Shown here one piece after another: positions 1 to 64,000 of a DNA stretch of 64,000 bases; the first letter of the stretch is position 1; each line of letters opens with the position of its first letter. Below the pieces are notes generated by a model. The model saw only the letters and a program-made list of their open reading frames with translations, ran no database searches and was not told the DNA's origin. Source of the stretch: a virus. A program made the translations under genes and the position numbers. The stretch spans positions 62,001-126,000 of the IMG/VR virus record IMGVR_UViG_3300017917_002466; one strand, written 5' to 3'.

Positions 1-81
1 ATTCAAAGATTTTTTAATGTACTTGGATGGGGAAATATTGAAATTGAAGAAAATACTTTGTCAGACTTTATTCAGTTTTAG
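1..81 (+). CDS. 3' end of a truncated upstream gene
   Basis: The window opens inside a reading frame that ends at a TAG at 79-81; only 26 codons are visible. The last residues, LSDFIQF, resemble the end of the DNA methyltransferase at 34559-35476 (LTDFIQF), but 26 residues are too few to assign a family. The next promoter starts 11 bases after the stop. Confidence 0.5.
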   Translation: MQRFFNVLGWGNIEIEENTLSDFIQF

Positions 82-92
82 CTGAAAACCCC

Positions 93-121
93 TTGACAAA
101 ATCTAATGAAAATGTTATCTT
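93..121 (+). promoter_or_regulatory. sigma70-type promoter for uvsX
   Basis: TTGACA at 93-98, a 17-bp spacer, then TATCTT at 116-121 preceded by TG at 113-114 (extended -10). The same arrangement recurs about 20 times in the window. It lies 32 bases before the uvsX start codon. Confidence 0.8.
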
Positions 122-152
122 TAAAGAAATACATTACCATCAAGGAGGTATT

Positions 153-1301
153 ATGCGATCATTATATGATATAATAATTAAAGATAAGGAAACCAAAGAC
201 AGTCCACCACTTTCTTCTTATTTGTTTACAGAAGATGAAAAGATTGAGTTTCTTTCAACTAACGTAATTTCGCTTAATCTTCTTTTTAGTGGAAGAGTTG
301 ACGGTGGAATCCCTAAGGGAAGGATTTCAATGATTTCAGCCCCGTCAATGCTTGGTAAGTCTTTCATTGCATATGGACTTGTTAAGAACGCACAAAAGAA
401 GGGGATGCAGGTTTGTATCATTGATACTGAGAGAGCCTTTAGCTTCCAGTTCGCACAAGCTATCGGAATTGATATTAGTCCAGATAAACTTGTTGTTCTT
501 CAAGAAAATGGAATCGAAGAAGTGTCTGGTATGATTATGACAATCTGTAACGAAATTCCAAAGAATGAAAGAAAAGATGTTCTTTTCATTATTGATAGCT
601 GGGGTTCTTTGGTCACTTCCAAAACACTTAATAATGCACTTGTCGGAAACGATGCCGCAGACTTTACAATTCCAAAGAAGAAAAACAATCTTGCCAATAT
701 CATTCTTAATACCAAAGCAACCTATTTCATTGCCAACCATGTTTATGATAACGTCGGTGGAATGGGAGATACTTTGAGTGTGCCTGGTGGAAGAAAAATC
801 GTATTTAATAGCGAATGTGTTATCTTAGGAAGAAGCCGAGCAAAGGAAAAGAAGTCTGCATCAGACCCAACAATTGTCGGTCATATTATTACAGCTGAAA
901 CATACAAGTCAAGATGGTCTAAGGAAAAGTCTAAGCTTCAGTTTAGAATTAAGGTAGATGGTGGTTTAGATATTTTCTATGGTATACTTGATGATGCACT
1001 TGAAGCAGGAGTTGTAGATTCCCCAGCCGCTGGTTCGTTCCGTAGACCAATTATTAATAAGAACGAAAAGATTAAAGAAGCAAATATTTACAATTCAGAA
1101 TTTTGGCTTCCAATTTTTAAGGAAACCGATTTCAAGAAGTGGCTTGAAGCAAAGTATACATTTAGCAGTCCTTTGGATATTTCCAAAGAATCGGATATTT
1201 TGAACATGCTAAATGGAGAACCAATAGTAGAAAATCTATTAGAAGAAAAGAAGGAAGAAAATACAGAAGAAAAGAAAACTTCATCCAAAAAGAAAAAATA
1301 A
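153..1301 (+). CDS. uvsX: UvsX-like RecA family recombinase
   Basis: RecA-fold strand-exchange protein, the phage recombinase that coats ssDNA and drives recombination-dependent replication. The Walker A motif SAPSMLGKS lies near residue 60 and a Walker B-type strand, VLFIIDSWGS, near residue 145. Length is 382 aa, close to T4 UvsX (391). The frame is open upstream to 93, but the ATG at 153 has an AAGGAGGT Shine-Dalgarno sequence 5 bases away and the earlier region holds the promoter, so 153 is preferred. The C-terminus is an acidic and lysine-rich tail, as in T4 UvsX. The helicase gene starts at the next base after the stop, implying translational coupling. Confidence 0.93.
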   Translation: MRSLYDIIIKDKETKDSPPLSSYLFTEDEKIEFLSTNVISLNLLFSGRVDGGIPKGRISMISAPSMLGKSFIAYGLVKNAQKKGMQVCIIDTERAFSFQFAQAIGIDISPDKLVVLQENGIEEVSGMIMTICNEIPKNERKDVLFIIDSWGSLVTSKTLNNALVGNDAADFTIPKKKNNLANIILNTKATYFIANHVYDNVGGMGDTLSVPGGRKIVFNSECVILGRSRAKEKKSASDPTIVGHIITAETYKSRWSKEKSKLQFRIKVDGGLDIFYGILDDALEAGVVDSPAAGSFRRPIINKNEKIKEANIYNSEFWLPIFKETDFKKWLEAKYTFSSPLDISKESDILNMLNGEPIVENLLEEKKEENTEEKKTSSKKKK

Positions 1302-2720
1302 ATGGATATTATATTTTTTGAAAAAGTTCTAATTAAGTTCTTGTTTATTGATGAAAAGATTAGGGACAAGGTAATTCCATTCCTTGTCCCTGAAATCTTT
1401 GAAGATCACAAGAACATCCAATTGATTAAGTCAATACTTTCTATTCTTGAAAGGTTTGAGCATTTTCCTTCTATTTCAGAAATGAAGCTTGAACTCAATA
1501 ATGAGGAAGTATTCAATCGTCTTATTGAAATAAAGGAAATGGATATTAATGAGTACAAAAAGGAATTCCTTTTAGAACAGATTGAAGAATTTATCAGAAA
1601 TAAGATGGTTCACAATGTCAATGTTGAGATTGTTATGAGTCTTAATAGTGAAGATAATGAATCTCTTAAACAGGCACCAGATAAACTAAGAGAAGCAATT
1701 GCTTTTAGTTTTGACACAAAAGTTGGACTTGACCTTTTTGATGAAGAAGAAAGATTGTATAATCATCTTCATAATAAAGATAGAGTAATTCCAACAAGTA
1801 TCACACAGTTCAATAGACTTATTGAAGGTGGTTTCCACGAGAAATCTTTGACTTTGTTTATGGCAGAAACCAACCTTGGTAAGTCTCTCATTATGACTTC
1901 TCTTGGAGTAGACTGTATTTTAAGGAACAAAAATGTTCTTTATGTCTCTTGTGAAATGTCAGAAGAAAAGATTTCTGAGCGTGTAATGTCAAATATGTTT
2001 GATATTGCAACAGAAGACTTGAAACTTTTGACAAGAAGTAAGTTCCACGAAAAGTTTGAATCAATTAAAAAGCAGGTCAAAAATAAGTTTGTTATCAAGG
2101 AATATCCAACTAAGTCTATCAGTGTAAATCATATTCGTAACTTGGTCAAGGAACTTAAGGTAAGAAAGAAGTTTGTACCAGACATCATCTTCGTTGACTA
2201 TCTTGGTATTATGAACCCTATCTACCGAAACAAGGGAGATAACACATACCTTGAAGTTAAGAGGATTTCAGAAGAACTTCGTGCCGTTGCTGTAGAACTT
2301 GGTCTTCCAATTGTATCCGCAGTTCAAACTAACCGAGGCGGATTTGGAGACGCTGAAATTGAGCTTACAGACATTTCTGACTCTATTGGAACAGCTGCAA
2401 CAGCTGATATAATTATCGGAGTGACTCAATCAGAAGAGTTCAGAAAAATGGGTAAGTTTAATTGGATTATCTTAAAAAACAGATACGGACTGAATAAACA
2501 TACATTCCCTGTTAATGTGGATTATTACAAAATGCGAATATTTGAAGATGCTAATGCACCAACTACTGAAACAGCGGCATCGATTTCTAAGATTCCACCA
2601 AGCGAAAAAGATAAGCAAAAACAAGTTGATAGTACTGTTCAAGACGTGAAGGATATTTTGAATAAAGACTTAAAAGATAAATTTGATAAAATGATTGGTA
2701 AATTTGACGATATTGAATAA
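1302..2720 (+). CDS. gp41: gp41-like replicative DnaB-family helicase
   Basis: Replicative 5'-3' helicase that unwinds the fork and partners the primase at 5487-6476. The 472-aa length matches T4 gp41 (475). A RecA-like core carries Walker A AETNLGKS near residue 190, Walker B IIFVDYLG near residue 305 and a downstream Q-containing motif (AVQTNRGG). The start codon directly follows the uvsX stop with no clear Shine-Dalgarno sequence, so it is probably translated by reinitiation. The last 60 residues are charged and low in complexity. Confidence 0.92.
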   Translation: MDIIFFEKVLIKFLFIDEKIRDKVIPFLVPEIFEDHKNIQLIKSILSILERFEHFPSISEMKLELNNEEVFNRLIEIKEMDINEYKKEFLLEQIEEFIRNKMVHNVNVEIVMSLNSEDNESLKQAPDKLREAIAFSFDTKVGLDLFDEEERLYNHLHNKDRVIPTSITQFNRLIEGGFHEKSLTLFMAETNLGKSLIMTSLGVDCILRNKNVLYVSCEMSEEKISERVMSNMFDIATEDLKLLTRSKFHEKFESIKKQVKNKFVIKEYPTKSISVNHIRNLVKELKVRKKFVPDIIFVDYLGIMNPIYRNKGDNTYLEVKRISEELRAVAVELGLPIVSAVQTNRGGFGDAEIELTDISDSIGTAATADIIIGVTQSEEFRKMGKFNWIILKNRYGLNKHTFPVNVDYYKMRIFEDANAPTTETAASISKIPPSEKDKQKQVDSTVQDVKDILNKDLKDKFDKMIGKFDDIE

Positions 2721-2732
2721 GGAGTTTAAAAA

Positions 2733-3113
2733 ATGTCAAAACACAAAATAGTTTTTGAAAAAGACGAAGAAAAAACCAATGAACAAGAATTTATTAATGA
2801 TATTCAAAAGACCGAGTTCTTTGATTGGTTAAATAAAAATGGTTATTCATTTGAAGATATTAAAGAAATTCTTGATGGCAAAAGAATAAGCGCAGAAGAG
2901 CAAAGTCATTTTAATATTACTCTAAGAAGAGCCAAGAAAGAAATTAATATTAGCTTAACTGAAATAATTGTATATCTTGAAGAATTTTTTGTTAAGTTTA
3001 AGAAAATTCTTACTATTTTAGACGGAGAAACCAAATTTGAGTTGAAGAAAGAACTTTCATCTAACTACAAAATAAAGTTGGATAAAAACAGTTTAAGTCA
3101 AATATTAGGATAG
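2733..3113 (+). CDS. small protein of unknown function in the replication operon
   Basis: 126 aa, charged, mostly helical by composition, with no motif I recognise. A Shine-Dalgarno sequence (AAGGAG) precedes the ATG. It lies between the helicase and the gp59-like loader with short gaps on both sides, so it is co-transcribed with the replisome genes. A role as an accessory or loading factor is guesswork from position alone. Confidence 0.75.
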   Translation: MSKHKIVFEKDEEKTNEQEFINDIQKTEFFDWLNKNGYSFEDIKEILDGKRISAEEQSHFNITLRRAKKEINISLTEIIVYLEEFFVKFKKILTILDGETKFELKKELSSNYKIKLDKNSLSQILG

Positions 3114-3115
3114 TT

Positions 3116-3715
3116 ATGGAAAAGTCAACGTTGATGGTATATTCTGTTATTCAGAATGTTTATACTTTTGTTCAAAGAGATAAAGATATTGATTTATTCA
3201 AAAAAGTATATTATATAAAATTTCAAAAAGCTCCAAAGTTGTTTTTTGAAAATTCTAAACGAATTTATAGTGAAATAGAAAACGGATATTACACATATCA
3301 CGAGCTTGCTATATTTGTGTTATATCGTTGTATGATGGGAGAAAAGAAAATTAATTGGTATGGAATTAGACAGAAGACAGTTAGAGAGGCAATGAAACTT
3401 TTTACAGTTCAAAGACTAAATGAAGACTTAAAAATTATCAAACAAATACATAAAGAACTTAACTTTAAAAGAGGACTTAAAGAATACTTTGAGATCAAAG
3501 AAGATGGTACAAATATTGCTTATATCTTGACAAAAAAAGAAAGGATTTCCCCGATATTTTTTATCAGAAATTTTGATAAAGCCTTGACAAACCAAAATGA
3601 AAATGTTATAATTAATACAAGTAGAGAGTACAAGCAATTCCAAAGAATTGCCAAAAAAATAAAAGAAACCTTAAAAGGAGATTCGTTAGATGAACAAGCA
3701 GAAATTCAAGATTGA
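3116..3715 (+). CDS. gp59: gp59-like helicase loader (probable)
   Basis: 199 aa, directly upstream of and overlapping gp32, the same gene order as 59-32 in T4. Two stretches follow the pattern remembered from T4 gp59: an N-terminal block with HELAIFVLYR followed by an NWYGI segment, and a C-terminal block YIL...ISPIFFIRNFDKAL...SREYKQFQRIAKKI, which parallels the second gp59 domain. In T4 this protein loads gp41 onto gp32-coated forked DNA. Similarity is low, so synteny carries part of the call. A promoter for gp32 lies inside the 3' part of this gene. Confidence 0.62.
   Translation: MEKSTLMVYSVIQNVYTFVQRDKDIDLFKKVYYIKFQKAPKLFFENSKRIYSEIENGYYTYHELAIFVLYRCMMGEKKINWYGIRQKTVREAMKLFTVQRLNEDLKIIKQIHKELNFKRGLKEYFEIKEDGTNIAYILTKKERISPIFFIRNFDKALTNQNENVIINTSREYKQFQRIAKKIKETLKGDSLDEQAEIQD
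3584..3612 (+). promoter_or_regulatory. internal sigma70-type promoter for gp32
   Basis: TTGACA at 3584-3589, a 17-bp spacer and a perfect TATAAT at 3607-3612 with TG at 3604-3605. It lies inside the loader gene, 78 bases before the gp32 start, and would give gp32 extra expression independent of the uvsX operon. Confidence 0.85.
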
Positions 3716-4595
3716 TTGGTCAAAAGCAATGGACAAAATTCGTGAACAGAGTGACAAGAAGGGAGGAAATGGCTTCAAGGACGAAAGAATTTATTATCCT
3801 CAGTTCAATGAAAACGGAACCGCTCAGGCTATCATTCGTTTTCTTCCTTCTCCTGACACTGATATTCCTTATGTTAGTGTTTACACACACTCTATCAAAG
3901 GACCAGGAGGATGGTATATTGAAAATTGTCCAACAACTTTGAAAAAGGAATGCCCGGTTTGTAAGGCCAACTCTGCAATTTGGGACTCTGACCCAGATAC
4001 AGCAAGGTCAAGAAAGAGAAAGCAGAATTATTTTTCCAATATTCTTGTTATCAAAGACCCGCTTAATCCAGAGAATGAAGGCAAAGTCTTCATTTACAAG
4101 TATGGAAAAAAAGTTCACGACAAGATTATGGAAAGACTTCAGCCAGGTACAGACTCTATTGAAGAGCCCGTAATGATCTTTGACTATTACGATGGAGCAG
4201 ACTTCAAGCTCATTATTAAGAGGGTCAAGGTTGGAAGCGTATCAATGCCAAACTATGACAGTTGTGGATTTGATAAGCCTTCACCAGTCGGAACAGACGA
4301 AGAAATTGAGAAGATCAGTAAGTCTCTTTATGGACTTTCTGAGTTTGCCGCCGAAAGTACTTTCAAGAGCTATGATGAGCTTGAGAGTAAGTTTGACAGA
4401 GTTATGGGAAGTAGTGGTTCTGCTCCAAGAGAATCAGCACCAAGACAGTCAAGCGCACCGGCACAGGCATCAAGTAAGCCGGCCCAAGCAAAGGCTGAGC
4501 CAACTACAAAGACTGCCGATGCGACAGTGTTTGCAGGAAATGACGATGAGTTCTTCAATGATCTTCAAAATGAAGATGAAGGCGAAGATAAGTAA
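3690..4595 (+). CDS. gp32: gp32-like single-stranded DNA-binding protein
   Basis: Coats ssDNA during replication and recombination. The 301-aa length equals T4 gp32. It shows the gp32 zinc site: a histidine in VYTHS followed by a CP...ECPVCK cluster (Cys-x8-Cys-x2-Cys). The C-terminal part is Ala/Pro/Ser-rich and ends in an acidic tail (DDEFFNDLQNEDEGEDK), the protein-interaction tail of this family. The start overlaps the loader gene by 26 bases and has an AAAAGGAG Shine-Dalgarno sequence. It has its own promoter at 3584 and a strong terminator at 4626. Confidence 0.93.
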   Translation: MNKQKFKIDWSKAMDKIREQSDKKGGNGFKDERIYYPQFNENGTAQAIIRFLPSPDTDIPYVSVYTHSIKGPGGWYIENCPTTLKKECPVCKANSAIWDSDPDTARSRKRKQNYFSNILVIKDPLNPENEGKVFIYKYGKKVHDKIMERLQPGTDSIEEPVMIFDYYDGADFKLIIKRVKVGSVSMPNYDSCGFDKPSPVGTDEEIEKISKSLYGLSEFAAESTFKSYDELESKFDRVMGSSGSAPRESAPRQSSAPAQASSKPAQAKAEPTTKTADATVFAGNDDEFFNDLQNEDEGEDK

Positions 4596-4625
4596 TTGTT
4601 AGTAGACGAGTGTTCATGTTTGGAC

Positions 4626-4660
4626 AATAGGGGAGTGGAGAAACCTTACTCCCCTATTTT
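4626..4660 (+). terminator. Rho-independent terminator after gp32
   Basis: An 11-bp stem (AATAGGGGAGT, 4626-4636, with ACTCCCCTATT, 4648-4658) closes an 11-nt loop, followed by a short T run. It ends the replication operon before the inserted endonuclease gene. Confidence 0.88.
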
Positions 4661-4683
4661 ATTCAGGACTTAAGCATAAAAAA

Positions 4684-4786
4684 CATAAATACTCATAGGA
4701 TGTGTTGGGACAGAGGCCGTACACCTTTTTTCGCCCTAACGAAATTACCAACCATCTCTTACCGTCAACCTTTAGGGAGGTATCTT
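4684..4786 (+). promoter_or_regulatory. late-type promoter and pseudoknot leader, copy L1
   Basis: A CATAAATA late-promoter variant at 4684-4691 is followed by a leader that folds as a pseudoknot. P1 pairs GATGTGTTGG with CCAACCATC around a small internal loop. GACAG follows the 5' strand of P1, then a small hairpin. The second helix pairs CCCTAA with TTTAGGG, and its 3' strand runs into the GGAGG of the next gene. Five other copies occur in the window with compensating base changes. Confidence 0.7.
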
Positions 4787-5506
4787 ATGAGTATTATTTA
4801 CAAAATAACTAATTTAATTAACGGAAAGATTTACATTGGTCAACATTATACATCAGCAGATGATGGTTATTTGGGTTCTGGTAAATGGATTAAAAGAGCC
4901 ATTAAAAAGTACGGTAAAGAAAACTTCATACGTGAAACAATTGAGTTTTGTACTTCTGCTAATGTAGACGAAAAAGAAGTTTACTGGGTTAATAAGTTGG
5001 GTGCTACTAATCCTAAAGTTGGATATAATATTGATAAAGGCGGAACTGGTCGTTCACCAGGCTATAAACATTCAAAAGAAACCAAAGAAAAACTCAGACA
5101 AATTAATCTCCAAAGAGAAATAAAACCAGAATGGATAGAAAAATTTAAAAAAGTTAGAAAAGGATATAAACACAAAGAAAAAACTAAAAATAAAATATCT
5201 ATTAAACACAAAGGAATTAAACATTCAGAAGAAACTAAGAAATTATTGAGTTTAGTTTTTAAAGGTTTAACTAAAAAGAAATGGACTAAAAAACGAAAAG
5301 AACAAAGAATTAAAGAAACTATAGAAAACAATAAGTCAAAATCAAAATTTTCATACATTTTATCAAATAATGAAGACTTTTGGCAGTTAAATAAAAAACA
5401 AAGATTTATTATCAAAAGACAATTTCAACGTAAAAATACTGACATAATTGTTTATAAAGGTATAACTATTGAAAGGCATCTTAAAAATGAAAACTTTTCA
5501 AATTGA
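4787..5506 (+). CDS. GIY-YIG homing endonuclease, Seg-like
   Basis: Free-standing homing endonuclease of 239 aa. The N-terminal GIY-YIG nuclease domain carries KIYIGQHYTSADDG near residues 13-26; catalytic Arg and Glu lie in the next 60 residues. The C-terminal half is lysine-rich with NUMOD-type helix-turn-helix repeats (SKETKEKLRQ, SEETKKLLSL). The ATG follows GGAGG and makes the N-terminus collinear with the two other GIY-YIG genes that share this leader. It is inserted between gp32 and the primase, and its last 20 bases overlap the primase start. It probably targets homologous phage genomes lacking the insertion. Confidence 0.9.
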   Translation: MSIIYKITNLINGKIYIGQHYTSADDGYLGSGKWIKRAIKKYGKENFIRETIEFCTSANVDEKEVYWVNKLGATNPKVGYNIDKGGTGRSPGYKHSKETKEKLRQINLQREIKPEWIEKFKKVRKGYKHKEKTKNKISIKHKGIKHSEETKKLLSLVFKGLTKKKWTKKRKEQRIKETIENNKSKSKFSYILSNNEDFWQLNKKQRFIIKRQFQRKNTDIIVYKGITIERHLKNENFSN

Positions 5507-6476
5507 AAATAATATTGCTCTTGAAAGACAAATAAGACTAATATTAAGTAGTTTTAATAACGTTACTTATGAAGATAATTATTATCAATTTAGATGTAAT
5601 GTATGTGGCGATAGTAAAAAATCTAAATCTAAAAAAAGAGCTTATATATTAAAAAATAAGCAACCATATATGATGTATTGCCACAACTGTTTTTATAATA
5701 AGCCCGTTTTTATATGGATGAAAGAATTTTTTCCATCTTATTATAAAAGTTATATTAGCGAAATTTTAACAAATAAACAAAAGGCAAAACCTTTGCCAAA
5801 GATAGAGAATCCAAAGGTAAGAAAGAAGTACGAAGAAAAAGAACAGACTAAGTTTTTTATTCCAATACAGAAGGGAATTACACCACTTTTTGCGAAGGCA
5901 ATTAGAACTTGTATTGACAGAAAAATACCAGAAGAAGTTTGGAGTAAGTGGTTTGTTGCAATAGGTGGTAATTATAATAATCGACTGATAATACCATTCT
6001 TTGACAAATTCGGAAAAATATATTATTATCAAGGAAGAGCACTTTTTGACTATATACAACCAAAGTATCTCTCCCGCAAAGGAGATTTCAATAGCATCTA
6101 CAACTACTTCTTGGTTGACAAAGACAAGCCAGTTGTCATACTTGAAGGGCCAATTGATAGTATCTTCGTAGAGAATTCAATTGCACTAACAGGAGTCAAG
6201 ACCGAGGATAAGAAGCTATCGGAATTTCCACACAAGAGATACCTGATTGACTTTGATGCGACGACCGAGGAAACTAAAAAGAAGACTGTAGAGCTTCTTG
6301 GAAAAGGTGAGTATGTATTCTGTTGGAAGAAGTTTATGAAAGCATTCAATCTTCCAATGAAAGATAAGTGGGATATTAATGACGTTTGTATTCATTTGAA
6401 TAGAGGAAAGTTTGCTTATAGTGAGTTAGAACCTTTCTTTACCAATTCACTTTTTGATAAGGTATTTTTTATATGA
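5487..6476 (+). CDS. gp61: gp61-like DNA primase
   Basis: Lagging-strand primase, partner of the gp41 helicase. 330 aa (T4 gp61 is 342). The N-terminal zinc ribbon shows CNVCGDSK... and YCHNC (two CxxC pairs near residues 30-65). The Toprim core is visible as VVILEGPIDS near residue 210, with the acidic YLIDFDA downstream. The ATG at 5487 is chosen over a TTG 18 bases upstream because it opens with the conserved N-terminal region. The gene start lies within the 3' end of the inserted endonuclease gene. Confidence 0.87.
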   Translation: MKTFQIENNIALERQIRLILSSFNNVTYEDNYYQFRCNVCGDSKKSKSKKRAYILKNKQPYMMYCHNCFYNKPVFIWMKEFFPSYYKSYISEILTNKQKAKPLPKIENPKVRKKYEEKEQTKFFIPIQKGITPLFAKAIRTCIDRKIPEEVWSKWFVAIGGNYNNRLIIPFFDKFGKIYYYQGRALFDYIQPKYLSRKGDFNSIYNYFLVDKDKPVVILEGPIDSIFVENSIALTGVKTEDKKLSEFPHKRYLIDFDATTEETKKKTVELLGKGEYVFCWKKFMKAFNLPMKDKWDINDVCIHLNRGKFAYSELEPFFTNSLFDKVFFI

Positions 6477-6664
6477 CCAAAGAACAAAAAGATTTTATTC
6501 AAGCCCTTTTATCTGAAGTGTATGTAAGAAATAAAGAAGGATTAAATACGTTACGAAAAAATGACGATAATCCTTTAGCAGAAGCCGAATATCTTACGAG
6601 AATGAAATTCATTGAGGAAACGTATAAAGAGGTTGAAAGGTATGGTAAGATGGAAAGTCAATAA
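6473..6664 (+). CDS. small protein of unknown function
   Basis: 63 aa, starting with an ATGA overlap on the primase stop, so translation is coupled. Charged and helical by composition; no recognised motif. Its 3' end overlaps the next small gene by 23 bases, as is common in this tightly packed block. Confidence 0.65.
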   Translation: MTKEQKDFIQALLSEVYVRNKEGLNTLRKNDDNPLAEAEYLTRMKFIEETYKEVERYGKMESQ

Positions 6665-6998
6665 GAACGAAAAGGATAATTATGCAAAGCTCAAAAATAT
6701 GACCGATATTTTGAGCCATAAAGAAAGTATCCTTAGAGAGTTCAAAGAAGATGCTCGTCAACGTCTTGATGAGTGGTTTGAAAAACTTGAAAGTGAAAAA
6801 ATCTTTAACTGGTCAGGTTGGTTTGGTTTTTTTGGTTTAATCGCTCTTCCATTAGTAAGAAGAACTTTTCCAACTTTATTTGCAAACCAGATAGTTGGTG
6901 TTCAGGCTATGTCATCACCAGTTGGCCTTGCATATGCTCTGAGAGTATGTTATAATACCAATGACGAGGATGGTTTAAGTGCCAAAAATAACGTATAA
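6642..6998 (+). CDS. short protein with a gp23-type capsid segment
   Basis: 118 aa. Residues 69-101 (LPLVRRTFPTLFANQIVGVQ, then AMSSPVGLAYALR) match the N-terminal-arm region of T4-type major capsid protein gp23, where VRR, a GVQPM block and PTG-FALR are conserved. The 60 residues before it also resemble the gp23 N-terminal helix region, but the rest of a roughly 500-aa capsid protein is missing. The ATG at 6642 has a GAAAGG Shine-Dalgarno sequence. It sits among replication genes, not head genes. It may be a remnant of an inserted capsid gene or a small protein that uses the capsid arm to bind assembling heads. The family match is fairly secure; the function is unknown. Confidence 0.65.
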   Translation: MVRWKVNKNEKDNYAKLKNMTDILSHKESILREFKEDARQRLDEWFEKLESEKIFNWSGWFGFFGLIALPLVRRTFPTLFANQIVGVQAMSSPVGLAYALRVCYNTNDEDGLSAKNNV

Positions 6999-7572
6999 CG
7001 GAATTGACTTTGATTCAGAGGAAGAAAGACTTTTCTATCTTTACCTTGAAGAACTCAAGGCAAATGGATTTGTAAAAGACTATGATTTTCACGTAAAAAG
7101 TTTTGTTTTATCAGAACCAGTAAAATATAACTGGATAAAGAAAATCAAAACTAAACAAAAACAAATGGAAAGTACTTTGTTACAGGGTCATATCTATACA
7201 CCCGATTATTGGATTGAATGGACTCCAAAGGCTCTTGGAATCTTCTACTTTGGTGCTTTTGATGAAGAAAATAAGATGGATGAAATACCATTTATCAACA
7301 ATATTGGTAGTGATGGGAATTATGCAGGAACATATGTTGAAGTTAAACCTTCTTTTGATATGAATAATATGCAGAGGCTATTCGCAATCAATCAAAAGTG
7401 GATGTATCAAGAGTATGGGATATATGTTCAAAAGATAATACCGATAGGTAAACCAAACTGTCTGTTTGCTAAAACATTCGTACCGCAAGAAGCAATGCTA
7501 ACAGCTAAAACAAAACAACCTAAAAAATATAAATTTGAAACTAAATCTCTTGAGGAATTTTTGAAAACATGA
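6979..7572 (+). CDS. probable PD-(D/E)XK nuclease-like protein
   Basis: 197 aa, with a GTG start overlapping the previous gene by 20 bases. The pattern FDSEEERLFYLYLEEL, then YTPDYWIEW and YVEVKPS fits a restriction-endonuclease-like core: a conserved Glu, then Asp in TPDY and ExK in VEVK. Such small nucleases occur in many T4-like genomes near replication genes. Substrate unknown. Confidence 0.6.
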   Translation: MPKITYNGIDFDSEEERLFYLYLEELKANGFVKDYDFHVKSFVLSEPVKYNWIKKIKTKQKQMESTLLQGHIYTPDYWIEWTPKALGIFYFGAFDEENKMDEIPFINNIGSDGNYAGTYVEVKPSFDMNNMQRLFAINQKWMYQEYGIYVQKIIPIGKPNCLFAKTFVPQEAMLTAKTKQPKKYKFETKSLEEFLKT

Positions 7573-7582
7573 TGATAATTTA

Positions 7583-7687
7583 TATAAATAATCATAAGAT
7601 AGATTGGGACAGCTTCGACGGAAGTTTTCTATCCACATTAGAATTACCAATCAATCTCTTACTAATAACCTTATGTGGAGGTATCTT
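7583..7687 (+). promoter_or_regulatory. late promoter and pseudoknot leader, copy L2
   Basis: TATAAATA at 7583-7590. Leader P1 pairs AGAT-A-GATTGG with CCAATC-A-ATCT; GACAG follows; a hairpin CTTC-GACG-GAAG comes next. The second helix pairs CCACAT with ATGTGG, which runs into GGAGG. Compared with L1, both helices have changed sequence but kept pairing. Confidence 0.75.
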
Positions 7688-8542
7688 ATGAGTATTATTT
7701 ACAAAACTACTAATCTAATCAACGGTAAAATTTATGTTGGACAACATAATACATCAGCAGATGATGGTTATTTGGGTTCTGGATTAAAGATTATAAAAGC
7801 TATAAAGAAATATGGCAAAGAAAATTTTAAAAGAGAAATTCTTGAATATTGTACTTCTGCTAATATTGATGAAAAAGAAATTTTTTGGGTTAATAAATTA
7901 GATTCTACAAATCCAGAAGTTGGTTATAATTTAGATTCTGGTGGTACAGGTTCTTTTAGAACAAGAACACAAGATTTTAAAAATAAAATAAGACAAATTA
8001 ATAAAAATATAGGAAAATGGAAAGGTGAAAATAATCCCATGTTTGGAATTAAAAGATGTGGAAAAGAAAATCCAAATTTTGGTAACAAATGGAACGCAGA
8101 TCAAAAACAAAAAATGAGTGTAATTCATAAAGGTAAAAAAATTTCAGAAGAACAAAAAGAAAAACAAAGACAAAGTATGTTAGGTAAAGTTAAAAGCGAA
8201 GAATCCAAAAGAAAACAAAGTCGGTCAATGATTGGAAAAAACATTGGAAAAAACATTGGAAAAATACGAAGTAAAGAATTCAAAGAAAATTTAAGTAAAA
8301 AATTAAAAGGAAAAAAATACTCAGAAGAACATAAACAAAAAATAAGTTTAGCTAAACAAGGTTATAATAATCCTTCGGCTAAATGGATATATGTATTATC
8401 TAATGGAATGAATTTTTATGAATATTTTTCTAAAAAAGAAAGACATAATATTAAAGAAACATTTAGAAGAAAAAAAGTTTTGGAGATTGAATATAAAAAT
8501 GTTATAATACATAAAACAATCAAGGAGGTTGTAAATGATTAA
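7688..8542 (+). CDS. GIY-YIG homing endonuclease with NUMOD3 repeats
   Basis: 284 aa. The N-terminal GIY-YIG domain (KIYVGQHNTSADDG) is nearly identical to the one at 4787. It is followed by several NUMOD3-type DNA-binding repeats of the form GENNPMFG / GKENPNFG and lysine-rich helices. The ATG follows GGAGG at the end of the pseudoknot leader. It is inserted directly before the RNase H gene and overlaps its start by 8 bases; the last codons contain the RNase H promoter and Shine-Dalgarno sequence. Confidence 0.9.
   Translation: MSIIYKTTNLINGKIYVGQHNTSADDGYLGSGLKIIKAIKKYGKENFKREILEYCTSANIDEKEIFWVNKLDSTNPEVGYNLDSGGTGSFRTRTQDFKNKIRQINKNIGKWKGENNPMFGIKRCGKENPNFGNKWNADQKQKMSVIHKGKKISEEQKEKQRQSMLGKVKSEESKRKQSRSMIGKNIGKNIGKIRSKEFKENLSKKLKGKKYSEEHKQKISLAKQGYNNPSAKWIYVLSNGMNFYEYFSKKERHNIKETFRRKKVLEIEYKNVIIHKTIKEVVND
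8480..8508 (+). promoter_or_regulatory. sigma70-type promoter for the RNase H gene
   Basis: TTGGAG at 8480-8485, a 17-bp spacer, and a perfect TATAAT at 8503-8508 with TG at 8500-8501, 26 bases before the rnh start and inside the endonuclease 3' end. Confidence 0.65.
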
Positions 8543-9460
8543 AAGTTCATTATCAGAATTATTTTCGGTTGAAGACCAACAAAAAATTGAAACGAGTCAA
8601 AATAAAATATTAATTTTCGATGGACATAATTTAGCATATAGAACGCTCTTTTCGGCTATCTTTATGAATCCTCAAGATAACGAAAAGTTTTTTTTTTTTG
8701 GAGGCACTTATTTCTAAATAGCTTCTTCAACACCATTGTTAAGTTCAATCCTTCTAAAGTTATCTTGGCGTTTGATACAAAAGGAAGTTGGCGATATAGG
8801 ATTTTCCCAGAGTATAAATCAAATAGAAAAGATGCAAGAGATAAGGCTGTAGTTAACTTTGAGAAGTTCTTTCCAATCTTTGAGGAATTCCGTAGAGACA
8901 TCAAAGAAACTTTTTCATCAATTTATGTTATGGATTATCCACACGCCGAAGCTGATGATATTATTGCTGTACTCTGTCGTGGACAGTTCAAAGAAAATCA
9001 GAATGTCATTGTTTCTACCGATAAAGATTTGCACCAACTTCTGACCGAGAAGAACAACCAACAGTTTGACCCAATCAATAATAAAATCGTTTCTTGTATA
9101 AATCCTCGGAGGGAGCTTGATCTTAAAATCATCACCGGAGATAAGAGTGATGCTATTCCTTCAATCAAGCCAAGAATAGGTCTTGCAACTGCCGAAGGAA
9201 TACTTAAGCAAGGAATTGAAGATTTCTTGGAAGAAGAAGGCAACGAACAATATAAAGATAACTACACGCGAAACTGTGTGCTTATTGATTTCAATTTTAT
9301 TCCAAAGGATTTGGCGGATGGTATAATAAATACCTATTGTACATATCAGATCGGAGCAATAGAAAGTTCCAAGATAATGAACTTTTTCTCTAAAAACCGT
9401 TTAAGTAAGATGATGGATGAGTGGCAAAACTTTGGACCACTTATTAAGTCATTAAAATAG
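8535..9460 (+). pseudogene. rnh: T4-type RNase H / 5' exonuclease, frame broken at a T12 run
   Basis: FEN-family 5'-3' nuclease that removes RNA primers. Two frames together cover the protein: 8535-8699 (LIFDGHNLAYRTLFSA) and then the frame of 8699-9460, which continues WRHLFLNSFFNT...VILAFD, EADDIIAVL, STDKDLHQLL, ITGDKSDAIPS and LIDFNFIP, matching T4 RNase H block by block. The join lies in twelve consecutive T residues (8688-8699). Ten or thirteen Ts would restore one frame of about 308 aa (T4: 305). Either the run is miscounted, or slippage on it makes the full protein, or the gene is inactive. The start has a strong AAGGAGG. Confidence 0.85.
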
Positions 9461-9472
9461 GATGTTAAAATA

Positions 9473-9575
9473 TATAAATACTCATAGATACTTTGAGACA
9501 GCGGATCATTACCGTTTCCTATCCAAGTTAGGATTATCAAAGCATCTCTTACAATAACCTTACTTGGAGGTATCT
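9473..9575 (+). promoter_or_regulatory. late promoter and pseudoknot leader, copy L3
   Basis: TATAAATA at 9473-9480. P1 pairs AGAT-A-CTTTGA with TCAAAG-C-ATCT; GACAG follows, then a CGG...CCG hairpin. The second helix pairs CCAAGT with ACTTGG next to the Shine-Dalgarno GGAGG. Confidence 0.75.
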
Positions 9576-10274
9576 ATGAGTATTATAATTTACAAATCAA
9601 CAAATATTGGTGAAAATCCAGAAAACGGTAAAAGTTATATTGGGTTTACTAAACAAAATTTGAATAAACGTAAAAGACAGCATTTAAATGCCGTTAAAAA
9701 TCATAGCAAATATATTTTTCATCAAGCTATTGACCGTTGGGGATTTGAAAGTTTTTCTTGGAAAATTATAGCAATTGTTGAAAATTCTTTAAAAGAAACA
9801 ACAGAAGTTAAAGCAATAAAAGTTTATAATACTCTAACACCAAATGGTTATAATAGTACAACTGGCGGTGAAGGTGGATTTGAAATGATCGATAAAATAA
9901 AAACAAAAATAAGTAATTCTATACGTGGTGAAAAACATCCCATGTTTGGTAAACATTTTTCACAAAAATCTAAAGAGAAAATGTTTAATGCACAAATTGG
10001 TAAAAAAAATCATTTTTATGGTAAAAAACATTCAATTGAAACAAAAAAGAAAATGAGTGAATCTCAAAGGAAACTTAATAAAGACATATATGGTGAAAAA
10101 AATCCTTTTAATAAATATCATTATTATTGTTCTAATAATAAAAATTATTGGAAAGATTTTACTATAAATGAAAGAACAAGTATTTGTGCAAAATTTAGAA
10201 AAGAAAATAAAGATATAATTATTTACAAAAGTATAATAATTATAAGAAAATTAAAAAATGAAAGAATTTTATAA
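9576..10274 (+). CDS. GIY-YIG homing endonuclease, SegA-like type
   Basis: 232 aa. The GIY-YIG domain here reads GKSYIGFTKQNLNKRKRQH, a different subfamily from the genes at 4787 and 7688, although the leader is the same type. The middle holds NUMOD3-like repeats (GEKHPMFG, GKKNHFYG). The C-terminal 17 bases overlap the head-completion gene. Inserted between rnh and gp4. Confidence 0.9.
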   Translation: MSIIIYKSTNIGENPENGKSYIGFTKQNLNKRKRQHLNAVKNHSKYIFHQAIDRWGFESFSWKIIAIVENSLKETTEVKAIKVYNTLTPNGYNSTTGGEGGFEMIDKIKTKISNSIRGEKHPMFGKHFSQKSKEKMFNAQIGKKNHFYGKKHSIETKKKMSESQRKLNKDIYGEKNPFNKYHYYCSNNKNYWKDFTINERTSICAKFRKENKDIIIYKSIIIIRKLKNERIL

Positions 10275-10710
10275 TGGAGAATATCAGGTTGTCAATAAAC
10301 AAAAATATATTGGTGAAAAAAATCCAAGATATAGAAGTTCATGGGAATGTAGATTTTGTTACTTTTTGGATTTTCAACCAAAAGTTATTCTTTGGGGATA
10401 TGAATGTTTAGTTATCGAATATTTTAATGTTATAGATAAAAAAATACATCGGTATTATCCAGATTTTTATTTTGAAAAACTAGAACAAGATAACTCAATA
10501 AGTAAGTTTGTGGTAGAAGTTAAACCAGCGAATCAGACTGTTCCACCAAAACCACCAAAAAACGGAAATAAAAAAGCACAAAAAAGATATATTTATGAAG
10601 CTCACGAATATGTAAAAAATAAATGTAAATGGGAATCTTCTGAAGAATTTTGTAAAAAACGAGGATTAAAATTTAAAGTCATAACCGAAAATGAACTTTT
10701 TAATAGATAA
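10258..10710 (+). CDS. gp4: gp4-like head completion protein
   Basis: 150 aa, the same length as T4 gp4, a late protein needed to finish DNA-filled heads. Matching blocks: YRSSWECRFCYFLD, then WGYECLVIEYF, HRYYPDFYFE and VEVKPANQTVPPKPP. The PDFY ... VEVKP pair also has the shape of a PD-(D/E)XK nuclease core, in line with suggestions that gp4 trims DNA ends. The start lies within the 3' end of the endonuclease gene. Confidence 0.82.
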   Translation: MKEFYNGEYQVVNKQKYIGEKNPRYRSSWECRFCYFLDFQPKVILWGYECLVIEYFNVIDKKIHRYYPDFYFEKLEQDNSISKFVVEVKPANQTVPPKPPKNGNKKAQKRYIYEAHEYVKNKCKWESSEEFCKKRGLKFKVITENELFNR

Positions 10711-10725
10711 TTAGGAGAATGACAA

Positions 10726-13700
10726 ATGAATCAATACACTTATAAAGAAGCCTACGATCAAACCTTGAGTTATTTTAACGGAGACGAACTTGCAACCGGA
10801 GTGTTTATTGAAAAATATGCACTTAGAGACAAAGAAGGAAATTTACTTGAAAGCAATCCTTCAATGATGTTTAGAAGAATAGCCAAAGAATTTGCGAGAA
10901 TAGAAAAAGGCAAATTTAAGAACCCACTCACCGAAGACCAAATCTTTGAACTTTTTGACCATTTTAAGTACATAGTTCCAGCAGGAAGCCCTCTTTTTGG
11001 TATTGGAAATGAATTCCAAATTATCAGTCTCTCCAATTGCTTCTTCTGTGAAATCCCAGAAGATAGCTACTCGGCTATTCTAAAGGTTGACGAACAGTTC
11101 GTCAATATCTGCAAACGTAGAGGTGGAGTAGGTGTTTGTTTGGACAAATTAAGACCAGAAGGGGTTCAGACCAACAACGCTGCTAGAACCTCCACTGGCA
11201 TAATACCTTTCTTAGAAAGATACTCCAATACAATCAGAGAAGTAGGTCAAGAAGGAAGAAGGGGAGCAGGAATCGCCATTCTTTCAGTTCATCACCCACA
11301 GATTTTAGATTTCGCTACTGTAAAGAACGATGATAAAAAAGTTACTGGACTTAACATTTCTGTTAAGCTTTCAAATGAATTTATGGAAGCTGTTGATAAA
11401 GATACTGAGTATGAAATTCGTTTCCCAGTTGATTACAAAGAAAGGAATGTAAAGCCAATAATCTCCAAAATGGTTAAAGCCAGAGAAGTTTGGAATACCA
11501 TCATTAAGTCGGCTCACAATAGAGGAGAACCGGGTTTGCTTATGTGGGATAATATCACAAGAGAAACTCCAGCCGATGCATACGAAGAATTTGCGAGCAA
11601 GGGGTGTAACCCTTCATTAAGAAAGGGAACCTTAGTTTTAACTAAAGAAGGCCCACGAGAAATTCAAGACTTAGAAAATAAATTTTTTGAAGTATATAAT
11701 TTAGAAGGTAAATATTCTAAAGCAAAATGCAAACTTTCTGGTAAAAATCAAATACTATATGAAGTTTGTTTGAATACTGGAATGATTTATCATTGTACGG
11801 CCGAACATAGATGGGCTACTCGCCGAGGAGAATTAACAACTTTACAAATTCGACCGGGTGATAAATTACCAACTCTTCGAAAAAAAGATATTTTCAATGG
11901 AAATTTGGGCGATTTTGATGATGGATTTTTAATTGGTTGGTTTATTGGGGATGGCTGGAAAGTTATTAGAAAAGATACTAATAGAAATCAATATGGTTTA
12001 ATTTGTTCAGAAAAAGATTTTAATTCCGGTATTGGAAAAGAATTAATAAGAATTCTTCAAGAAAAAACTGGATATAAAGGAGAATTTCATAAAAGGGAAA
12101 GAAAAAATTCAACGTGGTATGAATTAAATACTTGTAATTTAAAAATAGATAATTATTTCAACAAATTTTATAATCCTGATAAAATTAATGGAATTAATAA
12201 AAAGTTAATTTGTGAATCTTCTGAAATTTTTATTAAAGGCTTAATTAATGGTTATTTGTCTTCTGATGGAAACATTTATAAAAATAAAAGAATTTCTTTT
12301 TCATCTTCAATTAAATATAAAAAACTTTTATTAGATATTTCTGAAATTTTGGGATTTTTTGGAATTAAAACAACATTAAAATATATTCCACCAAGAAAAA
12401 TAATTTTTCCAAACGGTAAAGATTATAACAAAAAATATGAAAGATATGATTTGGTTATTAATGACTTATATTCTAAAAAACATTTTGCTACTTTATTTCA
12501 AAGCAAAATTGATTATAAAAATCAAAAATTAGAGGACATTAAAAAATTAAACTATAAACAAAACGTAAAACCAATAGACTATATTTTGGTTAAAAAAGTA
12601 ACTAAAACATCTGTACAAGAAAATGTTTGGGATATAGAAGTATTTGATAAAGATAATTGTTTTTCATTAAGCCATTGTATAACTCATAATTGTAGCGAGT
12701 TGAATCTTAGCGTACTTGATAGTTGTAGGTTAATATCTTTGAACCTTTTCTCATTCGTGGATAATCCTTTTACAACCAAAGCAAAGTTCAATTATGAAAA
12801 GCTTTCAGAAGTTACAATGATAGCACAGAGACTTATGGACGATTTGGTTGATCTTGAGTCTGAAAAGGTTCAGAAAATAATTGATAAAGTTAAGAAAGAC
12901 CCAGAGCCAATGAAAATCAAGAAAGATGAGATTGAACTTTGGGAAACTATAAAAAAGAATAACGATGAAGGTCGCAGAACAGGATTAGGATTTATGGGGT
13001 TGGCAGACGTGTTTGCCGCTTTAGGAATGAAGTATGGAGAAGAAGATTCTATTAGAAAAGTTGAAAAAATCTCCAAAACTATCAAACTTGCAGCATATCG
13101 TTCTTCAGTTGAAATGGCTAAGGAACTTGGTCATTTTAAGTGTTATGATGCAAAGAAAGAAGAAAATCATCCCTTTATCAAGAGAATTGCAAAAGAAGAC
13201 GAACATCTTTACAAAGATATGAGAAAGTATGGAAGAAGAAATGTTGCTCTATTAACAGTTCCTCCTACGGGTAGTATTTCAATAGAAGCCGGAGTTTCTT
13301 CTGGTATTGAGCCTTTGTTTGAAATTTCTTATACTCGCAGAAAGAAAATAAATGACTCTACTAATGAAAGATCAGATTTTACAGATGTAAGTGGAGATAA
13401 GTGGCAAGAGTTTAAAGTATTCCATAATAGAGTAAAGGAATGGATGGAAGTTACTGGAGAAAAGAATGCTGAGAAGTCTCCTTGGTTTGGTTCTTGTGCC
13501 AATGACATAAACTGGGTAAACAGAGTAAAGCTTCAAGGAACTATTCAAAAGCATATCTGTCACTCCATTTCATCAACTATCAATCTTCCGAAAGATGTTT
13601 CAGTTGAATCAGTCGCAAAGATTTATGAAACTGCTTGGAAAGAAGGTTTGAAAGGAATTACTGTCTATCGTGATGGTTGTAGGTCTGGTGTGCTTGTTAA

Positions 13701-14229
13701 GAAAGACGATTGTAATAGGGAAGCTCCTAAGCGTCCAAAAGAACTTCCTTGTGAAATATATCATACCAATATCACAAAGAAGCTTGACAAAGTTAGAACT
13801 TTCAAATATATGGTTATGATTGGCATTATGGAAGACGCGCCATACGAAATCTTTGCTATTGAAAACGGCCAGTACAAACATACCAAAGGAAAGGTTATCA
13901 AGATTAAGAGAGGTCATTATGACTTGGAGTTTGAAAATGGTGAGAAAGTAGAAAATTTTACCAAGGATACAACTGATAATGAAGACTCATTAACAAGAAT
14001 GGTTTCTACATCTTTGAGACATAAAGTTCCAATTCACTTTATTTGTGAGCAGCTAAACAAAGTTGAAGGAGAAATGTTCTGTTTTTCCAAGTCTATCGCA
14101 AGAGCCTTAAAGAAGTACATTAAAGATGGAACTAAGTCAGGAGAAGATTGTCAGAATTGTGGAGCAAGATTAGTTTATGAAAACGGATGCTTCACCTGTA
14201 AATCTTGTGGATTTTCAAAATGTGGTTGA
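10726..14229 (+). CDS. nrdJ: ribonucleotide reductase with an intein, probably class II (B12-dependent)
   Basis: Reduces ribonucleotides to deoxyribonucleotides. The 1167-aa product contains an intein (residues 297-655), leaving about 808 aa of enzyme. Extein motifs: SLSNCFFCEIPEDSYSAI, RRGGVGVCLDKLRP and NAARTSTGIIPF at the N-terminus; the split active site NP / CSELNLSVLDSCRLISLNL; and LLTVPPTGSISIEAGVSSGIEP. The C-terminus carries two CxxC pairs (CQNCG, CKSCG). No small subunit (nrdB) lies nearby, and the C-terminal cysteines and size fit the class II, adenosylcobalamin-dependent enzymes; class I is the alternative. Shine-Dalgarno TAGGAG. Confidence 0.88.
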   Translation: MNQYTYKEAYDQTLSYFNGDELATGVFIEKYALRDKEGNLLESNPSMMFRRIAKEFARIEKGKFKNPLTEDQIFELFDHFKYIVPAGSPLFGIGNEFQIISLSNCFFCEIPEDSYSAILKVDEQFVNICKRRGGVGVCLDKLRPEGVQTNNAARTSTGIIPFLERYSNTIREVGQEGRRGAGIAILSVHHPQILDFATVKNDDKKVTGLNISVKLSNEFMEAVDKDTEYEIRFPVDYKERNVKPIISKMVKAREVWNTIIKSAHNRGEPGLLMWDNITRETPADAYEEFASKGCNPSLRKGTLVLTKEGPREIQDLENKFFEVYNLEGKYSKAKCKLSGKNQILYEVCLNTGMIYHCTAEHRWATRRGELTTLQIRPGDKLPTLRKKDIFNGNLGDFDDGFLIGWFIGDGWKVIRKDTNRNQYGLICSEKDFNSGIGKELIRILQEKTGYKGEFHKRERKNSTWYELNTCNLKIDNYFNKFYNPDKINGINKKLICESSEIFIKGLINGYLSSDGNIYKNKRISFSSSIKYKKLLLDISEILGFFGIKTTLKYIPPRKIIFPNGKDYNKKYERYDLVINDLYSKKHFATLFQSKIDYKNQKLEDIKKLNYKQNVKPIDYILVKKVTKTSVQENVWDIEVFDKDNCFSLSHCITHNCSELNLSVLDSCRLISLNLFSFVDNPFTTKAKFNYEKLSEVTMIAQRLMDDLVDLESEKVQKIIDKVKKDPEPMKIKKDEIELWETIKKNNDEGRRTGLGFMGLADVFAALGMKYGEEDSIRKVEKISKTIKLAAYRSSVEMAKELGHFKCYDAKKEENHPFIKRIAKEDEHLYKDMRKYGRRNVALLTVPPTGSISIEAGVSSGIEPLFEISYTRRKKINDSTNERSDFTDVSGDKWQEFKVFHNRVKEWMEVTGEKNAEKSPWFGSCANDINWVNRVKLQGTIQKHICHSISSTINLPKDVSVESVAKIYETAWKEGLKGITVYRDGCRSGVLVKKDDCNREAPKRPKELPCEIYHTNITKKLDKVRTFKYMVMIGIMEDAPYEIFAIENGQYKHTKGKVIKIKRGHYDLEFENGEKVENFTKDTTDNEDSLTRMVSTSLRHKVPIHFICEQLNKVEGEMFCFSKSIARALKKYIKDGTKSGEDCQNCGARLVYENGCFTCKSCGFSKCG
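11614..12690 (+). other. intein with LAGLIDADG endonuclease inside the reductase
   Basis: Self-splicing protein element, about 359 residues. The N-terminal block is SLRKGTLVLTKEGP (Ser rather than the usual Cys at position 1). A TAEHRW block follows with the conserved His. The LAGLIDADG motifs are LIGWFIGDG and LINGYLSSDG. The C-terminal block CFSLSHCITHN ends in His-Asn, followed by Cys as the first extein residue. The insertion lies between NP and CSE, that is, immediately before the predicted thiyl-radical cysteine, so unspliced enzyme should be inactive. Confidence 0.9.
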
Positions 14230-14254
14230 CAAGTTGAATTGAAAATGTTATCAT
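14226..14254 (+). promoter_or_regulatory. sigma70-type promoter before the 14285 gene
   Basis: TTGACA at 14226-14231 (overlapping the reductase stop), a 17-bp spacer, TATCAT at 14249-14254 with TG at 14246-14247. Confidence 0.8.
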
Positions 14255-14284
14255 ATTTGGGTAACCTATTGAAAGGAGTTTATT

Positions 14285-14596
14285 ATGTTTAAAATCCAAT
14301 TGAAAGATGATTCAGTTCAAATGAGTAAAGAATATTTTATTGATTTTTTAAAGCAATTAAATATTGTTTACTCTGTTAAAAAGAATACTGTAATAATTAA
14401 AACCGCCGAAGAAATTGATGATGAAAGATTTTCCGTTCCTCTTGAACTAGAGGAAAAAGAACTCCTTCATCTTATGTCAATGGCTCATGCAAAAAATCTT
14501 TCTTTCAATGATTTCTGCAACAAAGTTCTTTGTGAAGAAATTGAAAAGCTTGAACAAGCTCAAAAGTCTAAGAAGACAAAGAAAACCAAGAAATGA
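14285..14596 (+). CDS. small protein of unknown function
   Basis: 103 aa with a strong GAAAGGAG Shine-Dalgarno sequence. It ends in a lysine-rich tail (KKTKKTKK). No family recognised. It is the first gene of an operon with ATGA coupling to the dCMP deaminase, which suggests co-expression with nucleotide metabolism. Confidence 0.75.
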   Translation: MFKIQLKDDSVQMSKEYFIDFLKQLNIVYSVKKNTVIIKTAEEIDDERFSVPLELEEKELLHLMSMAHAKNLSFNDFCNKVLCEEIEKLEQAQKSKKTKKTKK

Positions 14597-15081
14597 ATTT
14601 TGACGATTATTATATGAACATGGCTTACCTTGTTGCCATGAAAAGCAAGGATGAGTCAACTCATATCGGAGCGGTTGTTGTAGGTTCCGATAACGAGGTG
14701 CGTTCAGTAGGCTACAATAGTTATCCAAGAGGAATTAATGATAACTTACCAGAGAGGCAAGTTCGTCCCGAAAAGTATTTTTGGTTTGAACATGCCGAAA
14801 GAAACGCTGTGTACAATGCTACTCTTTTAGGAACTTCGCTTAAAGGTTGTAGAATGTATACTAATGGAATTCCTTGTATGGATTGTGCAAGAGCAATAGT
14901 TCAAGCAGGTATTAAAGAAGTTATCATTGATAAAAAGTGGGATGATAATAACGATGATATTTGGATTGAAAACGCCAAAAGAACCAAAATCCTATTTCAA
15001 GAAACCGGAGTTAGTCTTCGTTTTTGGGAAGGAGAACTGGTTTGTATCAAAAGGTTCAAAAGGGGAAAGGTGTTTGAATGA
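14593..15081 (+). CDS. cd: dCMP deaminase
   Basis: Zinc-dependent deaminase converting dCMP to dUMP, a precursor of dTMP. 162 aa. The zinc site is visible as HAERNAV (His and catalytic Glu) near residue 73 and PCMDCARAI near residue 96. The ATGA start overlaps the previous stop. It is followed, also with overlap, by a ThyX-like gene, which would use its product. Confidence 0.9.
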   Translation: MNFDDYYMNMAYLVAMKSKDESTHIGAVVVGSDNEVRSVGYNSYPRGINDNLPERQVRPEKYFWFEHAERNAVYNATLLGTSLKGCRMYTNGIPCMDCARAIVQAGIKEVIIDKKWDDNNDDIWIENAKRTKILFQETGVSLRFWEGELVCIKRFKRGKVFE

Positions 15082-15617
15082 TAATTGAAACTAATGAAAT
15101 CTTTGGTTTTGTTTCGGCTTTTAGAGCTTTAAGACTTCCATTCAAGGGGAAAAGCAAAAGCGATTCTGAAACAAATTCCTTTTGTGATGCAGAAGGATTT
15201 AGTATTATTTTACATTCTGAAATTTCAATTGGACCTAAAGATTTAGCGATTCTCAGAAGTCTTATCAAAAACGGTGACGAACACGCTAAAGTAGTCCGTG
15301 GAATAATCGTATCATGTTCAATAGTTGCTCCTCGCTACTGGTGGCAAGAAATGGATACCTATAGAATAGGACATGAGAGATTGGCTTCGGAGTCAACAAT
15401 GCATGTTGAAGCAAAAGGATTGACAGGAGAAGAACTTCAAAGAGCAAAATCAGAAATTAAAGAAGGTTTAGAACAAGAACGTATTGACGAGTTTTCATAT
15501 CAAACACTAAGAAGAATATACTTTCAGCGCAAATCTCATAGACTTCCTGAATGGAAGATTTTCATTGAATGGATAAAGACTCTTCCATTGGCAAAAGAAC
15601 TTATTTTTATAGAGTAA
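15078..15617 (+). CDS. ThyX-like protein (tentative)
   Basis: 179 aa. The segment VVRGIIVSCSIVAPRYWWQEMDTYRIGHERLASESTMH resembles the central helix region of FAD-dependent thymidylate synthases, with the conserved S...RH..S.S pattern much altered. The C-terminal RRIYFQRKSHRLPEWKIFIEWI also fits an arginine-rich substrate-binding part. The canonical RHRxxS motif is absent, so activity is uncertain; it may be a binding homologue. ATGA coupling to dCMP deaminase supports a role in dTMP supply. Confidence 0.5.
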   Translation: MIIETNEIFGFVSAFRALRLPFKGKSKSDSETNSFCDAEGFSIILHSEISIGPKDLAILRSLIKNGDEHAKVVRGIIVSCSIVAPRYWWQEMDTYRIGHERLASESTMHVEAKGLTGEELQRAKSEIKEGLEQERIDEFSYQTLRRIYFQRKSHRLPEWKIFIEWIKTLPLAKELIFIE

Positions 15618-15632
15618 TAAGGAGATATTAAA

Positions 15633-16001
15633 ATGGAATTCAAAGATTATCAGAAGCTAGCCTCACAGACAGCTATTTACCTTGATAAGTTCAAAATGAT
15701 TTATGAGAGACTTCCAGAACCAGTTATGAAGTATCTTGGACTTTCATATACTGCAAACGGACTTGGAGAAGTTGGAGAGATTCAAGGTAAAGTCAAAAAG
15801 ATTCTTCGTGACCAAGCCGGTAATATCACTGATGCAAACCGAGAAGACTTGAAGAAGGAACTTGGTGATGTAATGTGGTATGTCGCGGCTATGTGTACTG
15901 AACTTGGTCTTTCAATGGATGATGTAGCTCAGGCCAATATTGATAAACTGTTTGACAGAAAGCTAAGAAATAAGATCACAGGATCAGGAGACAACCGATA
16001 A
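15633..16001 (+). CDS. mazG: MazG-like nucleotide pyrophosphohydrolase
   Basis: 122 aa all-alpha NTP pyrophosphatase fold. The metal-binding pattern is visible as NGLGEVGEIQGK (ExxE) near residue 40 and KKELGDVMWYV (ExxD) near residue 75. Such phage enzymes hydrolyse non-canonical dNTPs or alarmones. Start ATG with AAGGAG. It closes the nucleotide-metabolism operon before the clamp promoter. Confidence 0.85.
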   Translation: MEFKDYQKLASQTAIYLDKFKMIYERLPEPVMKYLGLSYTANGLGEVGEIQGKVKKILRDQAGNITDANREDLKKELGDVMWYVAAMCTELGLSMDDVAQANIDKLFDRKLRNKITGSGDNR

Positions 16002-16040
16002 AGACTCTTAAATACAAAGTCAAAATTTCAATCTAAAAAT

Positions 16041-16069
16041 TTGACAAAATAGAAAGAAAATGATATAAT
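16041..16069 (+). promoter_or_regulatory. sigma70-type promoter for the sliding clamp
   Basis: TTGACA at 16041-16046, a 17-bp spacer, a perfect TATAAT at 16064-16069 with TG at 16061-16062. Confidence 0.88.
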
Positions 16070-16100
16070 AATAGAAACAACTTTAACAAGGAGTATTTGT

Positions 16101-16802
16101 ATGGCAAAAGTACAGTATAATGCCGAACTGTTTGACCTTCTAAAAGACCTCACTTCAATCAACATTAATGTTGTTTTTGAAAAGGACGACAAAAGCAATA
16201 TCATTATCAGAAGGGCTGATAGTGAATCAACAATTGCGTATCAGTTGAAGGCTCCAAAGAGCTTCTTTGATTTTGAAGAAGAACAGATTGCCTTTTATAA
16301 CTATCCTGAATTCTATCAGTACTTTAAGGCATTTTCACAACCTGAAATGTCAATTGATGAAAAGAAGATTTTGCTCGTTGAGGGAAGTTCTAAAACTGAA
16401 TATCTTCTTTCAAATCCAGAAAGTATCCCAGCCGGTCCGAAGTCAATTAACTTTAAAGACCCAGATGTGAAAATAAATCTTTCATCTTCAGAGTTAGATG
16501 ATCTATTAAAAATGATCGGACTCATCAACTCCAAGAAAGCACAAGTCTATGGAAATGGCCAGAGCATTACTTTCAAGGTATTCAACAGTCTTCACGATAA
16601 TACTTTTGAAAAGACTTTCAAAGTTGAGAATCTTTCAAAGACAAAGGAAGAAATTGACTTTGTAATGTTCTCTGATACTTTCAAGAATCTCCCCCCAAAG
16701 AGAGATTACGTCATTGAAATTAAAGCTCAAGGATTTATCAAGATTTCCCTTGTTGACGAAAAAGTAAGTCTTGATATTTTCACCGGCCGGGTTAAAAACT
16801 AA
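16101..16802 (+). CDS. gp45: gp45-like sliding clamp
   Basis: DNA polymerase processivity clamp; in T4 the trimer also activates late transcription together with gp33/gp55. 233 aa (T4 gp45: 228). Overall pattern and length fit: the N-terminal beta/alpha repeat, the LSSSELDDLLKMIGLI helix in the second half and the C-terminal beta-rich ISLVDEKVSLDIFTGRV. Own promoter at 16041, Shine-Dalgarno AAGGAG. The late promoters in this window make a clamp-dependent late system likely. Confidence 0.85.
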   Translation: MAKVQYNAELFDLLKDLTSININVVFEKDDKSNIIIRRADSESTIAYQLKAPKSFFDFEEEQIAFYNYPEFYQYFKAFSQPEMSIDEKKILLVEGSSKTEYLLSNPESIPAGPKSINFKDPDVKINLSSSELDDLLKMIGLINSKKAQVYGNGQSITFKVFNSLHDNTFEKTFKVENLSKTKEEIDFVMFSDTFKNLPPKRDYVIEIKAQGFIKISLVDEKVSLDIFTGRVKN

Positions 16803-16820
16803 TAAGGAGAGGATTAACAA

Positions 16821-17555
16821 ATGGAAGAAGTAAAGAAGGAAATTGAACAGACTGCTGAAGTCAAGGAAGTTATTACAGTTGATGAAAATGTTAATGCCAC
16901 CCCAGAGGAAAATCACGTCATAGAGACCGAATCCTCAGATGATGAGTTTGAGTCACAAGAAGGTTTGTGGACTGGGAATACTAAGTATGACGTTCCTGAC
17001 AATGCAGATAAGTTTGTTGATACCAAGGATGGTACAGTTGTTGATAAGGAAGACCTTACTCCTTTTCAGATGATTAAGGCTGTAGCCAAACAGAATAACC
17101 ATAATATTAAAGACCCTGATAAGGGTTGTAGAAAATGTTATGGTAGGGGATATGAAGGAATGGATTCTGAAACAAAGATGCCAATTCCTTGTAGATGCCT
17201 ATTCAGAGGAAAGACCGAAAAAGAAAAAGAAGCTGATATGATGTATGATATGAAAAACAATCCTGGTAAATTAACTGGCTTACAGAAGCGAAGAGTTGCC
17301 AAAGCATTATTTAAACAATTTAAGATTCAGAGAAAAATCATTAATAGACAAAAAATGAATCCTAAATCAGAAAAAACTGAAATAACCGAAGAACAGAAGA
17401 AGTCATACATTGCCAACATTTTGAAGGTCTACGAAGAAACAATGTCTTTAAAGAAGACTGCTCAGAAGGTTAACATTACTTTAACGGAACTCAAGAAAAT
17501 TGTAAAGGAAAGCCGTTCAAAGGTTGAAAAATTGAAAACAAAGGAAAATGAATAA
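16821..17555 (+). CDS. zinc-binding protein of unknown function
   Basis: 244 aa. An acidic N-terminal 90 residues, then a DnaJ-like zinc knuckle (CRKCYGRGYEG ... PCRC, residues ~108-132), then a basic coiled-coil-like C-terminal part ending in a region that could form a helix-turn-helix (MSLKKTAQKVNITLTELKKIV). It lies between clamp and clamp loader with its own Shine-Dalgarno sequence and a terminator after it. A DNA-binding or RNAP-binding role is possible but not shown. Confidence 0.75.
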   Translation: MEEVKKEIEQTAEVKEVITVDENVNATPEENHVIETESSDDEFESQEGLWTGNTKYDVPDNADKFVDTKDGTVVDKEDLTPFQMIKAVAKQNNHNIKDPDKGCRKCYGRGYEGMDSETKMPIPCRCLFRGKTEKEKEADMMYDMKNNPGKLTGLQKRRVAKALFKQFKIQRKIINRQKMNPKSEKTEITEEQKKSYIANILKVYEETMSLKKTAQKVNITLTELKKIVKESRSKVEKLKTKENE

Positions 17556-17557
17556 CT

Positions 17558-17592
17558 ATAAAGGTTGGACTTTCAAAAATGTCCAACCTTTA
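17558..17592 (+). terminator. Rho-independent terminator
   Basis: An 11-bp stem (AAAGGTTGGAC 17560-17570 with GTCCAACCTTT 17581-17591) and a 10-nt loop. The following tract is T-rich but interrupted, so efficiency may be moderate. Confidence 0.75.
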
Positions 17593-17662
17593 TGACTCTT
17601 TCTTTTACCTTTTATAACTTGGTATATTTTAGATGAGTTTATACCAAGATTGGAGTTTAGAA

Positions 17663-18637
17663 ATGCTTGAAAAAACAAACGAGAATAAAGCAAAAAAACA
17701 GAAAAGATTTTCTCTTTGGGTCGAGCGCTACCGCCCAATTACAGTAAGTCAGATTATTCTTCCCAAAGAAGTCAAAGCTTTTTTCCTGAAGCTTGTTGAA
17801 GAAAAGGAGGTTCCGAATCTCCTTCTTTATTCTTCAAGCCCCGGTGTCGGTAAGACGACAATGGCAAAGGCTTTGGTTAATGATATTAAGTCTGATTATA
17901 TCTATATCAATATGTCGTTGGAGAGCGGTATTGATACTTTGAGGAATCGTATTTCTAAATTCGCAACTTCATACTCAATGTTTGGAGAAAACGAAGGCGG
18001 AAAGAAAATTTGTATATTGGACGAGTTTGACGGTTCAACCCCGGCTCTCCAAGCAGCTATGAGAGGATTTATGGAAGAGTTTCAGGATAGCTGCCGATTC
18101 GTTCTCACCTGTAACTATATCACCAAAATCATAGAACCCTTGAAGTCAAGATGTCAACAGATTGATTTCAATATGATGGACATAAAGTCTCAAGAACAAT
18201 GTAAACCACTTATTATAAGTAGACTTTTGGGAATATTGAAGAATGAAAAGGTTGATTTTAAAAACGAAACCATTCAGAAGATTGTTGATACTTTCTATCC
18301 AGATGTTCGTAGAATGATTAATCTTCTTCAGCAATATTCCAAAAATAATGGTATAATTGATGGTGGTATTTTTGATGTTGAAAAGGTGGATACTGAATTC
18401 TATCAGATGATTTTGAATAAGAAACTCACCGACGCAAGAAGGTATGTCATTGAACGTAATTACAACTTTGATGAAATGTACAGAAACCTTTTTGATAATA
18501 TGGTTCCTATGCTTGATAAGCCAAAACAAGCACAGGCTATTTTAGTTATAGCCGAATATGCTTTTCGTTCAGTTCACGTTTTGGACAAAGAAATAAACTT
18601 CACAGCCTGTTTAATAGAATTAATGTCAATTTTATAG
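17663..18637 (+). CDS. gp44: gp44-like clamp loader ATPase
   Basis: AAA+ clamp-loader large subunit that opens gp45. About 324 aa (T4: 319). Walker A SSPGVGKTT near residue 65, Walker B ICILDEFDG near residue 120, the SRC arginine finger as LKSRCQQ. The frame is open from 17633, but the ATG at 17663 has GGAG at a good distance and starts just before the conserved RYRP block. T4 places gp62 next; here a gp62-like gene is 2.5 kb downstream. Confidence 0.92.
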   Translation: MLEKTNENKAKKQKRFSLWVERYRPITVSQIILPKEVKAFFLKLVEEKEVPNLLLYSSSPGVGKTTMAKALVNDIKSDYIYINMSLESGIDTLRNRISKFATSYSMFGENEGGKKICILDEFDGSTPALQAAMRGFMEEFQDSCRFVLTCNYITKIIEPLKSRCQQIDFNMMDIKSQEQCKPLIISRLLGILKNEKVDFKNETIQKIVDTFYPDVRRMINLLQQYSKNNGIIDGGIFDVEKVDTEFYQMILNKKLTDARRYVIERNYNFDEMYRNLFDNMVPMLDKPKQAQAILVIAEYAFRSVHVLDKEINFTACLIELMSIL

Positions 18638-18662
18638 AAAATTGTTTAACAAAGGAGATTTT

Positions 18663-18851
18663 ATGATGACAGATCAAGAAAAAATTGATTTAAAAAATGA
18701 AATTGAAAAAGCAGAAAAGACTTTAAAATTAATGGAACAAAATGCTGAAAAAATTAAAATAGAAGATCGAGATGGTTCTTATTGGAGAATTTTAAAAGCA
18801 AACGAAAGTTTTGAAAAACATATTGAATATATGAAGAATTTGTTAAAATAG
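18663..18851 (+). CDS. small coiled-coil protein of unknown function
   Basis: 62 aa, strong AAAGGAG Shine-Dalgarno sequence. Heptad-like and highly charged (KNEIEKAEKTLKLMEQ). No family recognised. It lies in the run between gp44 and the glycosyltransferase-like gene. Confidence 0.7.
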   Translation: MMTDQEKIDLKNEIEKAEKTLKLMEQNAEKIKIEDRDGSYWRILKANESFEKHIEYMKNLLK

Positions 18852-18862
18852 GAGAAAAGTAA

Positions 18863-19639
18863 ATGGCTAATATCAAATGCATTGTACCAAGACTTAATAA
18901 TCAAAAGTTTCAAATATTTACAGAACCATCTATGAAAAAGATAAGTTCACAAGTACTTCAAATTTTTGATAAAGACCCTACTAAACCTGAAAATATATTT
19001 AAAAAGTATAATGCTGGTATTGAAGCAGTTATACAAAATGGTCTTGAAGATGGGGATATTGTAATTTTCTTACACGAGGACGTTGGTATTATAGACAACC
19101 TTTTTCGAGAAAAAATTGAACTTCTTTTTCAAGAAAAAAATGATGTTGCTATTGTCGGAATAGCTGGTGCTGTTGAAATTACTGAACGTCTAGGCTGGTG
19201 GATGACAACTCCAGATAAAATGAGAGGCCATTTAATACAGGGGAAAGCTGATGGTGGTCAAGGAGAAGGATTTCATTTACAAAAAGGCCCTATAGGATAT
19301 TTTGATGACTTAGTAGCTATAGATGGTTGTATGATGATAACTCAAGGAAGATTTATTAAAGAAGGCTTAAGATTTGACGATCAGACTTTTACTTCTGGTA
19401 ACGATTTTTATGATATAGATTTTGGACTGAAGGCTTTAGAAATGGGATATAAAATTTCTGTAGCTGATATTCTTATTTTTCATCAATCTTCTGGTATGGG
19501 AGTCTTTAATGAAGCTTGGAAAAATAATGGAAAAATATTAATTGAAAAATGGACGAGTAAAGGTTATAAATTACCATTTACGAGAGATCAGTTTAAAATG
19601 AAAGAAGTTAATAACGAAATCGTGGAGATTAACATATGA
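18863..19639 (+). CDS. GT-A fold glycosyltransferase-like protein (StrF-type)
   Basis: 258 aa. The pattern KYNAGIEAVI ... DGDIVIFLHEDVGI contains a DxD-like metal site (HEDV) typical of GT-A fold glycosyltransferases of the StrF type. A later block, VAIDGCMMI ... DFYDIDFGLKALEMGYKI, fits the acceptor side. It may modify DNA or a virion glycan; no base-modification pathway is seen nearby. The next gene overlaps its end. Confidence 0.7.
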   Translation: MANIKCIVPRLNNQKFQIFTEPSMKKISSQVLQIFDKDPTKPENIFKKYNAGIEAVIQNGLEDGDIVIFLHEDVGIIDNLFREKIELLFQEKNDVAIVGIAGAVEITERLGWWMTTPDKMRGHLIQGKADGGQGEGFHLQKGPIGYFDDLVAIDGCMMITQGRFIKEGLRFDDQTFTSGNDFYDIDFGLKALEMGYKISVADILIFHQSSGMGVFNEAWKNNGKILIEKWTSKGYKLPFTRDQFKMKEVNNEIVEINI

Positions 19640-19854
19640 AAAGTATATCAGGTATCTTCAATAAGAAATATGCTTGGGAAATCAATGGGCTTTACAAAAT
19701 AAGAAAGTTTAAAGAGGGGATTGATTTCTTTGAATTCTATTGTAAGCTAGATTTATACAAAGAAGATCATAAACCATCTTTTCAGTTATGGTTTGAGATT
19801 TTCAATTTTTTGGTATTGGATATTCACATTTATAATATGTTTCACTTAGAATAA
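19636..19854 (+). CDS. small protein of unknown function
   Basis: 72 aa, ATG overlapping the glycosyltransferase stop by 4 bases. Aromatic-rich, no motif recognised. Followed by a late promoter for the lysozyme. Confidence 0.6.
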   Translation: MKSISGIFNKKYAWEINGLYKIRKFKEGIDFFEFYCKLDLYKEDHKPSFQLWFEIFNFLVLDIHIYNMFHLE

Positions 19855-19866
19855 TAAGTTTATTTA

Positions 19867-19912
19867 TATAAATACTCATAAGATGTGTACAGAATATTAA
19901 AGGAAAAAAATA
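19867..19912 (+). promoter_or_regulatory. late promoter with a shortened leader before the lysozyme
   Basis: TATAAATA at 19867-19874, followed by CTCATAAGATGTGTACAG, which matches the first 20 bases of the pseudoknot leaders (compare L1/L2) but lacks everything downstream. It appears to be a deletion derivative of that leader. The start codon follows an AAAGGAAA ribosome site. Confidence 0.65.
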
Positions 19913-20458
19913 ATGGATAAAATATTTGAGATTGCACTTAAAATGACTTTACAATTTGAAGGCGGATATTCAAATAATCCTAAAGACCCTGGTGGAGAAA
20001 CAAATAAAGGAATTATTAAAGCTATTTATGACTCTTATAGAAAATCTAAAAAACTTCCTTTTCAATCTGTTAAAAATATAACTGATGATGAAGTAAAAGA
20101 AATCTATTATAATAACTATTGGTTAAAAGCTTCTTGTGATAAAATCCCCGATAAAGTAGCAGTTATTCATTTTGATACTGCTGTAAATTGTGGAGTCGGT
20201 CAAGCTAATAAATTTCTTCAAAGATGTTTGAGAGTTGTTAGTGATGGGGTAATAGGAAATAAAACTATTGAAGAAATGAAAAAAGTTAAAGATAAAATTG
20301 GGCTTACTGAATTCGTCAAAAATTATTTAACAATGAGAAAAAACTATTATACTTTAATTTCAGAAAAAAATACTAATCTTAAAGTCTTTCTAAAAGGTTG
20401 GAATAATAGAATTGCTTTATTAGAAACATCAGTCAATCAAGACACTTTTTATTGTTAA
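19913..20458 (+). CDS. GH108-type lysozyme (endolysin)
   Basis: Peptidoglycan hydrolase for host lysis. 181 aa. The catalytic block LQFEGGYSNNPKDPGGETNKG is near the N-terminus (Glu in EGGY), followed by a YYNNYW block and the C-terminal peptidoglycan-binding half (RVVSDGVIGNKTI). No signal peptide is visible, so a holin is needed; none is obvious next to it. The late promoter upstream fits lysis timing. Confidence 0.9.
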   Translation: MDKIFEIALKMTLQFEGGYSNNPKDPGGETNKGIIKAIYDSYRKSKKLPFQSVKNITDDEVKEIYYNNYWLKASCDKIPDKVAVIHFDTAVNCGVGQANKFLQRCLRVVSDGVIGNKTIEEMKKVKDKIGLTEFVKNYLTMRKNYYTLISEKNTNLKVFLKGWNNRIALLETSVNQDTFYC

Positions 20459-20468
20459 GGAGGAAATC

Positions 20469-20711
20469 ATGAATTGGATACAGAAAACAGCAGTTAAGGT
20501 TGTATGGCCAATGGTAAAGAAGTTTCTTCTTGAACATATCAAGAGCGAAGAGTCACAGAAGAAGTATGTAGATATTATTAATAGGAAACTTGATATTCCT
20601 AATCTTTCAGAGGAAGCCGAGACAAAGCTTCTTAATCAAGTTTATGACGCAGGTCAAGAAGCCTTAGTTGAAATCATCAATAATTTTGATGTTGAAAAGT
20701 TGGATAAATAA
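20469..20711 (+). CDS. small protein of unknown function
   Basis: 80 aa, AAGGAGG Shine-Dalgarno sequence, 10 bases after the lysozyme stop. Starts with an amphipathic segment (WIQKTAVKVVWPMVKKFLLEHI) that could lie on a membrane. A lysis role is conceivable from position, but there is no clear membrane-spanning segment. Confidence 0.65.
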   Translation: MNWIQKTAVKVVWPMVKKFLLEHIKSEESQKKYVDIINRKLDIPNLSEEAETKLLNQVYDAGQEALVEIINNFDVEKLDK

Positions 20712-21209
20712 ATGTTAAAGTTAATTGGATATTGGTCTGAAACCAATAATCATATTGATAAATTGAGAAAAGAATTATCAAAACGTCTCCCCGAAGGATA
20801 CGGGGAGATGTATTTGAATAGCTTTAAAAATGACCCACCAAGACCTCCTTCACCATATATTCATCCTTCTATAATAGTTGACAAGCAATTCTGGAAATGT
20901 TATAATAAAGATAAGGTTATAAAGTATTTACAAGAAGGTAAAATAGTAAATCAATATAGAGGATATTCTGGTTGTCGTTTATGTAAACAGACTCTTGGTA
21001 CTTGTGAAAAAACTGATGGCATTTGGTGTTGGCCTGATAAAATGGAACATTATATTGAAAAACACGATGTAAAGCTTCCATCGGTATTTTTAGAATATTT
21101 GGAAGAAAAAGAATTTGAAATAGGCGAAATAGAAGTTGAAAGAATTGAAGAAATTGACGAAACCTTTTGGAAGGAATGGTGTAAATGCCAGAACTATTTG
21201 ACTATTTGA
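20712..21209 (+). CDS. protein of unknown function with a Cys/His cluster
   Basis: 165 aa, ATG immediately after the previous stop. A central CRLCKQTLGTCEKTDGIWCWPDKMEHYIEKH block has four Cys and two His and could bind zinc. It overlaps the gp62-like gene by 25 bases. No family recognised beyond being a phage protein. Confidence 0.7.
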   Translation: MLKLIGYWSETNNHIDKLRKELSKRLPEGYGEMYLNSFKNDPPRPPSPYIHPSIIVDKQFWKCYNKDKVIKYLQEGKIVNQYRGYSGCRLCKQTLGTCEKTDGIWCWPDKMEHYIEKHDVKLPSVFLEYLEEKEFEIGEIEVERIEEIDETFWKEWCKCQNYLTI

Positions 21210-21589
21210 AAGCATTAACCGAAAGAAACGAATTTCTTGATTTTGATAATGAAGAAGTCAGTAAAGACTATCAGCCATTTATGATTAATAGGTTTGTATC
21301 AATGGCTGAAGTCTTTACGCAAGTCGTTAATGAAATCAACCGATATTCTGATATTCCAAAAGAAACTCATTTTCGTTATTTATTTTCAGTTCTGCCAAAG
21401 AGAAGGCAGTTCTTTAAGTACATCAAAAAGAAGAAAGATTTGACTCAAGATGAAAAGTTAATCATCGCCCATTATTTTGAAGTTGGTCTTACAGATGCAG
21501 AAAGATACATTCAAATGCTTGACGAAAACCAAATAAAAGAGATTTTAGACATTCATCGTTACGGAAAAAATAGTTTAGCAGGTATATAA
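21185..21589 (+). CDS. gp62: gp62-like clamp loader small subunit (probable)
   Basis: 134 aa. The pattern DYQPFMINRFVSMAEVFTQVVNEINRY ... HFRYLFSVLPKRRQFFKYIKKKK follows the gp62 family of divergent T4-like phages (PF-INR-S, then an LP-RR-Y-K block). In T4 gp62 is 187 aa, so this is short. It partners gp44 in clamp loading. Not adjacent to gp44; a block of six genes separates them. Confidence 0.6.
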   Translation: MPELFDYLKALTERNEFLDFDNEEVSKDYQPFMINRFVSMAEVFTQVVNEINRYSDIPKETHFRYLFSVLPKRRQFFKYIKKKKDLTQDEKLIIAHYFEVGLTDAERYIQMLDENQIKEILDIHRYGKNSLAGI

Positions 21590-21592
21590 ATA
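21585..21592 (+). promoter_or_regulatory. late promoter TATAAATA
   Basis: TATAAATA octamer overlapping the gp62-like stop region, 22 bases before the ATG at 21614 with AAAGGAGG between them. Confidence 0.65.
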
Positions 21593-21613
21593 CTTCCAAC
21601 AAAGGAGGTATTC

Positions 21614-22174
21614 ATGTACTATAAACCACCAAAAACGGATAATAAAGATCAATGGGTTCCAATCGTAGTGAAAAGTAAAGATTGGTTGGTTGGATATATA
21701 AGCGGAATACAAATGATTGAATCAATCATTTCAAACTCCCTTGAAGAAAATGGAATGGAAATTGACTTTCGTGGATTAGAATTATGCTTAGACAGTTCCC
21801 GATTTAATGATATAATGGAAGATGGAAAAAGAGAGTCTGAATGTACCACTAAAGAAATTAAAAAGTATTATGAAAGGATAATTGACCAAAAAATAGATAT
21901 GATTAAAGAACAACACCCCGACAATGAGCAAGTTTTTGAAAATTATTTTTTAGAAGTAGAGTGTTCTTGTGGGTTAGGAATTTTCTTGTTTAAAACATCA
22001 AAAGAAGTTCCAGAAAAACAATTTAGATGTTCAATATGTGGAAGAGTGGTTATAGATTATACTGAAAAAAATGATGAAGAATTTCAATACGAAGGTAATG
22101 CTTCAAATAGAGTCCAACTAATCGCAGAAGAATTATCTAAAAAAATGGAAAAAGAAGATGACGACGAAGATTAA
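21614..22174 (+). CDS. zinc-ribbon protein of unknown function
   Basis: 186 aa. The C-terminal part has a CSCG ... CSICG pair (residues ~117-143), a zinc ribbon. The C-terminus is acidic. Late promoter and strong Shine-Dalgarno sequence upstream. No function can be assigned. Confidence 0.75.
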   Translation: MYYKPPKTDNKDQWVPIVVKSKDWLVGYISGIQMIESIISNSLEENGMEIDFRGLELCLDSSRFNDIMEDGKRESECTTKEIKKYYERIIDQKIDMIKEQHPDNEQVFENYFLEVECSCGLGIFLFKTSKEVPEKQFRCSICGRVVIDYTEKNDEEFQYEGNASNRVQLIAEELSKKMEKEDDDED

Positions 22175-22197
22175 ATTTAAAACATAAGGAGAGTTTT

Positions 22198-22368
22198 ATG
22201 GTTATTCCAAAGAAAGTGAAATGTGTACATTGTAGTTCAGTAGTTGAACAAAACGGTTCTTGTTCGTGTGGAAAAGTTAAGGTCACTAATGGAACCATCA
22301 CCGAAGGAAGTTTAGGAAAAGACTACGTTGATGTTTCTGCCCAGATTCTTAATGAATCAGTTGCCTAA
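22198..22368 (+). CDS. 56-aa zinc-ribbon-like protein
   Basis: ATG at 22198 preceded by AAGGAGAG. Contains CVHCSS and a CSCG pair, then a short Gly/Thr-rich end. It lies between the zinc-ribbon gene and the dNMP kinase in the same run. Confidence 0.65.
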   Translation: MVIPKKVKCVHCSSVVEQNGSCSCGKVKVTNGTITEGSLGKDYVDVSAQILNESVA

Positions 22369-22393
22369 TTAACAAGTTCATTCGGAGGTTGAT

Positions 22394-23098
22394 ATGAAAA
22401 AAGTCGTGTTGATGAGCGGAAAAATCCACTGTGGAAAAAATCAATTCGCCCAGTTTCTCAAAGAAGAATTCAGGAATAAAGGTCTAAAGGTTTCCGAAGA
22501 CCTTTTTGCACGTTCTCTTAAAGACGGATGCAAAGAAGACTTTCGTAAGTTGACTAATGTCTTAGAAAGCATCTGTGAAGAAGTTAAATCCAAGATTGGA
22601 CTTTTTGTTGACCAAAGAGCCCATATGTTGAGCCCAAATATTGTCAAGGATATTGACAATTCTCTAGATAAGCTCAAGATTAAAGACGAGAACTGGTACG
22701 AAGACAAGACCGATATTACTCGTAATATTCTTCAGCTTTATGGTACTGAAATTTTCCGTAAAAGAGTAGACGAGAATTGGTGGGTCAAGCAGGTAAGGAA
22801 CCGATGTATCGCCTCAAACGACGATGTTATCATTGTCACAGACTGTAGGTTCCCAAATGAAATTACCGAAATGTTGTGTGATGATTATGAAACTGTAGTC
22901 ATTAGAATTAATAGAGATATAAATACTAATGAACAGATATCATCTCACGATTCTGAAACAGCCCTTAATAATTGGGAAATGTGGAACTATATTATTAACA
23001 ATAATGGTAATTTACAAACTTTAAAAGAATCAGCAAAAACAGTATGTGAAGATATACTACAAGAAAAATATGATTCTAACTACTTATTTAATAATTAA
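22394..23098 (+). CDS. gp1: deoxynucleoside monophosphate kinase (gp1-like)
   Basis: Phosphorylates dNMPs to dNDPs, the step after dCMP deaminase. 234 aa (T4 gp1: 241). P-loop variant MSGKIHCGKNQFA at the N-terminus; the family block SSHDSETALNNW near residue 185; DCRFPNEI near residue 155. Shine-Dalgarno CGGAGG. The 3' end is overlapped by an inserted HNH gene. Confidence 0.9.
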   Translation: MKKVVLMSGKIHCGKNQFAQFLKEEFRNKGLKVSEDLFARSLKDGCKEDFRKLTNVLESICEEVKSKIGLFVDQRAHMLSPNIVKDIDNSLDKLKIKDENWYEDKTDITRNILQLYGTEIFRKRVDENWWVKQVRNRCIASNDDVIIVTDCRFPNEITEMLCDDYETVVIRINRDINTNEQISSHDSETALNNWEMWNYIINNNGNLQTLKESAKTVCEDILQEKYDSNYLFNN

Positions 23099-23771
23099 TA
23101 TTAATGGAAGAACTTTTTCTTATTGGAAAAATAAAGGTTATATTATTCCAACATATAAAGATAAATTTGGACGAATAAGAGTTCAAAGAAATACTAAAAT
23201 AGAAGTCAAAGTTTCTGATTTGCCAAAAGGAAGTCATATTAAAGTTCTTTGTAAGTGTGATAATTGTGGAAAAGAAAGAATATTAAAATTTGCACAATAT
23301 AATCCAATATGTAAAAGTTGTAATTTACATTCTTATCAAAAAGACTTAAATCCAAATTGGAAAAATGGTTTTCCGAAATGTAAAATTTGTGGTTCAATAT
23401 TAAAAGACCGAAGGTCAAGTTTTTGTGTTGATTGTCTTTGGAAACAACAAGTTGGTTCAAAGCATCCAAAATATAACCACAAATTAACTGAAAAAGAAAG
23501 AAAATTATCTCATAATCGTGGTCTTAATTCAAAAAATTATTTTTGGAAAAAAGAAGTTCTACAAAGAGATAACCATACTTGTCAAAAATGTAGTTCAAAA
23601 GAATATCTTCAAGTTCATCATATTGACAATTTTAACGAAAATATTCAAAGACGTTATGATATAAATAATGGTATAACGCTTTGTAAGAAATGTCATAAAT
23701 TAATTCATAAAATTTTTGGAAATAAAACCAATACAAACCACTTAGAAAAATTTCTTTCAAAAATAATATAA
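23070..23771 (+). CDS. HNH homing endonuclease
   Basis: About 233 aa; the start is chosen by alignment with the related gene at 50622. N-terminal zinc-finger modules (CDNCGKERI, CKSC, CKICG, CVDC), then the HNH core LQRDNHTCQKC ... LQVHHIDNF ... ITLCKKCHKLIH. The first 29 bases overlap the kinase gene, so no separate promoter is seen. Inserted directly after the dNMP kinase. Confidence 0.85.
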   Translation: MILTTYLIININGRTFSYWKNKGYIIPTYKDKFGRIRVQRNTKIEVKVSDLPKGSHIKVLCKCDNCGKERILKFAQYNPICKSCNLHSYQKDLNPNWKNGFPKCKICGSILKDRRSSFCVDCLWKQQVGSKHPKYNHKLTEKERKLSHNRGLNSKNYFWKKEVLQRDNHTCQKCSSKEYLQVHHIDNFNENIQRRYDINNGITLCKKCHKLIHKIFGNKTNTNHLEKFLSKII

Positions 23772-23783
23772 GGAGAGGGAAAT

Positions 23784-24182
23784 ATGGGAGCTTTTAAAGA
23801 TTTCGTAAACCAGAAGCTAAATGAAGAAGCCAAAAAGGTTTCAAGCAATCTTCTAAAGAACATCATAGACGTTCTCAAAGAGTACATCGCAACAGAGTAC
23901 GATTTGACAGAAGACGAGAAGATGCAGATTATCAATAATATGCAGATTGGAGTAGAAGAGCATGACAAGGGTATCTTGAAGAAAGGCCCTCGCTTTATTG
24001 CTACTTCAAACTATGATGAAGGTGAAGGAAAGTCAGTTCCAGTCGAAATCGTTATTGAGATTGTAACCGACAAGATTGGCCAGAAGCAAGAAGTTGCTCC
24101 AGCCGAAGAACCATCAGTACCAGATGAAGTTGCTGATGAAGGTGGAGAAGAAAGCACTGAGGGCAGTGGAGAGGAAGAGTAA
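23784..24182 (+). CDS. acidic protein of unknown function, possibly virion-internal
   Basis: 132 aa. The N-terminus GAFKDFVNQKLNEEAKKVS is amphipathic; the last 40 residues are Glu/Pro-rich. The start block resembles those of the genes at 37849 and 38851, which may be head-targeted. Shine-Dalgarno AAGGAGAGG. Confidence 0.6.
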   Translation: MGAFKDFVNQKLNEEAKKVSSNLLKNIIDVLKEYIATEYDLTEDEKMQIINNMQIGVEEHDKGILKKGPRFIATSNYDEGEGKSVPVEIVIEIVTDKIGQKQEVAPAEEPSVPDEVADEGGEESTEGSGEEE

Positions 24183-24185
24183 TTC

Positions 24186-24548
24186 GTGATCAAACTTAAT
24201 TTTTTAAACGAATACTATGGTTCAAAAAAACCTATTGAATCTCTTGAAGTTAATGAACTCTTAGAAATTTTAAAAAATTTTAAAAAAAGAGAAATTCAAA
24301 AACATAAAAATAATGAAAAATTTCAAACAACTAAGATAGATAAAGCTATTGAAACTACAAGTAAGCTTAATTTAAAAGGAATTTCTCTTTTAACTAAATG
24401 GATAGATATATTAAAAGAAAATGGATATTGGGAAGATAGTGACCCAATGATAGAACTTTCTAATAGATATGGCTCACAAGTTTTTGATATATATATTAAA
24501 CATAGCTCGGAAGTCCCTGTATTTATAAGAAAGGGAGTGGATTTCTAA
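24186..24548 (+). CDS. protein of unknown function
   Basis: 120 aa with a GTG start 4 bases after the previous stop; GGAAGAG-type ribosome site within the previous gene. Charged, helical composition, no family recognised. Confidence 0.6.
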   Translation: MIKLNFLNEYYGSKKPIESLEVNELLEILKNFKKREIQKHKNNEKFQTTKIDKAIETTSKLNLKGISLLTKWIDILKENGYWEDSDPMIELSNRYGSQVFDIYIKHSSEVPVFIRKGVDF

Positions 24549-24761
24549 ATGTCAATCTTCAATGATATTGAAAAGGATATAATGTACGAAGTACTTCAAA
24601 AATGTGCTATAGATTATGCAAAGATTCACGGAGAAGATGAAAAAAATGAAGATGTAATCCTTATTAATAAGTTTCTTGAAAATATTACAAGATTTGACCT
24701 TGTAGAAGCCATTGTAGACAAACTAAAAGAAAAAGGTTACCAAATTTCTCAAAAGACTTGA
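24549..24761 (+). CDS. small acidic protein of unknown function
   Basis: 70 aa, ATG directly after the preceding stop, with GGGAGTGG upstream. Last gene before the tRNA region; the tRNA promoter overlaps its stop codon. Confidence 0.6.
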   Translation: MSIFNDIEKDIMYEVLQKCAIDYAKIHGEDEKNEDVILINKFLENITRFDLVEAIVDKLKEKGYQISQKT

Positions 24762-24786
24762 CAGACTTAGGAAAATGATATATATT
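24758..24786 (+). promoter_or_regulatory. sigma70-type promoter
   Basis: TTGACA at 24758-24763 and TATATT at 24781-24786, 17-bp spacer. First of two tandem promoters feeding the tRNA array. Confidence 0.75.
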
Positions 24787-24907
24787 AGATGAATATAGAT
24801 TTAAAAAAAATACCTATTAAGCTTCCAATCTTGAAGATAGATGGAGAAGAAATCAAAATTTTGGGCTTATTTAAAATCAAATATAAGAAAAAATTTTTAA
24901 AAAAACC

Positions 24908-24936
24908 TTGACAAACTCGTGAAAATATGTTATATT
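24908..24936 (+). promoter_or_regulatory. sigma70-type promoter for the tRNA array
   Basis: TTGACA 24908-24913, 17-bp spacer, TATATT 24931-24936 with TG at 24928-24929. No gene is needed between 24787 and 24992; the stretch holds only these promoters. Confidence 0.85.
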
Positions 24937-24992
24937 AAGAAGGTCGATGAAAAAAGGTCAGAAACTATAAATAGTAATAGAAAGAAATAATA

Positions 24993-25068
24993 GCGGGAGG
25001 CTAGGCCCAGTGGTCTGGAAAGTCTCATAAGCTTTCAACCTACGTGCAACTCGTAGTCCACGCAACCA
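24993..25068 (+). tRNA. tRNA-Met(CAT), imperfect
   Basis: Anticodon stem AAAGT/GCTTT with loop CTCATAA (anticodon CAT) and T stem CTACG/CGTAG. The acceptor pairs only with a bulged A. ACCA at the end. It may be degenerate, or a tRNA-Ile2. Confidence 0.6.
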
Positions 25069-25084
25069 AATAAAGGAAAACATT

Positions 25085-25210
25085 ATGAAAAACATTATCT
25101 GTAAACAGCAACTCTCAAAGCATGAAGCAAGTTATATTGCCATGCCTGAATTATGCTCTTGGTTTAATGCCAATAATACAGATAGACCAGGAGCAAAAAG
25201 GGAAACCTGA
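25085..25210 (+). CDS. 41-aa peptide of unknown function
   Basis: ATG at 25085 with AAAGGAAA upstream, stop at 25208, followed within 25 bases by a strong terminator. The product starts MKNIICKQQLSKHEASYIAM; no family recognised. Placed between the first tRNA and the main array. Confidence 0.5.
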   Translation: MKNIICKQQLSKHEASYIAMPELCSWFNANNTDRPGAKRET

Positions 25211-25233
25211 CTAATAATTTATCTTTAGGATAA

Positions 25234-25276
25234 AAAGGGAGTTGGGTAAAAACAACCGACTCCCTTTCTTTTTGTA
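25234..25276 (+). terminator. Rho-independent terminator
   Basis: AAAGGGAGTTGG pairs with CCGACTCCCTTT around a 10-nt loop, followed by CTTTTTG. The main tRNA array resumes after it, so a further promoter is needed. Confidence 0.85.
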
Positions 25277-25394
25277 CTGATGATCTTTGACAATTCGGGA
25301 ATTGATAAGCACTTTGTTGTGAAAAACACAACTAAAATGTAATTCTAAGCGACACCTGCTTTAAGTGGTGTGACAATATGAGAGAATATATTTT
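25277..25394 (+). other. non-coding stretch with hairpins before the main tRNA array
   Basis: No gene. A TTGACA at 25288 has no good -10. Two hairpins are visible: GTTGTG-AAAA-CACAAC and ACACC-...-GGTGT, enclosed by GAATT ... AATTC. It starts with the same CTTTGACAA string seen before R-elements at 41661 and 41978, but lacks the R-element loop. Confidence 0.4.
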
Positions 25395-25468
25395 GCCCCC
25401 AAAGCATTAAGGTGATGCACTTGGCTCTTAACCAAGAGAAGAAGGTTCAATACCTTTTGGGGGTACCA
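25395..25468 (+). tRNA. tRNA-Lys(CTT)
   Basis: Acceptor GCCCCCA/TGGGGGT, anticodon stem CTTGG/CCAAG with loop CTCTTAA. CCA encoded. Confidence 0.9.
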
Positions 25469-25476
25469 AATTTTTT

Positions 25477-25562
25477 GGCGCGGATGGTAAGTGGTTGAAA
25501 TCAAACGGCTGTAACCCGTTCGCCTCACGGCTATGTAGGTTAAAATCCTACCCGCGTCACCA
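25477..25562 (+). tRNA. tRNA-Tyr(GTA)
   Basis: Acceptor GGCGCGG/CCGCGTC, anticodon stem AACGG/CCGTT with loop CTGTAAC, long variable arm as expected for bacterial Tyr. CCA encoded. Confidence 0.92.
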
Positions 25563-25570
25563 AATTATAT

Positions 25571-25644
25571 AGGCTATTGGTGTAATAGAAACACATTTCT
25601 CTCCAAAAGAAAAGACAAGGGAGCATAACCTTTATAGCCTGCCA
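25571..25644 (+). tRNA. tRNA-Trp(CCA)
   Basis: Acceptor AGGCTAT/ATAGCCT, G73, anticodon stem TTTCT/AGAAA with loop CTCCAAA, CCA encoded. Confidence 0.85.
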
Positions 25645-25651
25645 ATTTTTT

Positions 25652-25726
25652 GCTTCCAAGGTGTTAAGGTTGCATTTCCGTCTTTTAAGCGGTAGGGTCT
25701 TGGTTCAAGTCCAAGTGGAAGCACCA
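25652..25726 (+). tRNA. tRNA-Lys(TTT)
   Basis: Acceptor GCTTCCA/TGGAAGC, loop CTTTTAA, T arm TTGGTTCAAGTCCAA. CCA encoded. The anticodon stem has one mismatch. Confidence 0.85.
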
Positions 25727-25733
25727 AGTTTGT

Positions 25734-25810
25734 GGAACTGTAGCATAATTGGCTAGTGCACCACATTGTCAATGTGGGTTATGCGGGTTCAAATCCCGTC
25801 GGTTCCGCCA
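25734..25810 (+). tRNA. tRNA-Asp(GTC)
   Basis: Acceptor GGAACTG/CGGTTCC, G73, anticodon stem CCACA/TGTGG with loop TTGTCAA. CCA encoded. Confidence 0.92.
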
Positions 25811-25818
25811 TAAGTTAC

Positions 25819-25902
25819 ACCCTCGTCGCCTAGTGGTAATGGCACCAGACTTTTAATCTGACGAGCGCAAGCTCTTCACAGGTTCAAATCCTGTCGGGGG
25901 TA
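25819..25902 (+). tRNA. tRNA with TTT anticodon and a long variable arm
   Basis: Acceptor ACCCTCG/CGGGGGT, loop CTTTTAA (anticodon TTT, Lys), but the variable arm is long with its own stem (GAGC-GCAA-GCTC), as in Leu/Ser/Tyr tRNAs. The 3' end reads ACTA, not ACCA. Amino-acid identity is uncertain. Confidence 0.75.
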
Positions 25903-25914
25903 CTAAAAAGTTAT

Positions 25915-26001
25915 TCCAGAGTATGCAAACTGACAGGGCGGCTTGACTGTTAATCAAGTGTGGGAAACCATCTGTAGGTTTAAATCCTACCTCTGGAGCC
26001 A
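25915..26001 (+). tRNA. tRNA-Asn(GTT) with a long variable arm
   Basis: Acceptor TCCAGAG/CTCTGGA, G73, anticodon stem CTTGA/TCAAG with loop CTGTTAA; variable arm with TGG-GAAA-CCA. Class II shape is unusual for Asn. CCA encoded. Confidence 0.82.
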
Positions 26002-26036
26002 AATATTAACATTTACGGAATAATAAAAAGATATAA

Positions 26037-26112
26037 GGGTCTGTAGCTACAATGATAGAGCGCGAGCCCGTTAAGCTCGGAGATGTCAGTTTAACTCTGA
26101 CCGGACCCTCCA
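26037..26112 (+). tRNA. tRNA-Asn(GTT), second copy
   Basis: Acceptor GGGTCTG/CGGACCC, anticodon stem CGAGC/GCTCG with loop CCGTTAA. Position 33 is C rather than T, which may impair decoding. CCA encoded. Confidence 0.75.
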
Positions 26113-26118
26113 AATCAA

Positions 26119-26193
26119 GCAGTGTAGGCAGATCGGCTATGCGTCACTCTTCCAAAGTGAATCTGGTGAGTTCAACTCTCGCACACTGCACCA
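26119..26193 (+). tRNA. tRNA-Gly(TCC)
   Basis: Acceptor GCAGTGT/ACACTGC, anticodon stem TCACT/AGTGA with loop CTTCCAA. CCA encoded. Confidence 0.92.
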
Positions 26194-26200
26194 AAATTTC

Positions 26201-26274
26201 GGGGGTTTCTTCTAGTGGAAAGAAAACTGTCTCTGAAGCAGATAACGGTGGTTCAATTCCATCAACCCTCGCCA
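26201..26274 (+). tRNA. tRNA-Gln(CTG)
   Basis: Acceptor GGGGGTT/AACCCTC, G73, loop CTCTGAA, T arm TGGTTCAATTCCA. CCA encoded. Confidence 0.83.
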
Positions 26275-26280
26275 AAAAGT

Positions 26281-26460
26281 TTTTAGAAGAAAGCTGGGAA
26301 ACAGAGGTTCAAATCCTCTACTGAAGTTGATTTATAGAAGTATGCTGAATTTACTGGCAGGTAAATATAAGCAGAAAATATAAATCCTTTACAAATCAAA
26401 GCCTGCCAGCCGAGATAAGTAAAGTTCAGTTCATCTAGTGGGAGAATACCTGGCGTATTA
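26281..26460 (+). other. tRNA fragments and a hairpin between tRNA-Gln and tRNA-His
   Basis: No complete gene. An isolated T arm (AGAGGTTCAAATCCTCT) lies near 26305-26321 and an isolated D-arm-like piece (CATCTAGTGGGAGAATACC) near 26433-26451. Between them CTGGCAGG pairs with CCTGCCAG across a 45-nt A-rich loop. These look like remains of deleted tRNA genes. Confidence 0.5.
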
Positions 26461-26461
26461 T

Positions 26462-26536
26462 GGTGGTATTGGTGTAGTAGAAGCATCTGATCCTGTGAAG
26501 ATCAAGGGTTCGGAGCATATCCGAAATATCACCCCA
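26462..26536 (+). tRNA. tRNA-His(GTG)
   Basis: Acceptor GTGGTAT/ATATCAC with an encoded extra G-1 facing C73, the His hallmark. Anticodon stem TGATC/GATCA with loop CTGTGAA. CCA encoded. Confidence 0.92.
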
Positions 26537-26544
26537 AAATTTAT

Positions 26545-26633
26545 TAGGAAGTAGGCCCGTAATTGGTAGCGGTCTTGTTCTGGAAACAAGTGGCAATATG
26601 CTCCTGGGAGTTCGAGTCTCCCCTTCCTAACCA
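26545..26633 (+). tRNA. tRNA-Ser(GGA), probable
   Basis: Acceptor TAGGAAG/CTTCCTA, long variable arm, T arm GGGAGTTCGAGTCTCCC. Strict pairing of CTTGT/ACAAG puts TGG at the anticodon with C33; shifting one base gives T33 and GGA, which fits the class II arm. CCA encoded. Confidence 0.7.
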
Positions 26634-26641
26634 AGAATTAT

Positions 26642-26716
26642 GCCGCCGTAGCCAAGTAGAAGGTGATGCCTCTGCAAAAGGTAATCTTTGGGGCGCAACT
26701 CCCCACGGTGGCTCCA
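26642..26716 (+). tRNA. tRNA-Cys(GCA)
   Basis: Acceptor GCCGCCG/CGGTGGC, anticodon stem TGCCT/AGGTA with loop CTGCAAA. CCA encoded. Confidence 0.9.
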
Positions 26717-26756
26717 AATTATTTTCACCAATCTGTGATTTTTTATCATCAAAAGA

Positions 26757-26793
26757 TATAAATACCTCTGATGGGTAAACCAAAAGAGGATTT
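26757..26793 (+). promoter_or_regulatory. late promoter and ribosome-site hairpin for the HNH gene
   Basis: TATAAATA at 26757-26764, directly followed by CCTCT (26765-26769), which pairs with AGAGG (26785-26789), the Shine-Dalgarno sequence. The hairpin would mask translation. Confidence 0.7.
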
Positions 26794-27423
26794 ATGGACT
26801 TAGAAAATAAAAGATACCAATATCTAAAAGACTGGAGAAAAAGAACTAAGCAAAGAATGGTTGATGCTTTTGATGGAAAATGTGGAATTTGTGGATATAA
26901 TAAATGTAAAGAAGCATTAGAATTTCATCATATTGATCCAACAAAAAAAGATTTTACTATTTCAAAAAACAAATTTAACAATTGGGAAAAATTAGTTAAA
27001 GAATTAAAAAAATGTATCTGTATTTGTTCAAATTGTCATAAAGAAATTCATAATGAAATAATTAAAATTCCAATTGATGTTAAAAAATTTAATGAAAATT
27101 ATAATGAATATAGAGTAGAAAAAGAAATTAATTATATTGAATGTCCAGTTTGTAAAAAATTAATGGAAGATACACGTAATTATTGTTCGATGGATTGTTT
27201 TAATAAGATTAGAGAAAAAGTAGATTGGAAAATATTTGATTTAAATAAAATGATTTTAACATCATCTATTTTAGAAATTTCTAAAATAGTTGGAGTTTCA
27301 AATACATCTATTCAAAAAAGACTAAAAAAATTAAATCTTCCTTTTAAAAGAAAAGATATTTTAAAATATAAAATGGATGCTGGCGTGGCTGGTAGTGACG
27401 GTTTGTCTGATAAACAAATGTAG
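26794..27423 (+). CDS. HNH homing endonuclease inside the tRNA array
   Basis: 209 aa. HNH core CGICGYNKCKEALEFHHIDP ... CICICSNCHKEIHNEI at the N-terminal half; a further CPVCKK ... YCSMDCF zinc site; a C-terminal helix-turn-helix (SILEISKIVGVSNTSIQKRLKKLNLP). The reading frame runs 49 bases into the tRNA-Ile gene, so the last 16 residues are encoded by tRNA sequence. This overlap suggests the element inserted next to, and may recognise, tRNA-Ile. Confidence 0.87.
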   Translation: MDLENKRYQYLKDWRKRTKQRMVDAFDGKCGICGYNKCKEALEFHHIDPTKKDFTISKNKFNNWEKLVKELKKCICICSNCHKEIHNEIIKIPIDVKKFNENYNEYRVEKEINYIECPVCKKLMEDTRNYCSMDCFNKIREKVDWKIFDLNKMILTSSILEISKIVGVSNTSIQKRLKKLNLPFKRKDILKYKMDAGVAGSDGLSDKQM

Positions 27424-27451
27424 CGAAGTTCGATTCTTCGGGCATCCACCA
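27375..27451 (+). tRNA. tRNA-Ile(GAT)
   Basis: Acceptor GGATGCT/GGCATCC, anticodon stem TTTGT/ACAAA with loop CTGATAA. CCA encoded. Its 5' two thirds overlap the end of the HNH reading frame. Confidence 0.9.
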
Positions 27452-27457
27452 AATTGT

Positions 27458-27540
27458 ACCTTGAGCGTAAAGTCGTACATGGCAGAACTCCGGACTCTGC
27501 TGTTATGTAAAACGTGGTGAAAATCCCATCCAAGGTGCCA
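27458..27540 (+). tRNA. tRNA-Arg(CCG), probable
   Basis: Acceptor ACCTTGA with CCAAGGT (one mismatch), G73, loop CTCCGGA (anticodon CCG) on a stem with one mismatch; the variable region is long. CCA encoded. Confidence 0.6.
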
Positions 27541-27546
27541 AATTAT

Positions 27547-27622
27547 GCCGCTTGAGCAAGTGTGGTCATTGCATCAGTTTGAAGAACTGACTAACACGGT
27601 TCGATTCCGTGGGGCGGCACCA
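27547..27622 (+). tRNA. tRNA-Phe(GAA)
   Basis: Acceptor GCCGCTT/GGGCGGC, anticodon stem TCAGT/ACTGA with loop TTGAAGA. CCA encoded. Confidence 0.92.
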
Positions 27623-27628
27623 AGTTTT

Positions 27629-27636
27629 TATAAATA
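27629..27636 (+). promoter_or_regulatory. late promoter TATAAATA
   Basis: Octamer 94 bases before the ATG of the 27730 gene; an AAGGAG ribosome site with a TTG-started 8-codon frame (MKILKPGT) whose stop overlaps that ATG lies between. Confidence 0.6.
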
Positions 27637-27729
27637 CAAGTAGAAGTTTGGTCCTCAAAAGAAAGATTCAATTTAACCAAAAAGTTACTGAACAAGGAGA
27701 AATCTATTGAAAATACTTAAACCAGGAAC

Positions 27730-27948
27730 ATGAATACAAAAAACCGTTTTGATTTTTTGTTATGTTATTTGGGTAGACACAACTGGAAGAACGAAAGACC
27801 TAAACCTTTATTAACAATGTTCGGTTTAATTATTACATTTGAGAAATATAGATATTGTCAAAGGTGCTTAAAAAGACAAATCTGGGAAGACATTTACGGT
27901 GATTTAAATAAGATTGGAGAATGGATAGACTGTAAAAAGAATTCATAG
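27730..27948 (+). CDS. small Cys-containing protein, DUF1660-like
   Basis: 72 aa. The pattern LCYLGRHNW ... YRYCQRCLKRQIW resembles small phage/prophage proteins with one CxxC pair and conserved LGRH-W. The start may be translationally coupled to the 8-codon frame just upstream. The stop overlaps the next tRNA by two bases. Confidence 0.65.
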   Translation: MNTKNRFDFLLCYLGRHNWKNERPKPLLTMFGLIITFEKYRYCQRCLKRQIWEDIYGDLNKIGEWIDCKKNS

Positions 27949-28020
27949 TGGTGTAGAATAATGTAGTTCCCCTCGTTTTCAGCGAGAAATGTGCGGGTTC
28001 AAGTCTCGTCGCCACTACCA
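27947..28020 (+). tRNA. tRNA-Glu(TTC)
   Basis: Acceptor AGTGGTG/CGCCACT, anticodon stem CTCG/CGAG with loop TTTTCAG. CCA encoded. Confidence 0.82.
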
Positions 28021-28027
28021 AATTTAT

Positions 28028-28103
28028 GCTCCCATCGTCTAACGGTTTAGGATGCCAGATTTTCAATCTGAGAACGTGAGTTCAACTCTCACTGGGAGTA
28101 CCA
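28028..28103 (+). tRNA. tRNA-Glu(TTC), second copy
   Basis: Acceptor GCTCCCA/TGGGAGT, stem CAGA/TCTG with loop TTTTCAA. CCA encoded. Confidence 0.87.
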
Positions 28104-28109
28104 AGTTAT

Positions 28110-28185
28110 GCCGTTCAAGCAATTGAAGTCAATGCGCTTGCCTGAAGAGCAAGATAATCCGGGGCAGTACCGGGGGGCGGCACCA
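28110..28185 (+). tRNA. tRNA-Phe(GAA), second copy
   Basis: Acceptor GCCGTTC/GGGCGGC with two G-T pairs, anticodon stem CTTGC/GCAAG with loop CTGAAGA. CCA encoded. Confidence 0.85.
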
Positions 28186-28186
28186 C

Positions 28187-28221
28187 GGAAAATGCGGGGT
28201 CGAATCCCGTCACCACTACCA
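28187..28221 (+). pseudogene. 3' half of a tRNA
   Basis: T arm GCGGGGTCGAATCCCGT followed by CACCACTACCA, matching the 3' end of the tRNA-Glu at 27947-28020. No 5' half precedes it; a duplication remnant. Confidence 0.65.
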
Positions 28222-28242
28222 AATTACCGAAGGACATAATTT

Positions 28243-28250
28243 TATAAATA
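28243..28250 (+). promoter_or_regulatory. late promoter TATAAATA
   Basis: Octamer only 5 bases before the ATG at 28256. If transcription starts 5-6 bases downstream of the octamer, as in T4, the mRNA would be leaderless. Confidence 0.6.
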
Positions 28251-28255
28251 TAAGT

Positions 28256-28582
28256 ATGAAATGCTTATTTTTACATAAAGGATGTCCATATAATTATAAT
28301 CAACATAACTTACAACATTCTTATGGTTGGATAAGTCCAGATGGTATTTTTTATGGTTGTGAAAAATATGAGCATATAAAAAGATCAGAGTTCTTACTAC
28401 CTAATTATCCAAATTCGGAAGCTAAATTAGAATATGACAGATGGATAAAAGTTTCAGAAGAATTAAATGATAAAATAATATGTTTTGGAAAAGTTACACA
28501 AGCACAAATAGATATATTATCAGATTGGTGTATTGTGCATTGCTTTAAATTTCCACACGAATATATCGATAATTTTCTATAA
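28256..28582 (+). CDS. protein of unknown function
   Basis: 108 aa, Cys- and Trp-containing (CLFLHKGCPYNYN ... HSYGWISPDGIFYGCEKYEH). The G-WI-PDG-FY-C--Y-H pattern is seen in small phage proteins of unknown role. No Shine-Dalgarno sequence; see the adjacent late promoter. Confidence 0.7.
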   Translation: MKCLFLHKGCPYNYNQHNLQHSYGWISPDGIFYGCEKYEHIKRSEFLLPNYPNSEAKLEYDRWIKVSEELNDKIICFGKVTQAQIDILSDWCIVHCFKFPHEYIDNFL

Positions 28583-28635
28583 CATAGTTCATAAATACCA
28601 TTGATGCTATTTACGACATCAACGGGGGAAATAGA

Positions 28636-28815
28636 TTGGAAATTATTTTAGTTTTATCCATAGCAGTATTTTTAGCAAGTGGACTAAGTTTTTATTTTGG
28701 AATGTTGTTTGAAGGATTGAGATGGTCTGAAAAAACAAATATTAACGGAAAAATAATATCTTTTATGGGTAATCAATATAAAGTAACAAAAATACTTTTA
28801 AAACCAAAAGAATAG
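28636..28815 (+). CDS. 59-aa single-pass membrane protein
   Basis: TTG start with GGGGGAAA upstream. Residues 3-25 (ILVLSIAVFLASGLSFYFGMLF) form one membrane helix; the rest is short and basic. A CATAAATA late-promoter variant lies at 28590. Function unknown. Confidence 0.5.
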   Translation: MEIILVLSIAVFLASGLSFYFGMLFEGLRWSEKTNINGKIISFMGNQYKVTKILLKPKE

Positions 28816-28836
28816 GACGATTAAAAATTTTAAAAT

Positions 28837-28912
28837 CGGGATGTGGCGCAGCGAGTAGCGCGCTCGCTTTGGGAGCGAGTGGTCGCCGGGGCGGAGCCGG
28901 CCATCCCGACCA
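28837..28912 (+). tRNA. tRNA-Pro(TGG)
   Basis: Acceptor CGGGATG/CATCCCG, anticodon stem CTCGC/GCGAG with loop TTTGGGA. CCA encoded. Far more GC-rich than its neighbours, suggesting recent capture from a bacterial genome. Confidence 0.95.
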
Positions 28913-28929
28913 AGTTTCAAAAATTCTAA

Positions 28930-28985
28930 AGGATGAGTTCAGCAATCAAAAATTCTTATTAAAAAAGAAAACAAGTTCATCCTGT
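28930..28985 (+). ncRNA. R-element copy R1 (in the tRNA array)
   Basis: Closing stem AGGATGA (28930-28936) with TCATCCT (28977-28983), followed by GTG. Conserved loop block GTTCAGCAATCAAAA just inside the stem, then a short A-rich interior. No coding potential. Confidence 0.7.
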
Positions 28986-28993
28986 GAATCAAT

Positions 28994-29080
28994 GGAAGGT
29001 TAGAGCGTAATTAGTAGCGTGTCGGTCTTGAAAACCGAACCCGAAAGGGCCTGGGGATGCGATTTCCTCACCTTCCGCCA
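28994..29080 (+). tRNA. tRNA-Ser(TGA)
   Basis: Acceptor GGAAGGT/ACCTTCC, G73, anticodon stem TCGGT/ACCGA with loop CTTGAAA, long variable arm. CCA encoded. Confidence 0.93.
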
Positions 29081-29086
29081 ATTTTT

Positions 29087-29161
29087 GGGGGATTAGTTTA
29101 TTCAGGAAAACATAAGCCTTGCAAGCTTAAAAGCCCGGAGCGTAGCCGGGATTCTCCACCA
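29087..29161 (+). tRNA. tRNA-Ala(TGC)
   Basis: Acceptor GGGGGAT/ATTCTCC, anticodon stem TAAGC/GCTTA with loop CTTGCAA, T arm CCCGG/CCGGG. CCA encoded. Confidence 0.88.
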
Positions 29162-29167
29162 AATTAT

Positions 29168-29242
29168 ACCAAGTGGCAGGTCAGCATCTGAGGACGTCTC
29201 ATAAGCGTTCTGAATAGGGGTCAGCACCCTAACTTGGTACCA
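29168..29242 (+). tRNA. tRNA-Met(CAT)
   Basis: Acceptor ACCAAGT/ACTTGGT, anticodon stem GACGT/GCGTT with loop CTCATAA, T arm AGGG/CCCT. CCA encoded and followed at once by an AAAGGAG ribosome site. Confidence 0.87.
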
Positions 29243-29256
29243 AAGGAGTAACTTAT

Positions 29257-29564
29257 ATGCCAAAAGCCACAAAGGAAAATCAACCTTAACAGTTGTAGGT
29301 GAAACTGAAGATGGTAAGAAAGTTGTCAGAGGATTGTTTTTAATAAGCACTTCAATAACTGGATTACCTTTAGAAGATTGCTTAGAAATTTTGAAAAAGA
29401 ATAATCTTGTGGTAGATTGGATAGACTTTATAGAAGATGCTATCAAGTATAAATGGAAGATGGAAAGAACATTGATAAAGATAGAAACATCAGTTGAAGA
29501 AGTTTACGGAAAAGAATATTGTCAAGAAGTAATGAAAAGAATTAAAGGATGGGTTCAGCAATAA
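29257..29564 (+). pseudogene. small gene with an early frameshift
   Basis: AAAGGAG at 29242-29248 points to the ATG at 29257, whose frame stops after 10 codons (MPKATKENQP). The coding-like sequence GKSTLTVVGETEDGKKVVRG... continues in another frame to a stop at 29562, with no in-frame start except a poorly placed TTG at 29334. So the gene is broken early, or the sequence has an indel there. Its last codons contain the 5' part of R-element R2. Function unknown. Confidence 0.55.
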
Positions 29565-29665
29565 AAATCCATTACAAGGCGCGTGTCGGTGGTTCGATTC
29601 CATCCGCTCCCACATTACTGGAGTGTAGCTCAGTTGGTAGAGCAGCAAAAAAAAGTCCATCCTGA
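29546..29665 (+). ncRNA. R-element copy R2 enclosing a permuted tRNA-Val
   Basis: Closing stem AGGATGG (29546-29552) with CCATCCT (29657-29663); loop block GGTTCAGCAATAAAAA. The interior holds a tRNA in reversed half order: a 3' half (29571-29614: anticodon loop ATTACAA, T arm GGTGGTTCGATTCCATC, acceptor CGCTCC) and then a 5' half (29620-29646: GGAGTG acceptor, D arm GCTCAGTTGGTAGAGC). GGAGTG pairs with CGCTCC. Read circularly the body is tRNA-Val(TAC)-like. Confidence 0.7.
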
Positions 29666-29678
29666 ATTTATGTAAAAT

Positions 29679-29757
29679 GCCAAGTTCGCATAGCGGTCGA
29701 TTGCGCCTCTCTTGTAAGGAGGAATTACCGGGGGTTCGACTCCCTCACTTGGCTCCA
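29679..29757 (+). tRNA. tRNA-Thr(TGT)
   Basis: Acceptor GCCAAGT/ACTTGGC, anticodon stem CCTCT/GGAGG with loop CTTGTAA. CCA encoded. Confidence 0.92.
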
Positions 29758-29771
29758 GACTATAAAACAGA

Positions 29772-29832
29772 AGACTGGTTCCAGCAAACCAAAACTATTT
29801 GCTTGTTAAGCAAACAAAGTAATCCAGTCTGA
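29772..29832 (+). ncRNA. R-element copy R8
   Basis: Closing stem AGACTGG (29772-29778) with CCAGTCT (29824-29830); loop block TTCCAGCAAACCAAAA (one extra C). The interior is a hairpin TTTGC-TTGTTAA-GCAAA, which has the 5-bp stem and 7-nt loop of an anticodon arm with GTT at the anticodon position. Confidence 0.65.
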
Positions 29833-29860
29833 GTTTAAATTTTTTAAAAAATAATAAATC

Positions 29861-29950
29861 GGTAAAATGGGCGAGTGGTTTATGCCAGCACACTGCTAAC
29901 GTGCCGGGCCCTAAAAAGCTCCACAGGTTCGAATCCTGTTTTTACCGCCA
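29861..29950 (+). tRNA. tRNA-Ser(GCT)
   Basis: Acceptor GGTAAAA/TTTTACC, G73, loop CTGCTAA, long variable arm. CCA encoded. Confidence 0.9.
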
Positions 29951-29957
29951 AATAAAC

Positions 29958-30034
29958 GCACCCATAGTTCAGATAGCAAGAATACGTTCTTGGTAAGAAT
30001 GAGGCGGTTGGTGCAAGTCCAACTGGGTGCTCCA
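29958..30034 (+). tRNA. tRNA-Thr(GGT)
   Basis: Acceptor GCACCCA/TGGGTGC, anticodon stem CGTTC/GAATG with loop TTGGTAA. CCA encoded. Confidence 0.92.
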
Positions 30035-30037
30035 TAT

Positions 30038-30111
30038 GCCACTATAGCTTAATGTAAAGCCTTCGCCTCGTAAGCGAAAAGATTTCATTTCAAATATGAA
30101 TAGTGGCTCCA
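30038..30111 (+). tRNA. tRNA-Thr(CGT)
   Basis: Acceptor GCCACTA/TAGTGGC, anticodon stem TTCGC/GCGAA with loop CTCGTAA, T arm TTCAT/ATGAA. CCA encoded. Confidence 0.92.
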
Positions 30112-30120
30112 AAGATAAAT

Positions 30121-30199
30121 ACCTGTGTATCTCACCAGTCTTCTAAACTGTGTAAGAGTAATTGGATTAATGTGGGTTCAAGTCCCATCACAGGTTCCA
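30121..30199 (+). tRNA. tRNA-Arg(TCT) lacking a normal D arm
   Basis: Acceptor ACCTGTG/CACAGGT and T arm TGTGGGTTCAAGTCCCATC are sound. The anticodon arm CCAGT-CTTCTAA-ACTGT begins only 7 bases after the acceptor, leaving no D arm, while about 22 bases separate it from the T arm. Total length is normal. Either a rearranged or defective tRNA. Confidence 0.6.
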
Positions 30200-30227
30200 C
30201 CTGACAATCAAGGAGAAATATCATATA

Positions 30228-30431
30228 ATGAAACGTAGAGATTTTCTAGGATTTACAATAGCATCCTTACTCTTAGTAGGATGTGCAGCTAGCCCAAATA
30301 TTATATATTATGTTGAGTCAGAGAAAGAAGTTGAATCGATGAGAAAACGATTAGAAGAAAGGGGTGAAAAAGTAGTTGATGTGAAGTTTGATAAAATAAG
30401 TAATTTGTATATCATTAAAATTAAAAAATAA
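30228..30431 (+). CDS. small lipoprotein
   Basis: 67 aa. Signal peptide MKRRDFLGFTIASLLLVGC with lipobox LVGC (Cys19 lipidated), leaving a 48-residue periplasmic or surface part with a short beta-like end. In phages, small lipoproteins of this kind often change the host surface (for example superinfection exclusion); here that is inference. AAGGAG upstream. Sits within the tRNA array. Confidence 0.7.
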   Translation: MKRRDFLGFTIASLLLVGCAASPNIIYYVESEKEVESMRKRLEERGEKVVDVKFDKISNLYIIKIKK

Positions 30432-30445
30432 TTTAAGAAAGAAAA

Positions 30446-30922
30446 ATGAATAAGCAAAATACTAATAAACTTATAAAAAAACATAGATATATGTTTGATG
30501 AATTATTCAGAAGCCGATTAATCAAAAAAGAACAAGATAGATTGGCAGATGAATTTTCAGAAGCTAAAATTGAAGACGATGAAATAAAAATTGCTCAAAT
30601 AATGGAAGAACAAAGACAAGTTGGTTCTTATTATCCAATAGCCTTTGGTTTTGAATGTGGTGATGGATGGTATAAACTTCTTGATGATTTAATGACAGAA
30701 ATTGAAAAAATAGATACAGAAAAGAAGGTTGAAGTTCATCAAGTAAAAGAAAAATCTGGTGGATTAAGATTTTATGCCGAGAATACTTCAAATGAAATAG
30801 AAGATATTATCAGCCGATATATGGATAGATCATATCAAACTTGTGAAATTTGTGGGCAACCAGGAAAAACAAACAAAAAAGGATGGTTGAGAACGGCTTG
30901 TAAGGAACACGAAAGAAATTAA
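30446..30922 (+). CDS. conserved phage protein of unknown function
   Basis: 158 aa. Pattern FGFECGDGWYKLLDDL ... VHQVKEKSGGLRFY ... CEICGQPGKT ... WLRTACKEH is shared by a family of phage proteins with a C-terminal zinc site. Role unknown. 14 bases after the lipoprotein. Confidence 0.75.
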   Translation: MNKQNTNKLIKKHRYMFDELFRSRLIKKEQDRLADEFSEAKIEDDEIKIAQIMEEQRQVGSYYPIAFGFECGDGWYKLLDDLMTEIEKIDTEKKVEVHQVKEKSGGLRFYAENTSNEIEDIISRYMDRSYQTCEICGQPGKTNKKGWLRTACKEHERN

Positions 30923-30930
30923 GAGATTAA

Positions 30931-31016
30931 GCGGTCGTGGAGGAATGGCAGACTCACAAGGCTAAGAACCTTGTGGAAGAAATTCCGTGAGGGTTCAACT
31001 CCCTCCGACCGCACCA
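30931..31016 (+). tRNA. tRNA-Leu(AAG)
   Basis: Acceptor GCGGTCG/CGACCGC, anticodon stem CAAGG/CCTTG with loop CTAAGAA, long variable arm. CCA encoded. A34 in a Leu tRNA is uncommon and would need conversion to inosine for wide decoding. Confidence 0.9.
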
Positions 31017-31105
31017 AATAAAAATATCAAAGAAGCTTTGGAAAAATTAAAACTTACATATAATGGTGGAAATTTCGTAAGAGCAAAGAAAATATTAAAT
31101 GATAT

Positions 31106-31182
31106 GCTGGGGTAGCCCAATTGGTAGAGGCGATTTGTTTAGAGCGAATATGTTGTGGGTTCGAATCCCATCTCCAGTACCA
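31106..31182 (+). tRNA. tRNA with TAG anticodon (Leu CTA) but a short variable arm
   Basis: Acceptor GCTGGGG/CTCCAGT, anticodon stem ATTTG/CGAAT with loop TTTAGAG (anticodon TAG), variable region only 5 nt (ATGTT). Leu tRNAs normally have a long arm. CCA encoded. Confidence 0.78.
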
Positions 31183-31190
31183 AGATTTAA

Positions 31191-31265
31191 GCAGTGTTGG
31201 CCTAATAGTTGGGCGCTAGCCTTCCAAGCTGGTTCAAGTGGGAGCGTTACCCACACACTGCTCCA
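31191..31265 (+). tRNA. tRNA-Gly(TCC), second copy
   Basis: Acceptor GCAGTGT/ACACTGC, anticodon stem CTAGC/GCTGG with loop CTTCCAA, T arm GTGGG/CCCAC. CCA encoded. Confidence 0.9.
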
Positions 31266-31272
31266 AGTTTAT

Positions 31273-31366
31273 GCTAAGATGGTGGAATGGAAAGACACGG
31301 TAGCTTCAGAAGCTACTGAGAACCTTGCTAGTTCTCGTGTAGGTTCGAATCCTGCTCTTAGCACCA
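31273..31366 (+). tRNA. tRNA-Leu(CAG)
   Basis: Acceptor GCTAAGA/TCTTAGC, anticodon stem GTAGC/GCTAC with loop TTCAGAA, long variable arm. CCA encoded. Confidence 0.93.
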
Positions 31367-31374
31367 GAAATTAA

Positions 31375-31449
31375 GCTCTTGTAGTGTAACGTATAGCACG
31401 AGTCGCGTCGAACGATTTAGTGAGGGTTAGATTCCTTCCAAGAGCGCCA
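31375..31449 (+). tRNA. tRNA-Arg(TCG)
   Basis: Acceptor GCTCTTG/CAAGAGC, stem AGTCG/CGATT with loop CGTCGAA. Position 33 is G rather than T. CCA encoded. Confidence 0.75.
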
Positions 31450-31453
31450 ATAC

Positions 31454-31525
31454 ACTTCCTTAGTGAAAAGGAAATAATATTACCCTACGAAGGTAAAGTT
31501 GATGGTTCAAATCCATCAGGAAGTA
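31454..31525 (+). tRNA. tRNA-Arg(ACG)
   Basis: Acceptor ACTTCCT/AGGAAGT, anticodon stem TTACC/GGTAA with loop CTACGAA. No CCA encoded (ends AGTATA). A34 is normal for this bacterial isoacceptor. Confidence 0.83.
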
Positions 31526-31529
31526 TATT

Positions 31530-31667
31530 TTTATAATGTAACTCTCTATGACAATTAGCACAAACAAGAATACATTTATCTAGTTCTTTTTGAAAAATAT
31601 CCCAAATTCTATATTTGGCCTTTGAAAGAGAGAATTCTTTTTTATTCTGGTCTAAAAGGTGTACCAA
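31530..31667 (-). pseudogene. remnant of an HNH endonuclease
   Basis: Minus-strand frame reading EFSLSKAKYRIWDIFQKELDKCILVCANCHRELHYKN, the C-terminal end of an HNH domain (CILVCANCHRELH). The rest of the gene is missing and the frame runs on into tRNA antisense sequence. An old endonuclease insertion that was deleted. Confidence 0.6.
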
Positions 31668-31684
31668 AAAATTATGGAGAAATT

Positions 31685-32074
31685 ATGAATAAATTTAAAA
31701 GTGTAGTTATTAGATCAGCAGAAAATAATATTCACAATAAACAACTAAGAAAAAGAGTTGAATATAGTCTTTCCGCTGACTTTGAATATATACCCAGAGA
31801 AATTGTTGTTTTGATAATTGTCAATGGTAAATATTATTTGAAAAGTAAAAAGGGTGATTATGTAGATGATAAAACTAAAGTTAATGTAGATGCTTTGATT
31901 TATAATAATATTTACTATGCTTATATTTTGGAAAAGCAAAAAAATAAATCAATTACTTTTAAAAAAAAAGAAGACGTTAAAGACAAGAATAAGTATAAAA
32001 ATAAAAATGCCATCGCATTGATTCCTAAAAAATGGATTGAAGATGGAACTATTGTTCTTGATAAAAAAGTATGA
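31685..32074 (+). CDS. protein of unknown function
   Basis: 129 aa from the ATG at 31685, which has TGGAGAA upstream; a longer frame to 31622 lacks a ribosome site and overlaps the HNH remnant. Lysine-rich C-terminal half. No family recognised. Confidence 0.65.
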   Translation: MNKFKSVVIRSAENNIHNKQLRKRVEYSLSADFEYIPREIVVLIIVNGKYYLKSKKGDYVDDKTKVNVDALIYNNIYYAYILEKQKNKSITFKKKEDVKDKNKYKNKNAIALIPKKWIEDGTIVLDKKV

Positions 32075-32075
32075 T

Positions 32076-32149
32076 GCTCCTATCAGCTAACGGTAGGCTT
32101 CCAAACCTTCAATCTGAGAATTAAGTTTCAACTTCCCATAGGAGTACCA
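32076..32149 (+). pseudogene. degenerate tRNA-Glu
   Basis: The acceptor GCTCCTA/TAGGAGT is intact and the sequence parallels the tRNA-Glu at 28028, but the anticodon stem (CCAAA against TCTGA) and T stem no longer pair well. CCA encoded. Probably inactive. Confidence 0.55.
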
Positions 32150-32156
32150 AGTTTAT

Positions 32157-32233
32157 GCGCCTGTAATTCAGTAGAATAGAATAATGGTTTTCTAAACCAT
32201 AAGTCACAGGTTTGAATCCTGTCAGGCGTACCA
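32157..32233 (+). tRNA. tRNA-Arg(TCT), second copy
   Basis: Acceptor GCGCCTG/CAGGCGT, anticodon stem ATGGT/ACCAT with loop TTTCTAA. CCA encoded. Well formed, unlike the copy at 30121. Confidence 0.9.
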
Positions 32234-32241
32234 AATAACAT

Positions 32242-32316
32242 ACAGCTATAGTACAATGGATAGTGCACTAGTTTCCTAAACCTGAAATTCTGGTTCGATT
32301 CCAGATAGCTGTACCA
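32242..32316 (+). tRNA. tRNA-Arg(CCT)
   Basis: Acceptor ACAGCTA/TAGCTGT, loop TTCCTAA (anticodon CCT); two mismatches in the anticodon stem. CCA encoded. Confidence 0.75.
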
Positions 32317-32337
32317 AATTTTATCTCTTTTTATCAT

Positions 32338-32422
32338 AGGAGCCAAGGCAACTGGTTGTGGCCGCCAGTCTTATAAGCTGGGAAACTAAACGAGGTGGGT
32401 TCAATTCCCACGGCTCCTACCA
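32338..32422 (+). tRNA. tRNA-Ile(TAT) with an extended variable region
   Basis: Acceptor AGGAGCC/GGCTCCT, anticodon stem CCAGT/GCTGG with loop CTTATAA; 13-nt variable region. CCA encoded. Confidence 0.85.
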
Positions 32423-32426
32423 AAAA

Positions 32427-32434
32427 TATAAATA
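32427..32434 (+). promoter_or_regulatory. late promoter TATAAATA
   Basis: Octamer 26 bases before the ATG at 32460, with GGAGGGTGA between them. Confidence 0.65.
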
Positions 32435-32459
32435 TTTTCAAATATACAATGGAGGGTGA

Positions 32460-32669
32460 ATGGCACACATCTGCGAATTTTTTCCTTGTCATAAACTAAT
32501 TGATGGGTTTAATTGTAAAAATTGTTATTGCCCACTTTATGACCATACCGATTGTCAACATTTTGGTGGGGAACCTAAATTTCTTTACTCAAAAGGGGAG
32601 AAAATAAAAGACTGTTCAGATTGTATTCTCCCTCATAAGCCAGACTTTAAAATACAAACAAGATATTGA
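32460..32669 (+). CDS. cysteine-rich small domain protein
   Basis: 69 aa with ten Cys. The pattern CEFFPCHK ... [12 protein letters not shown] ... [11 protein letters not shown] matches the Cys-rich small domain family (FFPCH, NC-CYCPLY, K-CS-C--PH). Function of the family is unknown; it probably binds metal. Late promoter and strong Shine-Dalgarno sequence upstream. Confidence 0.82.
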
Positions 32670-32694
32670 CATTTTACAAGGATGATATTATATT
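32666..32694 (+). promoter_or_regulatory. sigma70-type promoter inside the tRNA array
   Basis: TTGACA 32666-32671, 17-bp spacer, TATATT 32689-32694; the next tRNA starts 9 bases later. Confidence 0.8.
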
Positions 32695-32702
32695 AATAAT
32701 AT

Positions 32703-32778
32703 GCCTGTTTCTTCTAGTGGTATAGGAAGTTTGCCTTACAAGCAGAAAACGATGGTTCGATTCCATCAATAGGCACCA
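32703..32778 (+). tRNA. tRNA-Val(TAC)
   Basis: Acceptor GCCTGTT/AATAGGC, anticodon stem TTTGC/GCAGA with loop CTTACAA. CCA encoded. An intact Val(TAC), so the permuted one at 29546 is not the only source. Confidence 0.9.
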
Positions 32779-32785
32779 AATATTT

Positions 32786-32856
32786 ACTCGTTTAGTTCAA
32801 CGGAAGAATATCTGTTTGACGTACAGAAGACAATAGTTCAACTCTATTAACGAGTA
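32786..32856 (+). tRNA. tRNA-Val(GAC)
   Basis: Acceptor ACTCGTT/AACGAGT, anticodon stem TCTGT/ACAGA with loop TTGACGT. No CCA encoded. Confidence 0.85.
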
Positions 32857-32917
32857 TAAAAACAAATTATGATTCGTTAAATTATGGTAATGGACAAAAA
32901 ACTAAACATAAAAATAA

Positions 32918-32991
32918 GCGGAAGTAGTTCAACGGTAGAATGCGACTTTGCCAAGGTTGAGACAGGAGTTCAACTCTCCTTTTCCGCACCA
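32918..32991 (+). tRNA. tRNA-Gly(GCC)
   Basis: Acceptor GCGGAAG/TTTCCGC, anticodon stem CGACT/GGTTG with loop TTGCCAA. CCA encoded. Confidence 0.88.
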
Positions 32992-32997
32992 AATTAC

Positions 32998-33074
32998 TGG
33001 GGTGTTGCCTAATGGATCAAGGCGCGGGTCTTTGAAGCCTGTCCGTGAAGGTTCAATTCCTTCCACCCCAACCA
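32998..33074 (+). tRNA. tRNA-Gln(TTG)
   Basis: Acceptor TGGGGTG/CACCCCA, anticodon stem CGGGT/GCCTG with loop CTTTGAA. CCA encoded. Confidence 0.92.
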
Positions 33075-33130
33075 GATAAACATAAATATTAATATAGGAT
33101 TTGATTTTGAACATTTTAAAGGAGGTTTGT

Positions 33131-33433
33131 ATGAAGATGGTTCCGTTGTACAATAAGTTGATTGTTGAACTTCTTCCCGAAGAGTCCGAAAAGAGATCAG
33201 CAACAGGTTTAATTCTTCCGGGAAAAATTTCTCCGTATTACAGGGGAAAGGTGACTGGTGTTGGTAAAGGTCATTATCAAAATGCTCAAAGAATTCCAAT
33301 GGATGTTAAGGAAGGAGATATTGTAGTCTTCTTAAAGAACTGTGGAATGGGAATTGAGTTTGATAACGGAAATAACCCAACAAAGCTTATTTTGGATGAT
33401 ACAAATATTTACGCAGTAGAGGAAAACGACTAA
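33131..33433 (+). CDS. groES: GroES-like co-chaperonin
   Basis: 100 aa. Cpn10 family: N-terminal VPLYNKLIVELLPEE, mobile-loop region around ATGLILPGK, then GKVTGVGKG and VKEGDIVVFLKNCGMGIE, ending in the final beta strand. T4 encodes a functional analogue (gp31) for folding the capsid protein. The ATG at 33131 has AAAGGAGG upstream. Its position inside the tRNA array is notable. Confidence 0.87.
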   Translation: MKMVPLYNKLIVELLPEESEKRSATGLILPGKISPYYRGKVTGVGKGHYQNAQRIPMDVKEGDIVVFLKNCGMGIEFDNGNNPTKLILDDTNIYAVEEND

Positions 33434-33488
33434 ATTGTCACAGCCAAACTGGGAATTTTAGATCAAAAATAAAAAAATTGTATATAAA

Positions 33489-33573
33489 TGCTCTGGTGGT
33501 GGAATTGGTATACACATCACGCTTAAGACGTGATGCCCGTAAGGGATTGGGGGTTCAACTCCCCCCCAGAGTA
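33489..33573 (+). tRNA. tRNA-Leu(TAA)
   Basis: Acceptor GCTCTGG/CCAGAGT, anticodon stem TCACG/CGTGA with loop CTTAAGA, long variable arm. 3' end reads ACTA. Confidence 0.9.
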
Positions 33574-33583
33574 CTAAATTAAT

Positions 33584-33663
33584 GCTCCGGTAGCCCAACT
33601 TTGGTAGAGGCCGTAAGCTCAAACCTTACGTTAGTGTGGGTCCGAATCCCATCCGGAGTACCA
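33584..33663 (+). tRNA. tRNA-Leu(CAA) with a short variable arm
   Basis: Acceptor GCTCCGG/CCGGAGT, anticodon stem GTAAG/CTTAC with loop CTCAAAC. The body resembles the TAG-anticodon tRNA at 31106, including the short variable region. CCA encoded. Last tRNA of the array. Confidence 0.83.
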
Positions 33664-33683
33664 CAAATTTAAGGGGAGACTTT

Positions 33684-33950
33684 ATGCATCCTCACAACCG
33701 CAGAGAAAGAGAACTTATCGGAAGACTAAAAGGAATCAAAAGAGCAAAAGGATACTGGAACGATTTCAAATGGGAGCAAGATAAAAAGAAAGTTGAAGAT
33801 TTGCTTAAAAGTAATGCACAGATAAGACAAGATACAACTAAGCTTTGTTCTTGTGCGATGTGCGGAAATCCAAGAAATAAACTTAACGAAAAAACAAGAC
33901 AAGAAGTAAAAGACGAAGAATTTGTAGAATCGGAAATGGAAAACCTGTAG
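33684..33950 (+). CDS. small Cys-containing protein of unknown function
   Basis: 88 aa from an ATG with GGGGAG upstream. The C-terminal half TKLCSCAMCGNPRNKLNEKTRQE is a motif (C-C--CGNPR--...T-QE) found in small bacterial and phage proteins of unknown role. Confidence 0.7.
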   Translation: MHPHNRRERELIGRLKGIKRAKGYWNDFKWEQDKKKVEDLLKSNAQIRQDTTKLCSCAMCGNPRNKLNEKTRQEVKDEEFVESEMENL

Positions 33951-34008
33951 AGGATATTTTAATTGAAAAATCGTCAGGTAAAATGTACCCTTCCGCCAAA
34001 GGAAACAG

Positions 34009-34341
34009 ATGCAAACGTCGTACTTTGCAATCTCATATAGTTTACCAAACGCAATATCCATTGCGGCCAAGTCACCAGACTTTTATACCGGCCGAGTTTA
34101 TCTTCCCCTCGCACCTACTTGGGATATTTTTTCAGAATACCAAAAGAACCACGATATTCACATTTATACTGAAAGATATATCTGTGAAATTCTCGCACCA
34201 TTAGATGCCCAACAACTCTTTGACGATCTTGGTAGATATTCAATCTTACTTTGTTGGGAAGCACCAGACAAATTTTGTCATAGAAGAATCGTAGCTAAAT
34301 GGCTAGAAGATTCACTAGGAGTTAAAATACCAGAACTCTAA
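34009..34341 (+). CDS. DUF488-like protein
   Basis: 110 aa. The C-terminal block LLCWEAPDKFCHRRIVAKWLED follows the DUF488 pattern (LLC-E----CHR--VA-WL). Start ATG with AAAGGAAA. Function of DUF488 proteins is not established. Confidence 0.7.
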   Translation: MQTSYFAISYSLPNAISIAAKSPDFYTGRVYLPLAPTWDIFSEYQKNHDIHIYTERYICEILAPLDAQQLFDDLGRYSILLCWEAPDKFCHRRIVAKWLEDSLGVKIPEL

Positions 34342-34353
34342 CAGGAGGTTTCT

Positions 34354-34515
34354 ATGAACACTTTCGGTAATATCTCAGTCGGTACAAAATTCATTTTCAA
34401 GGGAAGATTTTATACCAAGATAGATTCAACGACTGGAGTTTCAATACAAGCCAACTTAGAGAAAGTACATTTTTTTGCCGGGAGTGAAACAATAGAGGTT
34501 GACAATCAGAGTTGA
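34354..34515 (+). CDS. 53-aa protein of unknown function
   Basis: ATG at 34354 with ACAGGAGG upstream, stop TGA at 34513. Starts MNTFGNISVGTKFIFKGRFYTKID, the pattern of a small beta protein seen in phages (VGTKF---G--Y-KI). The methyltransferase promoter overlaps its end. Confidence 0.7.
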   Translation: MNTFGNISVGTKFIFKGRFYTKIDSTTGVSIQANLEKVHFFAGSETIEVDNQS

Positions 34516-34527
34516 AAATATTATATT
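34499..34527 (+). promoter_or_regulatory. sigma70-type promoter for the methyltransferase
   Basis: TTGACA 34499-34504, 17-bp spacer, TATATT 34522-34527; the ATG with GGAGG is 32 bases downstream. Confidence 0.83.
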
Positions 34528-34558
34528 AATAGTGATGTTCAATTGATGGAGGTTTATA

Positions 34559-35476
34559 ATGGACGATAAGTTTTTCAAAGCTTGTGTGAATGATATTGTT
34601 CTTGGAAGTAATGTAGAAGTTTTAGCCAAGTTTCCAAATGAATGTTTGGACTTGACGGTGACTTCTCCACCATATGACGGAATCAGAAACTATAACAACA
34701 AGCTTGACACAAATCAACCGCTTATCGGAAGTTATTCATTTCCATTTGAGGAATTAGCCAAACAACTATTCCGAACTACCAAAATAGGTGGAGTAGTTGT
34801 TTGGAATGTGGCTGACCAGACTGTAGAAGGTTTTGATGGTGGAACGACAGAAACTGGTAACTCTTTCAGAATGGCTCTTTACTTTCAGCAGATCGGTTTC
34901 AATATTCACGATACGATGATTTACAAGAAGCCGGGCGTAAGATTCCCTGACAAGACCAGATACCATCAGACATTTGAGTATATGTTTATCTTGTCAAAGG
35001 GAAAACCAAAAGCAATACATTTTATCTGTGACAAAGAAAACAAGAGCTATGACCCTCATAAGTTCTGGGCAAAGGAAAGGAACAAGAGGGAAAAGGAAGA
35101 TGGATATACAGTTTGTGATACCTTCACAAAGACCGTTGAAAAGATGGGAAGAAGGCATAATGTTTGGGAAATTAATCCTGAGCAATCTTGCGGAAGCGAT
35201 GTAACAGAATGGAACTGGCATCCAGCCATTTTTCCATCAAAGCTTGCAAGAGATCATATCACGTCTTGGTCAAACGAAGGAGACATTGTTCTTGATCCTT
35301 TTTCTGGCTCAGGAACAACAGCAATACAAGCAAAGATTCTCAAAAGAAACTATATTGGTATAGAAATCAATCAAGAATATGTTGAGAAGTCTAAGAAAAG
35401 AGTTGAGAGTTATTCAACGGCTGACAATCAGATTGCCGATAAAGATGGAGTCCTCACTGACTTCATTCAATTCTAA
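34559..35476 (+). CDS. DNA methyltransferase (beta class, N4-C or N6-A)
   Basis: 305 aa. Catalytic motif IV TSPPYDG near residue 36 precedes the SAM-binding motif I DPFSGSGTT near residue 247, the beta-class order shared by N4-cytosine and some N6-adenine enzymes. It probably protects phage DNA from host restriction or marks it. A second, unrelated-looking beta-class enzyme is at 51207. Shine-Dalgarno TGGAGG. Confidence 0.9.
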   Translation: MDDKFFKACVNDIVLGSNVEVLAKFPNECLDLTVTSPPYDGIRNYNNKLDTNQPLIGSYSFPFEELAKQLFRTTKIGGVVVWNVADQTVEGFDGGTTETGNSFRMALYFQQIGFNIHDTMIYKKPGVRFPDKTRYHQTFEYMFILSKGKPKAIHFICDKENKSYDPHKFWAKERNKREKEDGYTVCDTFTKTVEKMGRRHNVWEINPEQSCGSDVTEWNWHPAIFPSKLARDHITSWSNEGDIVLDPFSGSGTTAIQAKILKRNYIGIEINQEYVEKSKKRVESYSTADNQIADKDGVLTDFIQF

Positions 35477-35503
35477 TTGCCGAATTGTGAGTGGGTTAGA
35501 AAG

Positions 35504-35511
35504 TATAAATA
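35504..35511 (+). promoter_or_regulatory. late promoter TATAAATA
   Basis: Octamer 43 bases before the GTG start of the ATP-grasp gene. Confidence 0.65.
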
Positions 35512-35554
35512 ATTACGAGCCATCATCTAATCAACTCATCAAAAGAGGCAAACA

Positions 35555-36952
35555 GTGCTAACAGATTTTGTAAAGAAGAAAGAAGACAACAAGATAAATG
35601 TTGTTACTTTGACGGAAAAGAATCCAGCCGATTCTGATGGTTTATATCCATCAGCCAAGAAACTTAAGTATGCTTGTGAAAGACGAGGTTTTCCTTTCAT
35701 ACCAATTTTGATTCCGGGTGCTTCTTATGTTTCTGAAATTGACTGGCATAATCCAAATATAGTAATCAGAAATGTCAAGACTAAAAAGATAATTGAGCTT
35801 CCACCAGAGAATACAGTAGTAATCATTAGAGGCTCTGTTATCAACGATCATAACATTTCCTCAATGCTTACTTATATGGAAGCGAAAGGTTTATTTGTAA
35901 TAAACAACAAAGAATCAATTCAACTTTGTGCAAACAAGTTTAATACCACAGTTAAACTTATGACAGGTGGAGTTCCGGTTCCAAGAACTTGTTTGATTAA
36001 CAATATTAAGGAACTAGACGAAGCATTAGAAAAGATTGGTGGTCAATTCCCGATTGTCTTAAAGACACTAAGAGGTAGTGCAGGTATCGGCGTAAGCCGA
36101 GTTGACTCCAGAGAAAGCTTGAATGGAGTGTTGCAGGCTCTTTGGAAGCATCGTGCGCAGCTTTTGATACAAGAGTTTCTTGAATGTGATTTTGACGTAA
36201 GAACGATTGTAATGGATGGTAAAGTTGTTTCGTGTATGAGAAGGAATAAGATTGGTGGAGACTTTAGAAGTAACTTCTCACTCGGTGGAACAGTTGAGCC
36301 GTACAAACTTACAAAGGAAGAAGAAAGGGTTGTATTAGATTCTGCTAGACTTTGTGGAACATTCTTCTGTGGTGTAGACCATATGGTTGTTAAAGGAAAG
36401 CCATTGGTCATTGAGGTCAATGCATCACCCGGAAGTAAAGGAATGGAAAAGGCAACAGGAAACAATATAATTGAAATTCTATTAGATTACATAGCAAATA
36501 AGAATAATTGGAAAAAACCAAATACTGAAATTGGATATTTAGAAAAGGTTGAGTTTCCTGAAATTGGAATTAAACTTGATGCAACATCAGATACCGGAAA
36601 CGGAATGTACAATGTTCTTGATGCAACAGAAATTAAGCTTATCGGTGACGTTGTATCATTTAAAACTGGTGGTAAGAAAGTAGTTAAGAAGTTGCAGGGA
36701 GTTGTTGATGTTCAAGTTGGTGGAATGAGAGACTACACAGAAAAAAGGCCAATAGTTAAGTTTGATATTAAGATGAAGAATTTTGAAAAGAAAGAAGTAG
36801 TATTCACACTTGACGAAAGACCAAAGAATTTGTCACCGATTTTATTGTCAAGAGAATTTTTAGCAGATTTAGGAGTAACAGTTAACCCACGTTTGAAGTT
36901 CACCCTTGGAGAAGGCGTTAACTTCAAAGATTTTAGAGAAATGTTTTTATAA
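35555..36952 (+). CDS. RimK-like ATP-grasp ligase fused to a RimB-like protease domain
   Basis: 465 aa. Residues ~90-310 form an ATP-grasp ligase of the RimK type (FPIVLKTLRGSAGIGVSRVD; LLIQEFLECDFDVRTIV; PLVIEVNASPGSKGMEKATG). Residues ~325-465 form a RimB/PF05618-like aspartic-peptidase-fold domain (KLDATSDTGNGMYNVLDA, then SFKTGG and RPIVKFDI). Bacterial RimK adds glutamates to the ribosomal protein S6 C-terminus; RimB trims them. A phage fusion could remodel host ribosomes; the substrate is not shown by sequence. GTG start with AGAGG; late promoter upstream. Confidence 0.8.
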   Translation: MLTDFVKKKEDNKINVVTLTEKNPADSDGLYPSAKKLKYACERRGFPFIPILIPGASYVSEIDWHNPNIVIRNVKTKKIIELPPENTVVIIRGSVINDHNISSMLTYMEAKGLFVINNKESIQLCANKFNTTVKLMTGGVPVPRTCLINNIKELDEALEKIGGQFPIVLKTLRGSAGIGVSRVDSRESLNGVLQALWKHRAQLLIQEFLECDFDVRTIVMDGKVVSCMRRNKIGGDFRSNFSLGGTVEPYKLTKEEERVVLDSARLCGTFFCGVDHMVVKGKPLVIEVNASPGSKGMEKATGNNIIEILLDYIANKNNWKKPNTEIGYLEKVEFPEIGIKLDATSDTGNGMYNVLDATEIKLIGDVVSFKTGGKKVVKKLQGVVDVQVGGMRDYTEKRPIVKFDIKMKNFEKKEVVFTLDERPKNLSPILLSREFLADLGVTVNPRLKFTLGEGVNFKDFREMFL

Positions 36953-36986
36953 AAGAAAGAAAATGGAAAGAAATGGAGAAAATGTT

Positions 36987-37625
36987 ATGAGTCAAGAATG
37001 TCTTAAATTAAATTCTGCATATATGCCAGTTGACATTATCGACTGGGAAGAAGCCGTAACCCTTTGGACGGCGAAGAAGGCCGAAATTGTTTCCACTTAT
37101 GAAGACAGATTGCTTCACACTGGAAACAGATTCACCAAGCCAGAATTTGGTGCTGCTGAGCGTTTTATGCGAGCAACCTATGACCACAACCTAGAGTCTT
37201 GGAAGACCGTAATTGAAATGCCGGCTGTTATCAGACTCTTTGAGTTCATTGCTCCAAAGAGGCATATTAAGTTCTTTGAATCTTTTACTCGCCAGAATGT
37301 TTATGAAAGAGACGGTGGAAAGTGTATGTACTGCGGTCAAGAAGTTTCTCGCAATAAATTTACATTTGACCACGTAATTCCTAAATCACGCGGAGGACAT
37401 ACTAATTGGAATAATATAGTATGCTGTTGTTTAAAGTGTAACTCAAAAAAGGATAACAGAACTCCAGAAGAAGCTGGTATGAGGCTTATCAAGAAGCCGT
37501 TTGCCCCTGTTATTGCCGATAACTTCAACTCTGGTATGATTAAGAGACTGAAAGGAATATCTAGAATCTTTAATAACCAGAAATGGCTATCGTACGTGTA
37601 TTGGAACGTTGAACTGAAGGATTAG
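36987..37625 (+). CDS. HNH endonuclease
   Basis: 212 aa from an ATG with GGAGAA upstream. N-terminal block LKLNSAYMPVDIIDWEEAVTLW is typical of a widespread HNH family; the nuclease core is YERDGGKCMYCGQ ... FDHVIPKSRGGHTNWNNIVCCCLKCNSKK. This family occurs in phages near packaging or accessory genes and is not necessarily homing. A terminator follows. Confidence 0.87.
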   Translation: MSQECLKLNSAYMPVDIIDWEEAVTLWTAKKAEIVSTYEDRLLHTGNRFTKPEFGAAERFMRATYDHNLESWKTVIEMPAVIRLFEFIAPKRHIKFFESFTRQNVYERDGGKCMYCGQEVSRNKFTFDHVIPKSRGGHTNWNNIVCCCLKCNSKKDNRTPEEAGMRLIKKPFAPVIADNFNSGMIKRLKGISRIFNNQKWLSYVYWNVELKD

Positions 37626-37630
37626 GTTAC

Positions 37631-37663
37631 AGGGAGCTATAAAAAGCTCCCTTAATCTTATTT
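37631..37663 (+). terminator. Rho-independent terminator
   Basis: AGGGAGCT (37631-37638) pairs with AGCTCCCT (37645-37652); a T-rich tract follows. Confidence 0.75.
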
Positions 37664-37715
37664 TCCTCTTTTTCTTGTTTACATATTCGGCAAGTTTTTA
37701 ACATAATATAACTCC

Positions 37716-37790
37716 TATAAATAATGTGAAGAGACAGCCACTCTATAACTCCAGTGGTTGGTTAGGTATCTCACTACCTAACCTTATCTC
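37716..37790 (+). promoter_or_regulatory. late promoter and leader-like hairpins, copy L6
   Basis: TATAAATA 37716-37723, then GTGAAGA-GACAG as in the endonuclease leaders, a CCACT...AGTGG hairpin and an 8-bp helix GGTTAGGT/ACCTAACC enclosing the TCTCAC that can pair with GTGA. The same order of parts as L1-L5, but the second helix does not reach a ribosome site; the next gene has a second late promoter. Confidence 0.55.
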
Positions 37791-37803
37791 TTATTAGTAT
37801 TTA

Positions 37804-37811
37804 TATAAATA
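37804..37811 (+). promoter_or_regulatory. late promoter TATAAATA
   Basis: Octamer 38 bases before the ATG at 37849. Confidence 0.7.
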
Positions 37812-37848
37812 CATATAAAGATTTATATTTATTAAATAAGGATTAAGA

Positions 37849-38835
37849 ATGTACACTTTCGCACAACACTATTATCTTCAAGAAAAGCTTTCATCAGACA
37901 TTAGAAGGGCTCTTACAGCTAATCTTTTCAAAAAAAGAAAAGTTGGAGTTGATCTTGGTCGTGGAAAATATAAAATCGTTATAGAAGCTGAAGCAAGAAT
38001 TTTTGCTGAAGTTTTAGATAGTCTTCAAAGCGGTGCTAAAGCTTTTTTTACAGGTCAAAAAGAGAAAAGAGCCTTATTTGGATTTAAAAAGAAAGGAGGA
38101 TATGGATTATCCGCAACTCTTAAAAAGCTTTCTGGAACTGATATTAAAGGAGTTTACGAAGGTGAAATTGATAGTGGAGAAAATAAAATCCAAGGTAATC
38201 CAATTTCTTCCCTTGTCTTTGAAGTTCAGAATGGTGCAAAGATTGCCTTTATAACCACAGAAGAAGACGAAAATATTAGATATTATATTTCTACAAATAC
38301 AAAAGGAAATGATTTTTTCCGTGAAAATCTTGGAACTACTCTCGAACAAATTCGTGCTGAATCTATTGCAAAAGGAATAAACATAGATTTAAAGAAAAAA
38401 TCTAAAAGTGAAGAAAAACCTTTTAAAAAAGAACCAACAGAAGAATATCCAGAAGATGAAGAAGAACCAGAAGAAAATGAATATGGAATAATGGATATTT
38501 CATTAAAAGATATGAATAATATTGAAAGTGACTGGGGCGACGGTAAAAAAGGTTTAATTAAAGGTGGTTCATATGAATTTAAAAATAAATTCAAAAAAGA
38601 AAGACGAGAAAACTTTGGATTTAATAATAATTATGATGGATATAAATACTTTGACAGTGTAGGAAATGCTGTTTATCTTATTGATATGGGTGATGGTAAA
38701 AATGCGTCCATTGGTTTTAAAGATAAATCTTCTTATAATTGGGCAAAAAGAATCGGATTGTTAAATATTTGGAAACTTGGATCAATTGATTCGAGAATAC
38801 ATTGGGAAAACGGAAATATAGAAAATTTACCATAA
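37849..38835 (+). CDS. late protein of unknown function, possible internal virion protein
   Basis: 328 aa. The N-terminus MYTFAQHYYLQEKLSSDI resembles that of the next gene (NFSNHYFREEQVNEKLSDI), suggesting a shared sorting signal, as T4 internal head proteins have. The middle has a highly acidic stretch (EEYPEDEEEPEENEY); the C-terminal repeat-like region has Tyr/Gly-rich beta pattern (YKYFDSVGNAVYLIDMGDG). Two late promoters upstream. Function inferred only from these hints. Confidence 0.75.
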   Translation: MYTFAQHYYLQEKLSSDIRRALTANLFKKRKVGVDLGRGKYKIVIEAEARIFAEVLDSLQSGAKAFFTGQKEKRALFGFKKKGGYGLSATLKKLSGTDIKGVYEGEIDSGENKIQGNPISSLVFEVQNGAKIAFITTEEDENIRYYISTNTKGNDFFRENLGTTLEQIRAESIAKGINIDLKKKSKSEEKPFKKEPTEEYPEDEEEPEENEYGIMDISLKDMNNIESDWGDGKKGLIKGGSYEFKNKFKKERRENFGFNNNYDGYKYFDSVGNAVYLIDMGDGKNASIGFKDKSSYNWAKRIGLLNIWKLGSIDSRIHWENGNIENLP

Positions 38836-38850
38836 TTGGAGTAAGTATCT

Positions 38851-40134
38851 ATGAATTTCAGTAATCATTATTTTAGAGAAGAACAAGTTAATGAAAAATT
38901 AAGTGATATTATTAGTAAAGGGCCAACTGGTGCAATTAAAGCAGTTACTCAAAGAGCCGGTCAGGGTGCTCTTAATGTTTTAAGAGGCGCGACTGGTAGA
39001 ATGAAGACTGCTGTTTTTGAACCAGGTTGGTTAAAAGTTCTTAGACCAACTAATCAAGCAAATTATAAGAAATCTATTGATATTTACTCTAATTGGAAAA
39101 ATAAAAAAACTAAGCTAGGTCCTAAGCAAAACTTTTCAGTTGTTGATGTTAAAAATGGTAAACTTGGAACATATAGTAAAGATGATTTTATTGATTTACT
39201 TGGAAGATATGATGCAAAAGTTAAATCAACTGAAATTAATATGGATGCAAATATCCCCCCAAGAATTACTGTCTATATGTTAAGTAATAAAGGAAAAGTT
39301 ATTTTCTTTGATTTACCAGTTGGTGAAGATGGTAAGAAAAGATATTATGCAATGGGATTAGATAATAAAGCAGAACGTGCATTTACATTAATTCACGGAA
39401 TGCGTTTTGAAGATTTTATTATGGACCCAAGCGAAGAAGCCGACACAGGAGACAAAGAAGAACCAAAGACTGCCGCAAAAAGAGGAACTTTAAAATTCAA
39501 ATATGAAGTTCCACCAGATCAATATAAAAAGCTTATTCCAAAAGCCCCGATTAAGTTAGCAGCTTCTTATGAATATCCAAGCCTTCTTGATATTTTTGAA
39601 GAAGACGTTTTACATGAGAAAGCATTAGAAGTTGATGGAAAGAAAGCCGTTATGACAAAGAACGGAGAATGGTATAGACTTACTGCAAAAGGTAAAAAAC
39701 CATATAATACGCCTATTAGTACTTTCAAAGATAATCTTATAGCAGTTAATTCAAAAGGTGAACCAGATGAAGCACTTCAAGGTGAACTTGATAAAGAAAT
39801 AGCAAAGTATAAAGAAGCCGAGGGAGATCGGGGAACAGAAGATAAGAAAGATACTACTGTTGGAAATGAAGAAGGCTCTCTTTATGCAGATTTAAAAGAT
39901 GAAATTGATATAAATAATCCACCTTCCAAAGTTAAACCAAGTCAAATAACTAAAAATGGTTGGAGATTTATGCTTAAAAATGGTGGAATAGTTTTCATTT
40001 ATCAAACCACCGACGATAAGAATATGATAGGTTTTGACGATAAGGCAAAAAAAGTTGTTGATGCAAAAGACCTTATTAATAAATATAAGCTAAAAATTTC
40101 AAAAGAAACCCCAGAAACAGAATCACCGGAGTAA
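38851..40134 (+). CDS. late protein of unknown function, related at its ends to the preceding one
   Basis: 427 aa. Shares the N-terminal HY--E---EKLSD block with the 37849 product; contains repeated units of the form WY/RFML-KNG-----DDKN-IGFDDKA (near residues 270 and 375), similar to the YLIDMGDGKNASIGFKDK unit of the preceding protein. Acidic linkers. TGGAGTAAG ribosome site. Probably a paralogue made by duplication. Confidence 0.75.
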   Translation: MNFSNHYFREEQVNEKLSDIISKGPTGAIKAVTQRAGQGALNVLRGATGRMKTAVFEPGWLKVLRPTNQANYKKSIDIYSNWKNKKTKLGPKQNFSVVDVKNGKLGTYSKDDFIDLLGRYDAKVKSTEINMDANIPPRITVYMLSNKGKVIFFDLPVGEDGKKRYYAMGLDNKAERAFTLIHGMRFEDFIMDPSEEADTGDKEEPKTAAKRGTLKFKYEVPPDQYKKLIPKAPIKLAASYEYPSLLDIFEEDVLHEKALEVDGKKAVMTKNGEWYRLTAKGKKPYNTPISTFKDNLIAVNSKGEPDEALQGELDKEIAKYKEAEGDRGTEDKKDTTVGNEEGSLYADLKDEIDINNPPSKVKPSQITKNGWRFMLKNGGIVFIYQTTDDKNMIGFDDKAKKVVDAKDLINKYKLKISKETPETESPE

Positions 40135-40137
40135 AAT

Positions 40138-40497
40138 ATGGAAAACAATTGGAGAAATAACTATTACAATAAGGCCAACGATCTTTTTGAAAGATTGATG
40201 GATGAACAACCAGAAGATGCTCCGGCCGAAGTTCCAGAAGCTGGTACTGAAGAAGTTCCTGCCGAGGAAACTACTCCAAAGGAAGAAGAAAAAGGCAAAG
40301 ATAGTAAAATTGAAATATATTACAACAATCTTAATAAAGAGACTCAAGATGTTCTTATGAATGCATTGAGAGAATCTCTTAATGCAACTGAAGATGATAA
40401 AATTACTACTGAAAAAATTGAAGAAACATTATCAAAAACTCCATTAGTAACTTTAATAGCAGATGAACTTGTAAGAAAACTTAAAATAGAGGTTTAA
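40138..40497 (+). CDS. acidic protein of unknown function
   Basis: 119 aa. Short N-terminal helix (NNWRNNYYNKANDLFERLM), a Glu/Pro-rich linker, then a helical C-terminal domain. ATG 3 bases after the previous stop; GGAGT upstream. Similar composition to the 23784 product. Confidence 0.7.
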   Translation: MENNWRNNYYNKANDLFERLMDEQPEDAPAEVPEAGTEEVPAEETTPKEEEKGKDSKIEIYYNNLNKETQDVLMNALRESLNATEDDKITTEKIEETLSKTPLVTLIADELVRKLKIEV

Positions 40498-40502
40498 GAA
40501 AT

Positions 40503-41006
40503 ATGTCATTAACTAAAGTTCACTCAGATGATAAATACGATTATTATTTAAGTCCAGCTTTTGGAAATAATCAAGCTTTATATAATATTGTTCCAAAAGG
40601 ATCGAAACCCCCAACAGGTGGTTATAGAAATATGCAATACATAGAAAACATTAAACATGCTAAATTTCCAGAAAGATATCAACCAACATCTCATGGAATG
40701 TCTAATTTATATACAAAAAAGGAGAATAAAATGTCAGAAAATAAAATAAAAAATACATATATGGATAAAGCTAATTATATTCTTGCTAAAGAAGATTATG
40801 AAATGGATGATGAAAACGATATTGGCGTCGAAACCGCTAAGTCAATTCTTTCAACATACATTGATAGATGTGTAGAAGAAGGCACTAAAGAACTAGGTGA
40901 CGAGTATGGTTTGGACGATGTAGAAGGAAGTTATGAGATTGTCCAAGGAGAGATTGAGAGAATCGCTGGACAGCTTCAGAATTATTTGAAGAAGGGAGTT
41001 CAATAA
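40503..41006 (+). CDS. protein of unknown function
   Basis: 167 aa. N-terminal half beta-like (DDKYDYYLSPAFGNNQALYNIVPKG), then an internal ATG with a GGAG site (near 40731) that could start a 91-aa shorter form: NTYMDKANYILAKEDYEMDDEND... Helical acidic C-terminus. Last gene of the late block. Confidence 0.65.
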   Translation: MSLTKVHSDDKYDYYLSPAFGNNQALYNIVPKGSKPPTGGYRNMQYIENIKHAKFPERYQPTSHGMSNLYTKKENKMSENKIKNTYMDKANYILAKEDYEMDDENDIGVETAKSILSTYIDRCVEEGTKELGDEYGLDDVEGSYEIVQGEIERIAGQLQNYLKKGVQ

Positions 41007-41009
41007 GAC

Positions 41010-41038
41010 TTGACATCTTTCCGGTAAAATGATATAAT
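41010..41038 (+). promoter_or_regulatory. sigma70-type promoter for hsp20
   Basis: TTGACA 41010-41015, 17-bp spacer, perfect TATAAT 41033-41038 with TG at 41030-41031. A late octamer TATAAATA lies just downstream at 41042-41049, so the gene can be read by both systems. Confidence 0.87.
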
Positions 41039-41041
41039 TTG

Positions 41042-41135
41042 TATAAATAGATTTTAGAGAAGGTTCACAGGCGGAACCTTAACCGAGGCATCTTAGGAGC
41101 CTCACAAACATAATAACCATTTAAGGAGGTTAAGT
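41042..41135 (+). promoter_or_regulatory. late promoter and structured leader of hsp20
   Basis: TATAAATA 41042-41049. The leader holds AAGGTT...AACCTT and GAGGC...GCCTC hairpins. Its segment TTCACAGGCGGAAC (41064-41077) is perfectly complementary to 41579-41592 just after the gene. Confidence 0.7.
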
Positions 41136-41570
41136 ATGAACTACCTAACAACTCGCTCGCATGATTTACCATCACTTTTTAACGACCTATTTTTCAGAGA
41201 CTTTTTTGGCGATGATTTTTTTAGCCCGCTTCCTGCATTGAAGAAAATTGATTATCCTGTTGACATTTATGAAACGGAAGAAGGCTTGAATCTTGATATT
41301 GCCGCTGTTGGACTTGATAAGCCAGATGTGAAAATAGACATTAAGGATGATGTTCTTACTATTTCACACGCAAAAGAAGCCTCTACTGAAAAAGAAGGGA
41401 AGTATGCCTATCGTGGCATCACCCAGAAATCTTTCAAGTTGGCTTGGCGTATCAATGAGAAGTTTGATTTAACAAAGACCAAAGCTTCTCTTGAAAAGGG
41501 ACTTTTGAAAATCACTATTCCTGTGGCACCTGAAAAGAAAGCCAAAGAAATAGAAGTTCAGATTCAATAA
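41136..41570 (+). CDS. hsp20: Hsp20 small heat-shock protein
   Basis: 144 aa alpha-crystallin-domain chaperone that keeps unfolding proteins soluble. N-terminal DLPSLFNDLFFRDFF; domain core PVDIYETEEGLNLDIAAVGLDKPDVKIDIKDDVLTIS; C-terminal LEKGLLKITIPV plus the K-IEVQIQ tail. AAGGAGG upstream. Similar genes are known in cyanophages. The 5' and 3' flanks can pair with each other over 14 bases. Confidence 0.9.
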   Translation: MNYLTTRSHDLPSLFNDLFFRDFFGDDFFSPLPALKKIDYPVDIYETEEGLNLDIAAVGLDKPDVKIDIKDDVLTISHAKEASTEKEGKYAYRGITQKSFKLAWRINEKFDLTKTKASLEKGLLKITIPVAPEKKAKEIEVQIQ

Positions 41571-41578
41571 ATTGTACT

Positions 41579-41599
41579 GTTCCGCCTGTGAATTTTTTT
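41579..41599 (+). terminator. 3' arm plus T7 run after hsp20, complementary to the hsp20 leader
   Basis: GTTCCGCCTGTGAA (41579-41592) followed by TTTTTTT. It lacks a local 5' arm; the only matching arm is in the leader 500 bases upstream. It looks like a terminator hairpin split by the hsp20 gene. Confidence 0.6.
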
Positions 41600-41611
41600 G
41601 AAAAAAAGACC

Positions 41612-41640
41612 TTGACAGACTCGTTGAAAGAATATATTAG
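41612..41640 (+). promoter_or_regulatory. sigma70-type promoter for the R-element array
   Basis: TTGACA 41612-41617; TATATT at 41633-41638 (15-bp spacer) or TATTAG at 41635 (17 bp). The first R-element begins about 40 bases downstream. Confidence 0.7.
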
Positions 41641-41679
41641 ATGCATAGATGAAAAAGTTCTTTGACAAATGATTCCAGA

Positions 41680-41815
41680 AGAGTAGGTTCTGCAATCAAA
41701 ATAATACTTAAAGGAAGTCCCAATGTCATAGCCGGGGACACAAAATAATCGGTTGTGGTGGACTTTTATTAATTGAGAAAGTTAGTTCTAAAAGAAATAA
41801 TCTGACTACTCTGGG
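41680..41815 (+). ncRNA. R-element copy R0
   Basis: Closing stem AGAGTAG (41680-41686) with CTACTCT (41806-41812); loop block GTTCTGCAATCAAAA. The interior carries GTCCC...GGGAC and further A/U-rich hairpins. A CTTTGACAAA string precedes it. Non-coding. Confidence 0.7.
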
Positions 41816-41836
41816 AATTACTAAATTATGGCTTAA

Positions 41837-41969
41837 AGGATGGGTTCGGCAAACCAAAATAGCCCGAAAGGGCATCAAGGTAGCCGTCAATAAAAGGCGG
41901 CGGAGAGGAAGTTAAACTTGCAAAGGCTTCCCTCTCTAAAATAAAAAAGAAACCTTTCTAACATCCTGT
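41837..41969 (+). ncRNA. R-element copy R3
   Basis: Closing stem AGGATG (41837-41842) with CATCCT (41962-41967), followed by GT. Loop block GGTTCGGCAAACCAAAA. Interior hairpins GCCC-GAAA-GGGC, GCCG...CGGC and GAGAGG...CCTCTC. Confidence 0.75.
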
Positions 41970-41996
41970 AGCTTATTCTTTGACAAACGCATCTAA

Positions 41997-42134
41997 AGGA
42001 TGAATTCGGCAACCAAATTTGATGCGAAAGCATCACTATAACAGGTTATAAGCTGCGACACCGAAAGGTGACCAGATACTAACCAAGGTTTTTTGGAGAC
42101 TTTTCCCTAAATAAAAATCTTTCAAGCATCCTGT
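41997..42134 (+). ncRNA. R-element copy R4
   Basis: Closing stem AGGATG (41997-42002) with CATCCT (42127-42132), then GTG. Loop block ATTCGGCAACCAAAT. Interior hairpins GATGC-GAAA-GCATC and CACC-GAAA-GGTG. CTTTGACAAA precedes it. Confidence 0.75.
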
Positions 42135-42152
42135 GATGTTTTCAAAAAGACC

Positions 42153-42181
42153 TTGACAAACTTGTGAGAAGATATTATATT
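42153..42181 (+). promoter_or_regulatory. sigma70-type promoter inside the R-element array
   Basis: TTGACA 42153-42158, 17-bp spacer, TATATT 42176-42181. Would transcribe R5-R7 and the Ro-like gene. Confidence 0.83.
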
Positions 42182-42230
42182 AAGAAAGAGGGCAGAAAAT
42201 TTCGGTAAAATGATATATACATATTCGGGA

Positions 42231-42321
42231 AGGATAGATTCAGCAAACTAAAAGGAAAATAGCTCGCAAGAGCTTATTTGGTTCAAATCCAAAAACGTCG
42301 CAAGACGAAAAACTATCCTGT
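42231..42321 (+). ncRNA. R-element copy R5
   Basis: Closing stem AGGATAG (42231-42237) with CTATCCT (42313-42319), then GTG. Loop block ATTCAGCAAACTAAAA. The interior has AGCTC-GCAA-GAGCT, a T-arm-like TTTGGTTCAAATCCAAA and CGTC-GCAA-GACG. Confidence 0.75.
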
Positions 42322-42342
42322 GACCTACAAGATAATAAATGA

Positions 42343-42401
42343 AGGGTGAGTTCAGCAACTCAAAAACAAACAACTCATAATTGTTAAAAAGTTCACCCTG
42401 T
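42343..42401 (+). ncRNA. R-element copy R6
   Basis: Closing stem AGGGTGA (42343-42349) with TCACCCT (42393-42399), then GT. Loop block GTTCAGCAACTCAAAA. Short interior. Confidence 0.75.
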
Positions 42402-42435
42402 TTTTTCTACAGTTCGGATTGAAAGAAAGTTTTGA

Positions 42436-42486
42436 AGGTTGGATTCCGCAATTAAAATCCATAATTAGGAAAAAAGACCAACCTGT
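42436..42486 (+). ncRNA. R-element copy R7
   Basis: Closing stem AGGTTGG (42436-42442) with CCAACCT (42478-42484), then GT. Loop block ATTCCGCAATTAAAA. Shortest copy, 28 bases before the Ro-like start codon. Confidence 0.75.
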
Positions 42487-42513
42487 AACCTTTAATGTTT
42501 AGGAGGCCCGCAA

Positions 42514-43986
42514 ATGGCTAAGACTCGCACGAACGAAGGCGCAATTCAGTACGACCACTCTCTCGACCACGCAGTTGAGTTCTTCTCAAAGGCCGGTTCA
42601 ATTTATTCCAAGAAGGCAAAGGGCAAGCGCCCATTCTACGGCAACGAGCAGTCCGCTCTTGAGCTTTTCAAGGCCGTCTGGTGCTCAGGTAACCACGAAA
42701 TGGCTATGAAGCTTATGTTCTGGCTTCGTGACTGCCGTGGTGGAGCAGGAAACCGTTCCGCTTTCCGTGATTGTTTGAAGTGGGTTACTGAGACTGACCC
42801 GCGCTGGGTTAAGGCCAACATTGGTCTTGTTCCTGAGCTTGGTCGTTGGGACGACCTTCGTGTTCTTAACGGAACTGATGCTGAGGCCGTTGCGACTAAG
42901 ATTTGGGCTGAGGCAGTTGCCAAGAAGGACGGTCTTGCCTGTAAGTGGGCTGACCGTTCAGACACCAACATTCTTCGTGAGCTTCGTAAGGCGAAGATTG
43001 TCAAGGACATTGGCGAATTCCGTCGTCTTCTTGCGGCTGGCCGTAAGAACATTGTTGAGCGTGCAATGTGTTCAGACCGTTGGAACGAGATTGAGTATCC
43101 TCACGTTCCTTCTGTTGCAATGAGCCGTTACACCAAGGCTTTCAACAAGCACGACGAAGCCCGCTTCTCCAAGTTCAAGGAGAAGGTTCAGAAGGGTGAG
43201 GCTAAGATCAATGCAAGCGTATTGTTCCCTCACGACCTTGTTCGTACCTTGAAGGCTGATGGAGACTGTGAGATTGCAGATGCACAGTTCAATGCAATGC
43301 CAAACTGGGTCGGTGATAGCAAGCTTCGTATCATCACTCTTTGTGACTCTTCGGGTTCAATGGGTTGTGATATTGGTGGAAGCGTACAGGCAATTGATGT
43401 TTCAACTTCATTGTCATTGTACTGCTCAGACCGTATTCCAAAGGATTCTCCGTTCCACCGTAAGTTCATCCAGTTTGAGTCTGAGTCCAAGTTGACTGAC
43501 TGGGCTGGTATGACTTTCTCCGAGGCTTATGGCTACGGTAAGAAGGTAACTTCTCGTCGTCGTGGATTCGGATATGGTCAGGGAATCTTTGATGGTGCTT
43601 GTGGTGGTACTCGTATTGACACTGCACTTGATATGTTGCTCAACCACGCCAAGATGTTCAAGGCTACGAATGAGCAGGTTCCGAATATGATTCTTATTAT
43701 CTCTGATATGCAGTTCCACGGCGTACCAGATGGAACCAACGGCAAGACTGTTGTTGAGCATTGCCTTGAGAAGTGGGAAAAGGCCGGATACACTCGTCCA
43801 AAGATTGTTTACTGGAACCTTTCTGGTTATGCCGGTTCACCAGCAACAGTCACTCACAAGGACGTTGGTATGGTTTCTGGATTCTCTCCGAGCATCCTTG
43901 AAGCCATTATGAAGGCCGAAGACTTCACTCCAATGGGTATTATGCTCAAGAAACTTGAGAAGTACAAGGTTGCTATCCCCCAGTAA
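42514..43986 (+). CDS. Ro60/TROVE-like (DUF2828) protein with a vWA domain
   Basis: 490 aa. The N-terminal two thirds are alpha-helical with the DUF2828/TROVE-type block LMFWLRDCRGGAGNRSAFRDCLKW ... LVPELGRWDDL, the region that forms the RNA-binding ring in Ro proteins. The C-terminal third is a von Willebrand A domain with MIDAS motif DSSGSMG near residue 278 and ISDMQF near residue 395. Ro proteins bind misfolded RNAs and Y RNAs, often with a nuclease. Directly preceded by six R-elements. Its GC content and codon use are clearly higher than in neighbouring genes. AGGAGG upstream; strong terminator downstream. Confidence 0.82.
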   Translation: MAKTRTNEGAIQYDHSLDHAVEFFSKAGSIYSKKAKGKRPFYGNEQSALELFKAVWCSGNHEMAMKLMFWLRDCRGGAGNRSAFRDCLKWVTETDPRWVKANIGLVPELGRWDDLRVLNGTDAEAVATKIWAEAVAKKDGLACKWADRSDTNILRELRKAKIVKDIGEFRRLLAAGRKNIVERAMCSDRWNEIEYPHVPSVAMSRYTKAFNKHDEARFSKFKEKVQKGEAKINASVLFPHDLVRTLKADGDCEIADAQFNAMPNWVGDSKLRIITLCDSSGSMGCDIGGSVQAIDVSTSLSLYCSDRIPKDSPFHRKFIQFESESKLTDWAGMTFSEAYGYGKKVTSRRRGFGYGQGIFDGACGGTRIDTALDMLLNHAKMFKATNEQVPNMILIISDMQFHGVPDGTNGKTVVEHCLEKWEKAGYTRPKIVYWNLSGYAGSPATVTHKDVGMVSGFSPSILEAIMKAEDFTPMGIMLKKLEKYKVAIPQ

Positions 43987-44002
43987 GCTGCAAGGCTTAG
44001 GG

Positions 44003-44040
44003 AAACGGTTTAACTCCCAAAAGGGGTTAAACCGTTTTTT
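44003..44040 (+). terminator. Rho-independent terminator after the Ro-like gene
   Basis: A stem of at least 12 bp (AAACGGTTTAAC pairing with GTTAAACCGTTT), short loop, then a T6 run. Confidence 0.93.
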
Positions 44041-44046
44041 AGTTTT

Positions 44047-44054
44047 TATAAATA
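44047..44054 (+). promoter_or_regulatory. late promoter TATAAATA
   Basis: Octamer 15 bases before the ATG at 44070; GGGTGA serves as the ribosome site. Confidence 0.7.
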
Positions 44055-44069
44055 CATCGGGTGAAAAAT

Positions 44070-44408
44070 ATGCAAACTGCTATCTTCATACTTTTATGTT
44101 TAGCAGTTCTTTTGATGTTTGCCATCTACGATAAAGTTTGTAAGAAAGAAGAACCAACTAAACCAGAAAACTTACAAGCTGGTCAAGGCAATCCAAAAGA
44201 ATTGGAAATTTTTCGCCAGGGTCTTCAGCAAGGCTGGATACATGTAAGTATTTCGTTATACAAAATGTGGAATGAACTTGAGATTTTGGATTTTGATACA
44301 CTTCAATCTAAGCTACAACAGACATTAGAATTACTTGCTAAAGACCCAAACGAACTAAATAAATGGGCCGAAAAGTTTAAGGAATATTTAAAGGAGCAAG
44401 GAAAGTGA
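44070..44408 (+). CDS. membrane-anchored protein of unknown function
   Basis: 112 aa. One N-terminal membrane helix (AIFILLCLAVLLMFAIY) and a helical acidic rest. A GTG 9 bases upstream is a possible alternative start but would sit too close to the late transcription start. Confidence 0.7.
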   Translation: MQTAIFILLCLAVLLMFAIYDKVCKKEEPTKPENLQAGQGNPKELEIFRQGLQQGWIHVSISLYKMWNELEILDFDTLQSKLQQTLELLAKDPNELNKWAEKFKEYLKEQGK

Positions 44409-44779
44409 CAATAAGAATCAAAAAGAGCTATAGAAAAGAAGAAGAAAGTTCTTTCAAAAAAGTACTTGTCAAACTATTCTCCGAAAAGATTCAAGATACA
44501 AACTTCGCCCAAAAGCTTTACGATTGCCTTTGCAATACTATCTGGTACAATAAAATAAACAAAGATATATACTCTTGTAGTTTTAGAACAGCCGGTGGAA
44601 TAGTTGCAGATTTAAGAAACAAAGGAGAAGATTACTCAGATTTCTTTTGCAATTCTTTCAGTGGTGAAGGAGCTTACCACAAAGAAATATATGAACCATT
44701 AAACCAATCAGGATACCAAGCGATTCAATATAAAAAATTTGATAATTTACAAAAATATAATTTTATAGGAAAACTATAA
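44405..44779 (+). CDS. protein of unknown function
   Basis: 124 aa, GTG start overlapping the previous stop (GTGA), with AAGGA upstream. Contains FRTAGGIVADLRNKGEDYSDFFCNSFSGEG, which suggests a compact alpha/beta domain. No family recognised. Confidence 0.7.
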   Translation: MTIRIKKSYRKEEESSFKKVLVKLFSEKIQDTNFAQKLYDCLCNTIWYNKINKDIYSCSFRTAGGIVADLRNKGEDYSDFFCNSFSGEGAYHKEIYEPLNQSGYQAIQYKKFDNLQKYNFIGKL

Positions 44780-45219
44780 TGAACTTAGCACTAACAATTA
44801 TTCTTACTCTTCTCATAGTTGGCTTATTCTTCCTTCTAAGATTTCTTTCAAAACTCATAACAGGTCTTGGACATCTACTTGAAAAGTTTGTAGAAATCAA
44901 CCAAGAGTTCTACGAAGGCCAAAAGAATATTGCTAAGAAAGACAGAGAAATTTTAGATGGAGTAGTTAAACAAACAGCCGAACTTAGCATTCTTAGAAGA
45001 TACTCTACCCAAATAAACCTCGCATCCAAAACTCTTACTGAAATAATCAAGAATCTTAGAGAAAGCCAGAAATCAATTAAAGAAGCCACAGAAGAACTTA
45101 CCGTAAGTAAGTCTATCGCATCTTCTCTTGCATTAGTTTCTAATAATATAAAGATATTAGATAAGATGAGTGGAGAGTTAAAAGGTTCTATTGAACACTT
45201 AAAGAAGGAGAAGAAATAA
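44779..45219 (+). CDS. membrane-anchored coiled-coil protein
   Basis: 146 aa. An N-terminal membrane helix (LTIILTLLIVGLFFLLRFL), then about 110 residues of heptad-rich coiled coil. ATG overlaps the previous stop by one base. A spanin- or tether-like role is possible but unsupported. Confidence 0.72.
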   Translation: MNLALTIILTLLIVGLFFLLRFLSKLITGLGHLLEKFVEINQEFYEGQKNIAKKDREILDGVVKQTAELSILRRYSTQINLASKTLTEIIKNLRESQKSIKEATEELTVSKSIASSLALVSNNIKILDKMSGELKGSIEHLKKEKK

Positions 45220-45488
45220 TGCCCACTAATACCTATTCGTGTCCAGAATGTAACTTTAAAGAAGAATATTTTGAAAGCTTCTCAATCGCAAAAGACCAAT
45301 GGCATCCCGAAGTCTGTCCCTGTTGCGGTAAAGGAAAATTAGAGAAAGTCTTTGATATGGTAGGTGGCCACGGTGGGTTCGATGTAGTTGGCGGTTTTGA
45401 TTATCAGTATGGCAAAAAAGCTTGGAAAAAGAATCTTAATGAATCTGATAAGGCAAAGGTTCTAACAGGTCAAAAAAATCCTTACTAG
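45219..45488 (+). CDS. FmdB-like zinc-ribbon protein
   Basis: 89 aa. YSCPECNFKEE ... CPCCGKGKLEKVF is the FmdB-type zinc ribbon; a Gly-rich tail follows. ATG overlaps the previous stop (TAATG). Confidence 0.72.
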   Translation: MPTNTYSCPECNFKEEYFESFSIAKDQWHPEVCPCCGKGKLEKVFDMVGGHGGFDVVGGFDYQYGKKAWKKNLNESDKAKVLTGQKNPY

Positions 45489-45489
45489 A

Positions 45490-45497
45490 TATAAATA
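45490..45497 (+). promoter_or_regulatory. TATAAATA octamer abutting the 45498 start
   Basis: The octamer ends one base before the ATG of the next gene. A T4-style start site would fall inside the coding region, so it may not serve that gene. Confidence 0.35.
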
Positions 45498-46043
45498 ATG
45501 TATAATTCATCATTACTTGGAAGACAAATCATCAATTCAGTTATTAGCGATGGATGTGATTTATCAACAGCTTTCAATCGTGTATTAGGTTATTTTGACC
45601 CCAACAAGGGAAGGAACTTCAGGTCAAGAATACTTGATTGTTCATACTCCCTTATGCTTTCCGAAAAAGATTCAATACTTTTCCATATTGACAAAACCAA
45701 AAATCTAACTGGTACAGTATCAAATAATAGGTTTGATATAATAGTCTATGAACCACCGCGCAATCAAAACTTCTACAAAGATGCACTCAACTCCTCAAAA
45801 GCCTTCTCCAATCTAGTCAAACAAGAAGGTATAGTAATCGTAAAGATGAATGATTTCAAGGAAAAGGGCTCTAATAGATTACAAGGTAGTTTTGAAGTGT
45901 GGGACGTTTTTTCAGATGCAGGATTTTATTTATTTGACAATATAGTTTATAACTTCTTTAAGCCTTCAAACACTTGTGAAGTTTATGATAGAGCCCAAAT
46001 AGTTCATATTTATTTTATGATATTCAAAAAGAAGGAGGATTAA
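45498..46043 (+). CDS. methyltransferase-fold-like protein
   Basis: 181 aa. Pattern RSRILDCSYSLML ... FDIIVYEPPRN ... FSNLVKQEGIVIVKMNDF ... IVHIYFMIFKKK matches the order of a SAM-dependent methyltransferase with EPP in place of the catalytic (D/N)PP(Y/F). It may be an inactive relative of DNA methylases. No Shine-Dalgarno sequence. Confidence 0.6.
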   Translation: MYNSSLLGRQIINSVISDGCDLSTAFNRVLGYFDPNKGRNFRSRILDCSYSLMLSEKDSILFHIDKTKNLTGTVSNNRFDIIVYEPPRNQNFYKDALNSSKAFSNLVKQEGIVIVKMNDFKEKGSNRLQGSFEVWDVFSDAGFYLFDNIVYNFFKPSNTCEVYDRAQIVHIYFMIFKKKED

Positions 46044-46045
46044 AA

Positions 46046-46204
46046 ATGAAGTGTAACTTTTGTCGAAAGGAATATACTTATGAAAGTGTTAGAAAGAAGT
46101 ATGGAACAGTTCATTTTGCAGAATACGGAGTTTGTTCAGAAGATTGTTATACAAAGCTTCTAACTGGTGAGCAACCAATTGAGGAACCAAAAGAAAATAA
46201 ATAA
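46046..46204 (+). CDS. 52-aa zinc-binding protein
   Basis: ATG with AAGGAGG upstream. CNFC and CSEDC pairs suggest one zinc. Last gene of the rightward block; it converges on the minus-strand tRNA. Confidence 0.7.
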   Translation: MKCNFCRKEYTYESVRKKYGTVHFAEYGVCSEDCYTKLLTGEQPIEEPKENK

Positions 46205-46205
46205 A

Positions 46206-46280
46206 ACGCCTGTAGCAGGGATCGAACCCGCGCAGACAGAAATTTAGAGTTTCCCGCTCTAGCCGCTGAGCTATACAGGC
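46206..46280 (-). tRNA. amber suppressor-type tRNA (anticodon CTA)
   Basis: Minus strand. Acceptor GCCTGTA/TACAGGC, D arm GCTC/GAGC, anticodon stem GGAAA/TTTCT with loop CTCTAAA, so anticodon CTA at positions 34-36, reading UAG. T arm GCGGGTTCGATCCCTGC, G73; no CCA encoded. All arms are intact. The amino acid cannot be read from sequence; G73 would allow Gln. It lies apart from the main array, at the 3' end of the leftward operon. Confidence 0.87.
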
Positions 46281-46284
46281 TTTT

Positions 46285-46614
46285 TTATTTCGTTGCTAAA
46301 GAAAGACCTCTCAAATAATTTCTATATCCATTCTTTCCATCGTCAAAAAGACAGATAGCCGTTGGCAAAGTACTTTGAAGATCAGGCTCATAAAACACTG
46401 AGCATGTCACCTTACCATTGATGGAAATAAGAAGGTCATTTAATGCTAACCCATTAAAGACAGAAAGACAGATAAGGTATCCGTTATTCCATTGCCTAAA
46501 CAGGTCAGGATGCTCTAAGGCAAAGGAGGCCAATGAATGACCTCCCTGAATATACTTGAAACTAAGGTCTTCTCGAAGAATAATATACATTCTGGGATCA
46601 AGAGGCAAGCTCAT
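46285..46614 (-). CDS. PTH2-like peptidyl-tRNA hydrolase (tentative)
   Basis: 109 aa from the ATG at 46614, which has AGGAGG 7 bases upstream; a longer frame lacks such a site. The pattern RMYIILREDLSFKYIQGGHSLASFALEHPD ... GYLICLSVF ... TCSVFYEPDLQSTLPTAICLF resembles the PTH2 fold (beta-strand, G--A--A-HA helix, E-----TA). PTH2 enzymes release peptides from stalled peptidyl-tRNA. It lies next to the suppressor tRNA, which fits a tRNA-related role. Confidence 0.5.
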   Translation of the reverse strand: MSLPLDPRMYIILREDLSFKYIQGGHSLASFALEHPDLFRQWNNGYLICLSVFNGLALNDLLISINGKVTCSVFYEPDLQSTLPTAICLFDDGKNGYRNYLRGLSLATK

Positions 46615-46945
46615 CTTGGAGCCTCCTGATATAAGCCCAATCAAGCGAATTATTCTCTCTAACCTTTCTTTCAATTTGTTCATAACTTCTACCTTTCATT
46701 AAAGCATATATAATGAGTTTATGTCTGGCTTGAAACTTTAGTTCTTTTCTTTTAGACTCTAAGTTCCAAAGATTTTGCCATTCTCCATTAGGTTTACCCC
46801 AACAGTAGCAAATATTCTTTTTACTGATTTCAGACTGTTGTTCTTTGTATTGATGCTTTGAAGACTTTATCTCTTTTGCGAGAGACTTAAGCTCATTTTT
46901 GAGAGCTATATACTTTTCTTTGCTGATTACTATTGTAGTTTCCAT
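46598..46945 (-). CDS. protein of unknown function
   Basis: 115 aa. N-terminal coiled coil (YIALKNELKSLAKEIK), a YCWGKPNGEWQNLW block, basic C-terminus. AAGGAG upstream. Overlaps the PTH2-like gene by 17 bases. Confidence 0.68.
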   Translation of the reverse strand: METTIVISKEKYIALKNELKSLAKEIKSSKHQYKEQQSEISKKNICYCWGKPNGEWQNLWNLESKRKELKFQARHKLIIYALMKGRSYEQIERKVRENNSLDWAYIRRLQDELAS

Positions 46946-47026
46946 AATTCATACTCCTTATTGGTTTAAGTTCACAATTCACGAATAGCAAATGAATTGG
47001 AGTATGATTACGGAGGCTTGAAGACT

Positions 47027-47182
47027 TTAAGCTATATAAACCCGATTACCTACCTCATATTGTCTTTCCTTAGGCTTATTGTTATTAGCCTTTTTCTCAT
47101 TCTTGACTTTTTCAATACGATAAGTTGTCACTGGGTATTTAGTTCCCCAACGACGTACTTCTCTCATTACATCAGTGACCAT
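47027..47182 (-). CDS. 51-aa basic protein of unknown function
   Basis: ATG overlaps the stop of the preceding small gene (TAATG); AGGAATC upstream. Product MVTDVMREVRRWGTKYPVTTY ..., lysine-rich. No family recognised. Confidence 0.6.
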   Translation of the reverse strand: MVTDVMREVRRWGTKYPVTTYRIEKVKNEKKANNNKPKERQYEVGNRVYIA

Positions 47183-47334
47183 TAGATTCCTAAAGCATTA
47201 TCTTCGGAATAGTCATTCCAGAACTTTGGAACATTTACGTTCTTCTTGCCAACAGTTTTGACAATCTTCAAAACAGCAAGAATAGCGGCGGCAACACCAA
47301 CTCCGATTACAACAGCCTTAACGACTTTCTTCAT
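47182..47334 (-). CDS. 50-aa single-pass membrane protein
   Basis: MKKVVKAVVIGVGVAAAILAV: one membrane helix, then a short soluble tail. GAGGGT ribosome site and a promoter (47375-47403) immediately upstream. Confidence 0.65.
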   Translation of the reverse strand: MKKVVKAVVIGVGVAAAILAVLKIVKTVGKKNVNVPKFWNDYSEDNALGI

Positions 47335-47374
47335 AGAACTACCCTCACAGATTAAAGTTTAACCAATACTATTA

Positions 47375-47403
47375 ATATATATCATTCTACCAATTTTGTC
47401 AAG
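47375..47403 (-). promoter_or_regulatory. sigma70-type promoter (minus strand)
   Basis: TTGACA (complement of 47398-47403) and a TATATA/TATATT-type -10 at about 47375-47381. Reads the small membrane protein and genes to its left. Confidence 0.75.
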
Positions 47404-47407
47404 TCTA

Positions 47408-48115
47408 TTAATTATAAAGATTATAAGATTTTAATAAGTCTCTAAAATATTTTCTACATTTATTATATTTTTTAGAAAGATAAGAAATTAATCCTCTTTT
47501 ATTACCAAAGATTTTGATTTCGGATTTTAACCATTCTTTTTCTTTATATTCAATTTCTTTTTGACTTAAAAGTTTATCAGAGATTTCTTTTGACAAGTTA
47601 TAAGCTTTTTTACGCCCAATTTTTAATTTTGTACAAATATAATAAATAGAAAATCCCTGATTATAAAAGTTAATAAATTTTTTAATAACATCTTCATCTA
47701 TATTTTTATATTTTCCATTTTTATTTCCTAAATGATTTTTTCTATTTATTTCTGATTTTCCAGCAATTCTTAACTTTTCTAAAGTTTCTTTTTTATAAAT
47801 TCCTACTTTACCTTTATTCCACGGATTTGTACCTTGTCTAAAATTACCGTTTCCAAAAGTACAAATATTATAACCAATATTTGGATTTGTAGCACTTAAT
47901 TGATTTATCCAATAAGTTTCTCTTTCGTTTACGTCAGCAGAAGTACAAAATTCAATTGTCGTCCTTTGAAATTTTTCTTTACCATATTTCTTTAATGCTT
48001 TTTGAAAAACTTTACCAGAACCTAAATAACCATCATCTGCTGATGTATAATGTTGTCCAATATAAATTTTTAAGTTCTCTAAACATAAAGTTTCGTAGAT
48101 AATATAAGTACTCAT
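47408..48115 (-). CDS. GIY-YIG homing endonuclease
   Basis: 235 aa. N-terminal GIY-YIG domain KIYIGQHYTSADDGYLGSG nearly identical to the genes at 4787 and 7688; C-terminal helix-turn-helix (GFSIYYICTKLKIGRKKAYNL). ATG follows GGAGG at the end of leader L4. Inserted downstream of RtcB in the leftward block. Confidence 0.9.
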   Translation of the reverse strand: MSTYIIYETLCLENLKIYIGQHYTSADDGYLGSGKVFQKALKKYGKEKFQRTTIEFCTSADVNERETYWINQLSATNPNIGYNICTFGNGNFRQGTNPWNKGKVGIYKKETLEKLRIAGKSEINRKNHLGNKNGKYKNIDEDVIKKFINFYNQGFSIYYICTKLKIGRKKAYNLSKEISDKLLSQKEIEYKEKEWLKSEIKIFGNKRGLISYLSKKYNKCRKYFRDLLKSYNLYN

Positions 48116-48220
48116 AGGAACCTCCCATAAAGGATTATTGTATGAGATGGGCTGGTAATCCAGTTATGGGCAGGAAAAGGGAGCTACCCTCTGTCCCAAC
48201 TCATCCTATAAGTATTTATA
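48116..48220 (-). promoter_or_regulatory. late promoter and pseudoknot leader, copy L4
   Basis: TATAAATA on the minus strand (48213-48220). P1 pairs GATGAGTTGG with CCAGCCCATC; GACAG follows, then AGGG...CCCT hairpin. The second helix CCCATAA/TTATGGG runs into the Shine-Dalgarno sequence. Confidence 0.75.
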
Positions 48221-48221
48221 T

Positions 48222-49535
48222 TTAATCCCTATCATAACCATCACCAGCCTTCATATTCAGAATTGGTATAATTCTGTTTATGATTTTAGCTGTTGGCTCA
48301 ATAGCTTTTTCAATTATTTCTGGATTTTTATAAGCTAAAGGAGACTCGTCTTTTGGTTTTTGTGATGCGTAAACTCCTTTCATAGCTTCGTTAGCCATTT
48401 CATCAGTAATAGTTTTTTTAGCTTGCGATCTTGACATTAGTCTTCCAAATCCGTGCGGAGCCGAGCAATTCCATTCAGTATTTGATTTCCCCTCACAAAT
48501 TAAAGAACCAAAAGAAGGACTTCCGGGAATAATCATTCTCTCACCCTTATAAGAACGGATAGAACCCTTACGGATAATGAAGTCACGGAAGTCAATAAAG
48601 TTATGGACAGTCTCAATCCTGTCAATCTCGTTGACTCCAAGAATCTTCAAAATGGCTGAGGCGATATAAGCCCTATTGACTTCCGCATACTTCTGTGCGA
48701 AAATCATATCATACAAGTATCCGTTTGCATTCTCACCCTCTAGGTACTGAAGCTCGTCGGAAACAATAGCATCCAAACCAAGCTCAGCACGAGCCTTCTT
48801 GATTTGAGCCTTGATTTCCATACCAGTATAGGTCTTACGGATTTCATCAATACGAGACTTCAACAAATCCTGCTTATCCTTACGGACAACAGAAGAAGCC
48901 ATATTCTGCCAATAGTCACATACACACTTTCCAAAGTTACGAGAACCAGTGTGAATTACAATCCAATAGTTACCATTGTCGTCCTTTCCAATTTCAATGA
49001 AGTGGTTACCCCCACCAAGCGAACCAAGTGACTTAACAGCACGACCAAGGTTAGCACCAATGTCATTGCACTTCTGAACGAACCAACGATAGTCATATCC
49101 ATCAAAGTACGAGTTGGTTCCAAACTTCTGATTGTAGGCCAATGAGAAGTTATGAGCCAATCCACGAACTTCGCGGTATGGGAAATCCCTTTCCATATTG
49201 AGAACGGACTTATCGTGAGTCTCAATACCAAAAGGAACTGACTGACGAATCTTGTGGTCAAGCTGTTCCAAAGCGATAGGAAGGTTCTGGCCGATGTTGA
49301 TTGCCAACATTCCACAGCCAATATCCACAGAAACAACGGCGGGAATTATCTTCTCTGACATTTCCATTGTAAATCCAATACAGCTAGACTTACCAGAATG
49401 ACAGTCAGGCATAATAGCAATAGGATTAGTAAAAGCAGGATGATTAGACATTTGAGTAATTTGAGCAACACAAGACTCCTCAACATTGTCAATCATTACT
49501 TTAGCCTTCGTATACTTACCAACAATCTCAAACAT
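48222..49535 (-). CDS. rtcB: RtcB-like RNA ligase
   Basis: 437 aa from an ATG 6 bases after GGAGG. RtcB joins 2',3'-cyclic phosphate or 3'-phosphate ends to 5'-OH ends, in tRNA splicing and RNA repair, using GTP and Mn. Signature motifs: IMPDCHSGK near residue 42, VDIGCGM near 70, SLGGGNHFIEI near 165 and a C-terminal CSAPHGFGRLMSR containing the guanylylated-His region. In Enterobacteria rtcB shares an operon with rsr (Ro) and Y RNAs; this phage also encodes a Ro-like protein, 5 kb away. Confidence 0.93.
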   Translation of the reverse strand: MFEIVGKYTKAKVMIDNVEESCVAQITQMSNHPAFTNPIAIMPDCHSGKSSCIGFTMEMSEKIIPAVVSVDIGCGMLAINIGQNLPIALEQLDHKIRQSVPFGIETHDKSVLNMERDFPYREVRGLAHNFSLAYNQKFGTNSYFDGYDYRWFVQKCNDIGANLGRAVKSLGSLGGGNHFIEIGKDDNGNYWIVIHTGSRNFGKCVCDYWQNMASSVVRKDKQDLLKSRIDEIRKTYTGMEIKAQIKKARAELGLDAIVSDELQYLEGENANGYLYDMIFAQKYAEVNRAYIASAILKILGVNEIDRIETVHNFIDFRDFIIRKGSIRSYKGERMIIPGSPSFGSLICEGKSNTEWNCSAPHGFGRLMSRSQAKKTITDEMANEAMKGVYASQKPKDESPLAYKNPEIIEKAIEPTAKIINRIIPILNMKAGDGYDRD

Positions 49536-49548
49536 TACCATCCTCCAA

Positions 49549-49812
49549 TTATATTCTATTTATTGAATAAGAGACTTTACCGTTAATAGCCTTCATTTCT
49601 GTTACCCATTCTTCTCTTTTTCTTTTCCGACTTATATTTTTTCTTTCCCAATAAACTTCAATCTTATTACCACACTTTTTACATAAATGAAAAGTAAATG
49701 AAGGATCGGAAGGATGACAACCAGGAATATGATCCAAATTGATAGTATTTGTTTCATAAATAGTATTACATTTACCACATTGAATGTCTATTTCTTCACC
49801 TATAAATCCCAT
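49549..49812 (-). CDS. zinc-ribbon protein of unknown function
   Basis: 87 aa. IQCGKCNTIYE ... FHLCKKCGNKIEVYW: two CxxC pairs. Located just upstream of rtcB. Role unknown. Confidence 0.68.
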   Translation of the reverse strand: MGFIGEEIDIQCGKCNTIYETNTINLDHIPGCHPSDPSFTFHLCKKCGNKIEVYWERKNISRKRKREEWVTEMKAINGKVSYSINRI

Positions 49813-49873
49813 ATTTCCTCAATTCTATAAGTTTAATATACAACACGGCCGGGGGAAAGTCAAGGGGAATCTT

Positions 49874-50470
49874 CTAAACCCAATATTGTTCCCACTCCAA
49901 TAGATTCTTGAAAGGAGAATAGTGCTTCTGACCCTCAATGACTAAGTGCCAATTTTCCCAAGGAGCTTCTATCGTAGGAAACCAACCTTTCTTCTTTGCA
50001 TTTTTTATTGCTTCTTCTGGGCTTTGCCCGTTGATAAGATTCAAGGTCATAAATGCACCAAAGTATGGTTGTACATTGTTCCTTTCACAAATTCCAAATC
50101 CGTGTTCAAGAATCTGGCGAACTCCATCCTTACCGATATGACCTTCTTGATAGATGCTATAAAGCCTTCCACTATGAATGAAGTTGTGGCAAGAGTGACA
50201 AAGGGCTACGATTTCTCTTAGTTCAATTCTTCCAGTTTCCCATTCAATATTGTAGTCTTCGTGGGCTTCTAACCACTTATGAAAGTCCGCATTGATTTTA
50301 GGAACACCGCAAGCCCAACATCTATAGTCATGTTTAGCGTAGGCTTTCTGTCTTTGTTCATCCCACCACCATCTACCGAGAATCGTTCTTGGATTCAAAG
50401 TGTGTAAAGGTTTTGGTATATTCGGTGAGGCTAATAGCGATGGCCTCCAAAAGTTAGAAGAAATTTCCAT
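49874..50470 (-). CDS. HNH-like protein
   Basis: 198 aa from the ATG at 50470 (AGAGGGT upstream). YRCWACGVPK ... LEAHEDYNI ... LREIVALCHSCHNFIHSGR is an HNH-type zinc/nuclease domain; the C-terminal 70 residues are a conserved phage extension. Its wide presence as an ordinary phage gene suggests a resident role rather than homing. Confidence 0.72.
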   Translation of the reverse strand: MEISSNFWRPSLLASPNIPKPLHTLNPRTILGRWWWDEQRQKAYAKHDYRCWACGVPKINADFHKWLEAHEDYNIEWETGRIELREIVALCHSCHNFIHSGRLYSIYQEGHIGKDGVRQILEHGFGICERNNVQPYFGAFMTLNLINGQSPEEAIKNAKKKGWFPTIEAPWENWHLVIEGQKHYSPFKNLLEWEQYWV

Positions 50471-50486
50471 AATTAAACCCTCTAAT

Positions 50487-50515
50487 AAGATAACATTTTC
50501 ATATTGTTTTGTCAA
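50487..50515 (-). promoter_or_regulatory. sigma70-type promoter (minus strand)
   Basis: TTGACA (complement of 50510-50515), 17-bp spacer, TATCTT (complement of 50487-50492) with an extended -10 TG. 17 bases before the HNH-like gene. Confidence 0.83.
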
Positions 50516-50518
50516 AAG

Positions 50519-50621
50519 TATAAATATATTTGTGTAGAGAGACAGCGACTGATCCTCGTTTCTTTGCCTTAACCAAGGATTATCTCTATACATTACCTCA
50601 ATTCCTGTTAAGGAGGATTTT
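50519..50621 (+). promoter_or_regulatory. late promoter and pseudoknot leader, copy L5
   Basis: TATAAATA 50519-50526, divergent from the minus-strand promoter. P1 TGT-AGAGA with TCTCT-AT-ACA; GACAG; a CGA...TCG hairpin. The second helix CCTTAAC/GTTAAGG includes the Shine-Dalgarno AAGGAGG. Confidence 0.75.
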
Positions 50622-51227
50622 GTGATAATTTCAAAAACCGTTTTAATTACTTTGAATCCAAGAAATATTAGACACTATGAAAGTCTAGGTTATAAAATAC
50701 CAAAATATACTGATAACAAAAACCGATCATGTATTCAAAAAGAAACTAAAATAAAAGTCAAAGTTTCCGATTTACATAAAAATAGCCACATCAAAGTTTT
50801 TTGTAAATGTGACAAATGTGGGAAAGAAAGAACTATAGAATTTAATGCATATAGAAACTTTTGCGTTCCATGTTCAAGACCTGTTTTTCACGGAGAAAAT
50901 CATCCGTGTTGGAATCCTAATTTAACTCAAAAAGAAAGATTAACTGGTAAAAATAGAATTCTATTATCAGGATATAATAAAGCCGAAAAACTCGCAAAAC
51001 AAAGAGATGGTAAATGTTTAATTTGTGGATCAACTAAAAAATTACAGGGACATCATATTCAAGATTTTAAGCATTATTTAGAGCTAAGATGTGATTCTGA
51101 TAATATAGTTACATTATGTTTTGAACATCATAATGCAAAAAATGGTAAAAGCATTCATAGCATATACGGTAGATTTCCAACTAAAGAAAACTGGGAAGAA
51201 TTTTATTTAAAATATCATGTCTCTTAA
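50622..51227 (+). CDS. HNH homing endonuclease
   Basis: 201 aa, GTG start after AAGGAGG. Same architecture as the gene at 23070: N-terminal KIKVKVSDLHKNSHIKVFCKCDKCGKER zinc finger, then HNH core (AKQRDGKCLICG ... LQGHHIQDF ... IVTLCFEHHN). It is the only rightward gene in a leftward block, showing it is an insertion. Its 3' end overlaps the methyltransferase by 21 bases. Confidence 0.87.
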   Translation: MIISKTVLITLNPRNIRHYESLGYKIPKYTDNKNRSCIQKETKIKVKVSDLHKNSHIKVFCKCDKCGKERTIEFNAYRNFCVPCSRPVFHGENHPCWNPNLTQKERLTGKNRILLSGYNKAEKLAKQRDGKCLICGSTKKLQGHHIQDFKHYLELRCDSDNIVTLCFEHHNAKNGKSIHSIYGRFPTKENWEEFYLKYHVS

Positions 51228-51983
51228 AGAACAATTCTGTCTATCAACATAATCTTGTATACGATTAGTTGCGATTTTATGATAATTTTTTGAAATCTCA
51301 AAACCGATAAAATTTCTTTTAAGTTTAGCACAAACAAGTCCAGTTGTTCCAGAACCACTAAAAGGGTCTAAAACAGTGTCACCAATCCAGGTCAAAAGCT
51401 TTATAGCTTTATAAGGAATATCTTCACTAAAGCAAACTTTAGTTAATGGCTGTGTTTCTGCTCGGTAACTCCAAACCCCTGAAGTATACTCAACAAATTC
51501 TTCTTTAGTTAAATCGGTTTTTCCTTTTTCTAATTTTTTAGGAATTTCTTTATAAGATAAAATAACACATTCTTCAGCATTATGGCAGTATGGCATTGAA
51601 GGAGACATCCAGCTTCCCCATGCTGTAAACTTAGCTCTTTGAGTTGCTATTTCATTCAATCTAATTATTCCACTCCAATTAAAACCTATTAAATCCATTA
51701 TTTGCCAATAATGAGAAGCAATAAAAACTCTTTGATGATTTTTTGCTTTCATGTTCACTTCAAAAGGAACATTGATAGCAATACGACCATCGGGCTTCAA
51801 AACACGATAGCATTCGGATAGCCACTTCCGGACCCAAGTAAAGTATTCATTCTTCGGAATATTATCATTCCAAGAGTCATATTCTATTGAAACATTGTAA
51901 GGTGGAGAAGTACAAATCAAGTCAATAGAATTATCTTCAAGAGTTTTGAAGCCATCAAGGATGTCACAGTTTAGTATTTTCAT
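51207..51983 (-). CDS. DNA methyltransferase (beta class)
   Basis: 258 aa. Motif IV CTSPPYNVSIEYD near residue 28, motif I DPFSGSGTT near residue 212. Likely N4-cytosine or N6-adenine methylation. Followed upstream in the same operon by small genes and a PD-(D/E)XK nuclease. Confidence 0.9.
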   Translation of the reverse strand: MKILNCDILDGFKTLEDNSIDLICTSPPYNVSIEYDSWNDNIPKNEYFTWVRKWLSECYRVLKPDGRIAINVPFEVNMKAKNHQRVFIASHYWQIMDLIGFNWSGIIRLNEIATQRAKFTAWGSWMSPSMPYCHNAEECVILSYKEIPKKLEKGKTDLTKEEFVEYTSGVWSYRAETQPLTKVCFSEDIPYKAIKLLTWIGDTVLDPFSGSGTTGLVCAKLKRNFIGFEISKNYHKIATNRIQDYVDRQNCSLRDMIF

Positions 51984-52272
51984 TCAAATTTCCTTTTGTC
52001 AAATCTTCAATTTCTTTTTGAATTTTGAAATCATCAATTATGGCATCAACACATTCTTCTTTTGTTTTATGAAACCATATCCAATTTCCAACTTTAAAAT
52101 TTTGTGATTTCATCATTTCAGTATCATTTGCATTACTTATTTTAATTTGATTTTCGTGTCTATAAACGTAATACTTTGTTCCATCAATATCATCGGTTAC
52201 TATTCCTTCATTTTCTTGAAGAATATAACCAAAAGTTCTAGCAAAAATTCTTAAAGATTGTTGTATATCCAT
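51964..52272 (-). CDS. protein of unknown function
   Basis: 102 aa; ATG overlaps the preceding stop (TGATG) and has AAGGAG 5 bases upstream. Overlaps the methyltransferase start by 20 bases. No family recognised. Confidence 0.65.
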   Translation of the reverse strand: MDIQQSLRIFARTFGYILQENEGIVTDDIDGTKYYVYRHENQIKISNANDTEMMKSQNFKVGNWIWFHKTKEECVDAIIDDFKIQKEIEDLTKGNLNENTKL

Positions 52273-52472
52273 CACCACTCCTTATAATCCGAAAGATCAA
52301 TTTCTTCTCCACAGGCACACTTAACTTTTATTATTGTACCAAGTCCTGTTGGAGTAAAACTGAAAGTCAATCTTCCACCAATAGCACCACAGTCCTCTTT
52401 CAGTTTACATTTGTGGTTTTTATCCCAAATAGCAAACTGTTCATCCATATCTTCATCTAAAGCAAATATCAT
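52272..52472 (-). CDS. small protein of unknown function with a Cys pair
   Basis: 66 aa. Ends VKCACGEEIDLSDYKEW, suggesting a half zinc ribbon. ATG overlaps the GMP reductase-like stop by 4 bases. Confidence 0.62.
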   Translation of the reverse strand: MIFALDEDMDEQFAIWDKNHKCKLKEDCGAIGGRLTFSFTPTGLGTIIKVKCACGEEIDLSDYKEW

Positions 52473-53506
52473 AGATTTACCCTCGTCTTACTTTCTTCCC
52501 ATCCTTGCTGGGTTATTTCAAGGAACTTTACACTTCTCTTGAATTCTTTCCAGTTACGACAACCCGCATAGTAAGCAACAGCAGATTGAAGATTGCCAAG
52601 GATATTATTTACCACTTCTTCAGTTTCTCCGGTATATGGAATCAGACCAGATACTCCTTCAATTGAAACAACAGACTTCTTACTCTTGAGTTTCTCATTG
52701 GCTTCCTTTGAAGCCATTCCACTATATCTGACAAACTTCTGACCATCAACTTCAACCTTTGCTCCATTGGAAAGACTAGTTGCAGCCAACATCTTTCCAA
52801 GCATGACCAAATCTGCTCCTGCGGCCATGGCTTTACAAATATCTCCTGAACTTTCTATTCCACCATCCGCAACGATACAGGCTTCATCCTTAACACTCGC
52901 ACAATCCATTACCGAAGTTAGTGTCGGAATACCAAACCCCGTATTCAAACGAGTCGAACAGATACTTCCTCCACCAATACCAACCCTTATGAAGTTTGCA
53001 CCAGCTTCTTGAAGCCTACGGAATCCACTCCTAGTAGCAACATTACCGGCCATAATATTCGACCAATTTGCAGCTTTTATATACTTGACAGTATCAACTG
53101 TCGATTTAGTATCACCATTGGCAACATCAACAAGAAAACTAAAGACATTACCAGTCCTGGCACGGTAGTCGATTAGTTTATCAATCCAATCCTTCCACTT
53201 AGCCACATTACCAACCGATACAAAACACCTCAATTCATTTTGAATATCACAGTCCTCAAAGAACTTAATCTGTTCTTCTGGTGAGTTGAACCAACGATGA
53301 ATCGTGGTTGGGCATCTAAGTCTATCCATGAACTTAATCAAATCCACAGAACATACCTTATCCATAGGAGCATTGATTATCGGATAAACACCTGCGAGGC
53401 AACCACAATCTACTTTAATATCCGCATCGCTCAAATGTTCAAGCTCAGAACAACGAGGACAAAGAAGAACATCATTGTAACTAAGGACTCTACGAATATC
53501 GTTCAT
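52469..53506 (-). CDS. guaC: IMPDH/GMP reductase family enzyme, GuaC-like
   Basis: 345 aa from an ATG with AAGGAG upstream. TIM barrel with the phosphate and thiolate loop GIGGGSICSTR near residue 190, GNVATRSGFRRLQEAGA before it and VADGGIESSGDI after. No CBS domains; length and C-terminal layout (NILGNLQSAVAYYAGC) fit GMP reductase (about 347 aa) better than IMP dehydrogenase. Would shift purines between GMP and IMP. ATGA-coupled with a phosphoribosyltransferase. Confidence 0.82.
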   Translation of the reverse strand: MNDIRRVLSYNDVLLCPRCSELEHLSDADIKVDCGCLAGVYPIINAPMDKVCSVDLIKFMDRLRCPTTIHRWFNSPEEQIKFFEDCDIQNELRCFVSVGNVAKWKDWIDKLIDYRARTGNVFSFLVDVANGDTKSTVDTVKYIKAANWSNIMAGNVATRSGFRRLQEAGANFIRVGIGGGSICSTRLNTGFGIPTLTSVMDCASVKDEACIVADGGIESSGDICKAMAAGADLVMLGKMLAATSLSNGAKVEVDGQKFVRYSGMASKEANEKLKSKKSVVSIEGVSGLIPYTGETEEVVNNILGNLQSAVAYYAGCRNWKEFKRSVKFLEITQQGWEESKTRVNL

Positions 53507-53916
53507 GCTAGCTCCTTCTCGTATGGAAAATGAATCCACCCTGTATTTTCTTCAACAAAAATATCCGGAAACACTCTACATTTTTTATGCTTAAACAAAG
53601 TTGCAACTACTATGTCCATATTCTTTCTAATAGAAATTAAGTCAATAATAGTCTTACCTGTATCAACAAGGTCGTCTACGATAAGAACAGTTCCATCTTT
53701 ACCATCCATAAAGTTGCTTAGAATGGGAACTTCTAAAGAATGAGATATGATAACTGCCGGAATCAAACCTCCCCTTGGAACACCATACACATAATCAATC
53801 TTTTTGCCAGATTCTTTAATTAGAACAATAAGCTTCAAAATCATCAGAATATAATCATTCCAAGTAAGCTTCATTTGTACGTTTGAACTAAAGGTTCTTT
53901 CAGTTGATTCATTCAT
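53503..53916 (-). CDS. purine phosphoribosyltransferase-like protein
   Basis: 137 aa. PRPP-binding loop VLIVDDLVDTGKT near residue 82 and the substrate-side YGVPRGGLIPAVI. Resembles xanthine/guanine phosphoribosyltransferases (Gpt). Together with GuaC it forms a purine-salvage pair. The ATG at 53916 is preferred over a TTG two codons earlier. Confidence 0.83.
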   Translation of the reverse strand: MNESTERTFSSNVQMKLTWNDYILMILKLIVLIKESGKKIDYVYGVPRGGLIPAVIISHSLEVPILSNFMDGKDGTVLIVDDLVDTGKTIIDLISIRKNMDIVVATLFKHKKCRVFPDIFVEENTGWIHFPYEKELA

Positions 53917-54533
53917 ATGCAAACTTCCTCAGTAGTAAATTTGATATTCTTTATTCGGGTTTGGACTTTACCCATTACGATTGTCTTTTGAATTTTACCA
54001 ATTAAATTATTTGGAGCAAACAACTGAATACCTGTACTAGTTACACAATTATTGCGCCAATTTGCAGACTTCAAAATGCCACAATTGACAGAATAGAAAA
54101 ATCCTTTTATCAACCCACGATTTCTTGAACGATTTGAAATCACTCTATCATTATCAAGCTTATAACCAACTAAAATATAATTGCCACATTTCTTATAAGG
54201 ATTTTTAATCGTTGTTCCAGTTCCACAAAATACAAGACTCTTTTGCTTATTTTCTTTAGTGGTCTTCATTTCAAAACGGGTTCCGTCAATAAGAAAGTCA
54301 GCATCATGCTCTTGAATAATCTGACAAGGAATCTTTCTACTCTTGCAGACTTTAAAGAAAACCATTTCAAAGAAGTTTCCAACTCCAGAATGATTCTTTT
54401 GAAAAGCCTCTCCAACATCATACCCCATACTACTTGACCAGTACAAGGGAATGTGGGATTCTTTTTGAAATGTATTAACCAGTTCTTCTGCAAAACTACG
54501 ACTTGTAATTTGATTGAAATATCTTTTTCTCAC
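53913..54533 (-). CDS. PD-(D/E)XK nuclease-like protein
   Basis: 206 aa. FFEMVFFKVC ... QEHDADFLIDGTRFEMKTT: Glu, then Asp and ExK spaced as in type II restriction enzymes. ATGA overlaps with genes on both sides. It could be a restriction-like nuclease paired with the operon's methyltransferase, or a host-DNA-degrading enzyme; sequence alone cannot tell. Confidence 0.62.
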   Translation of the reverse strand: MRKRYFNQITSRSFAEELVNTFQKESHIPLYWSSSMGYDVGEAFQKNHSGVGNFFEMVFFKVCKSRKIPCQIIQEHDADFLIDGTRFEMKTTKENKQKSLVFCGTGTTIKNPYKKCGNYILVGYKLDNDRVISNRSRNRGLIKGFFYSVNCGILKSANWRNNCVTSTGIQLFAPNNLIGKIQKTIVMGKVQTRIKNIKFTTEEVCI

Positions 54534-55567
54534 TTGAACTCGGTGCCTCCTTTACGAGTAAGATACTGGTCAAAAACATATTTGAGTATAACTCTTCCAA
54601 CTTTAGCATCAAATCTTTCAAGTACTGGTTTGATAACAACACCTTCCATAATGTTGTCTGCACCGGCAATCTGAGATTTACTATTGCTAAATTTCATAAC
54701 TTCAGACATAGAAAAAGGACCACGATAAAGAACTGGTACAACATCAACATTGAAGCGACCACAAGTTCCAATCATTGCAGGATAGTCCATATACTTTGCA
54801 CCAACACGAATATCAAAGCAACGATAACCAAAATCTCCCTGTTTGAATCCATAATGCAAGTCCTGAATCCAACCAAAGATTTCACCAAACATAATGACCG
54901 GCAAGTTCCCATTTTCATTGGAAACAGTTTTGACAAGCTCTTTCATATTATCACTAAAAACACTCCACCAACGGCTCTGAGCATTTTCTTTCTTCCTCAT
55001 AGTATGAGAACCAACCATAAACTCGCCACCAATATAAGCACATCTATGATTCGCTCCGTGGAGCTTCTCAGTCATAACAACATCCTCACCTTCAAGAATG
55101 ATGTTAGGAAAATTCCTCATATTCTGAATGTCGGTGTACTTCTCCAATAGAACGTGAGGTCTTTCGGCATCTTCATTGTTGAAGATAGGCGGTGGTTCCC
55201 ACTTAGTAACTCCAAATCCTTCTGTCAGGTCAGTACCTTCACCAAAGTTCCTCTTGTCAAAAGGAGGCGGGTAGATATAGTCTTCTCCCTTATCCTTATT
55301 CCAAAGTAGCCCATAAGATGGCTCACCACGAAGCTTAGCAGCACAAACCCTTCCATTATGAAGATATTTGGTTACTCCAATAGCTTCAGAAAGCCTTTCG
55401 GGAAGAACCGAATCAAGAGGAAAGTAAACAACAAGTTCGCCGGCTTTGAATTCGCCTTTACGAACTACAGTCTGCCATCCTTTGACAATAGCAAGTTCAA
55501 GAGCATCAGCATTTGGATGCACTTTGATTTCATCAATCTTTACAACTTCAACCTTTAGTTCAGACAT
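54530..55567 (-). CDS. DraRnl/Rnl5-type RNA ligase
   Basis: 345 aa. An N-terminal OB-like domain (residues 1-130: IKVHPNADALELAIVKGWQTVV; LVVYFPLDSVLPE) is followed by a nucleotidyltransferase domain with motif I TEKLHGANHR near residue 168 (nucleotidyl-Lys), motif IV EGVVIKP and motif V LKYVF. This domain order is that of Deinococcus RNA ligase. Such ligases seal 3'-OH/5'-phosphate nicks, complementary to RtcB chemistry. Confidence 0.87.
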   Translation of the reverse strand: MSELKVEVVKIDEIKVHPNADALELAIVKGWQTVVRKGEFKAGELVVYFPLDSVLPERLSEAIGVTKYLHNGRVCAAKLRGEPSYGLLWNKDKGEDYIYPPPFDKRNFGEGTDLTEGFGVTKWEPPPIFNNEDAERPHVLLEKYTDIQNMRNFPNIILEGEDVVMTEKLHGANHRCAYIGGEFMVGSHTMRKKENAQSRWWSVFSDNMKELVKTVSNENGNLPVIMFGEIFGWIQDLHYGFKQGDFGYRCFDIRVGAKYMDYPAMIGTCGRFNVDVVPVLYRGPFSMSEVMKFSNSKSQIAGADNIMEGVVIKPVLERFDAKVGRVILKYVFDQYLTRKGGTEFK

Positions 55568-56747
55568 TTACCTTCTCCATTTTACAGTTTTTGATTACAG
55601 TATTTTTTACACCACGAAATTCCCCGTGGTCTTTAACAGTTCCAGTTATCTTAACAGTGTCTCCCTTTTCTTCTTCAAAATCTTTAGAAGTCCACCAGTT
55701 AAGAACATTGCCATTCTTATCAATCATTTCAACAAGCCGAGTAAATCCCCAGCTTGTTTCCATTGCACGAATATTGTTTATCTTAACTTCAGTGACTATC
55801 CTTTCTCCAATTTCTCCAACGTGATTACTGTTGATAGGAACTTCAGCAGCCTTTCCAAATCCCTCAACATTCTTCATATAGTCAAAGACAGCCCAAGCAA
55901 GATAACCATGTTGTGGCCGATACATTTCAAAAGCCACACAAACATTATTCGTGAATGTATCTTGATTCTTCTTGCCTTTCCAGTAATCAACCATCTTCTG
56001 GTAATCAAACTTCTCAGCAAGCTTAATAACATTACCAAATTCACTTCTAATATTGTCAACATAACTAACTGAATTCAGATTCAAAGAAAGGTCCATGTAA
56101 TGGTCAGCTTCAGAAGTTGTTCCACCACCACGTATATAATGGCCATCCCGTGTGATGATGCCATAACAGAGCTTACAGAAAGTTTCCTTATTGAAAGGAT
56201 GAGACTTCTTCCAATACAAGTCAGTCAAACCTCTAAGGAAACCATCAACATCACCATTTGAGAAAAACGAAAAAAGATTGCAAATCTTATTAGTTACATC
56301 AATCCCAAAATATTCTTTGGAACAAGTGCTGGCGATCATCAACTCTTCACCAGTTGACTTCCTGAATAGATGTACTGTCTTCCTAAAACGGTGAGTTTCA
56401 CAGTGGTCGCATCTGAAAGCAGCTTTGAAATAAGGAGAGAAGTCTTCTTCAATCATTGAGAAGACTTGGTTTTCTTTTTCGTCACCAATCTCTTTCTTCA
56501 ATGTTGCAACGTACTCGTAACCCTTCCACTTGATAACCGGCACCTTAACAGTAATATCATAAACGCAAACAGTCACCGGATACGTCAGACCGATTGTAGA
56601 AGTTTTCATAACTTCTTTTTCGGTCTTAGTCCAAGTGACTAGAGTGGAATATTTCTTATTGAATTTCTGAGCTAACTTTTCAAGTTCCTTAATGATGGAT
56701 GCATCCATATCATAAGGACTCTCAATCGTAAACTTTGAAGAATTCAT
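55560..56747 (-). CDS. phage protein of unknown function with zinc site and OB-like end
   Basis: 395 aa. CDHCETHRFRKTVHLFR ... IASTCSKEYFG is a Cys/His site; a second pair CKLCYGI follows. The C-terminal DTVKITGTVKDHGEFRGVKNTVIKNCK reads as an OB-fold strand set seen in a family of phage proteins. Overlaps the RNA ligase by 8 bases, so likely co-expressed and perhaps nucleic-acid binding. Confidence 0.72.
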   Translation of the reverse strand: MNSSKFTIESPYDMDASIIKELEKLAQKFNKKYSTLVTWTKTEKEVMKTSTIGLTYPVTVCVYDITVKVPVIKWKGYEYVATLKKEIGDEKENQVFSMIEEDFSPYFKAAFRCDHCETHRFRKTVHLFRKSTGEELMIASTCSKEYFGIDVTNKICNLFSFFSNGDVDGFLRGLTDLYWKKSHPFNKETFCKLCYGIITRDGHYIRGGGTTSEADHYMDLSLNLNSVSYVDNIRSEFGNVIKLAEKFDYQKMVDYWKGKKNQDTFTNNVCVAFEMYRPQHGYLAWAVFDYMKNVEGFGKAAEVPINSNHVGEIGERIVTEVKINNIRAMETSWGFTRLVEMIDKNGNVLNWWTSKDFEEEKGDTVKITGTVKDHGEFRGVKNTVIKNCKMEKVNV

Positions 56748-56764
56748 TCTTACCTCCTGTTTAT

Positions 56765-56793
56765 AATATAATACAAAGGAGACAAAAAGTCAA
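56765..56793 (-). promoter_or_regulatory. sigma70-type promoter (minus strand)
   Basis: TTGACT (complement of 56788-56793), 17-bp spacer, TATATT (complement of 56765-56770). Starts the operon running to 51207. Confidence 0.8.
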
Positions 56794-56795
56794 GA

Positions 56796-56996
56796 TCATT
56801 CTTTTTCAGAACAGGGGACTTGTTTACCAAGAGAGTCTAAAATTGGAGTTATAGTATCTTCACCAACAACGGGCTGAACAAAATCACTTTTTTCCCCAGA
56901 AAAAGCATTATATTTAATAAGAGGGATTGTAAATAAACCGAATACTAAAATCAAAATTAATCCCACAAGTAAAGAAGTAATTGTTTCGCCTTTCAT
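56796..56996 (-). CDS. small membrane protein of unknown function
   Basis: 66 aa; one membrane helix near the N-terminus (ITSLLVGLILILVFGLFTIPLI), then an acidic tail. ATGA-coupled to the preceding gene. Confidence 0.68.
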   Translation of the reverse strand: MKGETITSLLVGLILILVFGLFTIPLIKYNAFSGEKSDFVQPVVGEDTITPILDSLGKQVPCSEKE

Positions 56997-57265
56997 TCAT
57001 CAACTCTTTCAATGATATTTTTAACACTTTCAAAAAATTCATGAGCTAACTCTTCAAATGGTCTTTCTGAAAGATTGATTTCATCCACGGCTTTAGTAAT
57101 TGCATTTTTAAGTTCATCATATTTTTCTTTCCAATGAATCATTCTAGACTTAGCCGCGTTTAAATCGTCCTTCAAATCCTTACACTCATCACAAGGCATT
57201 TCTTCAGCTATCTTTCTAATTGATGATATAATATTACCCATTTCTGGATGTTTAGATATTTCCAT
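56993..57265 (-). CDS. small coiled-coil protein of unknown function
   Basis: 90 aa. Contains CDECKDLKDDLNAAKSRMIHWKEKYDELK: a Cys pair and a heptad region. TGAGGC precedes the start. Confidence 0.65.
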   Translation of the reverse strand: MEISKHPEMGNIISSIRKIAEEMPCDECKDLKDDLNAAKSRMIHWKEKYDELKNAITKAVDEINLSERPFEELAHEFFESVKNIIERVDE

Positions 57266-57277
57266 TTATTGCCTCAT

Positions 57278-57385
57278 TTAATTTTTAAAATATTCTTTTA
57301 AATTATCAATAGTTAATTCAATAAGTAATTGATTTAGTAAAAATAATAAAAACAAAATTTTTAAAATCTTTTTAATTAATATCAT
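57278..57385 (-). CDS. 35-aa hydrophobic peptide
   Basis: MILIKKILKILFLLFLLNQLL followed by a short polar end; start overlaps the end of the HD hydrolase gene. No ribosome site; would rely on coupling. Fills what is otherwise a 106-base gap. Confidence 0.35.
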   Translation of the reverse strand: MILIKKILKILFLLFLLNQLLIELTIDNLKEYFKN

Positions 57386-57920
57386 ACTGTTCAATATTTT
57401 TTCTTATTTTTGCAATAAGTTTAAACTGCTGAGGAGTTAAAGGTCTTTCATATTCCTCTAACCCGTCCATAATAAATTTAGTTTCAGAAGCATATTTCTG
57501 AACGAATGAAGGGTTGGCCATTACAAAATCTGAGACATTGGTAAGTCTGTCGGCAAGCTTTATTGTTAATGCATCGGAAGACATAGTATTCATCTTATTA
57601 AGAAGAAATTGCCCTTTCTTAGATTTATCCAAATCAGTTGGGTTAGTAAGTTCCTTGACAAGAGAAGCTACGGATTGTCCAAATATTTCTTGAAGTTCTT
57701 CTAATGAAACACCACTATCCTCAACAACATCGTGAAGCCAAGCAGCAGCAACCATTTCCGAACTACCACCAACTTGGTCAACGATTCCAGCAACCATTGC
57801 TGGATGTGTAATATAAGGAATTTTACCAAACTTCCTAAACTGACCTTCGTGTTTGAAAGTGGCGAATTCCTTAGCCTTATTTACTAGTTCTTTCCCTGAC
57901 AAAAAATTCTTTAGACTCAT
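57372..57920 (-). CDS. HD-domain hydrolase, small alarmone hydrolase-like
   Basis: 182 aa. HEGQFRKFGKIPYITHPAMVAGIV ... AAAWLHDVVEDSG ... KLADRLTNVSDF is the RelA/SpoT-type HD hydrolase pattern (His, HD and the distal Asp). Single-domain members (MESH1-like) remove the 3' pyrophosphate from (p)ppGpp. A phage copy could blunt the stringent response or alarmone-based defence. Confidence 0.83.
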   Translation of the reverse strand: MSLKNFLSGKELVNKAKEFATFKHEGQFRKFGKIPYITHPAMVAGIVDQVGGSSEMVAAAWLHDVVEDSGVSLEELQEIFGQSVASLVKELTNPTDLDKSKKGQFLLNKMNTMSSDALTIKLADRLTNVSDFVMANPSFVQKYASETKFIMDGLEEYERPLTPQQFKLIAKIRKNIEQYDIN

Positions 57921-58101
57921 TTATTATTTCTACCTCTGCGTTGTTTCCAAAAAATGTAAAAACACCAAATTGACTCAAACCAATACAATAACTTTTATTT
58001 TGTATACTTTGACTAGACCATTTGTCATTAACCTTCTTATACCAAACACCTTTCTTAATAAAAGAAGTTCCTTTTTCCAATTCGCCAATTTTGGTCTTCA
58101 T
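57877..58101 (-). CDS. small protein of unknown function
   Basis: 74 aa, beta-rich (GTSFIKKGVWYKKVNDKWSSQ), GGGTTAA upstream. Overlaps the HD hydrolase start by 44 bases, which is long but within what is seen here. Confidence 0.58.
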   Translation of the reverse strand: MKTKIGELEKGTSFIKKGVWYKKVNDKWSSQSIQNKSYCIGLSQFGVFTFFGNNAEVEIINESKEFFVRERTSK

Positions 58102-58115
58102 AAATTAACCCACTT

Positions 58116-58778
58116 TTATTTATAAGTTAAACTGTACTCTTTAAAAAACTTCTTTATCTCTTGTGGAATTTGAATTCGTGGATACTTTCTCCATCCAAGC
58201 ACATCGAGAATCTTTTTACGACTGGTCGTTGCAAGATAAGCCTGTATTTCATCTTCAACAACAATTTGGTCATATCCTAATGAAGTCAAAGAATAAAAAG
58301 CATCATCATACAAGTTTTTTGACAGTTTATGAATTAGCTGACGCATCCTTACTTGATAACCCGCATCAAAGTACCAGAAGGCATGTGCAGTTTCGTGTTC
58401 AATAGTTTCCTTATTAGTCTTTCCTTTACAGGCCCCAATAATATAGAACCTTCCTTCAAAATTCGGAATCAGATTGCGAATAGAAGAAACAAGAAGATTT
58501 TCCTTGGCACTCATACTATACTTAAAATGTTCTATGAATGATTTGAATACTGAAGAAGGAATATTGAATCCACTCCAATCCGTAAAATAAGTAAAATTGC
58601 CTTTATCTTCTGCATAAGTGTCCATATATTCTTCAAGAGAAAAGTATTTACCACAAATATTCTCATAAGAAGACTCATAGAACTCTTGTGGGCGTAAGAA
58701 CATTGAGCAAAGAGAATACTGAGAATCAGCTTCTACAAGAATGATACCTTTACGAATTTGTGTAAATGAGTAGTTCAT
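58116..58778 (-). CDS. putative zinc metallopeptidase
   Basis: 220 aa. IEHETAHAFWYF has the HExxH zinc site with Glu catalytic (HETAH); a downstream Glu (VVEDEIQAYLA) could be the third ligand, as in gluzincin-like enzymes. No signal peptide. Substrate unknown. Confidence 0.7.
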   Translation of the reverse strand: MNYSFTQIRKGIILVEADSQYSLCSMFLRPQEFYESSYENICGKYFSLEEYMDTYAEDKGNFTYFTDWSGFNIPSSVFKSFIEHFKYSMSAKENLLVSSIRNLIPNFEGRFYIIGACKGKTNKETIEHETAHAFWYFDAGYQVRMRQLIHKLSKNLYDDAFYSLTSLGYDQIVVEDEIQAYLATTSRKKILDVLGWRKYPRIQIPQEIKKFFKEYSLTYK

Positions 58779-58816
58779 TTTGGATTATGCTTTTTTAGAG
58801 AATATAGTTCTCTCAT

Positions 58817-59287
58817 CTACCAAGACCTTTCAACGGTTTCATCGGGCAGAGGAACCCAGTCAGGATCATAATTCGGGTCAATAACATACAGTGGTGGATT
58901 TGTAACAGGCATTCCCCACTGATTCGGGGAGAACCGTATCGCAATTTTATTCGAGTCTTTCATCAATTCAATCTGAACTTCTTCGGACTTATCACGAATG
59001 AAGATTGGTCCTTCTGAGCTTCGGACTCTGGATATCTTTTGATTCAGACGATGGGTTGCTTGTATGACAGCAGGCGTAACCTTCTTTTCTTTGGTTACCT
59101 TTGGAGTAGGATTATTGGTATTACCAAGATACTTTACAAGGGTAGCATGTACCGTTTGTACAGACATACCCAATTCATCAGCTACCCTTTTCTTATCCTG
59201 AGCGGTAAGAGTGACCTTTCCTTGGTCATAAAGAGTACGAACAACTTCAGCCTTAGAACCGTATTCTTTGTTCCAATATGTAAACAT
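58817..59287 (-). CDS. protein with an N-terminal helix-turn-helix
   Basis: 156 aa. Residues ~28-52 (TAQDKKRVADELGMSVQTVHATLVKYL) fit a helix-turn-helix, so DNA binding is likely; a basic linker and a Pro-rich C-terminus follow. Could be a transcription regulator for this early-type block. Confidence 0.65.
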   Translation of the reverse strand: MFTYWNKEYGSKAEVVRTLYDQGKVTLTAQDKKRVADELGMSVQTVHATLVKYLGNTNNPTPKVTKEKKVTPAVIQATHRLNQKISRVRSSEGPIFIRDKSEEVQIELMKDSNKIAIRFSPNQWGMPVTNPPLYVIDPNYDPDWVPLPDETVERSW

Positions 59288-59307
59288 ATTAACTCCTTTC
59301 TTCTTAT

Positions 59308-59336
59308 AATATAATACAAGAAAAAAGGTTTGTCAA
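59308..59336 (-). promoter_or_regulatory. sigma70-type promoter (minus strand)
   Basis: TTGACA (complement of 59331-59336), 17-bp spacer, TATATT (complement of 59308-59313); AAAGGAG and the HTH gene start follow within 26 bases. Confidence 0.85.
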
Positions 59337-59355
59337 GGAAAATGATTTGTAGCTG

Positions 59356-59643
59356 TTATACTATTTTTTTGGATACGTCTTCTGCCTTCTGCATCAACTT
59401 TCTTGTGGCAACATGACCAACAATCAATTCAAGGCTAAGCTTGCCAGATTCAATGGCATCAACCAACATCTTATAAAATGGCGTTGTTCCCATTGACCTC
59501 TCTATATTGACATACTTTGATGCTTCATCAGACCTCATACAAGCATAGCCTTGTTTCTCAAGCCATGCTCTGACCTCGTCTTCACCAATTTGTTTAAGTA
59601 AAGACTCGCTGTCAAAAGAAACATTCATTGAAACTAATGACAT
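59356..59643 (-). CDS. protein of unknown function
   Basis: 95 aa, AAGGAG upstream, 11 bases after the phosphoesterase stop. Helical; no family recognised. Confidence 0.65.
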   Translation of the reverse strand: MSLVSMNVSFDSESLLKQIGEDEVRAWLEKQGYACMRSDEASKYVNIERSMGTTPFYKMLVDAIESGKLSLELIVGHVATRKLMQKAEDVSKKIV

Positions 59644-59654
59644 AAGTATTCTCC

Positions 59655-60296
59655 TTACTGTGGAATGTTCACGATTTGTTTGCTAATATCAATAGTCTCC
59701 AGTTCGTCCAAACACACAAAAGTACAACCATCAATGTTCTTTCTCCACGACATATGGTGGTGAGCAAAGAACCAGTACGACGGCTTTCTCGACAGAAACA
59801 TTTCATCCAAAGCCTGCGAAGTCCTTGTAGGAATTATTCGACCCGGATGAAGGTAGTTGAGAATGAAGGTTGGACAGTCGTGCGAACAAACGATTTCTGG
59901 CTCAACTTCCTTATATTTATTAATAGCATCACAAAGTTCTTTCTGTGAAAGTTGTTCATTCCTCCACCACGAAACATTCTCAGTTCTCCAATTTTGGTCA
60001 ATCGACCAAGCTCCACCGACGAAGAAAAGCTTATTAAAGATTCTACCGATAAAGCTTCCTTCTAGAATACCATAGTCACCCGCATAGTTTTTATGTTTAC
60101 AAGAAACATTCGGATTATCGTGATTGCCTCTTAACCAATAATGTTTTCCTGAAATATCGTTTAAAATAAGTTCCTGACTTTCCGGAAATCCTACTCCCAT
60201 ATCACCAAGTTGCAGTGAAAAATTGGGATTTAATTTTTTTAAAATATTTCTATAATTTTCAAATAATCCATGCACATCACCAATTAAAAGAAACAT
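59655..60296 (-). CDS. calcineurin-like metallophosphoesterase
   Basis: 213 aa. Metal-site motifs in order: IGDVHG (GDxHG), LGDMG (GDxxx), RGNHDN (GNHD), CSHDCP and FAHHHMS (xHxH). Phage members include protein and RNA 2',3'-cyclic phosphatases; the substrate cannot be told from sequence. A 2',3'-cyclic-phosphate role would connect with the RNA ligases. Confidence 0.87.
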   Translation of the reverse strand: MFLLIGDVHGLFENYRNILKKLNPNFSLQLGDMGVGFPESQELILNDISGKHYWLRGNHDNPNVSCKHKNYAGDYGILEGSFIGRIFNKLFFVGGAWSIDQNWRTENVSWWRNEQLSQKELCDAINKYKEVEPEIVCSHDCPTFILNYLHPGRIIPTRTSQALDEMFLSRKPSYWFFAHHHMSWRKNIDGCTFVCLDELETIDISKQIVNIPQ

Positions 60297-60303
60297 AATT
60301 ACC

Positions 60304-60561
60304 TCACATATTTTTGATAAAGTCGTCCACAGACTGAATCTGACCCAACATAATTTGCAAGTTCAAAATGTCGTCCTTTTGAATCACTTTTTCCCGATTC
60401 GTCTTAGGAAGATCGAAGTGCTTTATTTGATTACTTTCACCACGTATAATTTTTTCGTTGCGATTGACCGTTCTTTCAAACATTCGCTTCGCTTCGTCAA
60501 TGTTCTGTTGACACCACTCGTTTAAGTCATCCGGCAATCTATTTGCACCAAAATTTTTCAT
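60304..60561 (-). CDS. protein of unknown function
   Basis: 85 aa from the ATG at 60561; an ATG three codons earlier abuts AAAAGG and is less likely. Charged, helical. First gene of its operon. Confidence 0.62.
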   Translation of the reverse strand: MKNFGANRLPDDLNEWCQQNIDEAKRMFERTVNRNEKIIRGESNQIKHFDLPKTNREKVIQKDDILNLQIMLGQIQSVDDFIKNM

Positions 60562-60593
60562 ATCTTCCATCCTTTTCGTTACTGTCTAACAAT

Positions 60594-60622
60594 AATATAA
60601 TACATTGTGGGCAAAATGTCAA
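60594..60622 (-). promoter_or_regulatory. sigma70-type promoter (minus strand)
   Basis: TTGACA (complement of 60617-60622), 17-bp spacer, TATATT (complement of 60594-60599). The 60623-60671 stretch upstream holds only a perfect palindrome CATAAATATTTATG near 60632-60645, possibly an operator or two overlapping late octamer variants. Confidence 0.83.
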
Positions 60623-60671
60623 GGAGTAATATCATAAATATTTATGTAACGAGAGAACAATTAAATGAGTT

Positions 60672-61559
60672 TTAACAAGGTAAATCTTTTTCGTTGGTGC
60701 CACGAAATATTTCTGGAACTCCCCTAACAATCATTTTTCCCTTATTATTTCTTTCAATAGTATAATTTGGATTATACCAGTCTTCAATAATATTTCCAAT
60801 AACAGTCGGGAAATGCCAACAAGCTATTACATCACCACCCTTTGGCCAAACGTCAGCCATATCAAATCCACGGATAAAAATATTCCTATACCCAGACATA
60901 CAGGAACAAATTTTACCGTGCTTATATTCAGGGTCAACTAGTAAATGGTCAAGATTAGTATACTTCGCATATTCTTCTTGACTTAATCCTCTATCTACTC
61001 CTTTGAAGTCCTGAATTTTGAAATGTACTCCTTTGGAAAGCCAATATCTTTTATTATTAAATATCAAGTCCCTATTTTCTTTTATCAATAATTCTTTAAT
61101 ATAAACTGGAATACCCATTTGTTTAACAAGTAAAACATTCTGTTCATATCTCTCTTGAAGAATAGGACTATCCTTCAAACAAGCTCTATGATAAGTAAAT
61201 CCTATTCGGTGGAACTTATGTACATATGGCTCAAGTCTTTTTATAACTAAAGGGTCACAAATACCATTAGAAAGAATATCAATCCTTTCCTTATCCATAA
61301 AATTAAGTATGGAATAAACATCATCAACATTTTGTGGACAAAATGGTTCACCACCGAAAAGATGCATAACAATATCAGTTGCATCTTTCAAATGCTTATT
61401 TCTCCATTTTCTGTAATCTTCAAAAGTGAAGGGACGCTTATCACGCCACTTATTATTGCCGATATTGTTATCAACGTATTGATAAAATTCTTGATTAAAG
61501 CAGTAAAAACAACGCAGATTACAGTGTAAAGAAATTGGAAATCCAATATAGTATTTCAT
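60672..61559 (-). CDS. radical SAM protein
   Basis: 295 aa. Cluster motif LHCNLRCFYCFNQ (Cx3Cx2C) near residue 15 binds the [4Fe-4S] cluster; VMHLFGGEPF (GGEP-type SAM contact) near residue 65. C-terminal Cys residues (CSCMSG, CWHFP) suggest a SPASM-like extra site. Several large phages carry such enzymes; the substrate, perhaps a peptide or nucleoside, is unknown. Confidence 0.87.
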   Translation of the reverse strand: MKYYIGFPISLHCNLRCFYCFNQEFYQYVDNNIGNNKWRDKRPFTFEDYRKWRNKHLKDATDIVMHLFGGEPFCPQNVDDVYSILNFMDKERIDILSNGICDPLVIKRLEPYVHKFHRIGFTYHRACLKDSPILQERYEQNVLLVKQMGIPVYIKELLIKENRDLIFNNKRYWLSKGVHFKIQDFKGVDRGLSQEEYAKYTNLDHLLVDPEYKHGKICSCMSGYRNIFIRGFDMADVWPKGGDVIACWHFPTVIGNIIEDWYNPNYTIERNNKGKMIVRGVPEIFRGTNEKDLPC

Positions 61560-61786
61560 TACTCATCCAACTTGCGGTTAGACCAAGTAATTATTTCATT
61601 AATATGAGGACTTGAAATTTCCTCAAACTCTCCTTCAAAGGTTTGCCAGATAGCATCAATCAAACTATCATCACCAGAAATAGTGACTGATTGATCCCCA
61701 ACTTCTTTTACCCAAATGTTTTCTTCATTACAAGTAAGTTCAAATCCTTTTTTGCGTAGCTTTTGTTGAATGACAGATGAAAACAT
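61559..61786 (-). CDS. protein of unknown function
   Basis: 75 aa, immediately upstream of the radical SAM gene and overlapping it by one base. Acidic C-terminal half. It could be a substrate or carrier for the radical SAM enzyme, but no leader-peptide features are evident. Confidence 0.65.
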   Translation of the reverse strand: MFSSVIQQKLRKKGFELTCNEENIWVKEVGDQSVTISGDDSLIDAIWQTFEGEFEEISSPHINEIITWSNRKLDE

Positions 61787-61787
61787 A

Positions 61788-62177
61788 TTATGTCTCCTTG
61801 TTACCTTCCTCTCTGAGCTTATCTTTAATTAAATTAATAATTTCCTGTAATTCGGGAGGAAGATTGTCATAGTTTTCTTCCAATTCTTCGATAACAGACA
61901 TTGAAACATCGGCGATAGCGCGATCTTCAAGACTTTTAATCAAACTTGTTGCTTCAACCAAACCCAATCTTTTAAACATAACGGCTTTGTTACTTTCATT
62001 CAAAGTCATAACACTTTTGAACAAAGCAATCTCTAGCCCCTGTGCAGTTATATTATTCTGATTGCGAAAAGTTGCGAATGATTCAGCATCAGAAATAACA
62101 GACCTACGGAAAATATTTACCATACTTTCCAAAGCATCTTCACAATGCTTATCCCAGACTTTCGTTACGTCTTTCAT
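61788..62177 (-). CDS. protein of unknown function
   Basis: 129 aa, helical and acidic; GAAAGGAG upstream and own promoter. No family recognised. Confidence 0.7.
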   Translation of the reverse strand: MKDVTKVWDKHCEDALESMVNIFRRSVISDAESFATFRNQNNITAQGLEIALFKSVMTLNESNKAVMFKRLGLVEATSLIKSLEDRAIADVSMSVIEELEENYDNLPPELQEIINLIKDKLREEGNKET

Positions 62178-62197
62178 TTAAATCTCCTTTCAATATG

Positions 62198-62226
62198 AAT
62201 ATAACATATTCTTTCAAACTAATCAA
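62198..62226 (-). promoter_or_regulatory. sigma70-type promoter (minus strand)
   Basis: TTGATT (complement of 62221-62226), 17-bp spacer, TATATT (complement of 62198-62203) with extended -10 TG. Confidence 0.78.
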
Positions 62227-62235
62227 GCTCTACTA

Positions 62236-62598
62236 TTATTTATCTATAGCTTTGTCTGAATTCTTGAATTCCATTCTCTCGTTCTCTTTCATATTACGAA
62301 GTCCTTTTCTTTTCTCAATGTCAAACTTAACATCATTGAGAATAAGCGCACTCAAGAAGCGAATGGATTCTTTTTCGTGCTGATAAATCTCCTTCGCAAT
62401 CTTCTTGCTTCTTTTCTGCAACATTTGCAGAACAGTTTCCCTCATAGGATGCTTGACAAGAATATCCGACCATCCACTAAAAGAATCCTCATCTTCATAG
62501 TCCTGTACAGCCATTTCAGGATAAAGATCATCCCAAATACGAACTTTGAGAGTTAGGTATTCAGGGACTGGAGGCTTCACAAACTTTTTCTTAGCCAT
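62236..62598 (-). CDS. protein of unknown function
   Basis: 120 aa. Starts MAKKKFVKPPVPEYLTLKVRIWDDLYPEM; basic helical middle. Overlaps the next gene's stop by one base. Confidence 0.65.
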   Translation of the reverse strand: MAKKKFVKPPVPEYLTLKVRIWDDLYPEMAVQDYEDEDSFSGWSDILVKHPMRETVLQMLQKRSKKIAKEIYQHEKESIRFLSALILNDVKFDIEKRKGLRNMKENERMEFKNSDKAIDK

Positions 62599-62903
62599 TA
62601 GAACTTCCTCACTTCTGCAAGTTCAACTTTGATACCGGCCTTATGAAGTGCAATACTGTTCAGAATATGTGCGGAGAATCCTTCGGGGAAGTTCACTTCA
62701 CCCAACTGGGCTCCCATAAAATCCGCACACATAACACAAAAGAATCCGCAGTCATTATTGCTAGGATATTCGGTGGGACAAGGAAGATCAGTTCTTCCAA
62801 GTGTCTTCAACACACAGCTATCATCATAAACCTTCGGGAAGATACCGCTGTTGTTAAGGACTTCCAAGATGTCTTTCAGAGCCGGATTGCTAGGACCTTT
62901 CAT
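62598..62903 (-). CDS. protein of unknown function
   Basis: 101 aa with several Cys (DSCVLKTL, LPCPTEYPSNNDCGFFCVMCADFMG) that may bind metal. ATGA-coupled on its 5' side. Confidence 0.65.
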   Translation of the reverse strand: MKGPSNPALKDILEVLNNSGIFPKVYDDSCVLKTLGRTDLPCPTEYPSNNDCGFFCVMCADFMGAQLGEVNFPEGFSAHILNSIALHKAGIKVELAEVRKF

Positions 62904-63136
62904 TGTAGGACTTCTTTCTTCTTCTGTTGGGGAATATCTTTCTTGTTAGCCACATCTATCAATCTTGAAAAGTAAACCATCACATCAACAATCTGTTGAG
63001 CGCCAACTTCTCCCTTATCAGCCCTTTTATCCATATCTTCTATCATAAACTTCAGACGAAGAAATCTTCCACCACCGTCTGCACCGGCCATACAGTCCAT
63101 AATGTTATCAAAATGCTTTTGTGTTTCTTTTCTCAT
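62900..63136 (-). CDS. protein of unknown function
   Basis: 78 aa, helical; promoter directly upstream, weak ribosome site. Ends in a basic QQKKKEV tail. Confidence 0.6.
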   Translation of the reverse strand: MRKETQKHFDNIMDCMAGADGGGRFLRLKFMIEDMDKRADKGEVGAQQIVDVMVYFSRLIDVANKKDIPQQKKKEVLQ

Positions 63137-63142
63137 ATTCTT

Positions 63143-63171
63143 AATATAAACCCAAAAAACGATTTTGTCAA
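63143..63171 (-). promoter_or_regulatory. sigma70-type promoter (minus strand)
   Basis: TTGACA (complement of 63166-63171), 17-bp spacer, TATATT (complement of 63143-63148). It overlaps the stop of the upstream gene and lies 6 bases before the next start. Confidence 0.83.
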
Positions 63172-63485
63172 TACAAATCTTCGCTCAGCAATGTCTTTGT
63201 AATGCCACTATCCTCAATTTGTCCATTATCAACAGCCAACTTATAGGCTTCCTGTCGGTTCAAGAATCTATCATAGCTTGTAACAAATCCCTGCACATTC
63301 TCAATATGTACTGGTGGTTCAGTCTCAGGTCTTCCCTCAATGATCCTTCTTGTCATAAAGCAGTTATGATGCCTTCGACCACAAACAACATAACCACTCG
63401 TTATATTCTTTGGCTGATGAAGGTATTCCTTTCCATCCTTAAAATGAATGGCTGCACAGAGAATATATTCTATCTTATCTTCCAT
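63168..63485 (-). CDS. conserved phage protein (GRRHHNC family)
   Basis: 105 aa. ILCAAIHFKDGKEYLHQPKNITSGYVVCGRRHHNCF ... FVTSYDRFLNRQEAYKLAVDNGQI ... LLSEDLY is a pattern shared by many phage and some bacterial proteins. Function unknown. Confidence 0.8.
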   Translation of the reverse strand: MEDKIEYILCAAIHFKDGKEYLHQPKNITSGYVVCGRRHHNCFMTRRIIEGRPETEPPVHIENVQGFVTSYDRFLNRQEAYKLAVDNGQIEDSGITKTLLSEDLY

Positions 63486-63487
63486 TT

Positions 63488-63694
63488 TTACTCCAGTCTC
63501 GGATGATAATTTTCACACTTATCATTCACAAGAGGCTTACCACATTCATCACAACAAGATACCTTCCTAAAGTAACTACCACAGCTACAAGTCAACACAA
63601 AGTAATAATCCGTATAAACCTGTACACCATTCACCTGATGTTCTTTACTTTCAGTCATTCTTTTATTACCAGCCAAGCACATCAGTACTTGCAT
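63488..63694 (-). CDS. zinc-ribbon protein of unknown function
   Basis: 68 aa. CSCGSYFRKVSCCDECGKPL holds two Cys pairs. AAGGGGGT upstream of the ATG at 63694. Confidence 0.65.
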   Translation of the reverse strand: MQVLMCLAGNKRMTESKEHQVNGVQVYTDYYFVLTCSCGSYFRKVSCCDECGKPLVNDKCENYHPRLE

Positions 63695-63733
63695 ATTCTA
63701 CCCCCTTAAAAACCATATCTCCTTTCTCCCTTC

Positions 63734-63762
63734 AATATAAACCAAAGTCCATAGATTGTCAA
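63734..63762 (-). promoter_or_regulatory. sigma70-type promoter (minus strand)
   Basis: TTGACA (complement of 63757-63762), 17-bp spacer, TATATT (complement of 63734-63739). Confidence 0.83.
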
Positions 63763-63769
63763 GAAGCCA

Positions 63770-64000
63770 ATTTATTTTTACAAGGTTCCCAAAGGGATTC
63801 CTTAACAATTTCCTAGAAAAAGGGGGGAGGGGTCATTGGATGGATTTTAGAACTAATAAAGGTCAAAGAGAAAGGGCTTTTGTGGAATTCAAAGATTTTG
63901 GGGGAAAAACAAGAACAAAAAAGGCTTTCAAAGATTTTGAGGAAAAACGGGCTTGATAGTCAAGGCTCGGAAAATCCGAACCCCCTATTTTCCCGATTTT
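63770..64000. other. homopolymer-rich end of the window without a clear gene
   Basis: Runs of G and A interrupt any reading frame of normal composition. TTCAAAGATTTTG occurs twice 43 bases apart (near 63889 and 63932), and ATTCAAAGATTTT also opens the window. No reliable gene or RNA seen; sequence quality may be low here. Confidence 0.4.

Follow-up and report, generated by a model that had tools for sequence, protein, structure and literature searches.

Permuted tRNA genes are known from red algae, prasinophytes and Thermofilum. Another kind of tRNA-shaped RNA occurs in bacteria, where the Y RNA YrlA and its tRNA mimicry are already known (PMC8394870) and YrlA is modified by DusA and TruB (PMC7790460, PMC8394870). 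In phages, Y RNAs have been described for mycobacteriophages (Chen 2014, as cited in PMC12282133), a Ro60-related protein for a Vibrio jumbo phage (PMC7765460) and ROT/TROVE proteins for jumbo phages (PMC7824862). Phage tRNAs that resist anticodon nucleases are known as well (PMC11455837).

Against this background we analysed an element, R2, in a viral DNA stretch of 64,000 nucleotides (the window). The initial annotation had read R2 as a circularly permuted tRNA-Val whose outer ends might be joined by the phage RtcB ligase, with a tRNA mimic or a recombination scar as fallbacks. Its remark that none had been described in a phage is outdated if applied to mimics, given the mycobacteriophage Y RNAs. 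R2 is very probably a phage Y RNA with a tRNA-shaped core that stays unspliced and whose end stem would be held by the Ro60-fold protein of the phage.

Anatomy of R2

From 5′ to 3′, R2 consists of the outer stem strand, TT, CAGCAA, an A-rich stretch, CC-ATTACAA-GG, CGCGTGTC and the T arm, followed by the acceptor hairpin, TA, the D arm, a second A-rich stretch, the 3′ strand of the outer stem and a G (Table 1). The permuted order, with the 3′ half before the 5′ half, can be read directly in the sequence, and the covariance model described below matches the element. The outer stem of 8 bp is real and encloses T arm, acceptor hairpin and D arm in this order. The acceptor strands pair at six of seven positions, one of the six being a G-T pair, and the anticodon stem lacks most of its 5′ strand. 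In all these points, and in the presence of an RtcB gene, the initial annotation was correct.

Table 1. Coordinates of R2, its parts, the other candidate elements and the two protein genes in the window
Feature	Position	Strand	Basis or remark
Element B (R2), candidate Y-type RNA with permuted tRNA-mimic core	29546–29664	+	sequence, stem caller, model R1, sub-cut-off YrlA match
R2 outer stem, 5′ strand AGGATGGG, putative Ro-binding	29546–29553	+	pairs with 29656–29663
R2 outer stem, 3′ strand TCCATCCT (29656–29663), then conserved G	29656–29664	+	
R2 conserved CAGCAA core	29556–29561	+	recurs in other elements; motif defined from the present set
R2 loop ATTACAA, context CC-ATTACAA-GG	29571–29577	+	
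R2 T-arm mimic GGTGG-TTCGATT-CCATC	29588–29604	+	
R2 acceptor hairpin (3′ strand, linker, 5′ strand)	29605–29625	+	
R2 acceptor 3′ strand CGCTCCC	29605–29611	+	
R2 acceptor linker ACATTAC	29612–29618	+	
R2 acceptor 5′ strand TGGAGTG	29619–29625	+	
R2 D-arm mimic GCTC-AGTTGGTA-GAGC	29628–29643	+	
Element A (R1 of the initial annotation), short candidate Y-type RNA	28930–28984	+	model R1 58.2 bits, E 1.5e-11, at 28928–28985
Element C, short candidate Y-type RNA	29772–29831 (= L083 2345–2404)	+	relaxed caller; model R1 weak: 16.3 bits, E 0.16, at 29774–29828
Element D, long Y-type candidate, different interior fold	41680–41813	+	stem and variant core only
Element E, long Y-type candidate, fold z −4.35	41837–41968	+	stem and variant core only
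Element F, long Y-type candidate, fold z −3.64	41997–42133	+	stem and variant core only
Element G, candidate Y-type RNA, T-arm mimic TTTGG-TTCAAAT-CCAAA	42231–42320	+	model R1 36.5 bits, E 2.3e-6, at 42229–42321
Element H, short candidate Y-type RNA	42343–42400	+	model R1 43.2 bits, at 42341–42401
Element I, short candidate Y-type RNA, 28 nt upstream of the Ro-like start codon	42436–42485	+	model R1 43.5 bits, at 42434–42486
Predicted Ro60-fold protein, 490 aa, DUF2828 + DUF7788	42514–43986	+	Pfam, alignment, predicted structure
RtcB RNA ligase	48222–49541	−	PF01139, E 7.1e-59

ARAGORN makes no tRNA call at R2 and 36 in the window, 35 of which form an array at 25.4–33.7 kb, with one more at 46.2 kb; at the gathering threshold, Rfam likewise yields only tRNAs in the window. 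The folding energy of R2 is no better than that of shuffled sequences (z −0.96), though the predicted fold contains the parts described. Nor is its acceptor pairing unusual alone, as six of seven pairs also occur at two of the 34 junctions between consecutive ordinary tRNAs in the window. Nucleotide searches with the R2 region led to places resembling tRNA genes, many of them unannotated.

The best non-tRNA match of Rfam at R2 is YrlA (RF02553), with 33.8 bits at 29581–29646 and, at permissive settings, an E value of 2e-4 over 8.5 kb or 4.7e-6 over 201 bases. The alignment runs through T arm, acceptor hairpin and D arm as they follow one another in R2 and stays below the YrlA gathering score of 69 bits. 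Among 30 other phage records, 21 gave YrlA matches below the cut-off and none a match above it; sub-cut-off matches were also obtained in 11 of 14 well-known genomes searched as a control. As such weak matches are unspecific, our argument does not rest on them. The permissive scan revealed no self-splicing or ribozyme family at R1–R3 of the initial annotation or at elements D–I. Three matches were discarded as chance-level: at R2, one to part of a tmRNA (E 0.0012) and one to an element from a plant virus (E 0.75), and at element A, one to a class I RNA of Dictyostelium (E 0.4).

Three observations concern the surroundings. An open frame of 76 aa (29334–29564) terminates within the 5′ strand of R2, its stop codon overlapping CAGCAATAA. 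The 3′ half of a tRNA (28190–28224; T arm and CACTACCA end) follows a weak tRNA match at 28110–28182 and has no 5′ half; in contrast to R2, it is a true tRNA fragment. On the minus strand, 46207–46280 encodes a tRNA with a CTA anticodon, called tRNA-Pyl by ARAGORN and tRNA by Rfam (55.8 bits), possibly an amber suppressor.

An RNA stem family and its Ro60-fold neighbour

R2 is one of nine candidate elements in the window whose ends pair into a stem common to its paralogues, as expected of Y RNAs. Scanning IMG/VR for the motif returned 45 loci, 29 of which have an exactly complementary stem and a G after the motif, and 66 distinct elements were called in the window and the loci collected at that stage. 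The covariance model R1 was built from 29 aligned non-redundant short elements, window sequences excluded. Since the six outermost stem pairs were required during selection, their pairing is no evidence. The seventh pair (columns 9–66) was outside the selection criteria; it is kept in 28 of the 29 elements, and 15 show two-sided changes.

Six of the nine window elements are recovered by this model at E ≤ 1, five of these at E ≤ 1e-5; D, E and F were missed in the window search. R2 is found at 29544–29665 with 33.8 bits and E 1e-5. A search of the whole record of 253,664 bases recovered R2 only as a partial match (24 bits, E 0.009) and, weakly, one more site at positions 184432–184469 of the record (E 0.24). 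The R2 type of stem also encloses elements without any tRNA body. The interiors of E and F are stable and contain GAAA-capped hairpins that are not tRNA-like. At least seven further window sites were marked by a relaxed caller: 18317, 25096, 37678 and 62605 on the plus strand, and 6188, 17066 and 25981 in minus-strand numbering. We take them all for chance, including 17066 and 25096, which pass the strict filter and remain in the element-class counts.

Six of the nine elements, D–I, lie directly upstream of the 490-aa Ro-like gene, and R2 is found 12.85 kb away from it. A promoter scan around D–I returned four sites with 2.4 expected and is not used as support. The protein matches Pfam DUF2828 (E 1.6e-30), and relatives are present in 665 of 50,697 phage records, some annotated by their depositors as 'Ro-like' or 'Ro sixty-related'. 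The TROVE model of Pfam (PF05731) has no match anywhere in the phage's own genome. A profile of 17 sequences detected four Ro60/TROVE chains among PDB sequences, weakly (E 0.11–1.3), with the unrelated ribosomal protein S21 level with the best of them (E 0.11).

The predicted structure is more informative. AlphaFold2, supplied with an alignment of 55 sequences (the window protein and 54 relatives), produced a model with a pLDDT of 90.3; a poor single-sequence model (pLDDT 41) was left unused. All seven Foldseek matches at E ≤ 0.001 are Ro60/Rsr proteins. In VIA-align, which re-aligns Foldseek's own candidates, the ten best rows are all Ro60/TROVE proteins, the Ro60 of Thermus phage phiLo among them, with Z scores from 20.4 (rmsd 3.9, 417 residues) down to 13.0, followed by vWA-only proteins with Z ≤ 10.7. 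The MIDAS residues of the vWA domain (D278, S280, S282, T366, D398) are invariant in the 55 sequences. According to the predicted model, the window DUF2828 protein has the Ro60 ring and vWA fold.

Elements of this family accompany DUF2828 genes in other viruses. Loci in IMG/VR were fetched by the DUF2828 protein alone; at least 599 stretches matched, 586 encode a relative, and the best 80 were kept. In these, the strict caller detected 58 elements in 39 loci on the strand of the gene and one on the opposite strand; with 30 permuted core motifs as a control, the average on the gene's strand was 1.63 elements (maximum 4). Of the 58 elements, 31 are upstream of the gene, 26 downstream and one inside, and 42 lie within 300 nt. 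Sixteen published phages gave 33 elements in 10 loci and one antisense element (permuted core motifs: mean 0.8, maximum 3). No element was called by the strict caller in six of the 16 published and 41 of the 80 IMG/VR loci.

Model R1 matched 23 of 30 records at E ≤ 0.1, including 10 of the 16 published phages; one published phage and many of the other 14 records had themselves supplied elements to the model. At E ≤ 0.05, it matched 14 of 16 further records. Among the 45 contigs selected by motif, several of them near-identical, DUF2828 is encoded in 19 of 29 with the stem versus none of 16 without it (Fisher p 1.4e-5). The ten stem-positive contigs without a DUF2828 match are 5.6–43 kb long and may be fragments. 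A Ro60-family protein is encoded alongside R2 in the same genome, with six siblings at the same locus, and comparison supports the RNA family and its tie to the Ro60-fold protein. The signature of the family is simple (outer stem, CAGCAA, 3′ G), and roughly half of the DUF2828 genes analysed have it next to them.

Recurrence of the permuted core

Among 48 long non-redundant elements, 22 including R2 contain the permuted T-acceptor-D order, nine have a T arm only and 17 have neither, two of the latter being the chance places 17066 and 25096. Shuffles gave 0.07 cases of the permuted order (maximum 1 in 100 shuffles). Modules picked by T arm and D motif alone, acceptor pairing not being a criterion, also number 22, in 267 distinct called elements. 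Their acceptor strands pair at 6.59 of 7 positions on average and at six or more in 20 of the 22; after swapping of partners the value is 3.28 (maximum 4.23 in 2000 swaps).

In Klebsiella phage KP13-26 and Mycobacterium phage MiniLon, no more than 300 nt separate permuted cores from the Ro-like gene. Related phages had been proposed as a check on conservation of the permuted order, and a near relative (G015), whose Ro-like protein is 56% identical, indeed has a permuted core in its tRNA array (L229, 1232–1348). In another relative (G016, 57%), the Ro-like gene is preceded by four elements, all of which lack the full permuted core. Two sub-types can be distinguished: cores open in the anticodon stem, such as YrlA and R2, and cores with a complete anticodon arm, represented by L037 7870–7987, L027, L133 and KP13-26 5815–5934. 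In some members the acceptor linker contains CCA.

Could the module be a chance scar, composed of the 3′ half of one tRNA and the 5′ half of the next within a repeat? The R2 core (29571–29646) aligns in one piece to places in Caulobacter phage CcrColossus and others where a tRNA-Val is followed by the next tRNA; among the matches listed, such one-piece rows have 77–81% identity over 55–60% of the query, and some are unannotated. A tRNA fragment, 28190–28224, does exist in the array. The one-piece alignments suggest that the permuted module may well have arisen from a tandem tRNA junction. Against a scar, however, stem, core motif and permuted module recur jointly in many other phages, and the acceptor strands fit their own partners far better than swapped ones. 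We therefore consider this origin of R2 by chance very improbable.

In a permuted tRNA-Val, by comparison, the stem would align the ends, a nuclease and RtcB would join them, and RNase P and 3′ processing would free the acceptor. The inverted halves, the complementarity of their acceptor strands and the RtcB gene are what such a tRNA would require, but RtcB also fits the rsr-yrlBA-rtcBA operons that exist in bacteria (PMC7790460), and the same stem surrounds elements that lack a tRNA body and is found beside Ro-like genes. When the R2 halves were joined in silico, ARAGORN called a tRNA in 23 of 713 joins and Val(TAC) in four, and joining restored no intact anticodon arm. Inspection of the predicted fold revealed no bulge-helix-bulge at the outer ends of R2.

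Siblings retaining the whole anticodon arm (L037 7870–7987, KP13-26 5815–5934) would on joining give a complete tRNA, and some linkers hold CCA. Joins were called tRNA in 220 of 648 and 400 of 805 cases for these two, in 165 of 837, 253 of 891 and 583 of 1054 for open-stem siblings and in 411 of 609 for the near relative, ARAGORN being permissive when a tRNA body is present. With these counts and this permissiveness, splicing into a permuted tRNA is highly unlikely for R2 and is rejected less firmly for the complete-arm siblings. The proposed joining of the outer ends by RtcB is not supported at R2; the first fallback, a tRNA mimic, proved right in view of the stem family beside Ro60-fold genes and the recurring permuted cores; the scar did not. 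Comparison of sequences supports the assignment of R2 to the Y RNAs, and the apparent oddity becomes one member of a seemingly widespread phage RNA family.

Anticodon-arm mimics, possible function and known Y RNAs

Short members of the family present another part of the tRNA. Hairpins of at least 5 pairs with a 7-nt loop are formed by 38 of 73 short elements (shuffles 5.6, maximum 11); loops of 4–6, 8, 10 and 11 nt are found in 10–14 elements and loops of 9 nt in 20. Of the 38, 27 have U at position 33. A second comparison used the tRNA anticodon loops that ARAGORN calls in these phages, possibly with a few false calls. Of 106 short elements, 26 have a hairpin of at least 4 pairs with a 7-nt loop that exactly matches one of these reference loops (shuffles 0.40, maximum 4), and 18 have one at 5 pairs or more (shuffles 0.11, maximum 1). 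The Lys-UUU loop is the commonest among them. In the window phage, loops of this type are of the Asn type in element C (TTTGC-TTGTTAA-GCAAA) and CAU in element H (AACAA-CTCATAA-TTGTT). The hairpin of element A (TTCTT-ATTAAAA-AAGAA) has a loop absent from the reference set, and element I has no anticodon-loop hairpin by the same comparison. Together with the permuted cores, these tRNA-like and anticodon-like modules are supported by comparison.

We propose that the ends of R2 form a stem with internal CAGCAA that would be bound by the phage's own Ro60-fold protein, as adjacency suggests. The interior module of T arm, acceptor hairpin and D arm would open at the anticodon stem like that of YrlA, and the RNA would stay unspliced, its permuted order resulting from a tRNA elbow being hung by the anticodon stem on the Ro stem. 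The modules would point away from the protein and bind something that binds tRNA, and sibling elements would present other modules, many of them anticodon arms. Ro-Y particles might then be decoys of tRNA, or docking sites for tRNA-handling proteins, during infection, above all for host anticodon nucleases. We tentatively regard this decoy or docking action, beside the phage tRNA array and RtcB, as the most likely one.

Next in order, and somewhat less likely, is a tether by which PNPase or another nuclease is brought to RNA held by Ro, by analogy with Deinococcus. More generally, R2 might be a Y RNA with another task, either tethering PNPase or another nuclease (RYPER-like) or gating the Ro ring, its tRNA shape being only a stable handle or a substrate of modification enzymes. 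The known role in Deinococcus and the DusA/TruB modification of YrlA (PMC7790460, PMC8394870) are in line with this, but would not alone explain the canonical anticodon loops of many short members. In PMC7790460, moreover, the RecA-dependent anticodon nuclease is reported to leave YrlA uncut; its competitive inhibition is named there as one possibility, beside a role in tRNA decay. A task of this other kind has a fair, though less than even, chance.

In Listeria phage cka15, the Ro-like protein CKA15_055 (OR088597.1, 23695–25215, minus strand) was detected in purified mature particles with 57.1% sequence coverage (PMC12282133), so that packaging of a Ro-Y particle is possible. Among the annotated regions of this phage, CKA15_059–061 (26,236–26,727) is the most transcribed; the same source discusses it as possible sRNAs or Y RNAs. 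We dropped it as a sign of Y RNA expression and make no such claim, because L242 3196–3747 (minus strand; 26195–26746 of the record) matches ROOL RNA (RF03087; 90.1 bits, E 2.3e-18, cut-off 99.1) and the Y-type elements of cka15 lie elsewhere, at 25288–25553. It is conceivable, if doubtful, that the window phage produces a whole collection of tRNA decoys held by its Ro60-like protein, comprising permuted cores as well as single anticodon arms of particular tRNAs, and that host anticodon nucleases are trapped by them; as the cka15 particles suggest, the Ro-Y particles might even enter the cell with the virion. Through the anticodon-arm mimics, the role of the phage Ro60 particle becomes directly testable in phages of the laboratory hosts E. 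coli K-12 and M. smegmatis.

Phage Y RNAs themselves have been reported; new are the nine candidate elements in one phage, the CAGCAA stem signature and the short anticodon-arm members. Our literature search, within a mostly open-access collection, found no paper on the stem signature, multi-copy sets or anticodon-arm members.

Compared with known systems, the window protein shares the ring and vWA fold of Ro60/Rsr (TROVE) proteins such as 1YVP, 2NVO and phiLo 9L5Y over most of its predicted chain, whereas identity is only about 12% and its Pfam class is DUF2828/DUF7788 instead of TROVE. Permuted tRNA genes have the 3′ half before the 5′ half, as does R2; joining of R2 gives no complete anticodon arm, however, and its flanks belong to an RNA family that goes with a Ro-like gene. 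Among mycobacteriophages, for whose Y RNAs PMC12282133 cites Chen 2014, MiniLon has three stem-family elements right after its 'Ro-like RNA binding protein', whereas the window phage has nine candidates. The closest counterpart is YrlA of Salmonella and other bacteria, in which T arm, acceptor hairpin and D arm are likewise permuted and open at the anticodon stem into a terminal stem, with a Ro60-family partner and RtcB in the same genome, as in the phage. In contrast to YrlA, the phage RNAs occur in several copies per genome, and some members have a complete anticodon arm or an anticodon arm alone.

What the first reader, a model, noticed from the sequence alone, without database searches (positions are those of the whole stretch)
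41680..43986. Six tandem structured RNA elements directly upstream of a Ro60/TROVE-like gene: candidate phage Ro-Y RNA system
Between hsp20 and the Ro-like gene, 800 bases hold no gene but six elements (R0, R3-R7). Each has a 6-7 bp closing stem, the loop block RTTCNGCAA-N2-AAAA just inside it and GT after the 3' strand. The stems differ in sequence yet stay paired: AGAGTAG/CTACTCT, AGGATG/CATCCT, AGGATAG/CTATCCT, AGGGTGA/TCACCCT, AGGTTGG/CCAACCT. Bacterial Ro (Rsr) proteins bind Y RNAs encoded next to them; a constant Ro-binding part plus variable effector modules is how Y RNAs are organised. Most systems have one to a few Y RNAs; this would be an array with different interiors.
Basis: partly seen in the sequence, partly recalled or inferred. 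Interest (0 to 1): 0.92.

Follow-up and report, generated by a model that had tools for sequence, protein, structure and literature searches.

The report
Phage Ro-like protein with RNA array
A giant phage carries nine small structured RNA genes, six of them right in front of a gene for a protein folded like the human autoantigen Ro60, and the same RNA-protein pairing recurs in dozens of unrelated phages and bacteria, where the RNA ends look like those of an orphan RNA class known only from social amoebae.

Summary
A strict rule (7-bp stem, loop block .T.C.GCAA just inside it, G after the 3' strand) finds exactly nine copies in 64 kb, all on the + strand: six before a DUF2828 gene and three in the tRNA array. 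The same elements, with 69 different stems, flank DUF2828 genes in 59 of 80 unrelated viral loci (111 hits on the gene's strand, 3 on the other). In 80 bacterial/archaeal DUF2828 loci all 44 model matches lie on the gene's strand. Of 27 random viral contigs, only the two with DUF2828 carry elements. DUF2828 folds like Ro60/Rsr (Foldseek E 5.6e-7). Long copies in several phages, including this one, carry the tRNA-like module of YrlA Y RNAs inside the stem. The constant end is not that of YrlA: it matches Dictyostelium Class I RNAs (AAG...CUGU, covarying stem, NCNGCAA), reported as unique to amoebae; Rfam's model of that class independently picks out the phage elements. Best reading: Y-type RNAs of a distinct Ro family. 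Transcription and binding are not shown.

The parts
41680..41812 (+). RNA element R0, 133 nt; stem AGAGTAG/CTACTCT, block GTTCTGCAA; folded interior
   Evidence: ends in GGG instead of GT, the least typical copy
41837..41967 (+). RNA element R3, 131 nt; stem AGGATG/CATCCT, block GTTCGGCAA, several interior hairpins
41997..42132 (+). RNA element R4, 136 nt; stem AGGATG/CATCCT, block ATTCGGCAA, several interior hairpins
42231..42319 (+). RNA element R5, 89 nt; stem AGGATAG/CTATCCT, block ATTCAGCAA; interior has a T-arm-like hairpin TTTGGTTCAAATCCAAA
   Evidence: (34.5 bits)
42343..42399 (+). RNA element R6, 57 nt short form; stem AGGGTGA/TCACCCT, block GTTCAGCAA, ends CTGT
   Evidence: (48.2 bits); part of the training set of R1
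42436..42484 (+). RNA element R7, 49 nt short form; stem AGGTTGG/CCAACCT, block ATTCCGCAA, ends CTGT
   Evidence: (47.7 bits); part of the training set of R1
28930..28983 (+). RNA element in the tRNA array, 54 nt short form; stem AGGATGA/TCATCCT, block GTTCAGCAA, ends CTGT
   Evidence: (53.5 bits); Rfam Dicty_Class_I_RNA 24.7 bits, cut-off 41.5
29546..29663 (+). RNA element in the tRNA array, 118 nt; stem AGGATGG/CCATCCT, block GTTCAGCAA; interior is a YrlA-type permuted tRNA-like module (29581-29646)
   Evidence: RF02553 YrlA positions 24-84, 33.8 bits, E 2.3e-5; R1 32.8 bits
29772..29830 (+). RNA element in the tRNA array, 59 nt short form; stem AGACTGG/CCAGTCT, block TTCCAGCAA
   Evidence: (43.6 bits)
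42514..43986 (+). Ro60-fold protein (DUF2828 + DUF7788 vWA), 490 aa, intact MIDAS residues D278/S280/S282, T366, D398
   Evidence: Pfam; AlphaFold pLDDT 87; Foldseek top 7 hits all Ro60/Rsr; invariant residues
42153..42181 (+). promoter-like TTGACA-17-TATATT ahead of R5-R7; a related copy (AAAAAGACCTTGACA...) at 41603 lies ahead of R0
   Evidence: consensus match only

Best explanation
The elements are small noncoding RNAs of the Y-RNA type that partner the DUF2828 protein, a Ro60-fold ring protein. The two ends of each RNA pair into a 6-7 bp stem. That stem, with the unpaired NTNCNGCAA block just inside it, is the constant docking part for the Ro-like ring. Stem sequence is free to vary, so what is read is its shape plus the block. 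The interior is an exchangeable module: short forms (about 50-60 nt) are little more than a loop and may act as a lid on the ring, while long forms carry hairpins or a tRNA-like domain that can bring tRNA-handling proteins or exonucleases to the ring. In this phage they would serve RNA quality control or repair of its 36 tRNA genes, alongside its own RtcB ligase. Shown here: the elements, their covarying stems, their association with DUF2828, the Ro fold, and the YrlA module inside the stem. Inferred: transcription, binding, the division of labour and the tRNA role.
For: Nine copies, all on one strand. In 80 viral DUF2828 loci: 111 vs 3 strand bias, about 2 expected, 69 distinct stems. Sites chosen by the 5' motif alone: 95 of 142 have the complementary 3' strand, 2.0 expected, and 0 of 10 on the other strand. 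In bacterial and archaeal DUF2828 loci 44 of 44 model hits are on the gene's strand. Of 27 random contigs, 2 with DUF2828 have elements and 25 without have none. 21 of 22 element-bearing contigs of at least 60 kb have DUF2828. 33 of 36 DUF2828 phage records have elements. Ro60/Rsr fold E 5.6e-7. Ten of the fifteen YrlA-module matches examined, among them most of the best-scoring ones, lie inside stem+block elements of about 110-160 nt.
Against: No transcript or binding data for any element. In Listeria phage CKA15 the very abundant ncRNA candidates (CKA15_059-061, PMC12282133) are not these elements; the elements lie between CKA15_056 and _055. Sequence similarity of DUF2828 to TROVE is weak (Ro60 E 0.06; vWA_Ro60 in 3 of 27 members). 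The YrlA match in the window is below the family cut-off (33.8 vs 69 bits). Three of 36 DUF2828 phages gave no model hit, so the pairing is not universal or the model misses variants.
Confidence: 0.82

Rival explanations
1. Cis-acting leader elements: structured parts of the hsp20/DUF2828 mRNA through which the Ro-like protein autoregulates its own synthesis.
For: Six copies lie between hsp20 and DUF2828 on the gene's strand, and element hits in other loci always share that strand.
Against: Three copies lie about 13 kb away in the tRNA array. In many phages the elements follow the gene, or lie kilobases off. Copies with tRNA-like modules are not typical leaders.
Confidence: 0.08
2. They are genuine noncoding RNAs but bound by another protein (as Class I RNA is by the RRM protein Rnp1A in Dictyostelium); the Ro-like gene is only a frequent neighbour.
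For: The closest RNA class has an RRM protein as known partner (PMC7919456).
Against: DUF2828 predicts presence or absence of elements in random contigs and across phages, bacteria and archaea. Elements enclose Y-RNA modules.
Confidence: 0.07
3. Type III toxin-antitoxin: the repeats are RNA antitoxins of a toxin encoded downstream.
For: Tandem structured repeats directly 5' of one gene.
Against: The gene has a Ro60 fold. The copies share only stem shape and block, differ in length from 49 to 136 nt, and also lie far from the gene.
Confidence: 0.01
4. Dispersed palindromic repeats (REP/MITE-like) or remnants of tRNA genes without function as RNA.
For: Three copies lie among tRNA genes and one holds tRNA halves in permuted order.
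Against: No nucleotide similarity of the array to any of 50,697 phage records, yet the same stem+block is kept with different stems across phages. All copies are on one strand, unlike mobile repeats.
Confidence: 0.01

Closest known systems
Bacterial Ro60/Rsr with YrlA Y RNA (Rfam RF02553), including RYPER of Deinococcus and the rsr-yrlBA-rtcBA operon of Salmonella
   Same: Ro60-fold protein encoded beside noncoding RNAs; constant end-pairing stem plus exchangeable module; one copy here has the YrlA tRNA-like module; arrays occur in both (four YrlA RNAs in L388); RtcB is encoded nearby in this phage.
   Different: Protein is DUF2828, not TROVE by Pfam. The RNA end is a short covarying stem plus NCNGCAA instead of YrlA's GCGAAUGC.../...GUCGCC ends. 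Most copies lack the tRNA-like module.
Dictyostelium Class I RNAs (Rfam RF01414)
   Same: AAG start, CUGU end, about 6-bp stem with many compensatory changes, motif ending NCNGCAA next to the 5' strand, variable interior, about 60 nt in the short forms; the Rfam model built on amoebae picks out phage elements (20 of 23 matches at E up to 0.01 are the same elements).
   Different: Phage, bacterial and archaeal hosts; position 3 of the 11-nt motif is not kept; many copies are longer; scores stay below the family cut-off (best 34.9 vs 41.5). The known amoebal partner is an RRM protein.
Phage Ro-like proteins (phrog_850; mycobacteriophage 'Ro-like RNA binding protein'; Listeria CKA15_055)
   Same: Same protein family: window protein matches phrog_850, E 1.3e-93; 665 phage records hold relatives.
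   Different: Adjacent RNAs of this architecture are not annotated in the records looked at. The Y RNA candidates proposed for CKA15 are other RNAs.

Membership tests
Ro60/Rsr proteins | Ro60 fold (helical ring plus vWA domain) | tested here: met
   AlphaFold model pLDDT 87, Foldseek top 7 PDB hits all Ro60/Rsr, best E 5.6e-7, TM 0.60; next hit E 0.04
Ro60/Rsr proteins | TROVE domain (PF05731) by sequence | tested here: not met
   Pfam assigns DUF2828 and DUF7788; no PF05731 hit; vWA_Ro60 weak in 3 of 27 members
Ro60/Rsr proteins | Metal-binding MIDAS residues in the vWA domain | tested here: met
   D278, S280, S282, T366, D398 invariant in 30 proteins; the MIDAS assignment itself is from established knowledge of vWA domains
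Ro60/Rsr proteins | Binds Y RNA and misfolded RNA | not testable with these tools
   needs protein and RNA
Bacterial Y RNA (YrlA, RF02553) | Encoded next to a Ro-type gene | tested here: met
   six copies 5' of the DUF2828 gene; association across phages and bacteria
Bacterial Y RNA (YrlA, RF02553) | tRNA-like module between the stem strands | tested here: inconclusive
   one of nine window copies, 33.8 bits, below the cut-off of 69; several nested cases in other phages; the other copies lack it
Bacterial Y RNA (YrlA, RF02553) | YrlA-type Ro-binding end | tested here: not met
   the module aligns at 24-84 of 114 only; terminal positions differ
Dictyostelium Class I RNA (RF01414) | Short stem whose pairing is kept by compensatory change | tested here: met
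Dictyostelium Class I RNA (RF01414) | AAG start and CUGU end | tested here: met
   most short forms; ends CTGTN or CTGAN dominate; not in R0
Dictyostelium Class I RNA (RF01414) | 11-nt motif with T3, C6, C9, A10, A11 | tested here: inconclusive
   C6, C9, A10, A11 kept; T at position 4 rather than 3 is kept (motif)
Dictyostelium Class I RNA (RF01414) | Score over the Rfam cut-off (41.5 bits) | tested here: not met
   24.7 bits in the window, best 34.9 elsewhere
Dictyostelium Class I RNA (RF01414) | Presence of a DUF2828 protein in dictyostelids (needed for the shared-system reading) | not testable with these tools
   no eukaryote genomes held; DUF2828 is recorded in plants

The most novel reading that the evidence does not exclude
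The phage, bacterial and archaeal elements and the amoebal Class I RNAs are one RNA family: the Y-type RNAs of the DUF2828 branch of Ro proteins. Class I RNAs, held to be unique to social amoebae with only an RRM partner known, would then be ligands of a DUF2828 Ro-like protein, and an ancient second Ro-RNA system would run through phages, bacteria, archaea and eukaryotes.
Probability: 0.4. Interest if true: 0.93.

Novelty: new variant of a known kind. Interest (0 to 1): 0.87.

Why it matters
Ro proteins and Y RNAs have been known for decades with their roles still debated, and studied bacterial examples are few. A second Ro branch with its own recognisable RNA end, common in phages that can be grown in the laboratory, would give many small natural ligands that differ only in their modules. 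It would show that the constant end and the effector modules are exchanged independently, since the YrlA module appears on two kinds of end. It also offers a concrete candidate partner for the orphan Class I RNAs of Dictyostelium, and turns a large set of 'hypothetical' phage genes into testable ribonucleoproteins.

Tried and rejected
Rfam at curated thresholds: nothing in the array. DNA similarity of the array to other phages: none. The hope that the highly transcribed Listeria CKA15_059-061 RNAs are these elements: checked and rejected, they lie about 1 kb further upstream and have no matching stem or block. The pair counts are partly circular because the sequences were selected for pairing; the 5'-motif-only test replaces them. 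RtcB as a handle for control contigs found one locus only; a random 14-mer sample was used instead. TROVE comparison loci were few: one canonical locus has four YrlA RNAs and no element, which fits but is a single case. Chen 2014, the YrlA structure paper and the 2018 Y RNA review are not in the library, so earlier notice of this RNA end in phages cannot be fully excluded. No papers hold 'DUF2828' with 'phage'.

Full report
WHAT IS THERE. The window is bases 62001-126000 of a 253,664-base phage record. Between hsp20 (41136-41570) and a DUF2828 gene (42514-43986) lie about 940 bases without an ORF longer than 54 aa. They range from 49 to 136 nt. Apart from stem shape, block and the A(A)G...CTG ends, the copies share little sequence.

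MORE THAN CHANCE. The rule was fixed on this window and on Aeromonas phage 4_4572, which has an array of at least eight such elements before its own DUF2828 gene, a protein 34% identical to this one. It was then applied to 80 viral loci fetched through the protein alone: 111 hits on the gene's strand in 59 loci, 3 hits on the other strand, 0-3 in shuffled sequence, 69 distinct stems, most within a few hundred bases 5' or just 3' of the gene. The requirement of a G after the 3' strand was added after a first look at these loci; without it the counts are 116 against 14, with 8-12 in shuffles. Pair counts on 51 short elements give a covariation score of 0.83 against 0.20 for shuffles and at most 0.17 for slid structures, but these sequences had been chosen for pairing. 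The fairer test picks sites by the 5' motif alone: 142 sites on the gene's strand, 95 with the complementary 3' strand plus G (2.0 expected); 10 sites on the other strand, none paired.

TIED TO THE RO-LIKE GENE. A covariance model (R1) finds 91 matches in 89 phage loci, every one on the gene's strand (many of these loci also supplied its training sequences), and matches in 33 of 36 whole DUF2828 phage records. Out of sample, in 80 bacterial and archaeal DUF2828 loci (Ruminococcus flavefaciens, Synergistaceae, Chloroflexi, a Woesearchaeote and others; some may be prophages or binned phage contigs), it finds 44 matches, all on the gene's strand and mostly just 5' of it. In reverse, viral contigs found through an element pattern alone (contigs already in the DUF2828 set left out): 31 of 43 carry DUF2828, and 21 of the 22 that are 60 kb or longer. 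A random sample of 27 viral contigs of 21 kb or more: two carry DUF2828, and exactly those two carry elements. Those two may be close relatives of each other, so the positive side of this control is about one case; the 25 negatives are the informative part.

THE PROTEIN. Pfam gives DUF2828 plus DUF7788 and PHROGs gives phrog_850 'RNA-binding protein'. By sequence the link to Ro is weak (Ro60 E 0.06; vWA_Ro60 in 3 of 27 relatives). The AlphaFold model (pLDDT 87) finds Ro60 and Rsr structures as its first seven PDB matches, best E 5.6e-7 with TM-score 0.60, and nothing else below E 0.04. The residues expected for a MIDAS metal site are invariant in 30 relatives. So it is a Ro60-fold protein outside the TROVE Pfam family.

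THE RNA ENDS AND MODULES. Copy 29546-29663 encloses a tRNA 3' part (T arm, acceptor strand) followed by a tRNA 5' part (acceptor strand, D arm), the permuted tRNA-like module of YrlA; Rfam YrlA matches at 33.8 bits, positions 24-84 of 114 only. In other DUF2828 phages, ten of the fifteen YrlA-module matches examined (this phage's included), among them most of the best-scoring ones, are nested in stem+block elements of about 110-160 nt; a further one (L107) has a variant block. YrlA's own Ro-binding end is different and lacks the block. A canonical TROVE locus, L388, has four YrlA RNAs, up to 92 bits, and no element. So one effector module is found on two kinds of end, each with its own Ro branch. 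R5 has a T-arm-like hairpin; R3 and R4 have other hairpins; the short forms have none or one.

RESEMBLANCE TO AMOEBAL CLASS I RNA. Class I RNAs of Dictyostelium start with AAG, end with CUGU, pair their ends in a 6-bp stem full of compensatory changes, carry an 11-nt motif (CCUUACAGCAA in the Rfam consensus) beside the 5' strand, have a variable interior and are about 60 nt long. They were reported absent from all other organisms examined (PMC7919456). The short phage elements have these features, some with CCTTACAGCAA letter for letter. Rfam's Class I model, built on amoebae only, gives E down to 7e-6 per phage genome, and 20 of its 23 matches at E up to 0.01 are the elements found by R1 (one search compared, counted by hand). 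None passes the family cut-off, and position 3 of the motif differs. Common descent and convergence on the same Ro surface are both possible. Whether dictyostelids have a DUF2828 protein could not be tested here; the family is recorded in plants.

MECHANISM, WITH STEPS MARKED. Shown: elements, pairing, association, protein fold, nested modules. Inferred: transcription (a promoter-like TTGACA-17-TATATT precedes R5 and a similar stretch precedes R0, consensus only); binding of stem plus block to the DUF2828 ring; modules as tethers or decoys. From established work on Rsr and YrlA (reviewed in PMC8394870): YrlA tethers Rsr to the exonuclease PNPase, and its tRNA-like domain is modified by DusA and TruB; in Salmonella the operon includes RtcB and responds to broken tRNAs (PMC7790460). 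This phage has 36 ARAGORN tRNA calls in the window and its own RtcB, so a role in tRNA quality control or in resisting host anticodon nucleases is the most natural guess.

LIMITS. No expression data for any element. In Listeria phage CKA15 the Ro-like protein is found in virions and very abundant noncoding RNAs are reported nearby (PMC12282133), but those RNAs are not the elements, which lie between CKA15_056 and _055. E-values of R1 are rough. The key papers on bacterial and mycobacteriophage Y RNAs are not held, so priority for part of this in mycobacteriophages is possible.

Noticed in passing
window 46207-46280, - strand: ARAGORN calls a tRNA-Pyl with anticodon CTA, i.e. a possible amber-suppressor tRNA, apart from the main tRNA array.
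   Followed up: no
window 48222-49541, - strand: RtcB RNA ligase (Pfam E 7e-59), the enzyme that in some bacteria shares an operon with Rsr and Y RNA genes.
   Followed up: partly
window 33132-33434, + strand: A small GroES-like reading frame (MKMVPLYNKLIVELLPEES...) lies inside the tRNA array; identified by eye, not searched.
   Followed up: no
window 41603-41631 and 42144-42172: 83% identical 29-nt direct repeats containing TTGACA, which may be duplicated promoters of two halves of the array.
   Followed up: partly
L388 1363-2211: A bacterial TROVE locus with four YrlA RNAs in a row (49-92 bits): arrays of Y RNAs exist for canonical Rsr too.
   Followed up: partly
L263 2577-2887: CKA15_059-061 of the Listeria phage, most of its late transcripts, have neither the stem nor the block; a different abundant noncoding RNA.
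   Followed up: partly
L005 about 6540-6640 (= L111 about 570-730): In mycobacteriophage Nicholasp3 a YrlA module lies between two R1 elements, inside a stem GGACTCC/GGAGTCC with variant block CTACAGTAA, suggesting the motif tolerates GTAA.
   Followed up: partly
G031 (record behind L209), 176,803 bases: The only large element-bearing contig without a DUF2828 match; either a chance match, a missed gene or an element without the protein.
   Followed up: no
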